A DNA stretch of 44,999 nucleotides, from assembly GCA_949290865.1 (NCBI GenBank), contig CASETM010000087.1, forward strand, positions 1-44,999, read 5' to 3'. The position numbers and the translations under genes were made by a program. Numbering within the stretch: position 1 is the stretch's first letter; each line of letters opens with the position of its first letter. Below, one piece after another: positions 1 through 44,999 of the stretch. Source of the DNA: an uncultured Bacillota bacterium (GTDB lineage: Bacteria; Bacillota_I; Bacilli_A; Erysipelotrichales; Coprobacillaceae). Below the pieces are notes generated by a model that made no database searches, was not told the DNA's origin, and was given only the letters and a program-made list of their open reading frames with translations.

Positions 1-79
1 AACAGAAGAAAAATCAATAAAAATATTGCATCTTGAGACCAGGAAAAGAGAGAAGATGTTTTTTTATTGCCTAAAAGCA

Positions 80-114
80 GAAAAAGAAAAGAGCTGAAAC
101 AAAATCAGCTCTTT
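80..114 (-). terminator. intrinsic terminator of the GntR-ABC operon
   Basis: A perfect 10-bp stem (88-97 paired with 105-114) with a 7-nt loop is followed on the minus strand by a T-rich tract (80-87). It lies about 65 bases downstream of the permease stop. Bases 1-79 show no gene that I can support. Confidence 0.8.
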
Positions 115-178
115 AAAAAGTTATTTCGTTACAGCCCCTTTATAAAATGACCTGTAGGCGTTACTATAGTTCTTGGTA

Positions 179-1606
179 TTATTCAGCAGAATAAAAACTA
201 TCATGATGACATGTATATTGTGGGTTAGTTGCTACTGTATTTAAAAATTCATCATATAGTCTGATGTATTCCTCAATTTGTTTTTCAGTTGTCAACATAT
301 AAGATCGGTATGTTGAGTTTACATCATTATGATATGAAATAGAAATAACTGCTAAATAGTTTTCACCCTCAATATCTTGTATAGGGGTAATCATATTTTC
401 ACTAAGCAGGCGATGATGAAATTCATACATCAGTTTTGTTGTGTTTTTGTTTTTGCTGTCAATAGACATATAGTCTGTTCTTTCATTTTTGTAAAGGAAA
501 GGCTGTTTTGAATTGATACTAAAGTAAAATTCATCTTGTTTTGTGATTTTAGGATATTCTGACATTATGCCAAATCCCTTGGTGTTTTCAAATGCATTCG
601 CAAATCCCATACAACATATGATCAAAGCAATAAAAACAGCAGGCATTTTCCATGTAAATCTGACTTTTCTGATAGCGAAGAAATACATCATCAGATAGAA
701 CACAAAGATAAGAATATAAAAAGTCATCATATTTGCATCAAATTCGTTATGATAAATAGCTAGCATCAGTGAAAAAATAATCAGGGTTATTAATAATGGA
801 TAAATAAAGACAGAACGTGTATAATTTTCACTTTGTTCCAGAGTTCTTCTTTTAAACAGACAATAAGCAATAAAATCAAAGCCTATGGTCACGATCAGCC
901 AATAAATAATCTGTATCAAACTGCTCATCACTGTATTATCAATACAGTAATTAATCTGGAGGACACCATTATAAATGAAACTGATATAATCAAGCATAGG
1001 ATTAAAAACTTCAGTATAGTTACCACTGCCTAGCATAAAATTGTTGCCTAATGTTGACAGGAACAACATATAGCATCCATAAATCAGAAAAGGTACAAGC
1101 ATATAGGCAAGGCTGACTAAATAACTGTCTAAAAGGTTCTGACACAGTAAAACAATAACAGTAATCACTGATTCCATGCATAGCATATAGATTATCATAA
1201 GTATCACTGACAACAGCTGACTGCCTAAAGAGGCTGGTAAAAAGAAGTTTTTGATCATGATAGCAATAAGATAATTGACGATAACCGGAACAATCGTACT
1301 GAATATCGCAAAACATGATGTCGTTATAAATAATGATTCTTTTTTGATCGGTAATGAAAAATACAGAATGTTGCTTTTCTTTTTCTGTAAGAATGTAAAC
1401 AGATAAATAGGGACAACAAAAGAAATGAGAAAACCAAACATTGAAGTAATAAACACTATCTGACCAAAATTTTCTCCATTGCCATTATTTAAAAAATTAA
1501 TTGTCAAAAACGGTGTCAGAATAAAGCTCATCAGCCAAATCAGTAGTAAATATCTTTTGTTCTGTCTGATCAGATAGCGAAAATAGTTTTTATTGATCAT
1601 CTTCAT
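179..1606 (-). CDS. ABC transporter permease, ABC-2 like
   Basis: This is the membrane subunit expected to work with the ATPase encoded just upstream. It has about nine hydrophobic segments in the first 350 residues and then a hydrophilic C-terminal part of about 120 residues that probably faces outward. I chose the ATG at 1606 because an AAAGGGG Shine-Dalgarno lies 10 bases before it; the open frame reaches back to 1636 but those starts have poor spacing. It overlaps the ATPase gene by 17 bases, so the two are probably translationally coupled. The arrangement GntR(YtrA-type)-ATPase-permease is common in Firmicutes for exporters linked to cell-envelope or antibiotic stress. The substrate cannot be read from the sequence. 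Confidence 0.8.
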   Translation of the reverse strand: MKMINKNYFRYLIRQNKRYLLLIWLMSFILTPFLTINFLNNGNGENFGQIVFITSMFGFLISFVVPIYLFTFLQKKKSNILYFSLPIKKESLFITTSCFAIFSTIVPVIVNYLIAIMIKNFFLPASLGSQLLSVILMIIYMLCMESVITVIVLLCQNLLDSYLVSLAYMLVPFLIYGCYMLFLSTLGNNFMLGSGNYTEVFNPMLDYISFIYNGVLQINYCIDNTVMSSLIQIIYWLIVTIGFDFIAYCLFKRRTLEQSENYTRSVFIYPLLITLIIFSLMLAIYHNEFDANMMTFYILIFVFYLMMYFFAIRKVRFTWKMPAVFIALIICCMGFANAFENTKGFGIMSEYPKITKQDEFYFSINSKQPFLYKNERTDYMSIDSKNKNTTKLMYEFHHRLLSENMITPIQDIEGENYLAVISISYHNDVNSTYRSYMLTTEKQIEEYIRLYDEFLNTVATNPQYTCHHDSFYSAE

Positions 1607-2489
1607 AAATACCATACCCCTTTCTTTCCATTTCATAGATAAATATTTCTTCTAAATTGATTGGCAGAACTTCCAGCATCAAAGGATGTAATGAATACAG
1701 ATAAGTTTTAATATCTGCGATATCACCTTTGACTACCATATTGATGACCCTGGACTGTTTTTTAAATGACAGCAGGTCTAGATGATCAAAACGATCTTTC
1801 TCTAATTCTTCCTTAAATGCCAGCTGGATCTTATGAATGTGATCTTTTGTTTCATACAGTTCTCCACTGGTTGATATCGTGCCCTGATCAAGAATGCCAA
1901 AATAATCACAAACATCTTCCAGCTCTCTTAGATTATGCGAAGAAATAATAACGGTCATATCTTTGTTTTCAATCAAAGCAGTAATGGCCCTTTTAAAAGT
2001 TAGACGCATAACAGGATCTAAACCATCGAAAGCTTCATCTAACAGCAGATATTTAGGCGCAATTGCTAAAGCAATCGCCAGCATGGTCTGTCGTTTCATC
2101 CCTTTAGAAAAATCCTTGATAGGTTTATCTATCGGTAAAGAAAAGATATTGGTATATTTATATAAATTATCTTCATTCAATGATGGATACCAGGTTTTAT
2201 AAAAATCACACATTGATGGAATTGTAGCGTGAGGGAAAAAGTAAGGATCATCACTGATCAGCAGAATATCTTTTTTGACCTCTGTATTTTCATAGACTTC
2301 CTGACCATCATAGCGAATACTGCCAGAATCCACACGAGAAACCCCATTTAACAGATACAGTAAAGTTGACTTTCCGGCACCGTTAGGACCAATCAGACCA
2401 AAAATACTGCCAGTAGGAATCGTCAGATTTAATTGTTTTAATACAGCTTTCTGCCCAAAAGCTTTATTGACATGGGAAAGTTCGATCAT
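1590..2489 (-). CDS. ABC transporter ATP-binding protein
   Basis: This is the cytoplasmic ATPase of the exporter. Walker A (GPNGAGKS) is at residues 34-41, an atypical signature FSKGM at 127-131, Walker B (YLLLDE) at 147-152 and the switch histidine in SSHN at 185. The signature deviates from LSGGQ in the way seen in YtrB/BcrA-type exporters. The length of 299 residues is normal for that group, with an extra C-terminal region of about 80 residues after the nucleotide-binding domain. The start overlaps the stop of the GntR gene by 4 bases (ATGA), so the pair is translated together. It is expected to be repressed by the GntR protein. Confidence 0.9.
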   Translation of the reverse strand: MIELSHVNKAFGQKAVLKQLNLTIPTGSIFGLIGPNGAGKSTLLYLLNGVSRVDSGSIRYDGQEVYENTEVKKDILLISDDPYFFPHATIPSMCDFYKTWYPSLNEDNLYKYTNIFSLPIDKPIKDFSKGMKRQTMLAIALAIAPKYLLLDEAFDGLDPVMRLTFKRAITALIENKDMTVIISSHNLRELEDVCDYFGILDQGTISTSGELYETKDHIHKIQLAFKEELEKDRFDHLDLLSFKKQSRVINMVVKGDIADIKTYLYSLHPLMLEVLPINLEEIFIYEMERKGYGIYEDDQ

Positions 2490-2854
2490 TGTTTTTCCTC
2501 CTTATAAATTATATTGATGAGATCAGTTAACTGTTTTTGACTGATCTGATGTTTTTTCATTTCTTCTACAATTGTCTGAAAATATTGTAGTTTTTCATCT
2601 TTGATCAGCTGATCGGTTTCATTATCAGCAATAAAACATCCTTTTCCTTTGACGGAATAGACATAGCCCTGATTTTCCAGTTCCTGATAGGCTTTGGCTA
2701 CCGTATTGGGATTGACACCAATCTGAGAAGCCAGACTTCTTACGGAAGGAAGTTTATCATTGGGTAAGAGGATACCGATGGAGATAAATTCTAGGATCTG
2801 TTTTTTGAGCTGTTCAAAGATTGGTGTTTTACTTTGTAAATCAACAATAAACAT
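2486..2854 (-). CDS. GntR family regulator, YtrA subfamily
   Basis: A 122-residue DNA-binding repressor. The winged helix fills residues 10-76, with the recognition helix around IGVNPNTVAKAYQEL and the wing at YVYSVKGKGCF. Only a short helical tail of about 45 residues follows, which defines the YtrA subfamily; its members lack a large ligand-binding domain and dimerise through the tail. It is the first gene of the operon and sits 13 bases from a perfect inverted repeat covering its own promoter, so autorepression is likely. The Shine-Dalgarno (AGGAGG read on the minus strand) precedes the ATG at 2854. Confidence 0.92.
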   Translation of the reverse strand: MFIVDLQSKTPIFEQLKKQILEFISIGILLPNDKLPSVRSLASQIGVNPNTVAKAYQELENQGYVYSVKGKGCFIADNETDQLIKDEKLQYFQTIVEEMKKHQISQKQLTDLINIIYKEEKQ

Positions 2855-2867
2855 ATCATTCCTCCTA

Positions 2868-2900
2868 ACTGTATTAGTGTACTACTTACACTAATACAGT
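2868..2900 (-). promoter_or_regulatory. operator for the YtrA-type GntR repressor
   Basis: Two perfect 13-bp arms (2868-2880 and 2888-2900, outer sequence ACTGTATTAGTGT) flank a 7-base centre. The site covers the -10 region and transcription start of the operon. YtrA-type repressors usually bind such a symmetric site at their own promoter, so this is the most likely operator. Confidence 0.75.
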
Positions 2901-2924
2901 ATAATAATTTTCTCTTTTTGTCAA
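2898..2924 (-). promoter_or_regulatory. promoter of the GntR-ABC operon
   Basis: On the minus strand a consensus -35 TTGACA (2919-2924) is followed after 15 bases by TATACT (2898-2903). The spacing is short but the -35 is perfect, and the -10 overlaps the operator arm. Confidence 0.6.
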
Positions 2925-2990
2925 TATGAAAGCAGAAATTGTTTTACTTTTGTGATGTTCATTTATACAATAGAGAAAAAGGAGAGAAAT

Positions 2991-3758
2991 ATGAAATTGA
3001 AACTTTATAATATCATACTGATCTTGCTAGGGTCAGTCATGTTTATCTGGTATTTGCTGCCAGCCGTACTGAAAGGATTAATCAATATTGGTAACATCGC
3101 AGGTATGTTATTTTTTGGCATCATGATCATTTATGGTGTGTTTTCTGTAAGGATCAATCAGACAATCATGGGTTTTTGGCAAAATACCTTAGGTAAAATC
3201 GTTGTGAGTATCATAGGTGTTCTTTTTATTGCAGGATTTGTGCTTGTCGCTGTTTTTTCATATCAGATGTTTAGCCATGCGCATTATCAGCCGAATAAAG
3301 CGACGACCATGGTTGTTTTAGGAGGTCGAGTATATGGGACATCACCAAGTCTGATGCTAAGAGAAAGACTAGATGCAGCGTATGATTATCTTGAAGATCA
3401 TCCTGAAATCTATTGTGTTGTTTCTGGTGGACAGGGAGAAAATGAAGATATCAGTGAAGCACAGTGTATGTTTGATTATCTTGTTGACAAAGGAATAGAT
3501 GCCAATAGGATTTATAAAGAAGACCGTTCAACATCGACTCGAGAAAATCTGTTGTTTTCTAAAGAAATCATTGAAAAGAATAATCTGCCAGAAAGAATAA
3601 CGATTGTAACTAATGAATTCCATCAGTATCGTGCTTATCTCATTGCTGAAAATTTGGGATTAGAATCTTATGCAATCAGTGGAAAAACGGCTTTATGGCT
3701 TTTTCCTACGTATTATACAAGAGAACTGTTTGGGCTGATTTATCAGTTTATATTTTAG
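2991..3758 (+). CDS. YdcF/SanA-like DUF218 membrane protein
   Basis: About 255 residues. Three or four hydrophobic segments occupy residues 1-95. They are followed by a DUF218 domain beginning MVVLGGRV (107-114), with VVSGGQGENEDISEA (143-157) and the STSTRENL motif (180-187) typical of this fold. Family members such as SanA and YdcF act at the envelope; their enzymatic role is not settled. I start at 2991 because an AAGGAGAG Shine-Dalgarno lies a few bases before it, whereas the longer frame from 2952 has no ribosome-binding site. It ends 9 bases before the HD-domain gene, so the two are probably co-transcribed. Confidence 0.85.
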   Translation: MKLKLYNIILILLGSVMFIWYLLPAVLKGLINIGNIAGMLFFGIMIIYGVFSVRINQTIMGFWQNTLGKIVVSIIGVLFIAGFVLVAVFSYQMFSHAHYQPNKATTMVVLGGRVYGTSPSLMLRERLDAAYDYLEDHPEIYCVVSGGQGENEDISEAQCMFDYLVDKGIDANRIYKEDRSTSTRENLLFSKEIIEKNNLPERITIVTNEFHQYRAYLIAENLGLESYAISGKTALWLFPTYYTRELFGLIYQFIF

Positions 3759-3767
3759 GAGGGAAAA

Positions 3768-4736
3768 ATGCAGGATTTATGGAAAATATATCATCATGAT
3801 ATTCCGTGGTTTCTTTTGGATTTTATGCAACTTGAAGAAATGCAGAGGTTAAAGGACGTAGGCATGAACTGTGGTGTAGAATATACCAGTTTTCCTATAT
3901 TTAAAAACTGTCAGTATTATTCGCGCTATGATCATAGTGTTGGTGTTGCCTTGATCATCTGGCATTTTACTGCTGATATGAAACAGACTATTGCTGGCTT
4001 GCTTCATGATATTGCGACACCGGTCTTTGCACATACGATTGATTTTTTAAATCATGATTATACTAAGCAGGAATCGACAGAAGAGGAAACAGCAGATATC
4101 ATTAGAAATTCAAAGCAATTAAATAGCTTATTGCATCGTTATCATCTCAACATTAATGATGTTATTGACTATCATCAATATCCGATTGCTGATAATGATA
4201 TGCCTCAACTCTCTGCAGACCGTCTGGAATATTCTTTAGGCAATATGTATAATTATGGTTTTGTTCAAATAGAGGAAATAAAGAAGTATTATGATCATAT
4301 CTATATCAATAGCAAGAAAGATGAACTGGTATTTGATGATTTGAATATCGCTGTTGAATTTACAGGTCATGTGTTTGAAAATTCATATGTTTATATCAGT
4401 GATGAAGACCGCTTTGCAATGGAATCACTGGCTCGAATACTGAAAGATGCTATTGCAAAACATGTGATCGATCGTATGGATCTGAATGCAACTGAAAGTT
4501 ATGTTATCGCCAGGCTGAAAGCAGATCCTGAGTTTTCAAAAAGATGGGACAGATACTGTCAATATCATCAGATCATTTCCTGTTCCAAGGGGCAGGGATT
4601 ATGTATTCCGGCGAAAAAACGCTATATTCTGCCTTTATATCATGATAAACGGATCAGTCAGCATGACCATTCACTGCAGGTGATGCTTGATGATTTTCTG
4701 GCCGTTTCTTTTGAAAAAGAAATTCTGGCAAAATAA
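3768..4736 (+). CDS. HD domain phosphohydrolase
   Basis: A 322-residue HD-superfamily protein. Metal ligands are visible as H56 (RYDHSVGV), the H80-D81 pair (GLLHDIATP) and H89 (FAHT), which resembles dNTP triphosphohydrolase-like and other nucleotide-type HD enzymes. The substrate cannot be assigned. AGGAGGG lies 5 bases before the ATG. It follows the DUF218 gene by 9 bases. No intrinsic terminator is evident before the next promoter at 4757. Confidence 0.82.
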   Translation: MQDLWKIYHHDIPWFLLDFMQLEEMQRLKDVGMNCGVEYTSFPIFKNCQYYSRYDHSVGVALIIWHFTADMKQTIAGLLHDIATPVFAHTIDFLNHDYTKQESTEEETADIIRNSKQLNSLLHRYHLNINDVIDYHQYPIADNDMPQLSADRLEYSLGNMYNYGFVQIEEIKKYYDHIYINSKKDELVFDDLNIAVEFTGHVFENSYVYISDEDRFAMESLARILKDAIAKHVIDRMDLNATESYVIARLKADPEFSKRWDRYCQYHQIISCSKGQGLCIPAKKRYILPLYHDKRISQHDHSLQVMLDDFLAVSFEKEILAK

Positions 4737-4756
4737 AGCGGATTGCTAAAATGATG

Positions 4757-4785
4757 TAGTTATCAAAGGGAATTCTTGATATAAT
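4757..4785 (+). promoter_or_regulatory. promoter of the RpiR-GH1 operon
   Basis: An extended -10 (TGA followed by TATAAT at 4780-4785) with a poor -35 (TAGTTA, 4757-4762) at 17 bases. The extended -10 can compensate for the weak -35. It lies 25 bases before the regulator start. Confidence 0.5.
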
Positions 4786-4809
4786 AAATATGAGAAAAGA
4801 GGAATCGTT

Positions 4810-5595
4810 ATGGAATTAGTTATCTGCAGAGTGCTGAAATATTTAAATGGCTGTTTAGAAGATGATTATATGTATAAAGTTGGCAATTATATTGTCAAAT
4901 ATTACAGTGATATTTGTTTTCATAATCATCCCTGTGTCAGTGATGATGAAACGTTTACAACAGAAGAACTGCTCAAATTCTGTCAACGATTGGGATATAA
5001 AAATATCGATGATTTTGAACATAAACTGAAAATCGATAATCAATATCGTCTGGAACTGATTCATGAAAGAATGATGAATCTGGATCTTCAGCCGATGATC
5101 GATCATCTTGAAGTTGATTCTAAAGAAGACTTTAAAAAGCAGTTAAATGAACTTTATGAATTAATGGATAGACAGAAAAGAATCGTTATTGTCGGCGGAC
5201 CTTATTCTAACAGTATTTCTGTTGATTTTCAGACAGATATGATCACGTTGGGAAAAGAAGTTATTGAATATCATCGCTTTGATAAAAATTTTAATTTTAC
5301 TAAAGATGATATTGTTATTTTTATGACTGCAACAGGAAGAACGATGGAATACTATATCAGTGAAATCGTTCCGAAAAGTATCTGTGAAGCCTATATTATT
5401 CTGGTTACTCAGAATATCAAATATGTTAATTATGAAAACGTCTGTGCGGATTATGTCATTCATGTTAAAGGAAAATTTGATGGCATTCAGTTCAATTATC
5501 AGATGATGCTGGTTTTTGATCTGTTACGCATAGGTTATTATCAGAAATATTATGTTGCTAAGAAAAAACATGAATTTGTTGAAAATACAAAATAA
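4810..5595 (+). CDS. RpiR/MurR family transcriptional regulator
   Basis: A 261-residue protein with an N-terminal HTH_6-type helix-turn-helix (about residues 1-80, including FCQRLGYKNIDDF) and a C-terminal SIS sugar-phosphate-binding domain (about 118-240, starting KRIVIVGGPYSNS). RpiR proteins sense phosphosugars. The gene lies 15 bases before a GH1 6-phospho-glycosidase, so it most likely controls this operon in response to the phosphorylated disaccharide or its product. The SIS glycine-serine region is somewhat divergent (GGPYSNSIS). Confidence 0.85.
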   Translation: MELVICRVLKYLNGCLEDDYMYKVGNYIVKYYSDICFHNHPCVSDDETFTTEELLKFCQRLGYKNIDDFEHKLKIDNQYRLELIHERMMNLDLQPMIDHLEVDSKEDFKKQLNELYELMDRQKRIVIVGGPYSNSISVDFQTDMITLGKEVIEYHRFDKNFNFTKDDIVIFMTATGRTMEYYISEIVPKSICEAYIILVTQNIKYVNYENVCADYVIHVKGKFDGIQFNYQMMLVFDLLRIGYYQKYYVAKKKHEFVENTK

Positions 5596-5598
5596 TAA

Positions 5599-7059
<1,461 letters not shown>

Positions 7060-7067
7060 GTTTATTG

Positions 7068-7103
7068 AGATAGAAATCATAGATTGATTTCTATCTTTTT
7101 TTG
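7068..7103 (+). terminator. intrinsic terminator after the GH1 gene
   Basis: A 12-bp stem (7068-7079 with 7085-7096) and a 5-nt loop followed by seven T residues. Confidence 0.85.
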
Positions 7104-7119
7104 AGTGTTTTGTTTGCTT

Positions 7120-7164
7120 TTGAAGTCATTATCCGGTAAGATATTTATATACCCCATAGGGGTG
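7120..7164 (+). promoter_or_regulatory. copA promoter and CsoR-type operator
   Basis: TTGAAG (7120-7125) and a -10-like TATTTA (7142-7147) are followed immediately by the GC-rich pseudo-palindrome ATACCCCATAGGGGTG (7149-7164). This closely matches the C-tract/G-tract operators of CsoR copper repressors. The operator sits just downstream of the -10 and 11 bases before the copA ATG, a placement suited to repression by the csoR product encoded at the end of the same operon. Confidence 0.75.
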
Positions 7165-7175
7165 GGAGGTGTTAA

Positions 7176-9671
7176 ATGAAAAAGAAGTATGATGTCATGG
7201 GCATGACCTGCAGTGCCTGCAGTGCTCATGTTGATAAAGCAGTACGAAGTTTACCTGGCATCAGAGATGTCAATGTTAATCTGCTGAATAACTGCATGAC
7301 AGTTGAATATGATGAAAATTCTCTTTCTGATCAGGATATCATTAAAGCGGTTGATCAGGCGGGATACCAGGCACAGCTGGAACATCAGAAAAATGAGGAT
7401 AAGACTATTGAAAAGGAAAATGAAAATAAGAAAAAAAATCTGATTTTTTCATTCGTGTTTTTAATTCCTTTGTTTTATCTGTGTATGGGACATATGATTG
7501 GTTTACCCATACCAGCAATATTCAGTGGCCATGAAAATATGATGATCTTTGCTCTGACACAGCTGTGTCTGGTGATTCCGATTATGATCTTGAATCGCGT
7601 CTACTATCTTCGTGGTTTTAAAGCCTTGTTTAATCGCAGTCCTAATATGGATACGCTGATTGCCATGGGCTCGACCGCAGCTTTTGGTTATAGCCTTTAT
7701 GCGACATTTATGATGGCCTATTTTATCGGTAGAGGTGATCTGACCAGTGGTCATCAGTATATGATGCAGCTGTATTATGAATCAGCAGGAATGATTTTGA
7801 CATTGATTTCGTTAGGAAAATATTTAGAATCACGTTCTAAACAGAAAACTTCAGAAGCAATCGAAAAACTGATGAAACTGATGCCAGCAACTGCTGTGGT
7901 CCTGGTGGATGGTCAGGAAACAGAAATGAATATTGATGATGTAGAGGTAGGGCAGATCGTAGTGGTTCGTTCTGGACAGAGTATTCCTCTTGATGGCAAG
8001 ATCATTGAAGGACATGGGTCCATCGATGAAGCCATGATTACTGGAGAAAGTCTTCCTGTTGATAAAGATGTTGGTGATCAGGTCATCGGTGCAACAATGA
8101 ATCGAGATGGCTATATGCTTATTGAAGTCAAAAAGGAAAAACAGGATACAACATTATCGAAAATTATTGAACTGGTTGAAGAGGCAGGGTCTTCAAAGGC
8201 ACCGATTGCCAAATTGGCAGATCAGATCAGTGGTATCTTTGTACCAGTTGTGATGATGATTGCTCTGGTGACTTTTCTGTTATGGCTGACCTTAGGTACT
8301 CAGACCTTCCATTTTGCTTTGACATGTGGGATTTCAGTGCTGGTTATTTCCTGTCCGTGTGCTCTTGGTCTGGCTACGCCAACAGCTATCATGGTTGCTA
8401 CAGGCAAAGGAGCCAGTCTTGGGGTTCTGGTCAAATCGGCAGAACATCTGGAACTATTATCGAAATGTGATACGGTCATTTTGGATAAGACGGGAACGAT
8501 AACTCAGGGGAAACCGCAGGTTACTGATATTTTTCCGATAGGCAAAGAAGAAGATGAACTGATGAAGTATGCGGGTATGATAGAACAGTATTCAAAACAT
8601 CCTTTGGCTTTGGCTATTCAGGAATATGTGGCTGCTCATCAGCTTACGACTGAAAAACTAGACCGTTTTGAAATGATACCAGGACAGGGGCTGGTTGGCT
8701 ATTGGCATGATGAAGTAATCCTGGCAGGTAATCAGAAACTGATGAATGCATATGATGTTGATCTTTTGGAAACTGAAGAATTGTTTGCTGCTTTGGCCAG
8801 TCAGGGCAAAACACCGTTATTTTATGCTTTACAAGGAAAACTGATTGGCCTGATCGTAGTTGGAGATGTGCTAAAGGAATCAAGTCAGCAGGCGATTCAA
8901 CAGCTTAAAGCGATGAATCTAGCAGTCTGTATGTTGACGGGAGATAATAAGGTGACGGCTGATAGCATTGCCAAAACATTGGATATTGATGTCATTGCGG
9001 AAGTGCTGCCACAGGATAAAGAAAGACATATTCGTCAGATGCAGGAAAAGGGGCATCGTGTCATTATGGTCGGTGACGGTATCAATGATGCACCGGCATT
9101 GGTCAGATCTGATGTAGGTATAGCGATGACTTCAGGTTTGGATATTGCCGTTGATGCGGCTGATATTGTTTTGATGAAAAATGATCTGCAGGATGTCGTT
9201 GCAGCAATCGAACTGTCAAAAGCAACGATAAAAAATATCAAAGAAAATTTGTTCTGGGCTTTTTTCTACAATGTGATTGGTATACCGATTGCAGCTGGTC
9301 TGTTCTATCCGATTTTTGGCTGGCTGCTTGATCCGATGTTTGGAGCGGCAGCGATGTCACTTAGTTCGCTGTTTGTTGTCAGTAATGCTCTAAGACTAAG
9401 ATTATTCAAGCCAGAACATGCTCAAAGCAGTTCTGTGGATAATAATGAACATAAAGAAAAGGAGAATAAGAAAATGAAAAAAATGAATATCGAAGGAATG
9501 ATGTGTCCAAATTGCCAAAGACACGTTGATAAAGCTTTAAATGGTATTGAAGGTGTCAAAGCAACTGTTGATCTGGAAAATAATTGTGCCTATATTGAAG
9601 GAAATGTTGATGAAGCAGTTTTGATCCAGGCTGTTGAAGAAGCTGGTTACCAGGTCAAAGGATTTGAATAA
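7176..9671 (+). CDS. copA: copper-exporting P1B-type ATPase with C-terminal CopZ-like domain
   Basis: An 831-residue heavy-metal ATPase. The N-terminal HMA domain carries C12-x2-C15 (GMTCSACSAHV). The transmembrane CPC metal site is at 393-395, the phosphorylated aspartate D437 is in DKTGTIT, and HPLA and GDGINDAP follow. The last helices carry YN and MSLSS, typical of Cu(I) P1B-1 pumps. A second HMA domain (about 767-831, C777-x2-C780) is attached after the last helix by a charged linker, an unusual place. It looks like a copZ chaperone gene fused in frame. A strong ribosome-binding site lies within the linker. The csoR gene follows with a 1-base overlap. Confidence 0.95.
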   Translation: MKKKYDVMGMTCSACSAHVDKAVRSLPGIRDVNVNLLNNCMTVEYDENSLSDQDIIKAVDQAGYQAQLEHQKNEDKTIEKENENKKKNLIFSFVFLIPLFYLCMGHMIGLPIPAIFSGHENMMIFALTQLCLVIPIMILNRVYYLRGFKALFNRSPNMDTLIAMGSTAAFGYSLYATFMMAYFIGRGDLTSGHQYMMQLYYESAGMILTLISLGKYLESRSKQKTSEAIEKLMKLMPATAVVLVDGQETEMNIDDVEVGQIVVVRSGQSIPLDGKIIEGHGSIDEAMITGESLPVDKDVGDQVIGATMNRDGYMLIEVKKEKQDTTLSKIIELVEEAGSSKAPIAKLADQISGIFVPVVMMIALVTFLLWLTLGTQTFHFALTCGISVLVISCPCALGLATPTAIMVATGKGASLGVLVKSAEHLELLSKCDTVILDKTGTITQGKPQVTDIFPIGKEEDELMKYAGMIEQYSKHPLALAIQEYVAAHQLTTEKLDRFEMIPGQGLVGYWHDEVILAGNQKLMNAYDVDLLETEELFAALASQGKTPLFYALQGKLIGLIVVGDVLKESSQQAIQQLKAMNLAVCMLTGDNKVTADSIAKTLDIDVIAEVLPQDKERHIRQMQEKGHRVIMVGDGINDAPALVRSDVGIAMTSGLDIAVDAADIVLMKNDLQDVVAAIELSKATIKNIKENLFWAFFYNVIGIPIAAGLFYPIFGWLLDPMFGAAAMSLSSLFVVSNALRLRLFKPEHAQSSSVDNNEHKEKENKKMKKMNIEGMMCPNCQRHVDKALNGIEGVKATVDLENNCAYIEGNVDEAVLIQAVEEAGYQVKGFE
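9457..9671 (+). other. possible internal translation start for a free CopZ-like chaperone
   Basis: Inside copA, AAAAGGAG (9457-9464) lies 9 bases before an in-frame ATG at 9474. Starting there would give a 65-residue protein that is exactly one HMA domain with MxCxxC (GMMCPNC), the size of a normal CopZ. The sequence features are seen directly; use of the start is inference. Confidence 0.4.
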
Positions 9672-9934
9672 TGAAGGCCGATCAGAAACAGATTACACGT
9701 CTGCTCAAGACGGCGAGAGGACAGATTGATGGAATTTTGAAAATGGTTGAAGAAGACCGTTATTGTATTGATATTTCTCATCAGCTGATGGCCTGTGAAG
9801 CGGTTTTGAAAAAGGCAAATAAAGAAATTTTAGGAGCACATATGAAGCATTGTGTTCATGATGCCATCAACAGTGATGATCAGGATAAAAAGATCGATGA
9901 GATGATCAAAGTCATCGACAGCCTGTTAAAATAA
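9671..9934 (+). CDS. csoR: copper-sensing repressor CsoR
   Basis: An 87-residue all-helical DUF156 repressor. The Cu(I) ligands C32, H57 and C61 are present with the CsoR spacing C-x24-H-x3-C, which distinguishes it from the formaldehyde and nickel sensors of the family. Copper binding releases it from DNA. Its ATG overlaps the copA stop codon (TAATG), so it is co-translated with copA, and it should bind the operator at 7149-7164. Having the repressor as the last gene of the operon it controls gives negative feedback. Confidence 0.93.
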   Translation: MKADQKQITRLLKTARGQIDGILKMVEEDRYCIDISHQLMACEAVLKKANKEILGAHMKHCVHDAINSDDQDKKIDEMIKVIDSLLK

Positions 9935-9943
9935 CAGGATATG

Positions 9944-9971
9944 AAGAACAACTTGAAGTGTTGTTCTTTTT
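9944..9971 (+). terminator. intrinsic terminator after csoR
   Basis: A perfect 9-bp stem (9944-9952 with 9960-9968), a 7-nt loop and a short T tract. Confidence 0.75.
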
Positions 9972-9973
9972 GA

Positions 9974-10002
9974 TTGCCTAAATGTTTTTTTTATGGCATA
10001 AT
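9974..10002 (+). promoter_or_regulatory. promoter of the ABC-F gene
   Basis: TTGCCT (9974-9979), 17 bases, then CATAAT (9997-10002) preceded by TGG as an extended -10. It lies 30 bases before the chosen start. Confidence 0.5.
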
Positions 10003-10032
10003 AAGGCCGCTTATGTGAAAGGAGAAATGGTG

Positions 10033-11649
10033 ATGATATCAACACAAAATGTGTCTTTAAGATATGGAGACAGAGCATTGTTTGAAAATGTTTCTGTTAA
10101 ATTTACTGAAGGAAACTGTTATGGAATTATAGGAGCGAATGGTGCTGGTAAATCAACGTTTTTAAAAATATTAGCAGGAGAAATTGAACCAAATAAGGGT
10201 GAAGTTATCATTGATGCAAATCAAAGACTTTCAGTTTTAAAACAGGATCACTTTGCCTATGATGATAAAAAAGTTGTTGAAACAGTTATTATGGGGAACA
10301 AACGCCTTTATGAAATCATGCAGGAAAAAGAAAAACTGTATGCAAAAGAAGATTTCACCGATGACGATGGTATTCTTTTAGGAGAACTGGAAGGTGAGTT
10401 TGCTGGAATGGATGGCTGGAATGCAGAAGCAGATGCTGAAACGCTGCTGAATGGTTTGGGGATCAGCAGTCATTACCATGATCTGTATATGAAAGATCTT
10501 GATGGTAATCAGAAAGTCAAAGTGCTGCTGGCACAGGCTCTCTTCGGTGATCCGGATATTCTGCTGCTGGATGAACCAACAAACCATCTTGATCTTAAAA
10601 GTATTCGCTGGCTGGAAAATTTCCTGTTAAACTTTAAAAATACAGTGATCGTTGTCAGCCACGACCGTCATTTCCTCAATAAGGTTTGTACGCATATCGC
10701 TGATATTGACTACAGTCGTATTCAGCTTTATGTTGGAAATTATGATTTTTGGTATGAATATAGTCAAATGCAGCTGCAGCAGGCCAAAGACCAGAATAAA
10801 AAAGCAGAAGCAAAGAAAAAAGAACTGGAAGAATTTATTGCTCGTTTTAGTGCCAATGCCTCAAAGGCTAAACAGGCAACATCAAGAAAGAAACTGCTGG
10901 ATAATCTGGAAATGGTTGATATTAAACCATCATTAAGAAGATATCCATTTATTGGTTTTAAACCAGCTAGAGAAGTAGGAAATATTGTATTAAATGTTGA
11001 AGGACTGAGTAAAACGGTAGATGGGCAGAAATTGCTTAATAATGTTTCTTTTTCTATTCAGCCAAAAGAAAAAGTTGCTTTTGTAGGTGATGACAAAGCA
11101 ACGGAAGCCTTCTTTAAGATCATCATGGGAGAGGATGAAGACTATGAAGGTGAAATTACCTGGGGCGTCACAACATCTCGTTCATATTTTCCTAAAGACA
11201 ATTCAGCTTTTTTCAATGACTGCGAACTGAATCTGGTGGACTGGCTAAGACAGTTTACTGATGGCAATGTCTATGAACAGGATTTAAGAGGCTGGCTGGG
11301 AAGAATGCTGTTTTCTGGAGAAGAAGCTTTGAAAAAGGCCAATGTTCTTTCTGGTGGTGAAAAGGTAAGATGTATGCTGGCTAAAATGATGATGGAAGAT
11401 GCCAATGTGCTTGTTCTTGATGAACCGACAAATCATCTTGATCTTGAATCAATTCAGGCATTAAATCAGGGATTGATAGCATTTAAGGAAAATATTCTTT
11501 TTACCAGCCATGATCATCAGTTTGTACAGACGATTGCCAACAGGATCATTGAATTCAATGAAGATGGTATGATTGATCGATTGTCAACTTATGATGAATA
11601 TCTGGATTATAAGGATAGTTTAGAAAATCAAAAAGGACTTTTAGAGTAA
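10033..11649 (+). CDS. ABC-F family ATPase, YkpA/YbiT type
   Basis: A soluble protein of 538 residues with two nucleotide-binding domains and no membrane segment; ABC-F proteins act on the ribosome. The first domain has Walker A GANGAGKS (34-41) and Walker B LLLDEPTNHLD. The linker between the domains is rich in charge (KKAEAKKKELEEF), as in the P-site tRNA interaction motif region. The second domain has signature LSGGEKVRC and LVLDEPTNHLD, but its Walker A is degenerate (VGDDKATEAFF), which is normal for the YkpA group. I start at 10033 because AAAGGAG (10018-10024) is 8 bases upstream; the frame extends to 9982. It is a single-gene unit between a promoter and a terminator. Confidence 0.9.
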   Translation: MISTQNVSLRYGDRALFENVSVKFTEGNCYGIIGANGAGKSTFLKILAGEIEPNKGEVIIDANQRLSVLKQDHFAYDDKKVVETVIMGNKRLYEIMQEKEKLYAKEDFTDDDGILLGELEGEFAGMDGWNAEADAETLLNGLGISSHYHDLYMKDLDGNQKVKVLLAQALFGDPDILLLDEPTNHLDLKSIRWLENFLLNFKNTVIVVSHDRHFLNKVCTHIADIDYSRIQLYVGNYDFWYEYSQMQLQQAKDQNKKAEAKKKELEEFIARFSANASKAKQATSRKKLLDNLEMVDIKPSLRRYPFIGFKPAREVGNIVLNVEGLSKTVDGQKLLNNVSFSIQPKEKVAFVGDDKATEAFFKIIMGEDEDYEGEITWGVTTSRSYFPKDNSAFFNDCELNLVDWLRQFTDGNVYEQDLRGWLGRMLFSGEEALKKANVLSGGEKVRCMLAKMMMEDANVLVLDEPTNHLDLESIQALNQGLIAFKENILFTSHDHQFVQTIANRIIEFNEDGMIDRLSTYDEYLDYKDSLENQKGLLE

Positions 11650-11667
11650 TCTAAAGTCCTTTTTTTG
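11631..11667 (+). terminator. intrinsic terminator overlapping the ABC-F stop codon
   Basis: An 11-bp core stem (from within 11631-11645 to 11650-11660) whose loop GTAA contains the stop codon (11647-11649), followed by seven T residues. Confidence 0.88.
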
Positions 11668-11921
11668 AAGTATATGAAATATAAAGGGAAGGGAAATTAA
11701 TGAAAAACTATACTTCATAAGAAAGATTATTCATCTTTCTTGAGTATACTATATGCTTGCTTTGTGAACTGAATATGCATTTTTAAAAAAATATATAGAA
11801 AAAGTATAAAAAATTGAAATTGTAAGTGATACTATTAAATAAAGAGAATTTATAGGATATATTAATTGAAAAAAAATTATTGTTTTGGTAAAATTTTGTA
11901 AACAACGAAGAAGGTGATAAT
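11668..11921 (+). other. AT-rich intergenic region before dapF
   Basis: This 254-base gap is the longest internal one. It holds a 9-bp inverted repeat (11666-11674 and 11709-11717), then a perfect 9-bp hairpin (11719-11727 with 11733-11741) with no T tract, and a six-codon reading frame (11700-11720) behind an AAGGGAAGGG purine run. The dapF promoter is at 11866-11894. I see no known riboswitch. Confidence 0.4.
11866..11894 (+). promoter_or_regulatory. promoter of the dap operon
   Basis: TTGAAA (11866-11871), exactly 17 bases, TAAAAT (11889-11894) with TGG directly upstream as an extended -10. It lies 27 bases before the dapF ATG. Confidence 0.75.
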
Positions 11922-12752
11922 ATGGAATTAAGTTTTACGAAAATGGAAGGAATCGGAAATGACTATATTTACTTTGATGGTATTCATCAGGATGTCCCAA
12001 TGAACAAAGAGTTTATCAGAAAGATTTCTGACCGTCATTTTGGAATAGGTGGCGATGGGATGATCGTTATCCTGAAGTCAGATCAGTATGACTTTAAAAT
12101 GCGGATGTTTAATCTTGATGGCAGTGAAGGCATGATGTGCGGAAATGGGATTCGCTGTTTTGCTAAATTCTGCTATGATCATCATTTAACTGATAAAAAG
12201 ATTTTGAAGATAGAAACGAAAGCCGGTTTAAGGATTGTTGAACTGATTTTTGATGGAGATCAGGTCGTTGGTGCCAAAGTTGATATGCAGGTACCAATTA
12301 TTGACTGTTCAAAGATACCAGTCATTTATCATAAAAATAAAATGATCAATGAATCTTTGTATATTGGTCAGAAAGAATACAAATTAACTGCAGTTTCAAT
12401 GGGAAATCCTCATATTGTCACTTATGTTGACAGTCTGAATCTGGATATCAAAACAGTAGGAAGATATTTTGAAAAACACCGCATGTTTCCACATTCTGTC
12501 AATACTGAGTTTGTTGAAATCGTCAATGATCACCATTTAAAGATGCGTGTATGGGAACGTGGCAGCGGAGAAACGATGGCATGTGGTACGGGGGCCTGTG
12601 CTGTCATGTTTGCAAGCTATTTAAATGGTTTATGTAAAGAAAAAGCAACAGTTGAACTGCTTGGGGGAAATTTAGAGATTGAATATAAAGATGGTCATAT
12701 CTTTATGACAGGTCCAGCGACAACTGTATTTGAGGGGAAAATCAATATATAA
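11922..12752 (+). CDS. dapF: diaminopimelate epimerase
   Basis: Converts LL- to meso-diaminopimelate, the last step before lysine and the peptidoglycan cross-link residue. The two catalytic cysteines are C73 ([10 protein letters not shown]) and C221 ([10 protein letters not shown]), each in its conserved loop. The length of 276 residues is normal. AGAAGGTG lies before the ATG. First gene of a four-gene operon in which the other three make its substrate by the acetylase route. Confidence 0.96.
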
Positions 12753-12766
12753 AAAGGAGAGTAAGG

Positions 12767-13471
12767 ATGTTACAGAGTGCAGAAGAGATTATTCAATATA
12801 TCGGTGGAGCGAAAAAGCATACACCTGTTAAAATGTATATTAAAGGAGAAAATTTACCAGATACTGATCAATTTCATCTTTTTGGTGATGATCATTTTAA
12901 AATCGCCATTGGTGATCTTGATGAAGTCAATCAATATGTTGAGGCCAATCGACATCATATTAAAGATACTTACTGTGAAATTGATAGAAGAAACAGTGCG
13001 ATTCCACAGCTGGATATCAGTCACATCAATGCGCGGATCGAGCCAGGATGTACGATCAGAGAACATGTCAGCATTGGTGATAATGCCATAATCATGATGG
13101 GATCAGTCATCAACATTGGCGCTAAGATTGGTGAAGGAACAATGATCGATATGGGAGTTGTTCTTGGCGGACGTGCTGAAGTAGGGAAAAACTGTCATGT
13201 TGGTGCTGGTGCGGTTCTTGCTGGAGTCATTGAACCACCAAGTGCTTCACCGGTTATTGTTGAAGATGATGTCGTTATTGGGGCCAATGCTGTGATTATT
13301 GAAGGTGTTCGTGTTGGAAAGGGAGCTGTCATCGGAGCGGGCAGTGTTGTTATCCATGATGTTCCTGCTGGTGCAGTTGTGGTTGGTAATCCAGCCAAGA
13401 TCATTAAAAATGAAAAGGATGAAAGCACCCGTCATAAAACTCAGCTGATGGATGATTTGAGAAAGATATAA
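12767..13471 (+). CDS. dapH: tetrahydrodipicolinate N-acetyltransferase
   Basis: Acetylates tetrahydrodipicolinate, the first step of the acetylase branch of lysine synthesis. The 234-residue protein has an N-terminal helical domain opening with [12 protein letters not shown] and a left-handed beta-helix of hexapeptide repeats (about 90-200; motifs such as IGDNAI, IGEGTM, VGKNCH, IGANAV, VGKGAV). This is the DapH family rather than the longer succinyltransferase DapD. AAAGGAGAG precedes the ATG and dapF ends 14 bases upstream. Confidence 0.94.
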
Positions 13472-14611
13472 ATGATGAAAGAAGAATTATTCAAGAAGAT
13501 CTGCCAGTGGCGAAGGCATCTTCATACGATTCCTGAAATTGGTTTTCAGGAAAAAAAGACATCAGCTTATCTTTATGATGAACTGATAAAAATGGGTTAT
13601 GATCCTGTTTTTGTTACTGAAACAGGAATCATTGTTTTTCTTGATTTTGGTTGTAGGCAGACATTGGCTTTTCGCAGTGATATTGATGCCTTGAAGATTA
13701 CAGAACAGACCGGTGCAGATTTTTGCAGTCAGCATGATGGCTATATGCATGCCTGTGGTCATGATGGTCATATGGCCGCTTTACTAGCTTTGGCGTATCG
13801 ATTAAAAGATGTCAAAACGCTGAAAAATAATATTCTGCTGATTTTTCAGCCAGGTGAAGAAATATCAAATGGAGCGCGTTCAATCATTGATACTGGTATT
13901 TTTGAAAAATATCATGTCAAAGGAATTTTTGGCCTTCATATGTTTCCGGATCTGGAAGAAGGAAAGATTGGTTGCCGAAAAGGACCCCTGATGGCCCAAA
14001 GCGGTGAATTAGATGTTGTTATTCATGGCAAAAGTGCGCATGCCGGCAAGTATCAGGAAGGAATCGATACGATCGTGATTGCCAGTCAGCTGATCACTCA
14101 GTATCAAAGCATTGTTTCGCGAATGACATCACCAATGCAGCCAGCCGTGATTCATATCGGTAAGATTCAAGGTGGGACAGTACGAAATATCGTAGCAGAA
14201 AAAACTGCTTTTCATGGTACGGTGCGGACATATGATGAAAAACTGTTTAACAGGATCGTTGCTGCGATGAAGGGTTATCATCAGGGAATGGAGAAAGCGT
14301 ATGGCTGTCAGATTGATTTTTCATGTCAGACGTTTAATCCACCTGTGATCAATGATAAAGGACTTTATTTGCAGATGGTTTCTTTATTGAAAGATGATTT
14401 TGAAGAATTGGAAGAGCCGGTGATGCTGGCTGAAGATTTTTCACATTATCAGAAAGTTATACCGGGAGTTTTCTTTTTTATTGGAACGAAATGCAGTGAG
14501 TATCATTCGGGATTGCATACACCGACATTTCAGTTTCATGAAAAAGTGTTATTAAAGGCCGTTGATCTTTATTACCAGCTGGCCTGTTCGATAGAATTGG
14601 GGGAAGAATAG
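13472..14611 (+). CDS. dapL: N-acetyldiaminopimelate deacetylase
   Basis: An M20-family metallo-amidohydrolase of 379 residues that removes the acetyl group from N-acetyl-LL-diaminopimelate. Metal ligands are visible in MHACGHDGHMA (92-102) and in FQPGEE (125-130), with the glutamate pair acting in catalysis, and late in the protein AEDFSHY. The assignment as deacetylase rather than a general aminoacylase follows from its position right after dapH, as in Bacillus ykuQR. The start codon abuts the dapH stop (TAAATGATG), so the second ATG at 13475 is an alternative. Confidence 0.9.
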   Translation: MMKEELFKKICQWRRHLHTIPEIGFQEKKTSAYLYDELIKMGYDPVFVTETGIIVFLDFGCRQTLAFRSDIDALKITEQTGADFCSQHDGYMHACGHDGHMAALLALAYRLKDVKTLKNNILLIFQPGEEISNGARSIIDTGIFEKYHVKGIFGLHMFPDLEEGKIGCRKGPLMAQSGELDVVIHGKSAHAGKYQEGIDTIVIASQLITQYQSIVSRMTSPMQPAVIHIGKIQGGTVRNIVAEKTAFHGTVRTYDEKLFNRIVAAMKGYHQGMEKAYGCQIDFSCQTFNPPVINDKGLYLQMVSLLKDDFEELEEPVMLAEDFSHYQKVIPGVFFFIGTKCSEYHSGLHTPTFQFHEKVLLKAVDLYYQLACSIELGEE

Positions 14612-14613
14612 AG

Positions 14614-15801
14614 ATGAATTATTATGAAAGATCATTAGATGCTTTAATGCATGCATATAGGAGATATCAGATAACTTTTGATCATGGTGAAGGTGTCTAC
14701 CTGTATGATACTGACCAGAAAAAATATCTGGATTTCTTTTCAGGAATAGGTGTGAATTCTTTTGGCTATCATTATCCAGAATATATTGTTTCAATGGAAA
14801 AACAGCTGCATCGTCTGATGCATATTTCAAATTATTTTAACACTGTGGAAACGATTGAAGCGGCTGAATGTGTCAAAAAAGCAACAAAGATGGATAAAGT
14901 ATTCTTTACGAATTCAGGAGCTGAATCAACTGAAGGAGCCTTGAAACTGGCCAGAAAATATTATTTTAAAAAACATGGCAAAGCCGACAGTGAAATTATC
15001 GCTTTGAACCATTCATTTCATGGCAGAACAACAGGATCAGTCAGACTGACAGGAAATGAAAACTATCAAAAAGCTTTTGGACCATTGATCGAAGGGGTCA
15101 AACATGCCAATATCAATGATCTTGAAAGCGTCAAAGCTTTGATCAATGAAAAAACGGCGGGAATCATTGTAGAACCAGTTCAGGGTGAAGGTGGTGTCTA
15201 TGTGTGTACCCAGGAATTTATGCAGGGATTAAGACAGCTTTGCGATGAACATGATATTGCTTTGATTCTGGATGAAGTGCAATGTGGAATGGGAAGAACA
15301 GGAACGATAATGACATATTTCCAGTATGGTATATTGCCTGACATTTTATGTCTGGCAAAAGGAATTGGTGCTGGTTTTCCAATGGGAGCTTTCGCTGCCA
15401 ATGAAAAATTTTCAAATGCCATGGAACCTGGTGATCATGGTTCGACCTATGGAGGAAATCCTATGGCGGGGAATGCCTGTCGTACGGTCTTTAAGATTAT
15501 CGATGAAAAGAATATTTTGGAACATGTTCAAAACATCAGTCAGTATGTGGCTGAAAAGCTTGATGAGCTGGCTGAAAAATACGATTGTATCATTGAAAGA
15601 CGTGGTCTGGGGCTGATGATCGGTCTGGAGTTTGACAGACCAGTCAAAGACATCGTTCAAAAATGTCTGGATCATGGACTGATCGTGGTGACTGCTGGTG
15701 CCAATGTTGTCAGAATGCTGCCACCATTAATCATTGAAAAAGAACATGTAGATGAAATGACTGCCATTTTGGATCAGGCTATTCAGGAAACTCTTTCATG
15801 A
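14614..15801 (+). CDS. class III aminotransferase, probable N-acetyl-diaminopimelate aminotransferase
   Basis: A 395-residue PLP enzyme of the ArgD/ornithine aminotransferase group. The PLP lysine is K249 (LCLAKGIGAGFPMG); NHSFHGRT and LDEVQCGMGRTG are also typical. By sequence alone it could be acetylornithine aminotransferase. Its place two bases after dapL, in an operon that lacks any other aminotransferase and any arginine gene, suggests that it supplies the missing step, transamination of N-acetyl-2-amino-6-oxopimelate. In Bacillus this step uses PatA, a class I enzyme, so this would be a non-orthologous replacement. The substrate is inference. Confidence 0.8.
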   Translation: MNYYERSLDALMHAYRRYQITFDHGEGVYLYDTDQKKYLDFFSGIGVNSFGYHYPEYIVSMEKQLHRLMHISNYFNTVETIEAAECVKKATKMDKVFFTNSGAESTEGALKLARKYYFKKHGKADSEIIALNHSFHGRTTGSVRLTGNENYQKAFGPLIEGVKHANINDLESVKALINEKTAGIIVEPVQGEGGVYVCTQEFMQGLRQLCDEHDIALILDEVQCGMGRTGTIMTYFQYGILPDILCLAKGIGAGFPMGAFAANEKFSNAMEPGDHGSTYGGNPMAGNACRTVFKIIDEKNILEHVQNISQYVAEKLDELAEKYDCIIERRGLGLMIGLEFDRPVKDIVQKCLDHGLIVVTAGANVVRMLPPLIIEKEHVDEMTAILDQAIQETLS

Positions 15802-15814
15802 GTTTCTTTTTTTT
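15787..15814 (+). terminator. intrinsic terminator at the end of the dap operon
   Basis: A 7-bp stem (15787-15793 with 15800-15806) spanning the TGA stop codon, followed by eight T residues. Confidence 0.75.
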
Positions 15815-15864
15815 ACAAGTAAATAAAGAAATTGTCATCGTATAGATGATTGAGGTGATGTGTT

Positions 15865-17928
15865 ATGAAAAGATTTCCCAGACTTTTGCAGGATAGTGAA
15901 AACAGCTGCGGTGCTTACTGTATCAAAATGATACTCAATTATTATCATATTGATGATGAAATCAGAAATATCAAAAAGAAGTGCCGAATGACCAGAGAAG
16001 GGATCACTGTTTATGGCCTGATCTGTGCCTTAAAGCAATATCATATCGAAGCCAAAGCCTATCAGTGTCAGTTTAAAGATCTTGATGATGAACTCGAGGT
16101 TCCTGCTATTTTGCATCTTAAACATAATGGTATATATCATTATGTTGTCATTTACAGGAAACATGATGAATATTTCCTTATTGGTGATCCTGCCAAAGGA
16201 CTGGTGAAAATGTCTTATGAAGCTTTATATGATCAGTTTACCGGTATTATTATCCTGATTGGTCATGTTGGGCATCCTGTATCTCAGATCCAATGTTATT
16301 CTTTTTTGCGTTTTATTAAGGATCATTTATTGAAATATCGTTTTGTTATTCTGTCACTTTCTATAAAAAATCTGATTATTTCTGTATTGACAGTTGTTTT
16401 TTCATTTTATTATCGTCTGCTGATTGATTATTTTGCAAATTCGACACTGCTGAGAGTTTTCGCTGTTACTTTGGCTTTTGTTTTTATTTATATGATCAGA
16501 GCGCTGTTTGACTGGTTTCGCCAGCGTCAGATCATATCATTGAGGGTCAGACTGAGTGAACAGTATATTACGAAAACGATCCAGAATCTGATTTATCAGG
16601 ATTTTTCTTTCTTTTTTCAATATGAAAAAGGAGTCATCCTTTCGCGAGCAAATCAGTTGTTGACGTTTATTGATTATTTTATTGAGTTATATCAGGTGCT
16701 TTTTATGGATGTGATGCTGATGATAGTGACGATGATTTTTCTGCTGATGATTCATCCAGTTTTTTTTATTGTCTGTACGATCATGATTATTATGATTGGT
16801 TTCATGTGTTTTTATTTTAATCGCAAGGTTCATTTAAAGAATAAATATCTTTTAGAATATAAAGAAGGACTGGAACATGGTATTTTAGAATATCAGGAAA
16901 ATTTTTTTCATACGATTCAGTTTCGACTGAAAAGGACAATGAAGAATAAAATTGGCTATCTGTATGATAATTATTTTATTCAGGAAAGCGAAAAAGAATA
17001 TCTGATCAATCAGTATCGAATGATCATGGACAGCCTGATTCAGTTTTTTTTGATGATTTCAGTTTTTATAGCTTTGTATTTGGTTAAAGAAAAGATAATG
17101 TCTTTAGGAACAGTCATTTTCATTTATATGTTATTATCTTATCTGCTGGAACCGCTTATGCGGATGTCATCATTGATGATTTTTACTGATGAAATCAGAA
17201 TTCTGTTTGAACGTTATAAAGAACTGATTCCTGAAAAACAACGTAAAAAGAAGAAAATACGAAGAATTCACAGTATCGAAATTAAAGATGTCACTTTCAG
17301 TTATGGATATGGTCGACCGCTCTTTGAACATCTGCAGTTTCAAATAGATCATTCTTTTGTTTTAAAAGGAGAAGTTGGCAGTGGCAAATCCACATTTCTG
17401 AAAATGATCACAGGGCAGTTAGAAACAGTAAAAGGGCAGATCCTGGTCAATCATATAGATCTTCGACAGATTGATGAAAACAGTTTTTATGAAAGAATCA
17501 GATATCTGGATAAAGAAGCGGTCTTTTATCAGGAAAGTCTGCGGTTCAATATGATCCTGGATGATCGCCAAAAAGAAAACAGGATGACTGATCTACTGTC
17601 TTATTTTATGCTTGAGGAACTTCTTCCTTGTTTAAATCAGAAGCTTGATATCAAAGGAGGGTTTCTTTCTTCGGGACAGGCACAGCTGGTCATGATCATC
17701 AGAGCTTTGCTTTGTGATATTGATGTCCTGATTCTGGATGAAGCCTTCAGCAATGTTGATCAGCAGCGTCGGGAGCTGCTGCTGGATTATCTGGCAAACA
17801 CGCACATGCTCGTTATCATCGTATCTCATCAAATAAAGATGATGAACAACGATTACGACTATGTTATAATTGAAGAAGGAAAATTAAAAAGTGAGGGACA
17901 ACATGGAAATAGATTTAGCAATAATTAA
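15865..17928 (+). CDS. peptidase C39 domain ABC transporter (bacteriocin/peptide processing exporter)
   Basis: A 687-residue fusion that cleaves double-glycine leaders and exports the peptide. The N-terminal C39 peptidase (about 1-130) has catalytic C15 (NSCGAYC) with the oxyanion Gln9, the histidine in HYVVIY and the aspartate in GDPAKG, so it looks active. A six-helix membrane domain follows (about 150-430). The ATPase has GEVGSGKST (about 502-510), the signature LSSGQ, Walker B VLILDEAFSNVD and the switch histidine in VSHQ. No precursor peptide, immunity gene or accessory protein is seen nearby. Its 3' end overlaps ybeY by 26 bases in another frame. GAGGTGATG precedes the ATG. Confidence 0.92.
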   Translation: MKRFPRLLQDSENSCGAYCIKMILNYYHIDDEIRNIKKKCRMTREGITVYGLICALKQYHIEAKAYQCQFKDLDDELEVPAILHLKHNGIYHYVVIYRKHDEYFLIGDPAKGLVKMSYEALYDQFTGIIILIGHVGHPVSQIQCYSFLRFIKDHLLKYRFVILSLSIKNLIISVLTVVFSFYYRLLIDYFANSTLLRVFAVTLAFVFIYMIRALFDWFRQRQIISLRVRLSEQYITKTIQNLIYQDFSFFFQYEKGVILSRANQLLTFIDYFIELYQVLFMDVMLMIVTMIFLLMIHPVFFIVCTIMIIMIGFMCFYFNRKVHLKNKYLLEYKEGLEHGILEYQENFFHTIQFRLKRTMKNKIGYLYDNYFIQESEKEYLINQYRMIMDSLIQFFLMISVFIALYLVKEKIMSLGTVIFIYMLLSYLLEPLMRMSSLMIFTDEIRILFERYKELIPEKQRKKKKIRRIHSIEIKDVTFSYGYGRPLFEHLQFQIDHSFVLKGEVGSGKSTFLKMITGQLETVKGQILVNHIDLRQIDENSFYERIRYLDKEAVFYQESLRFNMILDDRQKENRMTDLLSYFMLEELLPCLNQKLDIKGGFLSSGQAQLVMIIRALLCDIDVLILDEAFSNVDQQRRELLLDYLANTHMLVIIVSHQIKMMNNDYDYVIIEEGKLKSEGQHGNRFSNN

Positions 17929-18373
17929 TGAAGTTGACAATTTTACAGATGATTATGAAGACATATATATGACGATTATAAAAGAGGCCTGTCAGCAGCT
18001 GACCATTGATGATAATCTGGAATTATCAGTTATTTTTGTAGATGATGAAAAAATCCATGAAATCAACCGAGATTATCGAAATATTGACAGAAGTACTGAT
18101 GTCATCAGCTTCGCTTTAGAAGATAATGAACAGTATTATATGGAAGGAATGCCAAGATCGCTGGGAGATATTTTTATTTCTGTTGATCATGCCAAAACCC
18201 AGGCACAGGATTATGGACATTCATTTTATCGAGAAATGTGTTTTCTTTTTACGCACGGACTGCTGCATTTACTGGGATATGATCATATGGAAAAAGAAGA
18301 CGAAGAAGAGATGTTCCAGATACAGGATCATATTTTAAAAGCCTTAAAGATTGGCAGGGACAACGATGAATAA
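17903..18373 (+). CDS. ybeY: endoribonuclease YbeY, rRNA maturation factor
   Basis: A metal-dependent RNase for 16S rRNA 3' maturation and ribosome quality control. The zinc motif H-G-x-L-H-L-x-G-Y-D-H is intact (HGLLHLLGYDH) in a 156-residue protein. I start at ATG 17903 behind GAGGG; an in-frame GTG at 17891 would add four residues. The gene begins inside the end of the C39 exporter and overlaps cdd by 8 bases. In many Firmicutes ybeY follows phoH; here the exporter takes that place. Confidence 0.93.
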   Translation: MEIDLAIINEVDNFTDDYEDIYMTIIKEACQQLTIDDNLELSVIFVDDEKIHEINRDYRNIDRSTDVISFALEDNEQYYMEGMPRSLGDIFISVDHAKTQAQDYGHSFYREMCFLFTHGLLHLLGYDHMEKEDEEEMFQIQDHILKALKIGRDNDE

Positions 18374-18761
18374 AGAAAAACTTGTCGAACTGGCATTTGA
18401 GGCCAGAGAACGTGCCTATGCGCCTTACAGTCATTTTAAAGTGGGAGCCTGTGTTGCACTGAAAGATGGTCATTATGTGCAGGGCTGCAATATTGAAAAT
18501 GCGGCCTATGGTTCAACGATGTGTGCCGAAAGAAATGCGGTTTTTGGTGCTTATTGTCAAGGTTACCGTAAAGATGATATCATCGCTTTGGCTATCGTAG
18601 CAGACTGTGTTCCATTGGCTTCGCCCTGTGGGGCATGCCGTCAGGTTCTCTCGGAACTGATAGGAATAGACGTTCCGATATATCTTGCCAATAAAGAAGT
18701 TATCGAAACCCATACGATTAGAGAATTATTACCCATGTTATTTATAGGAGAAAGTTTATAA
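18366..18761 (+). CDS. cdd: cytidine deaminase
   Basis: Deaminates cytidine and deoxycytidine to uridine forms in pyrimidine salvage. Zinc ligands and the catalytic glutamate are in TMCAERNAVF and PCGACRQVL. The 131-residue length is that of the small tetrameric type. The ATG at 18366 overlaps the ybeY stop; a TTG at 18351 in frame is less likely. The order ybeY-cdd-era-recO is conserved in Firmicutes. Confidence 0.95.
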   Translation: MNKEKLVELAFEARERAYAPYSHFKVGACVALKDGHYVQGCNIENAAYGSTMCAERNAVFGAYCQGYRKDDIIALAIVADCVPLASPCGACRQVLSELIGIDVPIYLANKEVIETHTIRELLPMLFIGESL

Positions 18762-19654
18762 TGTTTAAATCAGGTTTTGTAAGTATCGTCGGGCGCCCTA
18801 ATGTGGGGAAATCGACACTATTGAATCAAATTCTAAAGACAAAATTAGCAATCATTTCAAACGTTGCTCAGACAACGAGAAATACCATTCAGGGGATTTA
18901 TACAGATGATGAAGCACAGATTATTTTTATGGATACCCCAGGAATTCATAAACCTCAGGACAGTTTAGGAACATTTATGAATACAACGGCTTTGAACAGT
19001 ATTTACGGTGTTGATTTGGTTTTATTCATCGCTCCTGCCAATGAAACCATTGGCAAGGGAGATCGTTTTATTGTTGAAAGACTGAAGGAAGCCGACGGTC
19101 CCGTATTTCTGCTTTTGAATAAATGTGATCTGGTTTCTAAAGAAGAGGTTGCCAGAAAGCTTAATGAATGGAAAGAACTGTTTGATTTTAAGGAAATAAT
19201 TCCTATTTCAGCATTGAATGATGATAATATCGATATTTTGCTGAAAACGATCAAAACTTATCTAAATGAAGGAATCATGTATTATCCTAAAGATCAGATG
19301 ACCGATCATCCCGAAAGATTTGTCATGGCAGAATTTATCAGAGAAAAAATTCTTTACTTTACGAAAGAAGAAGTTCCTCATAGCGTTGCTATTGTCATTG
19401 AAAGAATGCAGGAAGAAGATGATGGCAGTGTTGAAGTGCTGGCTACTGTCGTTGTTGACCGTAAGAGCCAAAAAGGCATTCTGATTGGCAAACAGGGAAC
19501 GATGATCAAAAAAATTCGTCAGAATGCCCAAAGAGAAATGAAAAGATTTTTGCAGACACCAGTTCATCTGGAACTGTTTGTGAAAGTGGAAAACAACTGG
19601 CGAAATAAACAGAAGTATTTAAAAGAATTTGGTTATAACGAAGATGACTATTAA
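18761..19654 (+). CDS. era: GTPase Era
   Basis: A ribosome-assembly GTPase that binds the 3' end of 16S rRNA. G1 is GRPNVGKST near residue 10, G3 DTPGIHK, G4 NKCD, and a C-terminal KH domain carries GILIGKQGTMIKKI. 297 residues is the usual length. Its ATG overlaps the cdd stop (TAATG). Being next to ybeY fits their shared role in 16S maturation. Confidence 0.97.
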   Translation: MFKSGFVSIVGRPNVGKSTLLNQILKTKLAIISNVAQTTRNTIQGIYTDDEAQIIFMDTPGIHKPQDSLGTFMNTTALNSIYGVDLVLFIAPANETIGKGDRFIVERLKEADGPVFLLLNKCDLVSKEEVARKLNEWKELFDFKEIIPISALNDDNIDILLKTIKTYLNEGIMYYPKDQMTDHPERFVMAEFIREKILYFTKEEVPHSVAIVIERMQEEDDGSVEVLATVVVDRKSQKGILIGKQGTMIKKIRQNAQREMKRFLQTPVHLELFVKVENNWRNKQKYLKEFGYNEDDY

Positions 19655-20393
19655 AAATGCGGAAGTTGTCAGTCAGGGTATTGTTTTAAAAAGCATTCCT
19701 TATAAAGAAAACGATGCCTTGATTACTGTTTATTTTCAGGATTATGGAAAAATGACGCTGATTGCCAGAGGAGTCAAGAAACTGAAAAGTAAAAATGCTT
19801 CAGCAATTCAGACCATGACCTGTTCAGAATTTACTTTTGTTGCCAGAAAAGGACTGTCACTGCTGATCAAGGCCTCAGCTTTGAATTATTATCGTTATAT
19901 CAAAGAGGATATTTTTCTGGAAGCGTATGCGACCTGTTTTCTTGAATTTGTTTTAAAAAATGAAGCAGACAATCAGCCGGATCAGGAAATTTATGATTAT
20001 CTGCAAACCTCTTTGGCAGCGCTGGATAATGGATATTCTGCCAAGCTGGTTTATCTGCTGTTTAGTGCATTTATGCTGAAAATTTGTGGTGCGCCCTTGC
20101 AGGTTGATGAATGTTCGCGCTGTCAGAAAAAAGATCATATTGTTGCAATCAGTCTTCAGGACGGCGGATTTGTCTGTGAACGCTGCCTGACGCTTCATGA
20201 CAAAAGGCTTGATAAAAAGACTTTAATGGCTTTTCGCCATATCAATAAGTATACGATTTTTCAGATCGATCAGGTCAAAATTGATGAAGATATCCAGGAT
20301 ATCCTGATTGAAATCATGGATCACTACGTTGATGAGTTTACCGGACTGTTCTTTGGCAGCCGTAAGTTTATCAGACAATTATCAAAATTATGA
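19644..20393 (+). CDS. recO: DNA repair protein RecO
   Basis: Loads RecA on single-stranded DNA with RecR. The protein has an N-terminal OB fold (VVSQGIVLKSIPYKENDAL...) and a helical C-terminal half with a four-cysteine zinc site (CSRC ... CERC). I take ATG 19644 (about 249 residues), which overlaps the end of era by 11 bases; a TTG at 19629 would extend it by five residues. No clear Shine-Dalgarno is seen, so translation is probably coupled to era. Confidence 0.93.
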   Translation: MTIKNAEVVSQGIVLKSIPYKENDALITVYFQDYGKMTLIARGVKKLKSKNASAIQTMTCSEFTFVARKGLSLLIKASALNYYRYIKEDIFLEAYATCFLEFVLKNEADNQPDQEIYDYLQTSLAALDNGYSAKLVYLLFSAFMLKICGAPLQVDECSRCQKKDHIVAISLQDGGFVCERCLTLHDKRLDKKTLMAFRHINKYTIFQIDQVKIDEDIQDILIEIMDHYVDEFTGLFFGSRKFIRQLSKL

Positions 20394-20420
20394 CGAAAGT
20401 TAAAACTTTTGTCTTTTTTT
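20392..20420 (+). terminator. intrinsic terminator at the recO stop codon
   Basis: A 9-bp stem with one G-U pair (20392-20400 with 20405-20413) that starts in the TGA stop codon, followed by seven T residues. Confidence 0.8.
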
Positions 20421-20469
20421 GTATATTTTTTTTTATTATAATAATACCAGAGAATGGGGAGGGAGAAGA

Positions 20470-22293
20470 ATGAGTCAATTTTTACCGATCAATAGGGAAG
20501 AAATGGAACAGCGTGGTTGGAAAGAGGTTGACTTTGTCTATATATGTGGTGATGCTTATGTTGATCATCCATCTTTTGGTGCGGCTATTATTTGTCGTAC
20601 CCTGGAAGCACATGGATTTAAGATTGCATTTTTATCACAACCGGACTGGCATAATCTTGACGAATTCAGGCAATTCGGGAAACCAAGATTAGGCTTTTTA
20701 ATTTCATCAGGAAATATTGATTCCATGGTCAATCATTATACAGTTTCTAAAAAAAGAAGACACAAGGATCTGTATACACCTGGAGGAGAAGGATTTAAAC
20801 GTCCTGATCGTGCGGTGATCGTTTACAGTCAGATGGCTAGACAGGCTTTTCGTGATGCCAATATTCTGATTGGAGGCATTGAAGCTTCTTTACGACGACT
20901 GGCGCATTATGATTACTGGAGTGACAAAGTTAGAAAATCAATCATTATTGATGCCAATGCTGATCTGCTGATGTATGGTATGGGTGAAAACAGCGTTGTA
21001 GAAATCGCTGAAGCCTTGGACAGTGGTCTGGATATTCATGATCTGACATATCTGGATGGGACAGTTTTTAAAACCAAAAATATTGAAGATGCGCATGATT
21101 ATATCATGCTGCCTGCTTATGAAGAAATCTGTGCTTCCAAGCGAAAATATGCTGAATCGTTTCAGATTCAGTATTTAAATACCGATCATTATAATGCGAA
21201 GACACTGGTTGAACCTTATCAGGGATGGTATGTGGTCCAAAACAGACCCAATCGACCATTAACGCAAAGAGAATTTGACAGGGCATATGGCTATGACTAT
21301 AATCGCACCTATCATCCTAGCTATGAATATGTTCCCGCAATCGAAGAAGTTAAATTTTCGTTGATTTCTAACCGTGGCTGTTTTGGGTCATGTAATTTCT
21401 GTGCTTTGGCTTTTCATCAGGGCAGGATCATCCAGGCCCGCAGTCATGAATCAATTCTGGCGGAAGCCAATAAAATGATCTGGGATCCTGATTTTAAAGG
21501 CTATATTCATGATGTTGGTGGGCCGACAGCGAATTTTAGAGATACAGCCTGTGATAAGCAGAAAACACATGGAGCCTGTCCAACCAGACAGTGTCTGTGG
21601 CCAACGCCATGTAAGAATCTGAAAGTTGATCATGAAGATTATCTGACTTTGCTGACAAAACTGCGCCAGCTGCCAAATGTAAAAAAAGTTTTTGTTCGTT
21701 CAGGGATCCGTTACGATTATCTGATGTATGATAAAAATAATCATTTCTTTGAAGAACTGGTTCAACATCATATTTCGGGGCAGTTAAAAGTCGCACCAGA
21801 ACATATCAGTGATCATGCGCTCGATAAAATGGGTAAACCACGAAGAGGTCTGTATGAAAAATTTGTTGATAAGTATTATCGGTTAAATGAAAAATATCAC
21901 AAAAAACAGTTTTTGGTTCCTTATCTGATGTCATCGCATCCAGGATGTCGTTTAGAAGATGCCATTGAACTGGCTGAATATTTAAGAGACATTCATCATC
22001 AGCCTGAACAGGTGCAGGATTTTTATCCTACACCAGGAACGCTGTCAACGACAATGTATTATACGGGACTTGATCCTCGTGATATGACACCTGTCTATGT
22101 ACCAAAATCACCAAAAGAAAAGGCAATGCAAAGAGCCTTGATGCAATATCGTTCTCCTAAAAATTATGAACTGGTTTATGAAGCACTGGTCAAAGCCAAC
22201 CGACAGGATCTGATTGGATATGGGAAGAAATGTCTGATCAGGCCACGAACTAGTAGAAATCATCAGAAAAACAACAGGAGGACGAAAAGATGA
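20470..22293 (+). CDS. YgiQ family radical SAM protein
   Basis: A 607-residue radical SAM protein of unknown reaction. The N-terminal part (about 1-270) contains the UPF0313 segment with WKEVDFVYICGDAYVDHP. The [4Fe-4S] motif C304-x3-C308-x2-C311 (GCFGSCNFC) starts the radical SAM barrel. The C-terminal part has VRSGIRYDY, VAPEHISD and DFYPTPGTLST, all family hallmarks. I start at 20470 behind GGAGGGAG; the frame extends to 20419 without a site. It overlaps the following hydrolase gene by 4 bases. Confidence 0.92.
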   Translation: MSQFLPINREEMEQRGWKEVDFVYICGDAYVDHPSFGAAIICRTLEAHGFKIAFLSQPDWHNLDEFRQFGKPRLGFLISSGNIDSMVNHYTVSKKRRHKDLYTPGGEGFKRPDRAVIVYSQMARQAFRDANILIGGIEASLRRLAHYDYWSDKVRKSIIIDANADLLMYGMGENSVVEIAEALDSGLDIHDLTYLDGTVFKTKNIEDAHDYIMLPAYEEICASKRKYAESFQIQYLNTDHYNAKTLVEPYQGWYVVQNRPNRPLTQREFDRAYGYDYNRTYHPSYEYVPAIEEVKFSLISNRGCFGSCNFCALAFHQGRIIQARSHESILAEANKMIWDPDFKGYIHDVGGPTANFRDTACDKQKTHGACPTRQCLWPTPCKNLKVDHEDYLTLLTKLRQLPNVKKVFVRSGIRYDYLMYDKNNHFFEELVQHHISGQLKVAPEHISDHALDKMGKPRRGLYEKFVDKYYRLNEKYHKKQFLVPYLMSSHPGCRLEDAIELAEYLRDIHHQPEQVQDFYPTPGTLSTTMYYTGLDPRDMTPVYVPKSPKEKAMQRALMQYRSPKNYELVYEALVKANRQDLIGYGKKCLIRPRTSRNHQKNNRRTKR

Positions 22294-23198
22294 AGATAAC
22301 AGAAACATATACCTCTGTCACGGCAACACATGTTAAATTCGATCTTTATACGCCTAATGTTATCTTAAGATATAAAGGAATCATTCAGATCCACCACGGC
22401 TTATGTGAATACAGTGACCGTTATCAGAAGTTTGCGGAATTTTTAAGTCATGAAGGTTATGTTGTTGTGGTCACTGATTTTCCCGGACATGGAACCTCTT
22501 TACACAATTTTGAACAGGGGTATTTTGGAGAGGGAAAAGCTATTGATACATTGGTTGAAGATATGCATCGTTTAAGAGGAATCATCACCAGACGTTTTCC
22601 AGAACTATCATTTTTTATCATTGGTATTGAATTTGGGTCTCTGGTCGTACGCAAATATCTTTCATTATATGGTCAGTATGTTGATGGAGCGGTTTTAATT
22701 GGGACATGTATGAAATGCCGTTCATATTATCATGCTCTGAAAATGATCAAAATGAATACTTTGCTTCATGGCAGCATGTATCGTTCACCGGATATCAAGA
22801 AAGCAATTGATACCTATCGGCAAAGAGGAATCAAGGGGAATTATAAAACAGATGATGAAAGTGAATGGGAACAGTATCTTGATGATCCAATGACCGAGTT
22901 TATTTACACAAATCAAGCTTATCGAGACATACTTGAATATATTGATTATACTTCACAAAAAGAAAATATAAAAAAAATCCCAGCCACTCTGCCTGTCTAT
23001 CTGCTATCAGGCGAAAAAGATAATTTTTCGCATCAGGGGAAAGATATCATTAAACTCTATCATATCATGAAATCATTATCGTTTCTGGATGTTCAATATC
23101 GTCTCTATGATGAGAAACAGGATCTTCTGCATACGATCAATCGTAGAGAGATATTTAAAGATATTCTCAACTGGCTGTTAGAACGGACCTATGTTTGA
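22290..23198 (+). CDS. alpha/beta hydrolase fold protein with degenerate catalytic triad
   Basis: A 302-residue protein of the serine aminopeptidase S33/monoacylglycerol lipase type (HHGLCEYSDRY, TDFPGHGTS). The nucleophile elbow, normally G-x-S-x-G, reads G112-I-E114-F-G116, so the serine is replaced by glutamate. The late acid is kept in SGEKDNF. The histidine position before LLHTINRR appears to be glutamine (EKQDLL), although a nearby histidine exists two residues later in the alignment. It is probably not a normal serine hydrolase. AGGAGG precedes the ATG, which overlaps the stop of the YgiQ gene. Confidence 0.85.
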   Translation: MKITETYTSVTATHVKFDLYTPNVILRYKGIIQIHHGLCEYSDRYQKFAEFLSHEGYVVVVTDFPGHGTSLHNFEQGYFGEGKAIDTLVEDMHRLRGIITRRFPELSFFIIGIEFGSLVVRKYLSLYGQYVDGAVLIGTCMKCRSYYHALKMIKMNTLLHGSMYRSPDIKKAIDTYRQRGIKGNYKTDDESEWEQYLDDPMTEFIYTNQAYRDILEYIDYTSQKENIKKIPATLPVYLLSGEKDNFSHQGKDIIKLYHIMKSLSFLDVQYRLYDEKQDLLHTINRREIFKDILNWLLERTYV

Positions 23199-23243
23199 TA
23201 CCCTTATCGTTGGTTGACAAATATCCACTATAAGGGTATTTTA
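23198..23243 (+). terminator. probable terminator after the hydrolase gene
   Basis: A 9-bp perfect stem (23198-23206 with 23231-23239) with a long 24-nt loop and a modest T tract. It begins at the last base of the stop codon. Confidence 0.5.
23214..23242 (+). promoter_or_regulatory. promoter of the glyS-dnaG-rpoD operon
   Basis: Consensus TTGACA (23214-23219), 17 bases, TATTTT (23237-23242). The elements lie inside the loop and right arm of the upstream terminator. Confidence 0.7.
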
Positions 23244-23264
23244 TTTGTATGCGAATAGAATATG

Positions 23265-23286
23265 AAGACTTGGTTTTCCAAGTCTT
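23265..23286 (+). other. hairpin in the glyS leader
   Basis: A perfect 9-bp stem (23265-23273 with 23278-23286) closing a TTTT loop, about 15 bases after the expected transcript start and followed by a broken T-rich tract. It could be an attenuator or a 5' stabiliser. T-box motifs are absent. Confidence 0.5.
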
Positions 23287-23318
23287 TATTCATTTAATGG
23301 TATGTTGAAGGAGAGTAT

Positions 23319-24692
23319 ATGAAAGCAAAAGATATGGATAAAATTGTCAATCATGCAAAATCATCTGGATTTGTTTATCAGGGTTCAGAAATTTATGATG
23401 GTCTGGCAAATACATGGGATTATGGTCCTTTAGGTGTAGAAATGAAAAATAACATCAAACAGTTATGGTGGAAAAGATTTATTCAGGAATCACCATATAA
23501 TGTTGGTTTAGATTCAGCAATTTTCATGAATCCAAAAGTATGGGAAGCTTCTGGTCATGTTGGGGGATTTTCAGATCCTTTGATTGACTGTAAGGAATGT
23601 AAAACAAGACATCGTGCAGATAAACTGATCGAATCTTATGATCCAACTGTACATAGTGAAGGCTGGAGCAATGAACAGACGATGAAATATATCAAAGATC
23701 ATCATATTGTCTGTCCAAACTGCGGAAAAAGCAACTTTACTGATGTCAGACAGTTCAAACTGATGTTTGAAACACATATGGGTGTTGTTGAAGATGATAA
23801 ATCTGTTGTTTATCTTCGTCCTGAAACAGCACAGGGAATTTTTGTCAATTTCAAAAATATTCAAAGAACATCACGTAAAAAAGTACCATTTGGTATTGGT
23901 CAGATTGGAAAATCGTTTAGAAATGAAATTACCCCAGGTAACTTTATTTTTAGAACAAGAGAATTTGAACAGATGGAATTAGAATTTTTCTGTAAACCAG
24001 ATACTGATCTAGAATGGTTTGAATACTGGAAAGACTACTGTAAAAAATTCCTGTTAGATCTGGGAATCAAAGAAGAAAATCTGAAGTTCAGAGATCATGA
24101 TCAGGAAGAGCTGTCTTTCTATTCCAAGGCAACATGTGATGTTGAATACAATTTCCCATTTGGCTGGGGCGAATTATGGGGAATTGCTGACAGAACAGAT
24201 TATGATCTGTCTCGTCATATGGAATATTCAAAGAAATCACTTGAATATCTGGATCCTCAGACAAATGAAAAATATATTCCTTATGTAATTGAACCGTCAG
24301 TAGGTGCTGATCGTTTGTTCCTGTCTGTCATGTGTGACAGCTATGAAGAAGAAACACTGGAAAATGGTGATTTAAGAACAGTTATGAAACTTCATCCTGC
24401 TTTGGCACCATATAAAGTTGCGGTTTTACCTTTAACTAAAAAACAAAGCGAAAAAGCTGAAGAGGTTTATGCTATGCTTTCTAAGCATTTTTCAGTGGAT
24501 TATGATGTTGCTGGACAAATTGGAAAAAGATATCGTCGCCAGGATGCAATTGGTACACCATATTGTGTTACTGTTGATTTTGATTCTTATGAAGATGAAG
24601 CCGTAACGATCAGAGACAGAGATACAATGGAACAGATTCGTCTGCCAATTGATCAATTGGTTGCATATATTCAAGAAAAGATCACATTCTAA
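23319..24692 (+). CDS. glyS: glycyl-tRNA synthetase, single-chain type
   Basis: A class II aminoacyl-tRNA synthetase of the alpha-2 type, 457 residues, as in many Firmicutes and eukaryotes rather than the two-subunit GlyQ/GlyS. Visible are [21 protein letters not shown] near the N-terminus, MFETHMG and [10 protein letters not shown], motif 2 around FRNEITPG, motif 3 near EPSVGADRL, and a C-terminal anticodon-binding domain (about 355-457). GAAGGAGAG precedes the ATG. It leads the operon with dnaG and rpoD. Confidence 0.97.
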
Positions 24693-24706
24693 TAAAGGAG
24701 GAGCCA

Positions 24707-26479
24707 ATGACCAGATTATCATCAGAAAAAATCAATGAAATAAGGCAAAGCGTTGATATCGTCGATGTCATTGGCAATTATCTGCCTTTAGAAAAAAAAG
24801 GCAGAAATTATGTGGCAATCTGTCCTTTTCACGATGATACGGATCCATCACTGACCATATCACCGGAAAAGCAGATCTACATGTGTTTTGTCTGTCATCA
24901 TGGAGGAAATGTCTTTCGCTTTTTGCAGGATTATCTGAAAATTTCCTTTTTGGAAGCAGTCAGGATCGTTGCCGAAATGGGACATGTTGATGTTGGAGAT
25001 ATTTCATTTCATGAGGCTCAGCCCAAAATCAATCAGGAAACCGAGCCGCTTTATCAGATGTATGAAGAAGCCAATCGGATTTATAAACATTATTTGGGAA
25101 CAAAACTGGCTATTCTAGCAAAAGATTACCTGCATGACCGTCAGATTACACAAGATATTATTGACAGATTTGAAATTGGCTATGCACCAAATCAGAATAT
25201 TCTGTTAAAATCTTTTGAAAAGTCAGGCTTTTCAAGGATGCAGGCTTTTGCTTCGGGACTGGTCATTGAATCTCAGGCTGGTTATGACCGCTATCGAGAT
25301 CGGATCATGTTTCCTTTGCATAACGGTGATGGCAGAGTTGTTGGCTTTTCTGGACGTATCTACAAAAAGATCCAGCAGGAAGCCAAATATATCAATTCTC
25401 CTGAATCTAAAATCTTTAAAAAGGGAGAAATACTTTATAATTATCATCGTGTACGCGACATCGTCAGAGAAAAAGGAAATATTATCATCCTTGAAGGATT
25501 CATGGATGTAATAGCATTATACAAAGCTGGAATCGAAAATGCTGTCGCAATTATGGGGACAGCACTGACATCTGAACATTTGACCCTGTTAAAACGATTA
25601 ACCAAAGAAATTGTTTTATGTCTGGATGGCGATCAGGCTGGACAGAATGCCATGATCAAATGTGTTGATACGTTAACTGCTCATGGGTTTCATGTTGCAG
25701 TTGTTGTCGTTCCTGAAGGTATGGATCCAGATGAGTTTCTCGTTGCCAGAGGAAAAGACGAATTATTGGCATTGTATACGAAACCTATCAGTGCGATTGA
25801 ATTCAAGATGAATTATTATTATCAAAGAATCAATACCGATAATTATGAAGACAGAAAACAGTATCTGAATTCAATGGTTGAAATGATCAGCCAGCTGGAT
25901 GATGATGTTGATAAAGTTTATTACAGTGAGCAATTAGAAAAAAAATCAGGATTTTCTAAAGAACTGATCCAAAGGCTGCTTCATCAAAGCAGACCTGGAA
26001 CAGTAAAGAAAAGAAATATTGATATAACATATAACCACAGCCATAGGCTGATTGATAAATATCAGAAAGCTGAAAGAGAGTTATTGTATTTCATGATGCG
26101 CGACAAAAAATATGCCATGCTTTATGAGGCAAAGGCAGGTTATATGTTTGATCATACAAATCGAATCATTGCATCGTATATCATTGATTATTATCGGCAG
26201 TATCCGGTTCTAGAAATTGCTGATTTGATCAGCATGATTCATGATGAGGATATTGTCAAAACAATTCTGGAAATTTCATCTTTAAATCTTCCTGAACTCA
26301 AAGACAATCAGGCTATTTATGATTATATTGATACGATTCAGGAAAAGCTGAAGCGTGAAAGGGTCAGACAGCTGGAAGAAGATCTGAAGAATACTTGGGA
26401 TGATATTCAAAAATCAAAAATAGCTTTAGAAATTATTGAATTAAAAAAAGAAATCGATGCAATCAGAGAAAAGGAGTAA
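24707..26479 (+). CDS. dnaG: DNA primase
   Basis: Makes RNA primers for replication. The CHC2 zinc domain has C39, H42, C60 and C63 (CPFHDD, CFVCHHGG). The TOPRIM core includes ILEGFMDVIALYKAG and CLDGDQAGQ, followed by a helicase-interacting C-terminal region (about 450-590). 590 residues is the normal length. AAAGGAGGAGCC precedes the ATG. Confidence 0.97.
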   Translation: MTRLSSEKINEIRQSVDIVDVIGNYLPLEKKGRNYVAICPFHDDTDPSLTISPEKQIYMCFVCHHGGNVFRFLQDYLKISFLEAVRIVAEMGHVDVGDISFHEAQPKINQETEPLYQMYEEANRIYKHYLGTKLAILAKDYLHDRQITQDIIDRFEIGYAPNQNILLKSFEKSGFSRMQAFASGLVIESQAGYDRYRDRIMFPLHNGDGRVVGFSGRIYKKIQQEAKYINSPESKIFKKGEILYNYHRVRDIVREKGNIIILEGFMDVIALYKAGIENAVAIMGTALTSEHLTLLKRLTKEIVLCLDGDQAGQNAMIKCVDTLTAHGFHVAVVVVPEGMDPDEFLVARGKDELLALYTKPISAIEFKMNYYYQRINTDNYEDRKQYLNSMVEMISQLDDDVDKVYYSEQLEKKSGFSKELIQRLLHQSRPGTVKKRNIDITYNHSHRLIDKYQKAERELLYFMMRDKKYAMLYEAKAGYMFDHTNRIIASYIIDYYRQYPVLEIADLISMIHDEDIVKTILEISSLNLPELKDNQAIYDYIDTIQEKLKRERVRQLEEDLKNTWDDIQKSKIALEIIELKKEIDAIREKE

Positions 26480-26482
26480 AAT

Positions 26483-27727
26483 ATGGCAAAAAGTAAAGTA
26501 CAGGCAGTTACATTTGAAGATTTAAAAGCTTTGGTGATAAACGAAGCAAAAGCAAACAATAATGTTTTATCACAGGATCAGATCGATCAGTATCTGACAA
26601 ATTATGATCTGAGTGATGAACTGGCAGAAGAACTGTTAGATTATATTCAGCAAAATGATATCATTATTTCTGATGATGGTCTGGATTCTTTGGAAATTGA
26701 TGATGACATGCTGTTATCTGGTGTTTCTGATCTAGATGTCGATATCGATGTTGATGATGTCATGGATGATGATGATACTCCTGATCTTGATTTTGATGGT
26801 GATTTCGATATGATGACAGGAGATACATTGCATATGTATCAGGAACATGAAGAAGATAAAGAGCTGGATAATAATCAGCTGGGCAGCAATGTTAAGATCA
26901 ATGATCCTGTAAAAATGTATCTTAAAGAAATTGGACGTGTAGAACTGCTGAATCATGAACAGGAAATTGAACTGGCGAAACGTATTTTAGAAGGTGATGA
27001 AGCAGCGAAGAAAGAACTGGCAGCAGCCAACTTAAGACTGGTTGTTTCTATTGCCAAAAGATATGTTGGTCGAGGAATGCTGTTTTTGGATCTGATTCAG
27101 GAAGGAAATATGGGGCTGATTAAGGCGGTAGAAAAATTTGATTATACGAAAGGTTTCAAATTCTCTACATATGCAACGTGGTGGATCAGACAGGCTATTA
27201 CTAGAGCAATTGCTGATCAGGCAAGAACGATTCGTATTCCTGTTCATATGGTAGAAACAATCAATAAATTAACAAGAATTCAACGTCAGCTTGTTCAAGA
27301 ATTAGGAAGAGAGCCTTCGGCAGAAGAAATTGCTGAAAAAATGGATGGAATGACACCAGAAAAAGTACGAGAAATACAGAAAATCTCATTAGAACCAGTG
27401 TCACTAGAAACACCAATTGGTGAAGAAGATGATTCTCATTTAGGTGATTTCATCGAAGATGAAGGTGCAATGTCTCCTGACGACTATGCAGCCAATGAGC
27501 TGTTAAAAGATGAACTGAATGATGTTTTGCTGGAGTTAACCGATAGAGAAGAAAAAGTTTTAAGATTGAGATTTGGATTGGATGATGGCAGAACCCGTAC
27601 ATTGGAAGAAGTCGGAAAAGAATTTAATGTTACGCGTGAACGTATCAGACAGATTGAAGCAAAGGCTTTGAGAAAATTAAAACATCCATCTCGTTCAAAA
27701 AGATTAAAGGATTTCTTAAACAGATAA
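26483..27727 (+). CDS. rpoD: primary RNA polymerase sigma factor
   Basis: The housekeeping sigma-70 factor (SigA), 414 residues. Region 1.1 covers about 8-65 and is followed by an Asp-rich stretch (about 71-110). Region 1.2 starts near [11 protein letters not shown]. Region 2 includes [19 protein letters not shown] and [11 protein letters not shown], and region 4 ends with the helix-turn-helix [20 protein letters not shown]. It recognises the TTGACA/TATAAT promoters found across this window. It lies 3 bases after dnaG. Confidence 0.98.
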
Positions 27728-27728
27728 A

Positions 27729-28418
27729 ATGAGATTATCAAAAAGACTGCAGCTTTTGGCTGATCTGATTACTAAATATAAAAATGGAGATATCCTGGCA
27801 GATATAGGTACTGATCATGCTTATTTGCCCTGTTATCTTGTTGAAAACAGGATCATCAAAAAAGCTTATGCGTGTGAAGTTGTCAAAGGACCATATGAGT
27901 CTTCTTTGGCAACCATTAAACAGCATCATCTAGAAAATGAAGTGATAGCCCTGCTAGGAAATGGGATTGAACCGATTCACGATCTAGCGGTGAACATGAT
28001 TGTCATGGCGGGCATGGGAGCTTATCTGATTGCTGAAATTTTGGATCGTTATCCAGATTATCTTGATCAGGTCAATGTTCTTTTTTTGCAGCCCAATGCC
28101 AATACCAATCATTTAAGAAAATATTTGTATGAACATCATTTTATGATCATTGATGAAGAAATGGTCAAAGATGGCCATCATCTTTATGATATACTGGTTG
28201 TCAAAAAAGTGAAAGAAACAGTAGCCTATGATGAATATGATATTCTCTTTGGACCAATACAGGATCATTATCACAATCCTTTATTCATTGAAAGATGGCA
28301 GAAACAGAAAAATATTTATATAAATATAATCAAAGATCTGAATCCTGATCATCCCCGATATCAGGAACTCAGCCAAAAAATCAAAATGATCGAGGTGATA
28401 TTGAATGAAGGCTTATGA
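27729..28418 (+). CDS. trmK: tRNA (adenine(22)-N1)-methyltransferase
   Basis: Methylates N1 of A22 in tRNAs. The SAM-binding loop is LADIGTDHAYLP (about 20-31), followed by a conserved catalytic-core MAGMGAYLI and FLQPNANTNHLRKYL. 229 residues with the usual C-terminal coiled-coil-like helices. It starts one base after the rpoD stop; coupling is likely. It overlaps the next gene by 14 bases. Confidence 0.93.
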   Translation: MRLSKRLQLLADLITKYKNGDILADIGTDHAYLPCYLVENRIIKKAYACEVVKGPYESSLATIKQHHLENEVIALLGNGIEPIHDLAVNMIVMAGMGAYLIAEILDRYPDYLDQVNVLFLQPNANTNHLRKYLYEHHFMIIDEEMVKDGHHLYDILVVKKVKETVAYDEYDILFGPIQDHYHNPLFIERWQKQKNIYINIIKDLNPDHPRYQELSQKIKMIEVILNEGL

Positions 28419-29163
28419 AATCATGAATTATCTTGAAACTTATTTTCCATTACATCTGCAGCTGGATTTTGATAAATGCGGACTGCAGATTGGTGACAGA
28501 AACCAGGAAGTCAAGAAAATATGGGTGGCTTTAAATGCTGATAATAATACCTTGCAGCAATGTATCGATCATGACTGTAACATGCTGATCACCCATCATC
28601 CTTTTCTGCTGGAAAAGATCAATATGATCGATTTTGCCCAGCATCAGGGGATTTTTATCAAAAACGCTGTGGAACACCATGTTGTTGTCTATAGCCTGCA
28701 TACCTGTCTGGATAAAGGTCAAAATGGTATTTCCATGAATGACTGGCTGATCAGACAGCTTCATGTTGAAAATGTTCAATGTTATGATCATGAAGAAGTA
28801 GGCAAGAAAGCTGTCTTAAAAGAACCGATGACGGGTGATGTATTCGTTCAGTTTGTTAAACAGGTCTTTTCTTTAAAACATATCAAATATACCCGTAATA
28901 CTGATAGAATGATAAGAAATGTTGCCATCTGTGGAGGCAGTGGCGCCGATGAACTGGAAACTGTCAAAGATCAGGTGGACTGTTTCATTACTGGTGATAC
29001 GAAATATCGTCACGCCAAATATGCCATTGACAATGACTGTCTGCTTATTGATGTTGGGCATCATCTAGAAGTCATTTTCGAAAGAAAGCTGCCAGAGCTG
29101 ATGCAATCGCTGCCTGTGGAAGTGCTGGTCAATGACAGTCAGGATTATTATGTATATGAATAG
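28405..29163 (+). CDS. Nif3-like dinuclear metal centre protein
   Basis: A 252-residue member of the Nif3/YqfO family, the short form without the CutA-like insertion. Metal ligands are visible in LITHHPFLL, in the middle YSLHTCLDKG and in the C-terminal ITGDTKYRHA and DVGHHLE. The biochemical role is debated (GTP cyclohydrolase I type 2-like annotation is often given). The trmK-nif3 pair is widely conserved after rpoD in Firmicutes. GAGGTGAT lies before the ATG inside the end of trmK. Confidence 0.9.
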   Translation: MKAYEIMNYLETYFPLHLQLDFDKCGLQIGDRNQEVKKIWVALNADNNTLQQCIDHDCNMLITHHPFLLEKINMIDFAQHQGIFIKNAVEHHVVVYSLHTCLDKGQNGISMNDWLIRQLHVENVQCYDHEEVGKKAVLKEPMTGDVFVQFVKQVFSLKHIKYTRNTDRMIRNVAICGGSGADELETVKDQVDCFITGDTKYRHAKYAIDNDCLLIDVGHHLEVIFERKLPELMQSLPVEVLVNDSQDYYVYE

Positions 29164-29164
29164 A

Positions 29165-29191
29165 GCCATCAGCATCATGCTGATGGTTTTT
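29165..29191 (+). terminator. intrinsic terminator of the glyS-dnaG-rpoD operon
   Basis: A 9-bp GC-containing stem (29166-29174 with 29178-29186) with a 3-nt loop and a TTTTT tail, starting 2 bases after the stop codon. Confidence 0.88.
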
Positions 29192-29256
29192 AAGTGAATA
29201 TCAAAAAGAATTGTGTTAAACTATGCTTGTAAATGTTACGGTGATGGAGGGGTTAT

Positions 29257-30069
29257 ATGATCAAACTGATAGCAACTGATATGGATGGGACTTTTCTGAA
29301 TTCAGAAAAGGAATTTGATCCACGTTTTATCGATATCTTTCATGAATTAAATAAACTAGGAATTCGTTTTGTTGTGGCCAGCGGCCAGCAGTATTATCGT
29401 CTATATCAACGTTTCATCCCAATGAGTGACAATATGTGTTTTATTGCGGAAAATGGAACTTATTTAGCTTTAGGAACACAAAAGCTGTTTGCTAATGAAA
29501 TTGATAGAAAACTGGTTGATCAGGCTCTGGCAGTTATCAAAAAACAGCCACGTCTGTTTATGATCATGTGTGGGACAAAAGGAGCCTATATCGAAAAGAA
29601 ATATCGTGATTATGAATATGAGGTCAAAAAATACTACTGTATGTATGAATTTGTTGATTCATTTGCTGATGTTGATGACGAAATTATCAAACTGGCAATT
29701 TACGATCCACAGTATGATATCCAGGAAATGCTCGATCAGGTTGTCAAAGAACTGCCTGAACAGTTAAAGGTTGTCACCAGCGGTAATGAGTGGATGGATA
29801 TTACCAATAAAGAAGCAAATAAAGGACTGTCAATGATCTTTTTACAGGAATATTTTGGGATCCATGATGATGAATCAGTAGCGTTTGGTGATCAGATGAA
29901 TGATTATGAACTGCTGCAAAGCGTTAAATACAGTTTTGCTATGGATAATGCTGTAGATGCTATCAAGGCGATAGCCTACGATACGGTTCCTTCTAACATT
30001 GAACAGGGAGTTTTGATCAAGTTAGAAGAAATCATCAAAAATAAAGGAGAAATCATTGAAAAGAAGTAA
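29257..30069 (+). CDS. HAD superfamily hydrolase, Cof type
   Basis: A 270-residue cytoplasmic phosphatase of the Cof/YbiV type (HAD IIB). Catalytic D8 and D10 lie in ATDMDGTFLNS, motif II is VASGQQ, the lysine region is TNKEANKG and motif IV is FGDQMNDYELL. The cap is of type C2. The substrate is a sugar phosphate or FMN-like compound in the family; not predictable here. GGAGGGG precedes the ATG. Confidence 0.9.
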   Translation: MIKLIATDMDGTFLNSEKEFDPRFIDIFHELNKLGIRFVVASGQQYYRLYQRFIPMSDNMCFIAENGTYLALGTQKLFANEIDRKLVDQALAVIKKQPRLFMIMCGTKGAYIEKKYRDYEYEVKKYYCMYEFVDSFADVDDEIIKLAIYDPQYDIQEMLDQVVKELPEQLKVVTSGNEWMDITNKEANKGLSMIFLQEYFGIHDDESVAFGDQMNDYELLQSVKYSFAMDNAVDAIKAIAYDTVPSNIEQGVLIKLEEIIKNKGEIIEKK

Positions 30070-30085
30070 TATACTTCTTTTTTTT
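30061..30085 (+). terminator. intrinsic terminator overlapping the HAD stop codon
   Basis: An 8-bp stem (30061-30068 with 30072-30079) that contains the TAA stop codon, followed by a T tract. Confidence 0.75.
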
Positions 30086-30102
30086 CGTCTTACGAAAATG
30101 CT

Positions 30103-30131
30103 TTTACTGTCTGCATATTTATTTTTAAAAT
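30103..30131 (+). promoter_or_regulatory. promoter of the MATE gene
   Basis: TTTACT (30103-30108), 17 bases, TAAAAT (30126-30131), about 40 bases before the start codon. Confidence 0.45.
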
Positions 30132-30170
30132 AAAGAAGAGTAAAATAAATGATAGAAAGAAGATGAAAAT

Positions 30171-31517
30171 ATGAGAGAAAAGACGATAGATTTAACTAAT
30201 GGGAGTATTGTTAAAGCTATTCTGCTGTTTTCCATTCCACTATTGGTAGGTAACTTGTTTCAGCAGCTTTACAATGCTGTAGATTCTTATGTTGTAGGAA
30301 ATTATGTAGGAACCAATGCTTTGGCTGCGGTAGGAGCGAGTACCCCGGTCATCAATATGCTGATTGGTTTTTTTATGGGTATTTCAACTGGGGCAGGGGT
30401 TGTTATTGCTCAGTATTTTGGTGCTGAAGAGGTAAAGAAAATGAAACTGGCAATTCATAACAGTATGGCTCTAACACTTGTTCTTGGCATTGCTTTGACG
30501 ATTGTCGGATTGTTCTGCACCAATCCCTTGCTGCGGGCTATTGGTGTTCCTGAAGAAGTATTCAGTCAGGCCAGTCTGTATTTAGGAATATATTTTGCTG
30601 GATTGATTTTTATGATGGTCTATAATATGGGATCAGGAATCCTGCGTTCAGTTGGTGATTCCAAAAGACCACTGTATTTCCTGATTTTTTCCAGTGCGGT
30701 CAATATTGTTCTAGATTTTCTGTTTGTTAAAGGATTTGGCTGGGGCGTAGCAGGAGCTGGTTATGCTACTTTGATTGCTCAGGCAGTTTCAGCAGTGATG
30801 ATTATGTATGTTTTGATGAAAACAGATGAGAATTATAAAGTATCATTGCGTAGTATTGGCTTTAATAAAAGTATTCTGCTAAAGATCATCAAGATTGGTC
30901 TGCCAACAGGTTTTCAGCAGAGTATCGTTGCTTTATCAAATGTCATTGTTCAGTCCTATATCAATGTCTATGGATCATCAGTGATTGCTGGTTATTCGGT
31001 AACAATAAAAATCGATGGTTTTGTTAATTTGCCATTACAGGCGTTCAATATGTCAGTGACCACATTTGTTGGTCAGAATATTGGGGCTAAAAAATATGAC
31101 CGTGTCAAAAAAGGTGCATATATGACAACGGCTCTGGCAATGATCACGATCGGAATGTTTGTTGTTTTGATGTATCTTTTTGGAAGAAATTTCATTGCTC
31201 TGTTCAATCAGGAAGAAGCAGTTATTGAAGCAGGAAGACTGATGCAGCTGGTATTTTTGCCATTCTATATTTTTCTGCCAATCAATCAGGTTATTAATGG
31301 TGTGCTTCGAGGAGCAGGACGTTCATCTGTACCAATGTATATCATGGTTTTCTCATTTGTTGTGTTAAGACAGGCTTATCTGTTTGTCGTTACCAAACTG
31401 ACAGATAATATTGCTTATATCTTTTTTGGCTGGCCAGTGACTTGGATCGTCTGCAGTGCAATCTTTGTTTTTTATTTCTTTAAAGTGGACTGGCTGCCAC
31501 AATATGATAACGGATAG
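30171..31517 (+). CDS. MATE family efflux transporter
   Basis: A 448-residue inner-membrane antiporter with twelve predicted helices and the two-fold MATE repeat (first half IVKAILLFSIPLLVGNLFQQLYN; second half ILLKIIKIGLPTGFQQSI). LYNAVDSYVVGNYVG and the asparagine-rich SAVNIVLDFLFV are family features. It expels cationic drugs or metabolites using H+ or Na+. Only a weak Shine-Dalgarno (GAAGA) is seen. It converges on ispH with only 5 bases between stops. Confidence 0.92.
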   Translation: MREKTIDLTNGSIVKAILLFSIPLLVGNLFQQLYNAVDSYVVGNYVGTNALAAVGASTPVINMLIGFFMGISTGAGVVIAQYFGAEEVKKMKLAIHNSMALTLVLGIALTIVGLFCTNPLLRAIGVPEEVFSQASLYLGIYFAGLIFMMVYNMGSGILRSVGDSKRPLYFLIFSSAVNIVLDFLFVKGFGWGVAGAGYATLIAQAVSAVMIMYVLMKTDENYKVSLRSIGFNKSILLKIIKIGLPTGFQQSIVALSNVIVQSYINVYGSSVIAGYSVTIKIDGFVNLPLQAFNMSVTTFVGQNIGAKKYDRVKKGAYMTTALAMITIGMFVVLMYLFGRNFIALFNQEEAVIEAGRLMQLVFLPFYIFLPINQVINGVLRGAGRSSVPMYIMVFSFVVLRQAYLFVVTKLTDNIAYIFFGWPVTWIVCSAIFVFYFFKVDWLPQYDNG

Positions 31518-31533
31518 CATAGCTATCCGTTAT
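31507..31533. terminator. palindrome shared by the convergent MATE and ispH stops
   Basis: A perfect 12-bp inverted repeat (31507-31518 with 31522-31533) holds the TAG stop codons of both convergent genes. Neither side has a strong T tract, so it may act as a weak bidirectional terminator or 3'-end stabiliser. Confidence 0.55.
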
Positions 31534-32446
31534 TGAGTATTTTATCTTTTTCAATTGCTGGTTTTGGATATGAAGAAGGATCATTTTCATCAAACTGTTT
31601 CAGATATGCAATGATTTGATTGGTCAGATATGTTGGAGTTGATGCGCCTGAACTGACGGCAGCATACTGCTTGTTTTTCAGCCAGTTTGTATCAAGTTCA
31701 TCAATGCTTTCAATCATATATACATCGCAATGATGACTGTTTCTGGCGATTGCTGCCAGTTTTTGAGTATTGTTGGAATGAGGATCACCAACAATAATGA
31801 TGATATCAACATCTTCATCGATATTTCTGATAGCTTCCTGTCTGATTTTGGTTGCTGTACATGTTTCTTTTTCAATTTCAACATCAGGTAAGATTTTTTT
31901 GGCATATTCGCAAAGATCATAAACATCATATAAAGACATGGTTGTCTGATTGGTCATCACATATTTTCTGTTTGGATCGACCTGTTCGATGTCTTTTTTT
32001 GATGTAATAAGATGCACTCTTTCCTGATCGATAGAAATGGCACCTTCAGCTTCAGGATGGCCTGTTTTGCCGATATAGAGAATATCAAAGCCAGCTTTGA
32101 GTTTTTCTTTGATCAGATTGTGGGTTTTGATGACGTCTAAACATGAAGCATCAATGACTTCCAGGCCTTTTTCTCTGGCTTTGTCAAAAACACCCTGACC
32201 GGCACCATGGGCAGTAATGATGACTTTACCCTGATCAATCTCATCTAATAATTCCAGTCTTGTTTTTCCTTTGCTGTCAATACTGTTGATACCCAGGTCT
32301 TCTAAAGCATTGACGATATACTGATTATGAACGATCATGCCAAGAATAGAAACAGGAACGTCACTGTTGGCATGCTGTTTGGCAATATTTATGGCTTTGA
32401 CGACACCTTTACAGTAACCTCTAGGAACAACACCTAATACTTTCAT
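31523..32446 (-). CDS. ispH: 4-hydroxy-3-methylbut-2-enyl diphosphate reductase
   Basis: The last enzyme of the MEP isoprenoid pathway, making IPP and DMAPP with a [4Fe-4S] cluster. The cluster cysteines are C12 (GYCKGV), one in DASCLDV and one in ETCTATK; THGAG and the SGAST substrate loop are present. 307 residues is slightly longer than usual because of a C-terminal tail. GAGGTGAT precedes the ATG on the minus strand. The partner ispG is 4 kb away. Confidence 0.95.
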   Translation of the reverse strand: MKVLGVVPRGYCKGVVKAINIAKQHANSDVPVSILGMIVHNQYIVNALEDLGINSIDSKGKTRLELLDEIDQGKVIITAHGAGQGVFDKAREKGLEVIDASCLDVIKTHNLIKEKLKAGFDILYIGKTGHPEAEGAISIDQERVHLITSKKDIEQVDPNRKYVMTNQTTMSLYDVYDLCEYAKKILPDVEIEKETCTATKIRQEAIRNIDEDVDIIIIVGDPHSNNTQKLAAIARNSHHCDVYMIESIDELDTNWLKNKQYAAVSSGASTPTYLTNQIIAYLKQFDENDPSSYPKPAIEKDKILNNG

Positions 32447-32463
32447 TTTATCACCTCAAAAAG

Positions 32464-32472
32464 ATTATAGCA
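32464..32472 (-). promoter_or_regulatory. extended -10 promoter of ispH
   Basis: On the minus strand TGC is followed by TATAAT (32464-32469) at the end of the upstream small gene, 17 bases before the ispH start codon. No good -35 is present. Confidence 0.4.
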
Positions 32473-32767
32473 TATTTTGAAACATTTCTTTATCTTCTCT
32501 TTGAATTGGCTGTAATTGAGCTTCGACTTCATCGACATCAATATCATCGACGTTTTTCATAGCTTTAATGATAGCCAGGCCATTTCGAGTATTATCGATC
32601 AGCGGTTTGATCTGATAGACAATAGGAATGATCTGATTGACGATCTGAATGCCTTTTAAGGTCGTATTTAATGTCTTTTGCAGATAAAATCGTGCTGGTG
32701 GCCTTTGGTAATAGGGATAAGGTTGAACAGATTGCATAAAATAGTTTTCATCATGAAATGGATACAT
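32465..32767 (-). CDS. small YqfQ-like protein
   Basis: A 100-residue basic-to-acidic protein with a Pro/Tyr-rich N-terminus (QPYPYYQRPPARFYLQ), an amphipathic central helix region (LNTTLKGIQIVNQIIPIVYQ) and an acidic tail. The central part and the position next to ispH resemble YqfQ (VrrA) of Bacillus, which also lies beside ispH (yqfP). That resemblance is by eye only. AGGTGATTCT precedes the ATG. It lies 18 bases upstream of ispH on the same strand. No function is known to me. Confidence 0.65.
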   Translation of the reverse strand: MYPFHDENYFMQSVQPYPYYQRPPARFYLQKTLNTTLKGIQIVNQIIPIVYQIKPLIDNTRNGLAIIKAMKNVDDIDVDEVEAQLQPIQREDKEMFQNML

Positions 32768-32810
32768 AGAATCACCTATTATAAGTTATGATAAAAAATT
32801 TTTTTAGTGA

Positions 32811-32839
32811 TTGTTTGATTGTGAAAACAAGAGTAAAAT
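32811..32839 (+). promoter_or_regulatory. promoter of the PTS IIB-like gene
   Basis: TTGTTT (32811-32816), 17 bases, TAAAAT (32834-32839), about 20 bases before the start codon. Confidence 0.5.
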
Positions 32840-32860
32840 AAACATAAAAGGATGGTGTTT

Positions 32861-33277
32861 ATGATTAGAATTTTATTGTGCTGTGGTGGTGGTTTTTCTT
32901 CAAGTGCAATTGCCGTACGCATGCAAAAGGAAATTAAAGAAAAACATTATGAGGATCAATACAGTATCGAATTTTTGCCATTTGGTTTGGGTCTGAAAAG
33001 ACTGGATGAATTTGATGCTGTCATTCTGTGTCCGCATCTGAAAGTAGAACTTAATAAGGCTAAGAAAAATATGGTTATTGACAAGCCAATGTATTTATTA
33101 CCGCCAAAGATGTATGGACTGATGAAATTTGAAGAAATAGTTGCTGATGTTGAAGATGTTATTCAAATGTATCAACAAAATCCAACGGTTCCGGTAAAAT
33201 TTCCAGGAGAAGATAATTTGTTAAGAATCACTCGCGGAGTTGCTTATCGCCACTGGAAAAACAGGAATAATTTATAG
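32861..33277 (+). CDS. PTS lactose/cellobiose-type IIB-like protein
   Basis: A 138-residue protein whose first 100 residues match the IIB(Lac/Cel) fold. The phospho-cysteine is C8 in LLCCGGGFSSSAIAVRM, matching the CxxGxS(T)S loop. A C-terminal tail of about 35 residues (from VPVKFPGEDN) is not typical. I start at 32861 because AAAGGA is at a proper distance; ATG 32852 has none. No IIA or IIC gene lies next to it, so it is an orphan phosphoryl carrier or regulator. The adjacent flavin reductase gene follows 31 bases later. Confidence 0.78.
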   Translation: MIRILLCCGGGFSSSAIAVRMQKEIKEKHYEDQYSIEFLPFGLGLKRLDEFDAVILCPHLKVELNKAKKNMVIDKPMYLLPPKMYGLMKFEEIVADVEDVIQMYQQNPTVPVKFPGEDNLLRITRGVAYRHWKNRNNL

Positions 33278-33308
33278 TCAAAGTGATATGATAATAGAGG
33301 TGAAAGAA

Positions 33309-33776
33309 ATGAAGAATTTAACAGCAAACATGTTTAATGATCAGTGGGCGCTGGTAACAGCAGGAACAGAAGATCATTTCAATACGATGACGATCTCATG
33401 GGGTGGCATGGGAACGCTCTGGTCAAAACCGGTTATCACGGTTTATATCAAACCATGTCGCTATACTTATGAATTTATTAAAAAGAATGATTATTTTACG
33501 GTTTCGTTTTTTGATGAAAAATACAAAAAGGATCTTGGTATTCTTGGCAGCAAATCTGGTCGTGATGGGGATAAGCTGGCGTTGACATCATTGACGCCTG
33601 TAGCTGTTGATCAGGGAATGACTTTTAAGGAAGCTAACAAAACAATTATTTGCAGAAAAATATATGAACAAGATCTTGAACTGGAAAAAATTCCTGCTAA
33701 AGCAAAAACCACATATTATCAAAATGAACCAGTTCATACCATGTTTATTGGCGAAGTTATGAAGATCATAGAATAA
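33309..33776 (+). CDS. flavin reductase family protein
   Basis: A 155-residue FMN-binding split-barrel protein of the DIM6/NTAB group (ATMTMTISWGG-like segment NTMTISWGGMGTLWSKP, then PCRYTYEFI and FTVSFFDEKYKKDL). Such proteins reduce flavin or bind FMN as flavoredoxin. I start at 33309 behind GAGGTGAAAG; the open frame back to 33240 runs into the previous gene. The substrate is not known. Confidence 0.82.
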   Translation: MKNLTANMFNDQWALVTAGTEDHFNTMTISWGGMGTLWSKPVITVYIKPCRYTYEFIKKNDYFTVSFFDEKYKKDLGILGSKSGRDGDKLALTSLTPVAVDQGMTFKEANKTIICRKIYEQDLELEKIPAKAKTTYYQNEPVHTMFIGEVMKIIE

Positions 33777-33782
33777 TCAGGG

Positions 33783-33815
33783 AAAAAGGTTTGTGTCTGA
33801 GACATAAACCTTTTT
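33783..33815 (+). terminator. intrinsic terminator after the flavin reductase gene
   Basis: A long stem interrupted by one G-T pair, from AAAAGGTTTGTGTC to GACATAAACCTTTT, with a 3-nt loop and T-rich end. Confidence 0.82.
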
Positions 33816-33827
33816 AAAACATTTCAA

Positions 33828-33855
33828 TTGCAAAGTTATTTGAATATGTTATAAT
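33828..33855 (+). promoter_or_regulatory. promoter of the DEAD-box helicase gene
   Basis: TTGCAA (33828-33833), 16 bases, TATAAT (33850-33855) with an upstream TGT extended -10, 28 bases before the start codon. Confidence 0.7.
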
Positions 33856-33883
33856 AACGTGACTAAAGAAAAAGGAGGATTTT

Positions 33884-35263
33884 ATGGGAACTTTTCAGAA
33901 TTTTCAATTACAGGATTACTGTTACCAGGTCATTACGGAACTGGGATTTAAAAAACCAACACCAATCCAGGAAAAAGTTATTCCTCTGGTATTAAAAAAT
34001 AAAGATGTTATTGGTATTTCACAGACAGGAACAGGAAAAACCCATGCCTTTCTGTTACCAATCATAAATAGAATCGATACCGCAAAAGACAGTGTTCAGG
34101 CGGTCATTACGGCACCAACACGTGAACTGGCGACACAGTTATTCAATAATGCGAAAAAGTTTGCAGAATATCTGCCGGAATTAAGAGTGTCTTTGATCAT
34201 TGGGGGAAGTGATCGACAGAGAGCGGTCCAAAAACTGGCAGTGCAGCCACATATCGTCATTGGTACACCAGGTCGTATCAGGGATCTGTCATTAGATGCA
34301 CAGGCATTAAAAATAACGACTGCTAAAACTTTTGTTGTTGATGAAGCTGATATGACTTTAGAATTTGGTTATCTGGAAGATATCGATGCTGTTGCCGGGA
34401 AGATGGCAGATGATCTGCAGATGCTGGTATTTTCAGCAACGATTCCACAGAATCTAAGACCATTTCTGAAAAAATACATGAAGAATCCAGTCACTGTAGA
34501 AATAGACAGTCAACTGGTGACAACAGCCAATGTTGAACATATTCTGCTGGCAACAAAACATAAAGACCGTTATGAGGTGTTAAAGCAGATTATGGCAGTG
34601 ATTGATCCTTACATTTGTATTATTTTCGCTAATAAAAGAACAGAGGTTTCAGCAATTACCCGTCAATTGAGAGAAGACGGCTATAAAGTGGGAGAAATCC
34701 ATGGTGATCTGGAACCACGTGAAAGAAAGAAAATGATGAGAAAGATCAATAATAATGAATATCAGTATATCGTGGCAACCGATATTGCCGCTCGCGGAAT
34801 CGATATTGATGGTGTTTCTCATGTTATCAATATGCAGTTTCCAACTGAACCAGATTTTTATATTCATCGCAGTGGCAGATCAGGAAGAGGAAACTATACT
34901 GGGGTCTGTTACAGTATGTATGACACTGATGATGAAAAGAATATTGCTATTTTGGAAAGAAAAGGCATTGAATTTAAAAATATGCAGCTGAAAAACGGTG
35001 TTTTTGTTGACCTGGGACAGAGAGAAAAACGTAAAAAACGTATCAGACAGCAAACAGAACTGGAAAGACAGGTGCAGATGATCATCAGAAAACCAAAAAA
35101 AGTGAAACCGGGATATAAGAAAAAGCGTAAATATCAGGTTGAGCAGGTTGTCAGAAAACAAAAAAGAGCGATGATCAGAGAAGATATCAAACGTCAAAAG
35201 AAAGAACGTGCCCGTCAGGCACAGATTGCAAAAAGGATGGAAGAAGAAAATGATAATTGGTAG
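33884..35263 (+). CDS. DEAD-box ATP-dependent RNA helicase
   Basis: A 459-residue helicase, CshB-like in size. Q motif near FKKPTPIQE, motif I SQTGTGKT, Ia [31 protein letters not shown] and [11 protein letters not shown] are all present. The last 90 residues are very rich in Lys and Arg and should bind RNA. Relatives act in cold adaptation, RNA decay and ribosome assembly. AAAGGAGG precedes the ATG. It overlaps the endonuclease IV gene by 14 bases. Confidence 0.93.
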
Positions 35264-36110
35264 TCACGTTTCTATGTCTGGAAAAGACATGCTGCTGGGT
35301 TCTGTCAAAGAAGCTTTATCTTATGGTGCCAATACCTTTATGTTCTATACGGGAGCGCCCCAGAATACCAGACGTAAAGCTGTTGAAGAACTGAAAGTTG
35401 AAGAAGCGAAAGCGTTAATGCAGGAAAATGGGATTGAATTAAAAAATGTCGTTGTTCATGCACCTTATATTATTAATCTGGCCAATACACTAAAACCAGA
35501 AACTTTTGAACTGGCCGTAACCTTTTTAAAAGAGGAAATGGAAAGATGCCAGAAAATCGGGACATCAATACTTGTTTTACATCCAGGCAGTCATGTTAAG
35601 GCAGGAGATGATGCTGGGTTACAGCAGATCGTCAATGGTTTAAATGAAGCTTTAAAAGATACTGGTTATCAGGGAAAAATTGCACTTGAAACAATGGCTG
35701 GGAAGGGCAGTGAGTTAGGCAGAACATTTGAACAGATTCGTTTTATCATGGATCATTGTCAGTATCCAGAAAAACTGGGTGTCTGTCTGGATACCTGTCA
35801 TATTCATGATGCAGGGTATGATTTGTCGGATTTTGATGCTGTCTTGGATGATTTTGATCGTATTATTGGTTTGAAACACCTGCTTGTCGTTCATCTTAAT
35901 GATTCTAAAAATGTTAAAGGCGCGCGTAAAGACCGCCATGCCAATATAGGTACGGGAGAAATTGGTTTTGATATTTTAAATGGTGTGGCTCATAATGAAA
36001 GAATAAAAGATGTTCCTAAAATTCTAGAAACACCTTATATCAATGGAAAAGCTCCTTATAAAGAAGAAATAGATATGTTAAAAAATCAAACTTTTAAAAA
36101 TATCGAATGA
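35250..36110 (+). CDS. nfo: deoxyribonuclease IV (AP endonuclease)
   Basis: Repairs abasic sites with a three-zinc centre. [11 protein letters not shown] opens the protein; [34 protein letters not shown] and [13 protein letters not shown] carry the metal ligands. From ATG 35250 it has 286 residues, the normal length; the frame back to 35208 is inside the helicase gene and has no site. Purine-rich GGAAGAAG lies upstream. Its 3' end overlaps the convergent small gene. Confidence 0.93.
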
Positions 36111-36340
36111 TCATCATGCAACAGGTTTTTTAATTTTAAACTGGTCGTAAGACTGGTTTTTTCTTTTATCGAATGAAATAAAACTGGCAGATAATGCTCG
36201 TTTGCCAGAACAAAACGGTTATTAGCAATGAGCTGATAAATAATCAGTAAGTCGTCTTCTTCAAGTTCTAATGATCTGATCTGGTGATTTCTTCTGAATT
36301 CATCGAATGATATAAAATGATTAATCAATAAGTCTTCCAT
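36086..36340 (-). CDS. small uncharacterised protein
   Basis: An 84-residue acidic, Leu/Ile-rich soluble protein with no motif I know ([18 protein letters not shown] at the start). ATG 36340 has a perfect GGAGG 8 bases upstream on the minus strand, which argues that it is real; the TTG at 36355 is an unlikely start. It converges on nfo and overlaps its last 25 bases. It lies just downstream of ispG but behind that gene's terminator. Confidence 0.6.
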
Positions 36341-36366
36341 ATATACGTCCTCCAATACATATATAT

Positions 36367-36396
36367 GAAAAAAAGATGGCTTAATTCACCATCTTT
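36367..36396 (-). terminator. intrinsic terminator of ispG
   Basis: An 8-bp stem (36372-36379 with 36389-36396) with the ispG stop codon in the loop, followed on the minus strand by a T tract. Confidence 0.8.
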
Positions 36397-37436
36397 AAGA
36401 TTTCTTCTTTTAAAGTTTCGACCATATCTTCCTGTTTGACCTTTTTGATAATTTCTCCTTTTTTAAATAACAGTCCTTCCTTGACACCACCAGCAATACC
36501 AATATCAGCATTTCTGGCTTCTCCAGGACCATTAACGGCACAGCCCATTATAGCGACAGTAATATCACTTTGAATATTATTCAGGAAGTCTTCAATTTCT
36601 TTGGCAACAGGAATCAGATCATATTGGATGCGGCCACAGGTTGGACAGGAAACCAGAGTTGGCACATGTTTGATCAGATCCAGTTCCTTCAGCAATGTTT
36701 TTGCGACCTTGATTTCTTCAACTGGATTATCACTTAAAGAAACTCTGATCGTATTGCCGATACCATTGTATAGTAAGGTACCAATCCCTAGAGCGGATTT
36801 TACGGTACCACCAAGCTTCGTTCCTGCTTCTGTAACTCCTAAATGCAGGGGACAGTCAAACGTTTCACTGGCAAGCGTATAAGCCTCAATCGTTAACATT
36901 GTATTAGAAGACTTTAATGATATGCAGTAATCATGGAAATCCAATGATTCCAGGATATCAATATGCTTTTGGGCACTTTCAATCATTCCCTGAGCGGTTG
37001 GTTTTCCATATTTTTTCAGGATATCTTTTTCCAGTGAACCACTGTTGACACCGATACGAATTGGAATATGTTTTTCTTTGCAGGCTTTGACAACAGCTTT
37101 TGTTTTTTCAATGTCACCGATATTGCCAGGATTGATCCTGATTTTATCGATTCCTGATTCAATAGAAATCAAAGCTAATTTGTAATCAAAATGAATGTCT
37201 GCAACCAGAGGGACATGAACCTGTTTTTTGATTTCTTTGATGGCATAGGCATCTTCTTTATCGAAAACGGCCATTCTGACAATCTGGCAGCCAGTTTTTT
37301 CCAGTTCCAGGATCTGTTTGACGGTTGCTTCAACATTTTTGGTTTTGGTATTTGTCATCGACTGAATGATGACATGATTATTCCCACCTAGAGTCAGGTT
37401 TCCAACTTTAAAAGACCTTGTTTCACTTCTTTTCAT
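36381..37436 (-). CDS. ispG: (E)-4-hydroxy-3-methylbut-2-enyl-diphosphate synthase
   Basis: Penultimate enzyme of the MEP pathway, with a [4Fe-4S] cluster. TIM-barrel segment begins [11 protein letters not shown], and [12 protein letters not shown] and RINPGNIG follow. Cluster cysteines lie in SCPTCGRI and [11 protein letters not shown]. The start at ATG 37436 has AGGTG at 6 bases; a GTG at 37445 is in frame but lies in that site. About 351 residues. It works directly before IspH. Confidence 0.95.
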
Positions 37437-37453
37437 ATTCATCACCTAACTCT

Positions 37454-37481
37454 ATTATAAATTATTTAGAGAGGTTTTCAA
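37454..37481 (-). promoter_or_regulatory. promoter of ispG
   Basis: On the minus strand TTGAAA (37476-37481), 16 bases, TATAAT (37454-37459). The -35 lies in the end of pepF. Confidence 0.7.
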
Positions 37482-39231
37482 ACTCATTTAATAAATCTTC
37501 AAAATATTTAAAGGCATCATCATAGATAGCATCATCTAATGGATCAACACCGGCATGACTTAACAGATCAACTGGAGATTCCTTGCCACCAGATTTTAAA
37601 AATTCAAGATAGCGATCAACCTGCTTGCTGTCACCTGAAAGAATACGGCTGACGATGGCCAAGGCAACGGTCATGCCTAAAGTATATTTATATACGTAGT
37701 AATCATAGTAGAAATGAGGAACATAGTAACATGACCAGCCAACCAGTTCATCCATCTTGACATCTTCACCAAAGTATTCCTGATTAAGTTTGGCGTAAAG
37801 ATCAGTAATGATCTGTGAAGACATTGGTTCATTATTTTGAGCCATCATATGAAGTCTGTGTTCGAAATCCGCAAACATTGGCTGTCTAAACAGCAGTCCC
37901 ACACAGTTTTCCAGCTGTTCATAAATAAAATATTTCTTTTCCTGATTGCTTTTGGCATGATCGATCATATAATTGATCAGCAGGGTTTCATTAACCGTAG
38001 AAGCTACTTCTGCTACGAAAATACGGTAATTGCTGTTAACATATTCCTGATTCTGACATGACAGGTAAGTATGAACACTGTGTCCTAATTCATGGATCAG
38101 CGTTGACAGTGAGTCATAGTCACCAATAAAGTTCATCAGGATATATGGCTGGGTCAGGTAGCTGCCTGAACTGTAGGCACCGCCACGTTTATGAGCTGTT
38201 GGATAGTAATCGATCCATCTTTCATCTCGGGCCTGGTTGATGATCTTTAGATAATCCTGTCCAAAAGGAGCCAAAGCTTTATTGATGATATCAAAACATT
38301 GATCGATCGTATATTTTTTTGAAACACTGGTGACCAGTGGAACATTCAGATCATAGTTATAGAAGTCATCGATCTGCAGCAGTTCCTTTTTCAGACGGTT
38401 GTAACGGTGAAATAGAGGACGATACTGTCTGTTGGCTTTATCAAGAATTTTAAAGAATAATGAACTTGGCACATCATCATTAAAGACACTGGCTTCCAGT
38501 GGTGTTTCAAAATGTCTGATATCACTGTAAAAAGCATCTTTTTTCATAACACCTGATAAGGTCAAGGCAAAAGTGTTTTCGAATTTTCTGTATTCCTTGA
38601 AAAACTGATGATAGGCATCTTTTCTGACCTGAACATTTTTGTTTTTCAGGAATTTGCTCAAGGTTGCCTGATTCAGCGTTTCTTTTTTGCCGTTGACTTC
38701 AACATCTTCAAAGTCCAGGCGCAGCGAATCAAAAACCTGTTCTGATGTATCAGCAATATTATCGATCTTTGCAACCAGCATTTCCTGTTCATCATCCAGC
38801 AGATGTGGCTTATAGGCCAGAATATTACTTATGGAATAACGATAAGCCTGCAGTCTGTCATCTTTCAGGTATGCAGTGACGGATTTATCATTTTTACATA
38901 TTTCATTATCGACATAGACAAGTTTGACACCAGCCTGCTGCAGTAAAGTCATGACTGTCGCCATCATCTGCTGATAGCCTTGATTTTCAGGTTCGACATC
39001 GCAGTTAAGGTGTGCAAAGCAATAGGCTTTATTGATCAGCTGAGACATCGTATCTCTGGTTTTAAGAAATGCAATGAAATTATCAATATTCTGAGTCAGT
39101 TTCCCTTCAAAACCAGCCAGCTGATCAAGCAGCTGCTGACAGGTTGTGATATCTTTATAGAAGTCCTGAGGATCTTTGTAGATCTTTGACAGATCCCATT
39201 TGTATTTTTCTTCAATTTCTGTTCTTTCCAT
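37462..39231 (-). CDS. pepF: oligoendopeptidase F
   Basis: A 589-residue M3 zinc peptidase that degrades cytoplasmic oligopeptides. The zinc motif is LIHELGHSVHTYL with the third glutamate ligand downstream (FVAEVASTVNE). The N-terminal helical half closes over the substrate channel. AAGGAG lies 8 bases before the ATG on the minus strand. It follows rpsT after that gene's terminator, so transcription may depend on read-through or on its own weak promoter. Confidence 0.95.
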   Translation of the reverse strand: MERTEIEEKYKWDLSKIYKDPQDFYKDITTCQQLLDQLAGFEGKLTQNIDNFIAFLKTRDTMSQLINKAYCFAHLNCDVEPENQGYQQMMATVMTLLQQAGVKLVYVDNEICKNDKSVTAYLKDDRLQAYRYSISNILAYKPHLLDDEQEMLVAKIDNIADTSEQVFDSLRLDFEDVEVNGKKETLNQATLSKFLKNKNVQVRKDAYHQFFKEYRKFENTFALTLSGVMKKDAFYSDIRHFETPLEASVFNDDVPSSLFFKILDKANRQYRPLFHRYNRLKKELLQIDDFYNYDLNVPLVTSVSKKYTIDQCFDIINKALAPFGQDYLKIINQARDERWIDYYPTAHKRGGAYSSGSYLTQPYILMNFIGDYDSLSTLIHELGHSVHTYLSCQNQEYVNSNYRIFVAEVASTVNETLLINYMIDHAKSNQEKKYFIYEQLENCVGLLFRQPMFADFEHRLHMMAQNNEPMSSQIITDLYAKLNQEYFGEDVKMDELVGWSCYYVPHFYYDYYVYKYTLGMTVALAIVSRILSGDSKQVDRYLEFLKSGGKESPVDLLSHAGVDPLDDAIYDDAFKYFEDLLNEFENLSK

Positions 39232-39248
39232 ACATTTTTCTCCTTAAA

Positions 39249-39277
39249 CAAAAAAACTCCATCAACTAGATAGAGTT
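39249..39277 (-). terminator. intrinsic terminator of rpsT
   Basis: A 9-bp stem with one G-T pair (39255-39263 with 39269-39277) with the rpsT stop codon in the loop, followed on the minus strand by a T tract. Confidence 0.8.
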
Positions 39278-39526
39278 CACTAATTTAGCTAATCTAGATT
39301 TTTGTCTGTTAGCATAGTTTTTGTGATGAATTCCTTTGCATACAGAAGCATCTAGCTTACTAGCAGCTGTATTATATGCTGCAACTGCAGCTTCCTTATT
39401 TCCAGCTTCAACTTCAGCTAAAACATGTTTGATTGCAGTTCTTAATGCTGATTTGTATGAAGCATTTTTCGCTCTTTTTTTGTTATCGTTTTTATAACGT
39501 TTAATTTGTTGTTTCATATTTGCCAT
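39266..39526 (-). CDS. rpsT: 30S ribosomal protein S20
   Basis: An 86-residue, very basic helical 16S rRNA-binding protein beginning MANMKQQIKRYKNDNKKRAKN and ending in the conserved KSRLAKLVN region. Family features KSALRTAIK and HKNYANRQKSRLAK are present. GAGGTGAAAG precedes the ATG. It lies divergent to gpr, as in Bacillus. Confidence 0.97.
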   Translation of the reverse strand: MANMKQQIKRYKNDNKKRAKNASYKSALRTAIKHVLAEVEAGNKEAAVAAYNTAASKLDASVCKGIHHKNYANRQKSRLAKLVNSI

Positions 39527-39559
39527 GATCTTTCACCTCACTTTACAATTTGCTTTTAT

Positions 39560-39588
39560 ATTATATATAAAAATCCACATAATTGCAA
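39560..39588 (-). promoter_or_regulatory. promoter of rpsT
   Basis: On the minus strand TTGCAA (39583-39588), exactly 17 bases, TATAAT (39560-39565). Confidence 0.75.
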
Positions 39589-39677
39589 TATTTTTTTCAA
39601 GAACATCGTATATATTCACTTTTTTTTTATCTGAGATTAATTTATGAAAATATGGGAATGCTTATAATGGTGATATT

Positions 39678-40628
39678 ATGGATGAGAAAAATATGCATAG
39701 TGATCTAGCCAATGAAACAGTTGATGTCCTGCAGGAAGGAAATCACTATCAGAAACATTTGGAACATTACGATGATCTGACTATTGAACATTATCAGATT
39801 TTCAAGAGCCATCATCGGATCCATCAGGGAAATTATTATGAGTTTTTTTTCGAAAACTATCACAATCCCTGTATCATTGATAAACTGAAAGAAAAAATAG
39901 AACTGCTGATACATGATATTGATTATCCTACGATTCTGGTCGTGGGCTTAGGCAACAGTTATCTGACCAGTGATGCCATTGGTCCCCGCAGTTTAAGAGA
40001 TATTCGCATTACTCATTATCTTGATGACAGTATTAAGCTGGAAAACAGTTATTTTGATATTATGGCTATTGTTCCGGGAGTGATGTATCAAACGGGAATG
40101 GAAACAGTAGATATCATTAAAGCCATTGTTGATGAATATGATATTGATATCGTTATTGCGATTGATGCATTATGTGCCAATGATTATCAGAAACTGGGTC
40201 ATGTCATTCAGCTTAATGATACCGGGATTCATCCTGGCAGCGGTATTGGTAATCATCGCAAAGCAATCAATGAAGACATCCTGGGATGCAAAGTGATTGC
40301 TATTGGTGTTCCAACGGTGATTTATGCTTCTTCTTTGATGAAAGATACTCTGCAGCTGATCAAAGATTATTTTGGTGATTCATTAAATCCAGCCAGCAGA
40401 CTGAAGGTTGGAAAGAGACAGTATCAGGGATCCTTATCTAAAGAACAGGAACAGTCACTGTTAGGATATATTGGATCTTTAAATGAAGAAGAGCTGCAGT
40501 CTTTGCTGTTTGAAGTATTGGATCCTGTTGATCGCAATTATGTCATGTCAGACAAACAGATTGACGAGCATGTTGAAATGCTGAGTGCTATTATTTCACA
40601 AAGTCTTAATAATCTCAGGTATAAATAA
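39678..40628 (+). CDS. gpr: germination protease (spore protease GPR)
   Basis: A 316-residue aspartic protease that degrades small acid-soluble spore proteins at germination. The N-terminal HSDLANE segment matches the GPR signature near the processing site. VVGLGN..LTSDAIGPRSLRD and DTGIHPGSGIGNHR are diagnostic, and GVPTVIYASS follows. The length is slightly below Bacillus GPR (about 370). Its presence implies a spore-former. It is divergent from rpsT and precedes spoIIP, a conserved order. GGTGAT is 4 bases before the ATG. I could not identify a convincing forespore (sigma-F/G) promoter. Confidence 0.94.
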   Translation: MDEKNMHSDLANETVDVLQEGNHYQKHLEHYDDLTIEHYQIFKSHHRIHQGNYYEFFFENYHNPCIIDKLKEKIELLIHDIDYPTILVVGLGNSYLTSDAIGPRSLRDIRITHYLDDSIKLENSYFDIMAIVPGVMYQTGMETVDIIKAIVDEYDIDIVIAIDALCANDYQKLGHVIQLNDTGIHPGSGIGNHRKAINEDILGCKVIAIGVPTVIYASSLMKDTLQLIKDYFGDSLNPASRLKVGKRQYQGSLSKEQEQSLLGYIGSLNEEELQSLLFEVLDPVDRNYVMSDKQIDEHVEMLSAIISQSLNNLRYK

Positions 40629-40646
40629 TCAATCTTATCATACCTT
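40619..40646 (+). promoter_or_regulatory. possible sigma-E-like promoter of spoIIP
   Basis: GTATAAA (40619-40625), 13 bases, CATACCTT (40639-40646). Both elements are imperfect but the CATAC core and spacing fit sigma-E promoters of the mother cell. It overlaps the gpr stop codon. Start of transcription would fall near 40652. Confidence 0.35.
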
Positions 40647-40663
40647 TTAATAAGGTGATAAGA
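40633..40663 (+). promoter_or_regulatory. hairpin sequestering the spoIIP ribosome-binding site
   Basis: An 8-bp arm plus 4-bp arm (40633-40640 and 40643-40646) pairs with 40652-40655 and 40656-40663, with a 2-base bulge and a 5-base loop. The right arm is the Shine-Dalgarno AAGGTG and ends at the A of the start codon. Confidence 0.6.
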
Positions 40664-41388
40664 TGAGTTTAAAAATATCGATTCAGATTATTGTCAAAAT
40701 AATCATCATCATGCTGCTGATATTTTATTTGCCTCAATACAGCATACAAAGTGCCAAAGTCTATAAGGCAATAGAAAATGCCCCGGCAGCGGAAACGGCA
40801 GTACAGACCAATGCCGTGGTGTCTAATAAACGCGTGCATATCTATAATACTCATCAAAGTGAAGAATATGATGGTTTTGACGTTAGACAGGGAGCGGCAT
40901 ATTTAAAAGAGTGTCTTAATGAATTAGGCTATTACTGTGATGTAGAAGAAAATGATTTTGAAAACTATAAAAGTGTCCATCAGATTGCCTATAATAAATC
41001 ATATACAGTATCTAAAATGTATTTACAGCAGGCAGTGGAGCAGAATGGAAATTATGATCTGATCATTGATTTTCATCGTGACAGCATTGATAAAAACTAT
41101 TCAACTGTAAATGTGAATAATAAAGCGTATGCAAAAATCATGTTTGTTGTTGGAAAAAGCAGTGGCAAATACGAAAGTGTCAACAGCTTATGTCAAACAC
41201 TTTCAGCAAAAGCAAATGAATATGTGGAAGGAATCACCAGAGGGATCATGGTTAAGAGCAGTCATTATAATCAGGGGGATTATGATAATACGATTCTGAT
41301 TGAATTTGGTGGACAGAGCAATACCAAAGAAGAAGTACAGAATACCATAGACATTGTATCTTTGGTGATAAGGGACTATTTACAATGA
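40663..41388 (+). CDS. spoIIP: stage II sporulation protein P
   Basis: An N-acetylmuramoyl-L-alanine amidase of the engulfment complex with SpoIID and SpoIIM. An N-terminal membrane anchor (residues about 6-25) precedes the amidase domain, which contains VHIYNTHQSEEY, IDFHRDSID and NTILIEFGGQSNT. At 241 residues it is much shorter than Bacillus SpoIIP (about 400), mostly by loss of the linker. It follows gpr by 34 bases and overlaps the next gene by 4 bases. Confidence 0.9.
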   Translation: MSLKISIQIIVKIIIIMLLIFYLPQYSIQSAKVYKAIENAPAAETAVQTNAVVSNKRVHIYNTHQSEEYDGFDVRQGAAYLKECLNELGYYCDVEENDFENYKSVHQIAYNKSYTVSKMYLQQAVEQNGNYDLIIDFHRDSIDKNYSTVNVNNKAYAKIMFVVGKSSGKYESVNSLCQTLSAKANEYVEGITRGIMVKSSHYNQGDYDNTILIEFGGQSNTKEEVQNTIDIVSLVIRDYLQ

Positions 41389-41669
41389 AAGATCTTTTAA
41401 TTGATTTATGTCTGGTCGGTTTACTGTTGTTTTTTGTTAATGGTATCGTTAACGATCATTATATTGAAAAACAGCTGTTTGAACAGAATCTGACAACATT
41501 TGAAGAAGATGTGGAAAACGAAAAGGTCGTTGATTATCATCAGGGAATTTATGATCATCAGGAAGATAATGAAATATCAAAATGTTTGAAAACGGTGAGT
41601 GATTGGTGTATAAATTTTATTAAGATAATCATGTTGATTATTTCTAATTTTATTAGTAAACTTTTATAA
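41385..41669 (+). CDS. small membrane protein after spoIIP
   Basis: A 94-residue protein with hydrophobic segments near residues 3-22 and 75-93 and an acidic middle (TTFEEDVENEKVVDY). Its ATG overlaps the spoIIP stop (ATGA), so it is translated with spoIIP. In Bacillus the position after spoIIP is held by yqxA, also a small membrane protein; I can claim only positional analogy. A role in sporulation is inferred from the operon. Confidence 0.7.
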   Translation: MKDLLIDLCLVGLLLFFVNGIVNDHYIEKQLFEQNLTTFEEDVENEKVVDYHQGIYDHQEDNEISKCLKTVSDWCINFIKIIMLIISNFISKLL

Positions 41670-41682
41670 AGGATGTGATGAA

Positions 41683-42636
41683 ATGAAGAACTTAAAAATT
41701 GTATTTATGGGAACAGCAACATTTTCACAGGCTGTTTTAGAAAAACTGATTGCTGAAGGATATGACATTGCTATGGTTGTTTCTCAGCCAGATAGAATGG
41801 TTGGCAGAAAAAAACAGATCAAGATGCCAGAGGTCAAAGAAGTAGCCTTAAAACATCAGATTCCAGTCTTTCAGCCGCAGAAGATCAGAGATGATTACCA
41901 GCCAATCATTGATGTTCAACCTGATTTGATCATTACTGCTGCCTATGGGCAGATGATTCCTCAGGCTATTCTGGATTTACCACGTTTAGGATGTATTAAT
42001 GTTCATGCTTCGCTCCTGCCAAAATACCGAGGTGGAGCGCCAGTTCATTATGCCATAATGAATGGTGAAGAAAAAACGGGAGTAACGATCATGTATATGG
42101 TGAAAAAAATGGATGCCGGTCATATAATCTATCAGAAAGAAACAGCCATTGGAGAAAATGAAACGGTTGGAGAACTGTATGACCGTTTATCGGTTATTGG
42201 AGCGCAGGCACTGATCGAAGCTTTACCTGATATTATCAATGGAACCAATGCGTCAATAGAACAGGATGAAACACAGGTTACATATGCTCCCGTCATTACT
42301 AGAGAACAGGAAAAAATCAATTTTGACAGACCGGCCAAAGATGTACATAATCAGATCAGAGGATTGAATCCATGGCCTGGGGCATATACAACATATCAGG
42401 GGAAAACGGTAAAGATCTTTGGTGGATTTGTTCATGACTGCGAAAATGCCAGAACCCATCATGCTCATCAGGCACCGGGAACGATCGTGAAGATCTTCAA
42501 GGATGCAATTGGTGTCAAAGTTGCCGATGGCGTTTATATTATTACTGAATTTCAGTTGGAAGGAAAACGGAAAATGCTGGTCAAAGATTATCTTCATGGC
42601 CATAATATTTTTACTGTTGACAGTCGTTTTGAATAA
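41683..42636 (+). CDS. fmt: methionyl-tRNA formyltransferase
   Basis: Formylates initiator Met-tRNA. The formyltransferase domain (1-200) carries FMGTATFSQ, the catalytic INVHASLLPKYRGGAPVHYAI and GVTIMYMVKKMDAGHI. The C-terminal OB domain includes RGLNPWPGAYT and IKIFKDAIGV-like strands. 317 residues is the normal length. AAAGGATGTGATG lies before the ATG. def is not adjacent. Confidence 0.97.
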   Translation: MKNLKIVFMGTATFSQAVLEKLIAEGYDIAMVVSQPDRMVGRKKQIKMPEVKEVALKHQIPVFQPQKIRDDYQPIIDVQPDLIITAAYGQMIPQAILDLPRLGCINVHASLLPKYRGGAPVHYAIMNGEEKTGVTIMYMVKKMDAGHIIYQKETAIGENETVGELYDRLSVIGAQALIEALPDIINGTNASIEQDETQVTYAPVITREQEKINFDRPAKDVHNQIRGLNPWPGAYTTYQGKTVKIFGGFVHDCENARTHHAHQAPGTIVKIFKDAIGVKVADGVYIITEFQLEGKRKMLVKDYLHGHNIFTVDSRFE

Positions 42637-42643
42637 AAATGAA

Positions 42644-42676
42644 AAACATATTTCTTTATGGAGATATGTTTTTTTA
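42644..42676 (+). terminator. intrinsic terminator after fmt
   Basis: An 11-bp stem with one G-T pair (42644-42654 with 42661-42671), a 6-nt loop and a T tract. Confidence 0.82.
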
Positions 42677-42717
42677 TTGGTTTGATGTATAATAACAAAA
42701 AAGAAGAGGAAAAGATC

Positions 42718-43029
42718 ATGAAAAAAGTAAAAGGATTAATCATTTATACAGCTGTTGTTATAGGTGGTTCATTTTTATTTCGTCATAGTCAGTGGCTGGA
42801 AAATTTTTTATTTCTTGGCATTGTATCTTTAGGACTGGTGATCATTGTGCTGTTAAATACAGGGATTGTTTTTGATACAGACAGAAATGAAGCGAATTTA
42901 CAGACTGACTACAGAGGCAAGATGAAAGAAAAACACAAGAAAATAAATGCAATGTCATATGGAACTATTTTTACTTATCTTTACCTGCTGGTTCCTTTTT
43001 TGATTGCAATGAGTTTATTTGTGAGGTAA
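42718..43029 (+). CDS. small membrane protein of unknown function
   Basis: A 103-residue protein with three hydrophobic segments (about 6-23, 30-50, 84-101) and a charged loop (DTDRNEANLQTDYRGKMKEK). It resembles DUF3899-like small membrane proteins only in size. ATG 42718 follows GAGGAAAAG; the open frame from 42658 lies in the fmt terminator and is not the start. It ends 1 base before the P-loop kinase gene. Confidence 0.7.
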   Translation: MKKVKGLIIYTAVVIGGSFLFRHSQWLENFLFLGIVSLGLVIIVLLNTGIVFDTDRNEANLQTDYRGKMKEKHKKINAMSYGTIFTYLYLLVPFLIAMSLFVR

Positions 43030-43030
43030 T

Positions 43031-43525
43031 ATGAAAAAATTATATTTGATAGGTGGAACGATGGGAGTTGGCAAAACAACGACATCGCAGATACTTAAAA
43101 AGAATCTGGCTGACAGTGTTTTTTTGGATGGTGACTGGTGCTGGGACAGTCATCCCTTTAAAGTGACGTCAGAAACAAAAAAAATGGTGATGGACAATAT
43201 TGTATATATGCTCAATAGTTTTATTCACTGTTCAGCTTACCAGCACATCATTTTCTGCTGGGTCATGCATGAGCAGTCTATCATAGATGAAATCTGTTGT
43301 CGTCTGGATCTAGATGAAGTTGAACTGATCAGTATTTCGCTGGTCTGCAGTGAAACGGCACTTAGACAAAGGCTGCAGCGAGATGTCGACCAGGGAAAAA
43401 GACAGCAGGATGTCATTGACAGAAGTGTCGCCAGAGTGACGATGTATCAGCAGCTGAATACGGTCAAGATCGATGTCAGTCACAAATCCCCTGAAGATGC
43501 AGCAAAAGCAATCATACTGTTATAG
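43031..43525 (+). CDS. P-loop nucleotide kinase-like protein
   Basis: A 164-residue P-loop NTPase with Walker A GGTMGVGKTTT (8-18), an acceptor-site DGDW loop and an arginine-rich lid (RQRLQRDVDQGKRQQD). It resembles small kinases of the AAA_17/shikimate-kinase-like class. The substrate is unknown. It starts 1 base after the upstream stop and probably forms an operon with it. Confidence 0.78.
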   Translation: MKKLYLIGGTMGVGKTTTSQILKKNLADSVFLDGDWCWDSHPFKVTSETKKMVMDNIVYMLNSFIHCSAYQHIIFCWVMHEQSIIDEICCRLDLDEVELISISLVCSETALRQRLQRDVDQGKRQQDVIDRSVARVTMYQQLNTVKIDVSHKSPEDAAKAIILL

Positions 43526-43550
43526 TTGAATAGAAACAGGTGAAAAATCA

Positions 43551-44162
43551 ATGAAGATTCAAGTAGGGAAAACAAGTCAGAAAAGACTAAGGCGGTATTA
43601 TCTTTGGATAGGTGTTTATCTGCTGCTTCTTTTATTGCCGTATAGTATACTTCTGTTTTTATTAGAACCGGCTGTTTATTTTATTGCTTTGTTATTGCTG
43701 GTAGTTTTGCTGATGGTTTTTGCTTTTTTTGTTGTACCGGGATTAACTTATATGGATTCTTTATGGGAAGTTAGTGATCACGATTTTCGCATGATCGTTT
43801 TTGACAATGCTTTTGAGAAAAGTTTTCTATATTATTCACGTCTTTTTAAAAAAAAGTATGTTCCTTTTCAGATTGTTCTTATTTTAGATCAAATTGATTT
43901 TATGACAGTGATTTATTATCGTTATCAGATTGGCGGTTCTGGATATAAGACGGTCATTAAATTTTATATGAAAGATGGCTCACAGTATGTATTTGAAAAT
44001 ATGATCAGCAATGACCGTCAGGCTTTTTTTGCGGCAATTGCATTTCTGCAGAAAAAAGGAATACGATTAGTCGATCAGAATAAAATACTATCAGCATATA
44101 GAAATGGCTGTGATATTCAGAGCTATCTGGCTTCTCTGGAAAAGGAGAAGAATCATGATTAG
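43551..44162 (+). CDS. membrane protein with soluble C-terminal domain, partner of LytTR regulator
   Basis: A 203-residue protein with two hydrophobic segments (about 18-37 and 42-66) and a soluble C-terminal domain (about 70-200) rich in beta strands, with WEVSDHDFRMIVFDN and FYMKDGSQYVFENMI; YcxB-like or PH-like in appearance. No certain family. It overlaps the LytTR regulator gene by 8 bases, so the two are probably translated together and may act together in signalling. GGTG lies before the ATG. Confidence 0.68.
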   Translation: MKIQVGKTSQKRLRRYYLWIGVYLLLLLLPYSILLFLLEPAVYFIALLLLVVLLMVFAFFVVPGLTYMDSLWEVSDHDFRMIVFDNAFEKSFLYYSRLFKKKYVPFQIVLILDQIDFMTVIYYRYQIGGSGYKTVIKFYMKDGSQYVFENMISNDRQAFFAAIAFLQKKGIRLVDQNKILSAYRNGCDIQSYLASLEKEKNHD

Positions 44163-44805
44163 AGTTGCTTTGATTTCAAAACATTATCAGCAGATCCAGG
44201 CTCTGGTTGCTCAGCTTTTTGTCGATCTTGATATCGAGTATACTTTATCCAATTATCGTCATCAGAATGTTCAGGATATTTATTTTGTTGAAATAGAAAA
44301 AGCTCAAGATCTCGTCATTTTAAAACGGCTGAAAAGAATGGACAATACGCTTGTTTATATTATCGGACCTAAGGATTTTGATATTGTCAGTACCTGTCTA
44401 ACCATGACGACGCATCTTTATCTGCTTGCTGATGACTTACCACTGCAGATCAGTAAGTATCAAGAACTGATACAGAAGCAGATCAGTAAGAATTTTAGAT
44501 ATTATATCAATCAAAGATATGGCATGATATCAAAAATCAGATTATCACATATCTACTATATTGAATCACTGCGTCATCAGGTCATTATTCATTCGCTTAA
44601 CGGAGAAGTGTCTGAAAGAAAAACGCTGGCACAAATGCTTCAGGAAATTGATTCCCGTGATTTTATCCAGATTCATAAATCATATATCGTTAATAGAAAA
44701 TATATTGAGATGATCAAAAGTCATGAGATTATCTTAAAAAATAAAACAGTTTTACCAGTAGGCAGAAGTTATAAAAATGCTCTGGTAAAAAATAAACAGG
44801 GGTAA
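44155..44805 (+). CDS. LytTR family regulator with atypical receiver-like domain
   Basis: A 216-residue DNA-binding protein. The LytTR domain fills about 115-213 (ISKIRLSHIYYIES, VSERKTLAQML, FIQIHKSYIVN). The N-terminal 110 residues are shaped like a response-regulator receiver (IRVALISK, then DIYFVEIEKA), but the acidic pocket is absent and the phospho-acceptor position in YFVEI is E46, not aspartate. Phosphorylation by a histidine kinase is therefore unlikely, and no kinase is nearby. AAAGGAG lies just upstream of the ATG. Confidence 0.85.
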   Translation: MIRVALISKHYQQIQALVAQLFVDLDIEYTLSNYRHQNVQDIYFVEIEKAQDLVILKRLKRMDNTLVYIIGPKDFDIVSTCLTMTTHLYLLADDLPLQISKYQELIQKQISKNFRYYINQRYGMISKIRLSHIYYIESLRHQVIIHSLNGEVSERKTLAQMLQEIDSRDFIQIHKSYIVNRKYIEMIKSHEIILKNKTVLPVGRSYKNALVKNKQG

Positions 44806-44854
44806 CCCAATGTCATTAAGTTAGAGGATGACATGTAATTTTAGGGATTAAGTT

Positions 44855-44890
44855 AAGGTACTGATTCAATTTTGAATTGGTACCTTTTCT
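44855..44890 (+). terminator. intrinsic terminator after the LytTR gene
   Basis: A stem of about 14 bp (44855-44868 with 44873-44886) including two G-T pairs, followed by TTTTCT. Confidence 0.8.
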
Positions 44891-44891
44891 A

Positions 44892-44999
44892 GTGTGCCGG
44901 GCATGGCACTAATTCAGTTGGAGATAAACCAACCACAGGTAGTTACCGCCAAGTGTAGTGACCCACAAGTCGTCAACAGTAATGTTGAGGATGAAGGAA
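44892..44999 (+). mobile_element. 5' end of a probable group II intron
   Basis: Right after the terminator T tract the sequence begins GTGTG (44892-44896), matching the GUGYG 5' boundary of group II introns. It continues into GC-richer sequence with several short hairpins: GTGCC/GGCAC, GTTGG/CCAAC and CAAC/GTTG. This is unlike the surrounding AT-rich DNA. No reverse transcriptase is within the window, which ends here. Some bacterial group II introns (class C) insert just after terminator hairpins, and this placement fits. Confidence 0.5.

Follow-up and report, generated by a model that had tools for sequence, protein, structure and literature searches.

Copper pumps and copper chaperones are textbook partners, and the copA gene of Escherichia coli is notable for making both by frameshifting, its free chaperone being the N-terminal HMA domain obtained by a -1 frameshift. 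In Archaeoglobus, one metal-binding domain of CopA is C-terminal. Citing Meydan 2017 and Drees 2017, PMC9548414 states that programmed frameshifting lets E. coli copA give rise to a free copper chaperone as well as the pump, in agreement with the sequence-only reading of our locus, which had named that gene as a precedent for dual coding. An in-frame internal start that gives a C-terminal domain beside the full protein has been shown experimentally for SctQ/YscQ (PMC4295842), and Archaeoglobus CopA has two metal-binding domains (PMC11970713).

Here, we describe a copA gene from the genome of an uncultured member of the Coprobacillaceae, located in a stretch of 44,999 nucleotides that was analysed as a whole (the window). 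This gene very probably encodes both a pump with a tethered chaperone and, via internal initiation, a free CopZ of 65 residues (7.2 kDa). It would thus resemble E. coli copA/CopA(Z) in drawing a pump and a free copper chaperone from one gene; unlike the E. coli gene, with its N-terminal HMA domain and its frameshift, it would give the C-terminal HMA domain, and internal initiation is the proposed route. The principle would be the same as in SctQ/YscQ, although protein and role are unrelated and the copA start is a predicted one. Separate copA-copZ operons (L108 and L179 in our set; CopZ of B. subtilis and E. hirae) have the same partners, the same position of the Shine-Dalgarno sequence (SD) and a homologous CopZ, and the gene order of L108 is that of the window. 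In such operons a stop codon stands between the genes, whereas in the window the frames are joined and the domain is proposed to occur both tethered and free. CopA of Archaeoglobus fulgidus is a Cu(I) ATPase and has two metal-binding domains (PMC11970713). As in the predicted window protein, these are terminal HMA domains; unlike the window's genome, A. fulgidus has a separate CopZ. Searches of the open-access literature turned up no description of an internal copA start.

The copA locus and its putative nested frame

The following features are relevant here:

7150-7164, no strand assigned: palindrome TACCCCATAGGGGTG, candidate CsoR operator, seen in the sequence
7176-9671, + strand: copA, predicted P1B-1 Cu(I)-exporting ATPase of 831 aa (open reading frame, TIGR01511, Pfam, motifs)
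9457-9464, + strand: putative internal Shine-Dalgarno sequence AAAAGGAG in a K/E-rich linker, anti-SD energy -8.0 kcal/mol
9474-9476, + strand: in-frame internal ATG, 9 nt past the SD (ATG, GTG or TTG in orthologues)
9474-9671, + strand: putative nested copZ, a CopZ-like HMA protein corresponding to the C-terminal domain of CopA (Pfam HMA, kinship, PDB)
9671-9934, + strand: csoR-like copper-sensing repressor gene (PF02583, 94.5 bits)

CopA is composed of an N-terminal HMA domain, a transmembrane core and a C-terminal HMA domain beyond the last membrane segment. Pfam finds two HMA domains, E1-E2_ATPase and Hydrolase; the copper-translocating ATPase profile TIGR01511 scores 605 bits against a cut-off of 397; and TGES, CPC and DKTGT occur at residues 289, 393 (in the transmembrane core) and 437, respectively. 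These three motifs and the copper-ATPase profile mark the protein as a predicted P1B-1 Cu(I)-ATPase, and the linked csoR-like gene is consistent with the predicted transport of Cu(I). The ATG of the latter gene overlaps the stop codon shared by copA and the nested frame (TAATG, 9669-9673). The palindrome sits immediately 5' of the copA SD, and we take it to be a candidate operator from what is generally known of CsoR operators. The sequence-only reading took a C-terminal HMA domain on copA to be unusual; our survey of orthologues contradicts this, such domains being common among Erysipelotrichales, Clostridia and other groups.

The linker codons AAA GAA AAG GAG AAT AAG AAA ATG hold AAAAGGAG and end at the ATG at 9474, which opens a frame of 65 codons closed by the TAA at 9669-9671. 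Re-reading of the sequence confirmed each coordinate of the original proposal, i.e., the SD, the 9-nt gap, the ATG, the 65 residues and the MxCxxC motif. The predicted product of 7.16 kDa carries the motif MMCPNC, and PF00403 (HMA) covers residues 4-60 of 65 with 49.1 bits (cut-off 24.8). Its best match in the PDB is 2roe, and CopZ (6ff2) and a copper chaperone (1cpz) are also matched; the HMA fold of the C-terminal domain is not in doubt. With one HMA domain, MxCxxC and a length within about 65-70 aa, the predicted protein has the form of CopZ/Atx1-like chaperones. It scores below the cut-offs of the NCBIfam CopZ equivalogs (NF047957, 72.9 versus 85; NF033794, 43.7 versus 95; NF033795, 40.2 versus 91), and we regard it as CopZ-like by descent and outside those equivalogs.

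A search of the window's genome, which is 99% complete, did not find a free CopZ gene elsewhere. Besides CopA, HMA matches comprised two in one large ORF of P-type ATPase size and a weak one in a small protein that is rich in Cys and apparently anchored in the membrane. This protein, whose HMA domain is degenerate, adjoins an apparent feoB in the window's genome (L003, contig C8, about 9700-9894), and several relatives have frames of 121-141 aa that resemble it.

Other routes to a short product were considered and rejected. For a frameshift of the E. coli type, there is no CCCAAAG slippery site; the heptamer A AAA AAT is unconserved, with the -1 stop 33 codons on. This heptamer is found at 7433-7439, directly past the N-terminal HMA domain, and has no early -1 stop. 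As for a short transcript from an internal promoter, the region contains 9 promoter-like matches, compared with 9.1 in shuffled sequences.

Conservation of the putative internal start

Within the window, 3 of the 363 internal Met codons (37 ORFs) reach an anti-SD energy of -7.5 kcal/mol or lower, the copA site among them, and synonymous shuffling of this gene alone gives p = 0.027 for that energy. For a broader comparison, CopA orthologues were picked on protein similarity only (order-level genomes, class-level genomes and contigs of named genomes found via the HMA peptide), which gave 200 distinct CopAs of the fused type, with Bacillota, Actinomycetota and Spirochaetota among the groups represented. 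The ATG to be tested in each gene was selected blind to the SD, as an in-frame codon 6-13 codons before the last MxCxxC. Such an ATG is present in 182 of the 200, in 122 of these exactly 9 codons before MxC. Anti-SD pairing of -7 kcal/mol or stronger is found at 83% of the 182 sites; of the remaining internal ATGs of these genes, 4433 in number, 2.0% pair as strongly.

When the seven codons upstream of the ATG were recoded synonymously, according to each gene's own codon usage, the mean energy was -4.8 kcal/mol, compared with -8.7 kcal/mol at the actual sites, and 96% of sites lay below their own null. The corresponding Wilcoxon p-value of 3e-30 is indicative only, because the rows are related. 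Taken gene by gene, the shuffle test reaches significance in only 28-34% of cases, the strength coming from the ensemble of related rows; the order-level set alone has the same outcome (-8.5 versus -3.9). At the strong sites, the Glu codon at -4, which supplies the GAG of the SD, is GAG or GAA at a ratio of 94:9, although over the full length of the order-level genes GAG accounts for only about 18% of Glu codons. Local mRNA folding is weak at the site (-1.3 kcal/mol per 45 nt versus -8.2 at other ATGs), in part because of its A-rich composition. K/E-rich linkers predispose to AGGAG-like codons and unfolded mRNA, for which the synonymous test is only a partial control, because the linker residues may themselves be under selection. 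The anti-SD is canonical in the genus and family of the window's genome; the genome's own 16S anti-SD is absent from the assembly, and the canonical copy was read in a genus mate.

What is conserved appears to be a start rather than a peptide. The residues across the SD vary (KE, QE, EE, TE, GE, GD, GG) while the SD is constant, and relative to the codons the SD is found in either of two phases, NAG GAG or AAA GGA GNN. Four genes have replaced the ATG and kept a strong SD, with GTG in L089, L193 and L249 and TTG in L104. In the window's genus, a weaker SD (AAAAGGAA, -4.9 kcal/mol) is found in three of six species, and none has lost it. Where two or three HMA domains stand in tandem at the C-terminus, SD and start are found only at the last one in nine genes (L074, L079, L081, L105, L106, L110, L118, L119, L123). 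Four others (L052, L053, L055, L057) have a start before the first of two such domains, with a weaker SD in L053 (-5.8) and L057 (-4.8); this start would free a tandem two-domain chaperone. The orthologue check suggested by the sequence-only reading thus shows an SD and a start codon that are conserved beyond codon constraint, being kept as linker residues change.

Split relatives, separate copZ genes and taxonomic range

In several split relatives, among them L108, L130, L134, L140, L174 and L179, a separate copZ is present whose SD directly follows the copA end or overlaps it; in L108, AAAAAAGGAGAAATAGAAATG is followed by copZ and then csoR. All 13 split CopZs compared are nearer to C-terminal than to N-terminal HMA domains. 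Together, these observations support a shared descent of the C-terminal domain and a copZ gene, by fusion or by fission. The label fused or split switches about 6-8 times on a FastTree phylogeny of the CopA core, in which many inner branches are weak. Of the earlier idea that copZ was fused to copA and its SD kept, common descent and SD conservation hold up, and the direction may be either.

Five fused CopAs without a usable start (L072, L095, L107, L162, L163) were picked out before their flanks were inspected. A free small HMA gene exists in the genomes of four, directly after copA in three; in the fourth, a free HMA protein of 56 residues is encoded away from copA. L162 has neither an internal start nor a free copZ. 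Of the 180 start-bearing fusions whose downstream sequence is long enough to tell, 1 has an adjacent HMA gene. The HMA genes adjacent to start-less CopAs belong to G219 (L107, L282), G043 (L095, L283) and G382 (L163); that of G043 encodes a two-HMA protein, and its start overlaps the copA end.

Fusions with the SD are found in Erysipelotrichales and in further members of the class, in Clostridia (Lachnospiraceae, Oscillospiraceae, Acetobacterium) and in Actinomycetota (Eggerthella, Ellagibacter). They also occur in metagenome-assembled genomes labelled Spirochaetota and Elusimicrobiales, labels that may be wrong. The ribosomes of Bacteroidia make no use of SDs (PMC9976891, PMC8710568), and three Bacteroidia-type CopAs with a C-terminal HMA domain (L251, L257, L271) keep the Met and have no SD, as expected for this reason. 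L270 (Bacteroidota) has neither Met nor SD, and L256 (labelled Bacteroidales) has the SD; with so few cases, Bacteroidota are a suggestive control and no proof.

Alternative readings and the proposed dual product

How else might the SD-like element be explained? It could be an unused relic of a copA-copZ fusion, the C-terminal HMA domain working only in its tethered state. In favor of this explanation, there are split relatives, and the tree calls for several changes of state, so some fusions may be recent. However, deep fused clades retain SD and start despite the turnover of linker residues, synonymous positions are biased toward the SD, the SD is kept with alternative start codons, and loss of the start accompanies a free copZ gene. 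We thus consider a relic improbable. Alternatively, the AGGAG codons might program a pause during insertion of the last membrane helices and have nothing to do with initiation. In most cases, the element does lie past the final transmembrane segment. A pause would need no start codon at a fixed spacing, though, and a start codon is retained, be it ATG, GTG or TTG. In tandem tails, moreover, the element precedes the last HMA domain, distant from the membrane. This reading deserves very little credence. Equally hard to credit is that a free chaperone arises by proteolysis of the full pump in an exposed linker: the linker is charged and looks disordered, as a cleavage site might, but cleavage leaves the conservation of synonymous positions and start codons unexplained. 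The conservation pattern thus argues against all three.

We favor internal initiation and envision the following scenario. Ribosomes starting at 7176 would make the full pump with its tethered C-terminal CopZ-like domain, and others would bind the internal SD at 9457-9464, start at the ATG at 9474 and make the free 65-residue CopZ. The free form would ferry Cu(I), presumably to the pump and perhaps also to the CsoR whose gene comes next, a role deduced from that of CopZ elsewhere. The original claim that one frame makes pump and chaperone is supported by the sequence elements themselves, by the conservation of SD and start, by complementarity with free copZ genes and by the kinship of the domain to separate CopZ. 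That ribosomes initiate there in the cell, in what ratio the two proteins are made and what the free one does are inferred.

On a larger scale, we think it probable that in several phyla copZ is nested in copA, maintained by selection and internally initiated to give a tethered and a free chaperone, that lineages switch between split, nested and duplicated states, and that genomes with a separate copZ tend to lack the nested start. The nested copZ would have been overlooked because annotation lists one protein. A corollary is that the comparative signature, i.e., an in-frame SD and start codon complementary to a separate gene, could find other nested genes. If true, the arrangement would be a second natural route by which one gene gives pump and chaperone, independent of the E. 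coli frameshift and apparently widespread.
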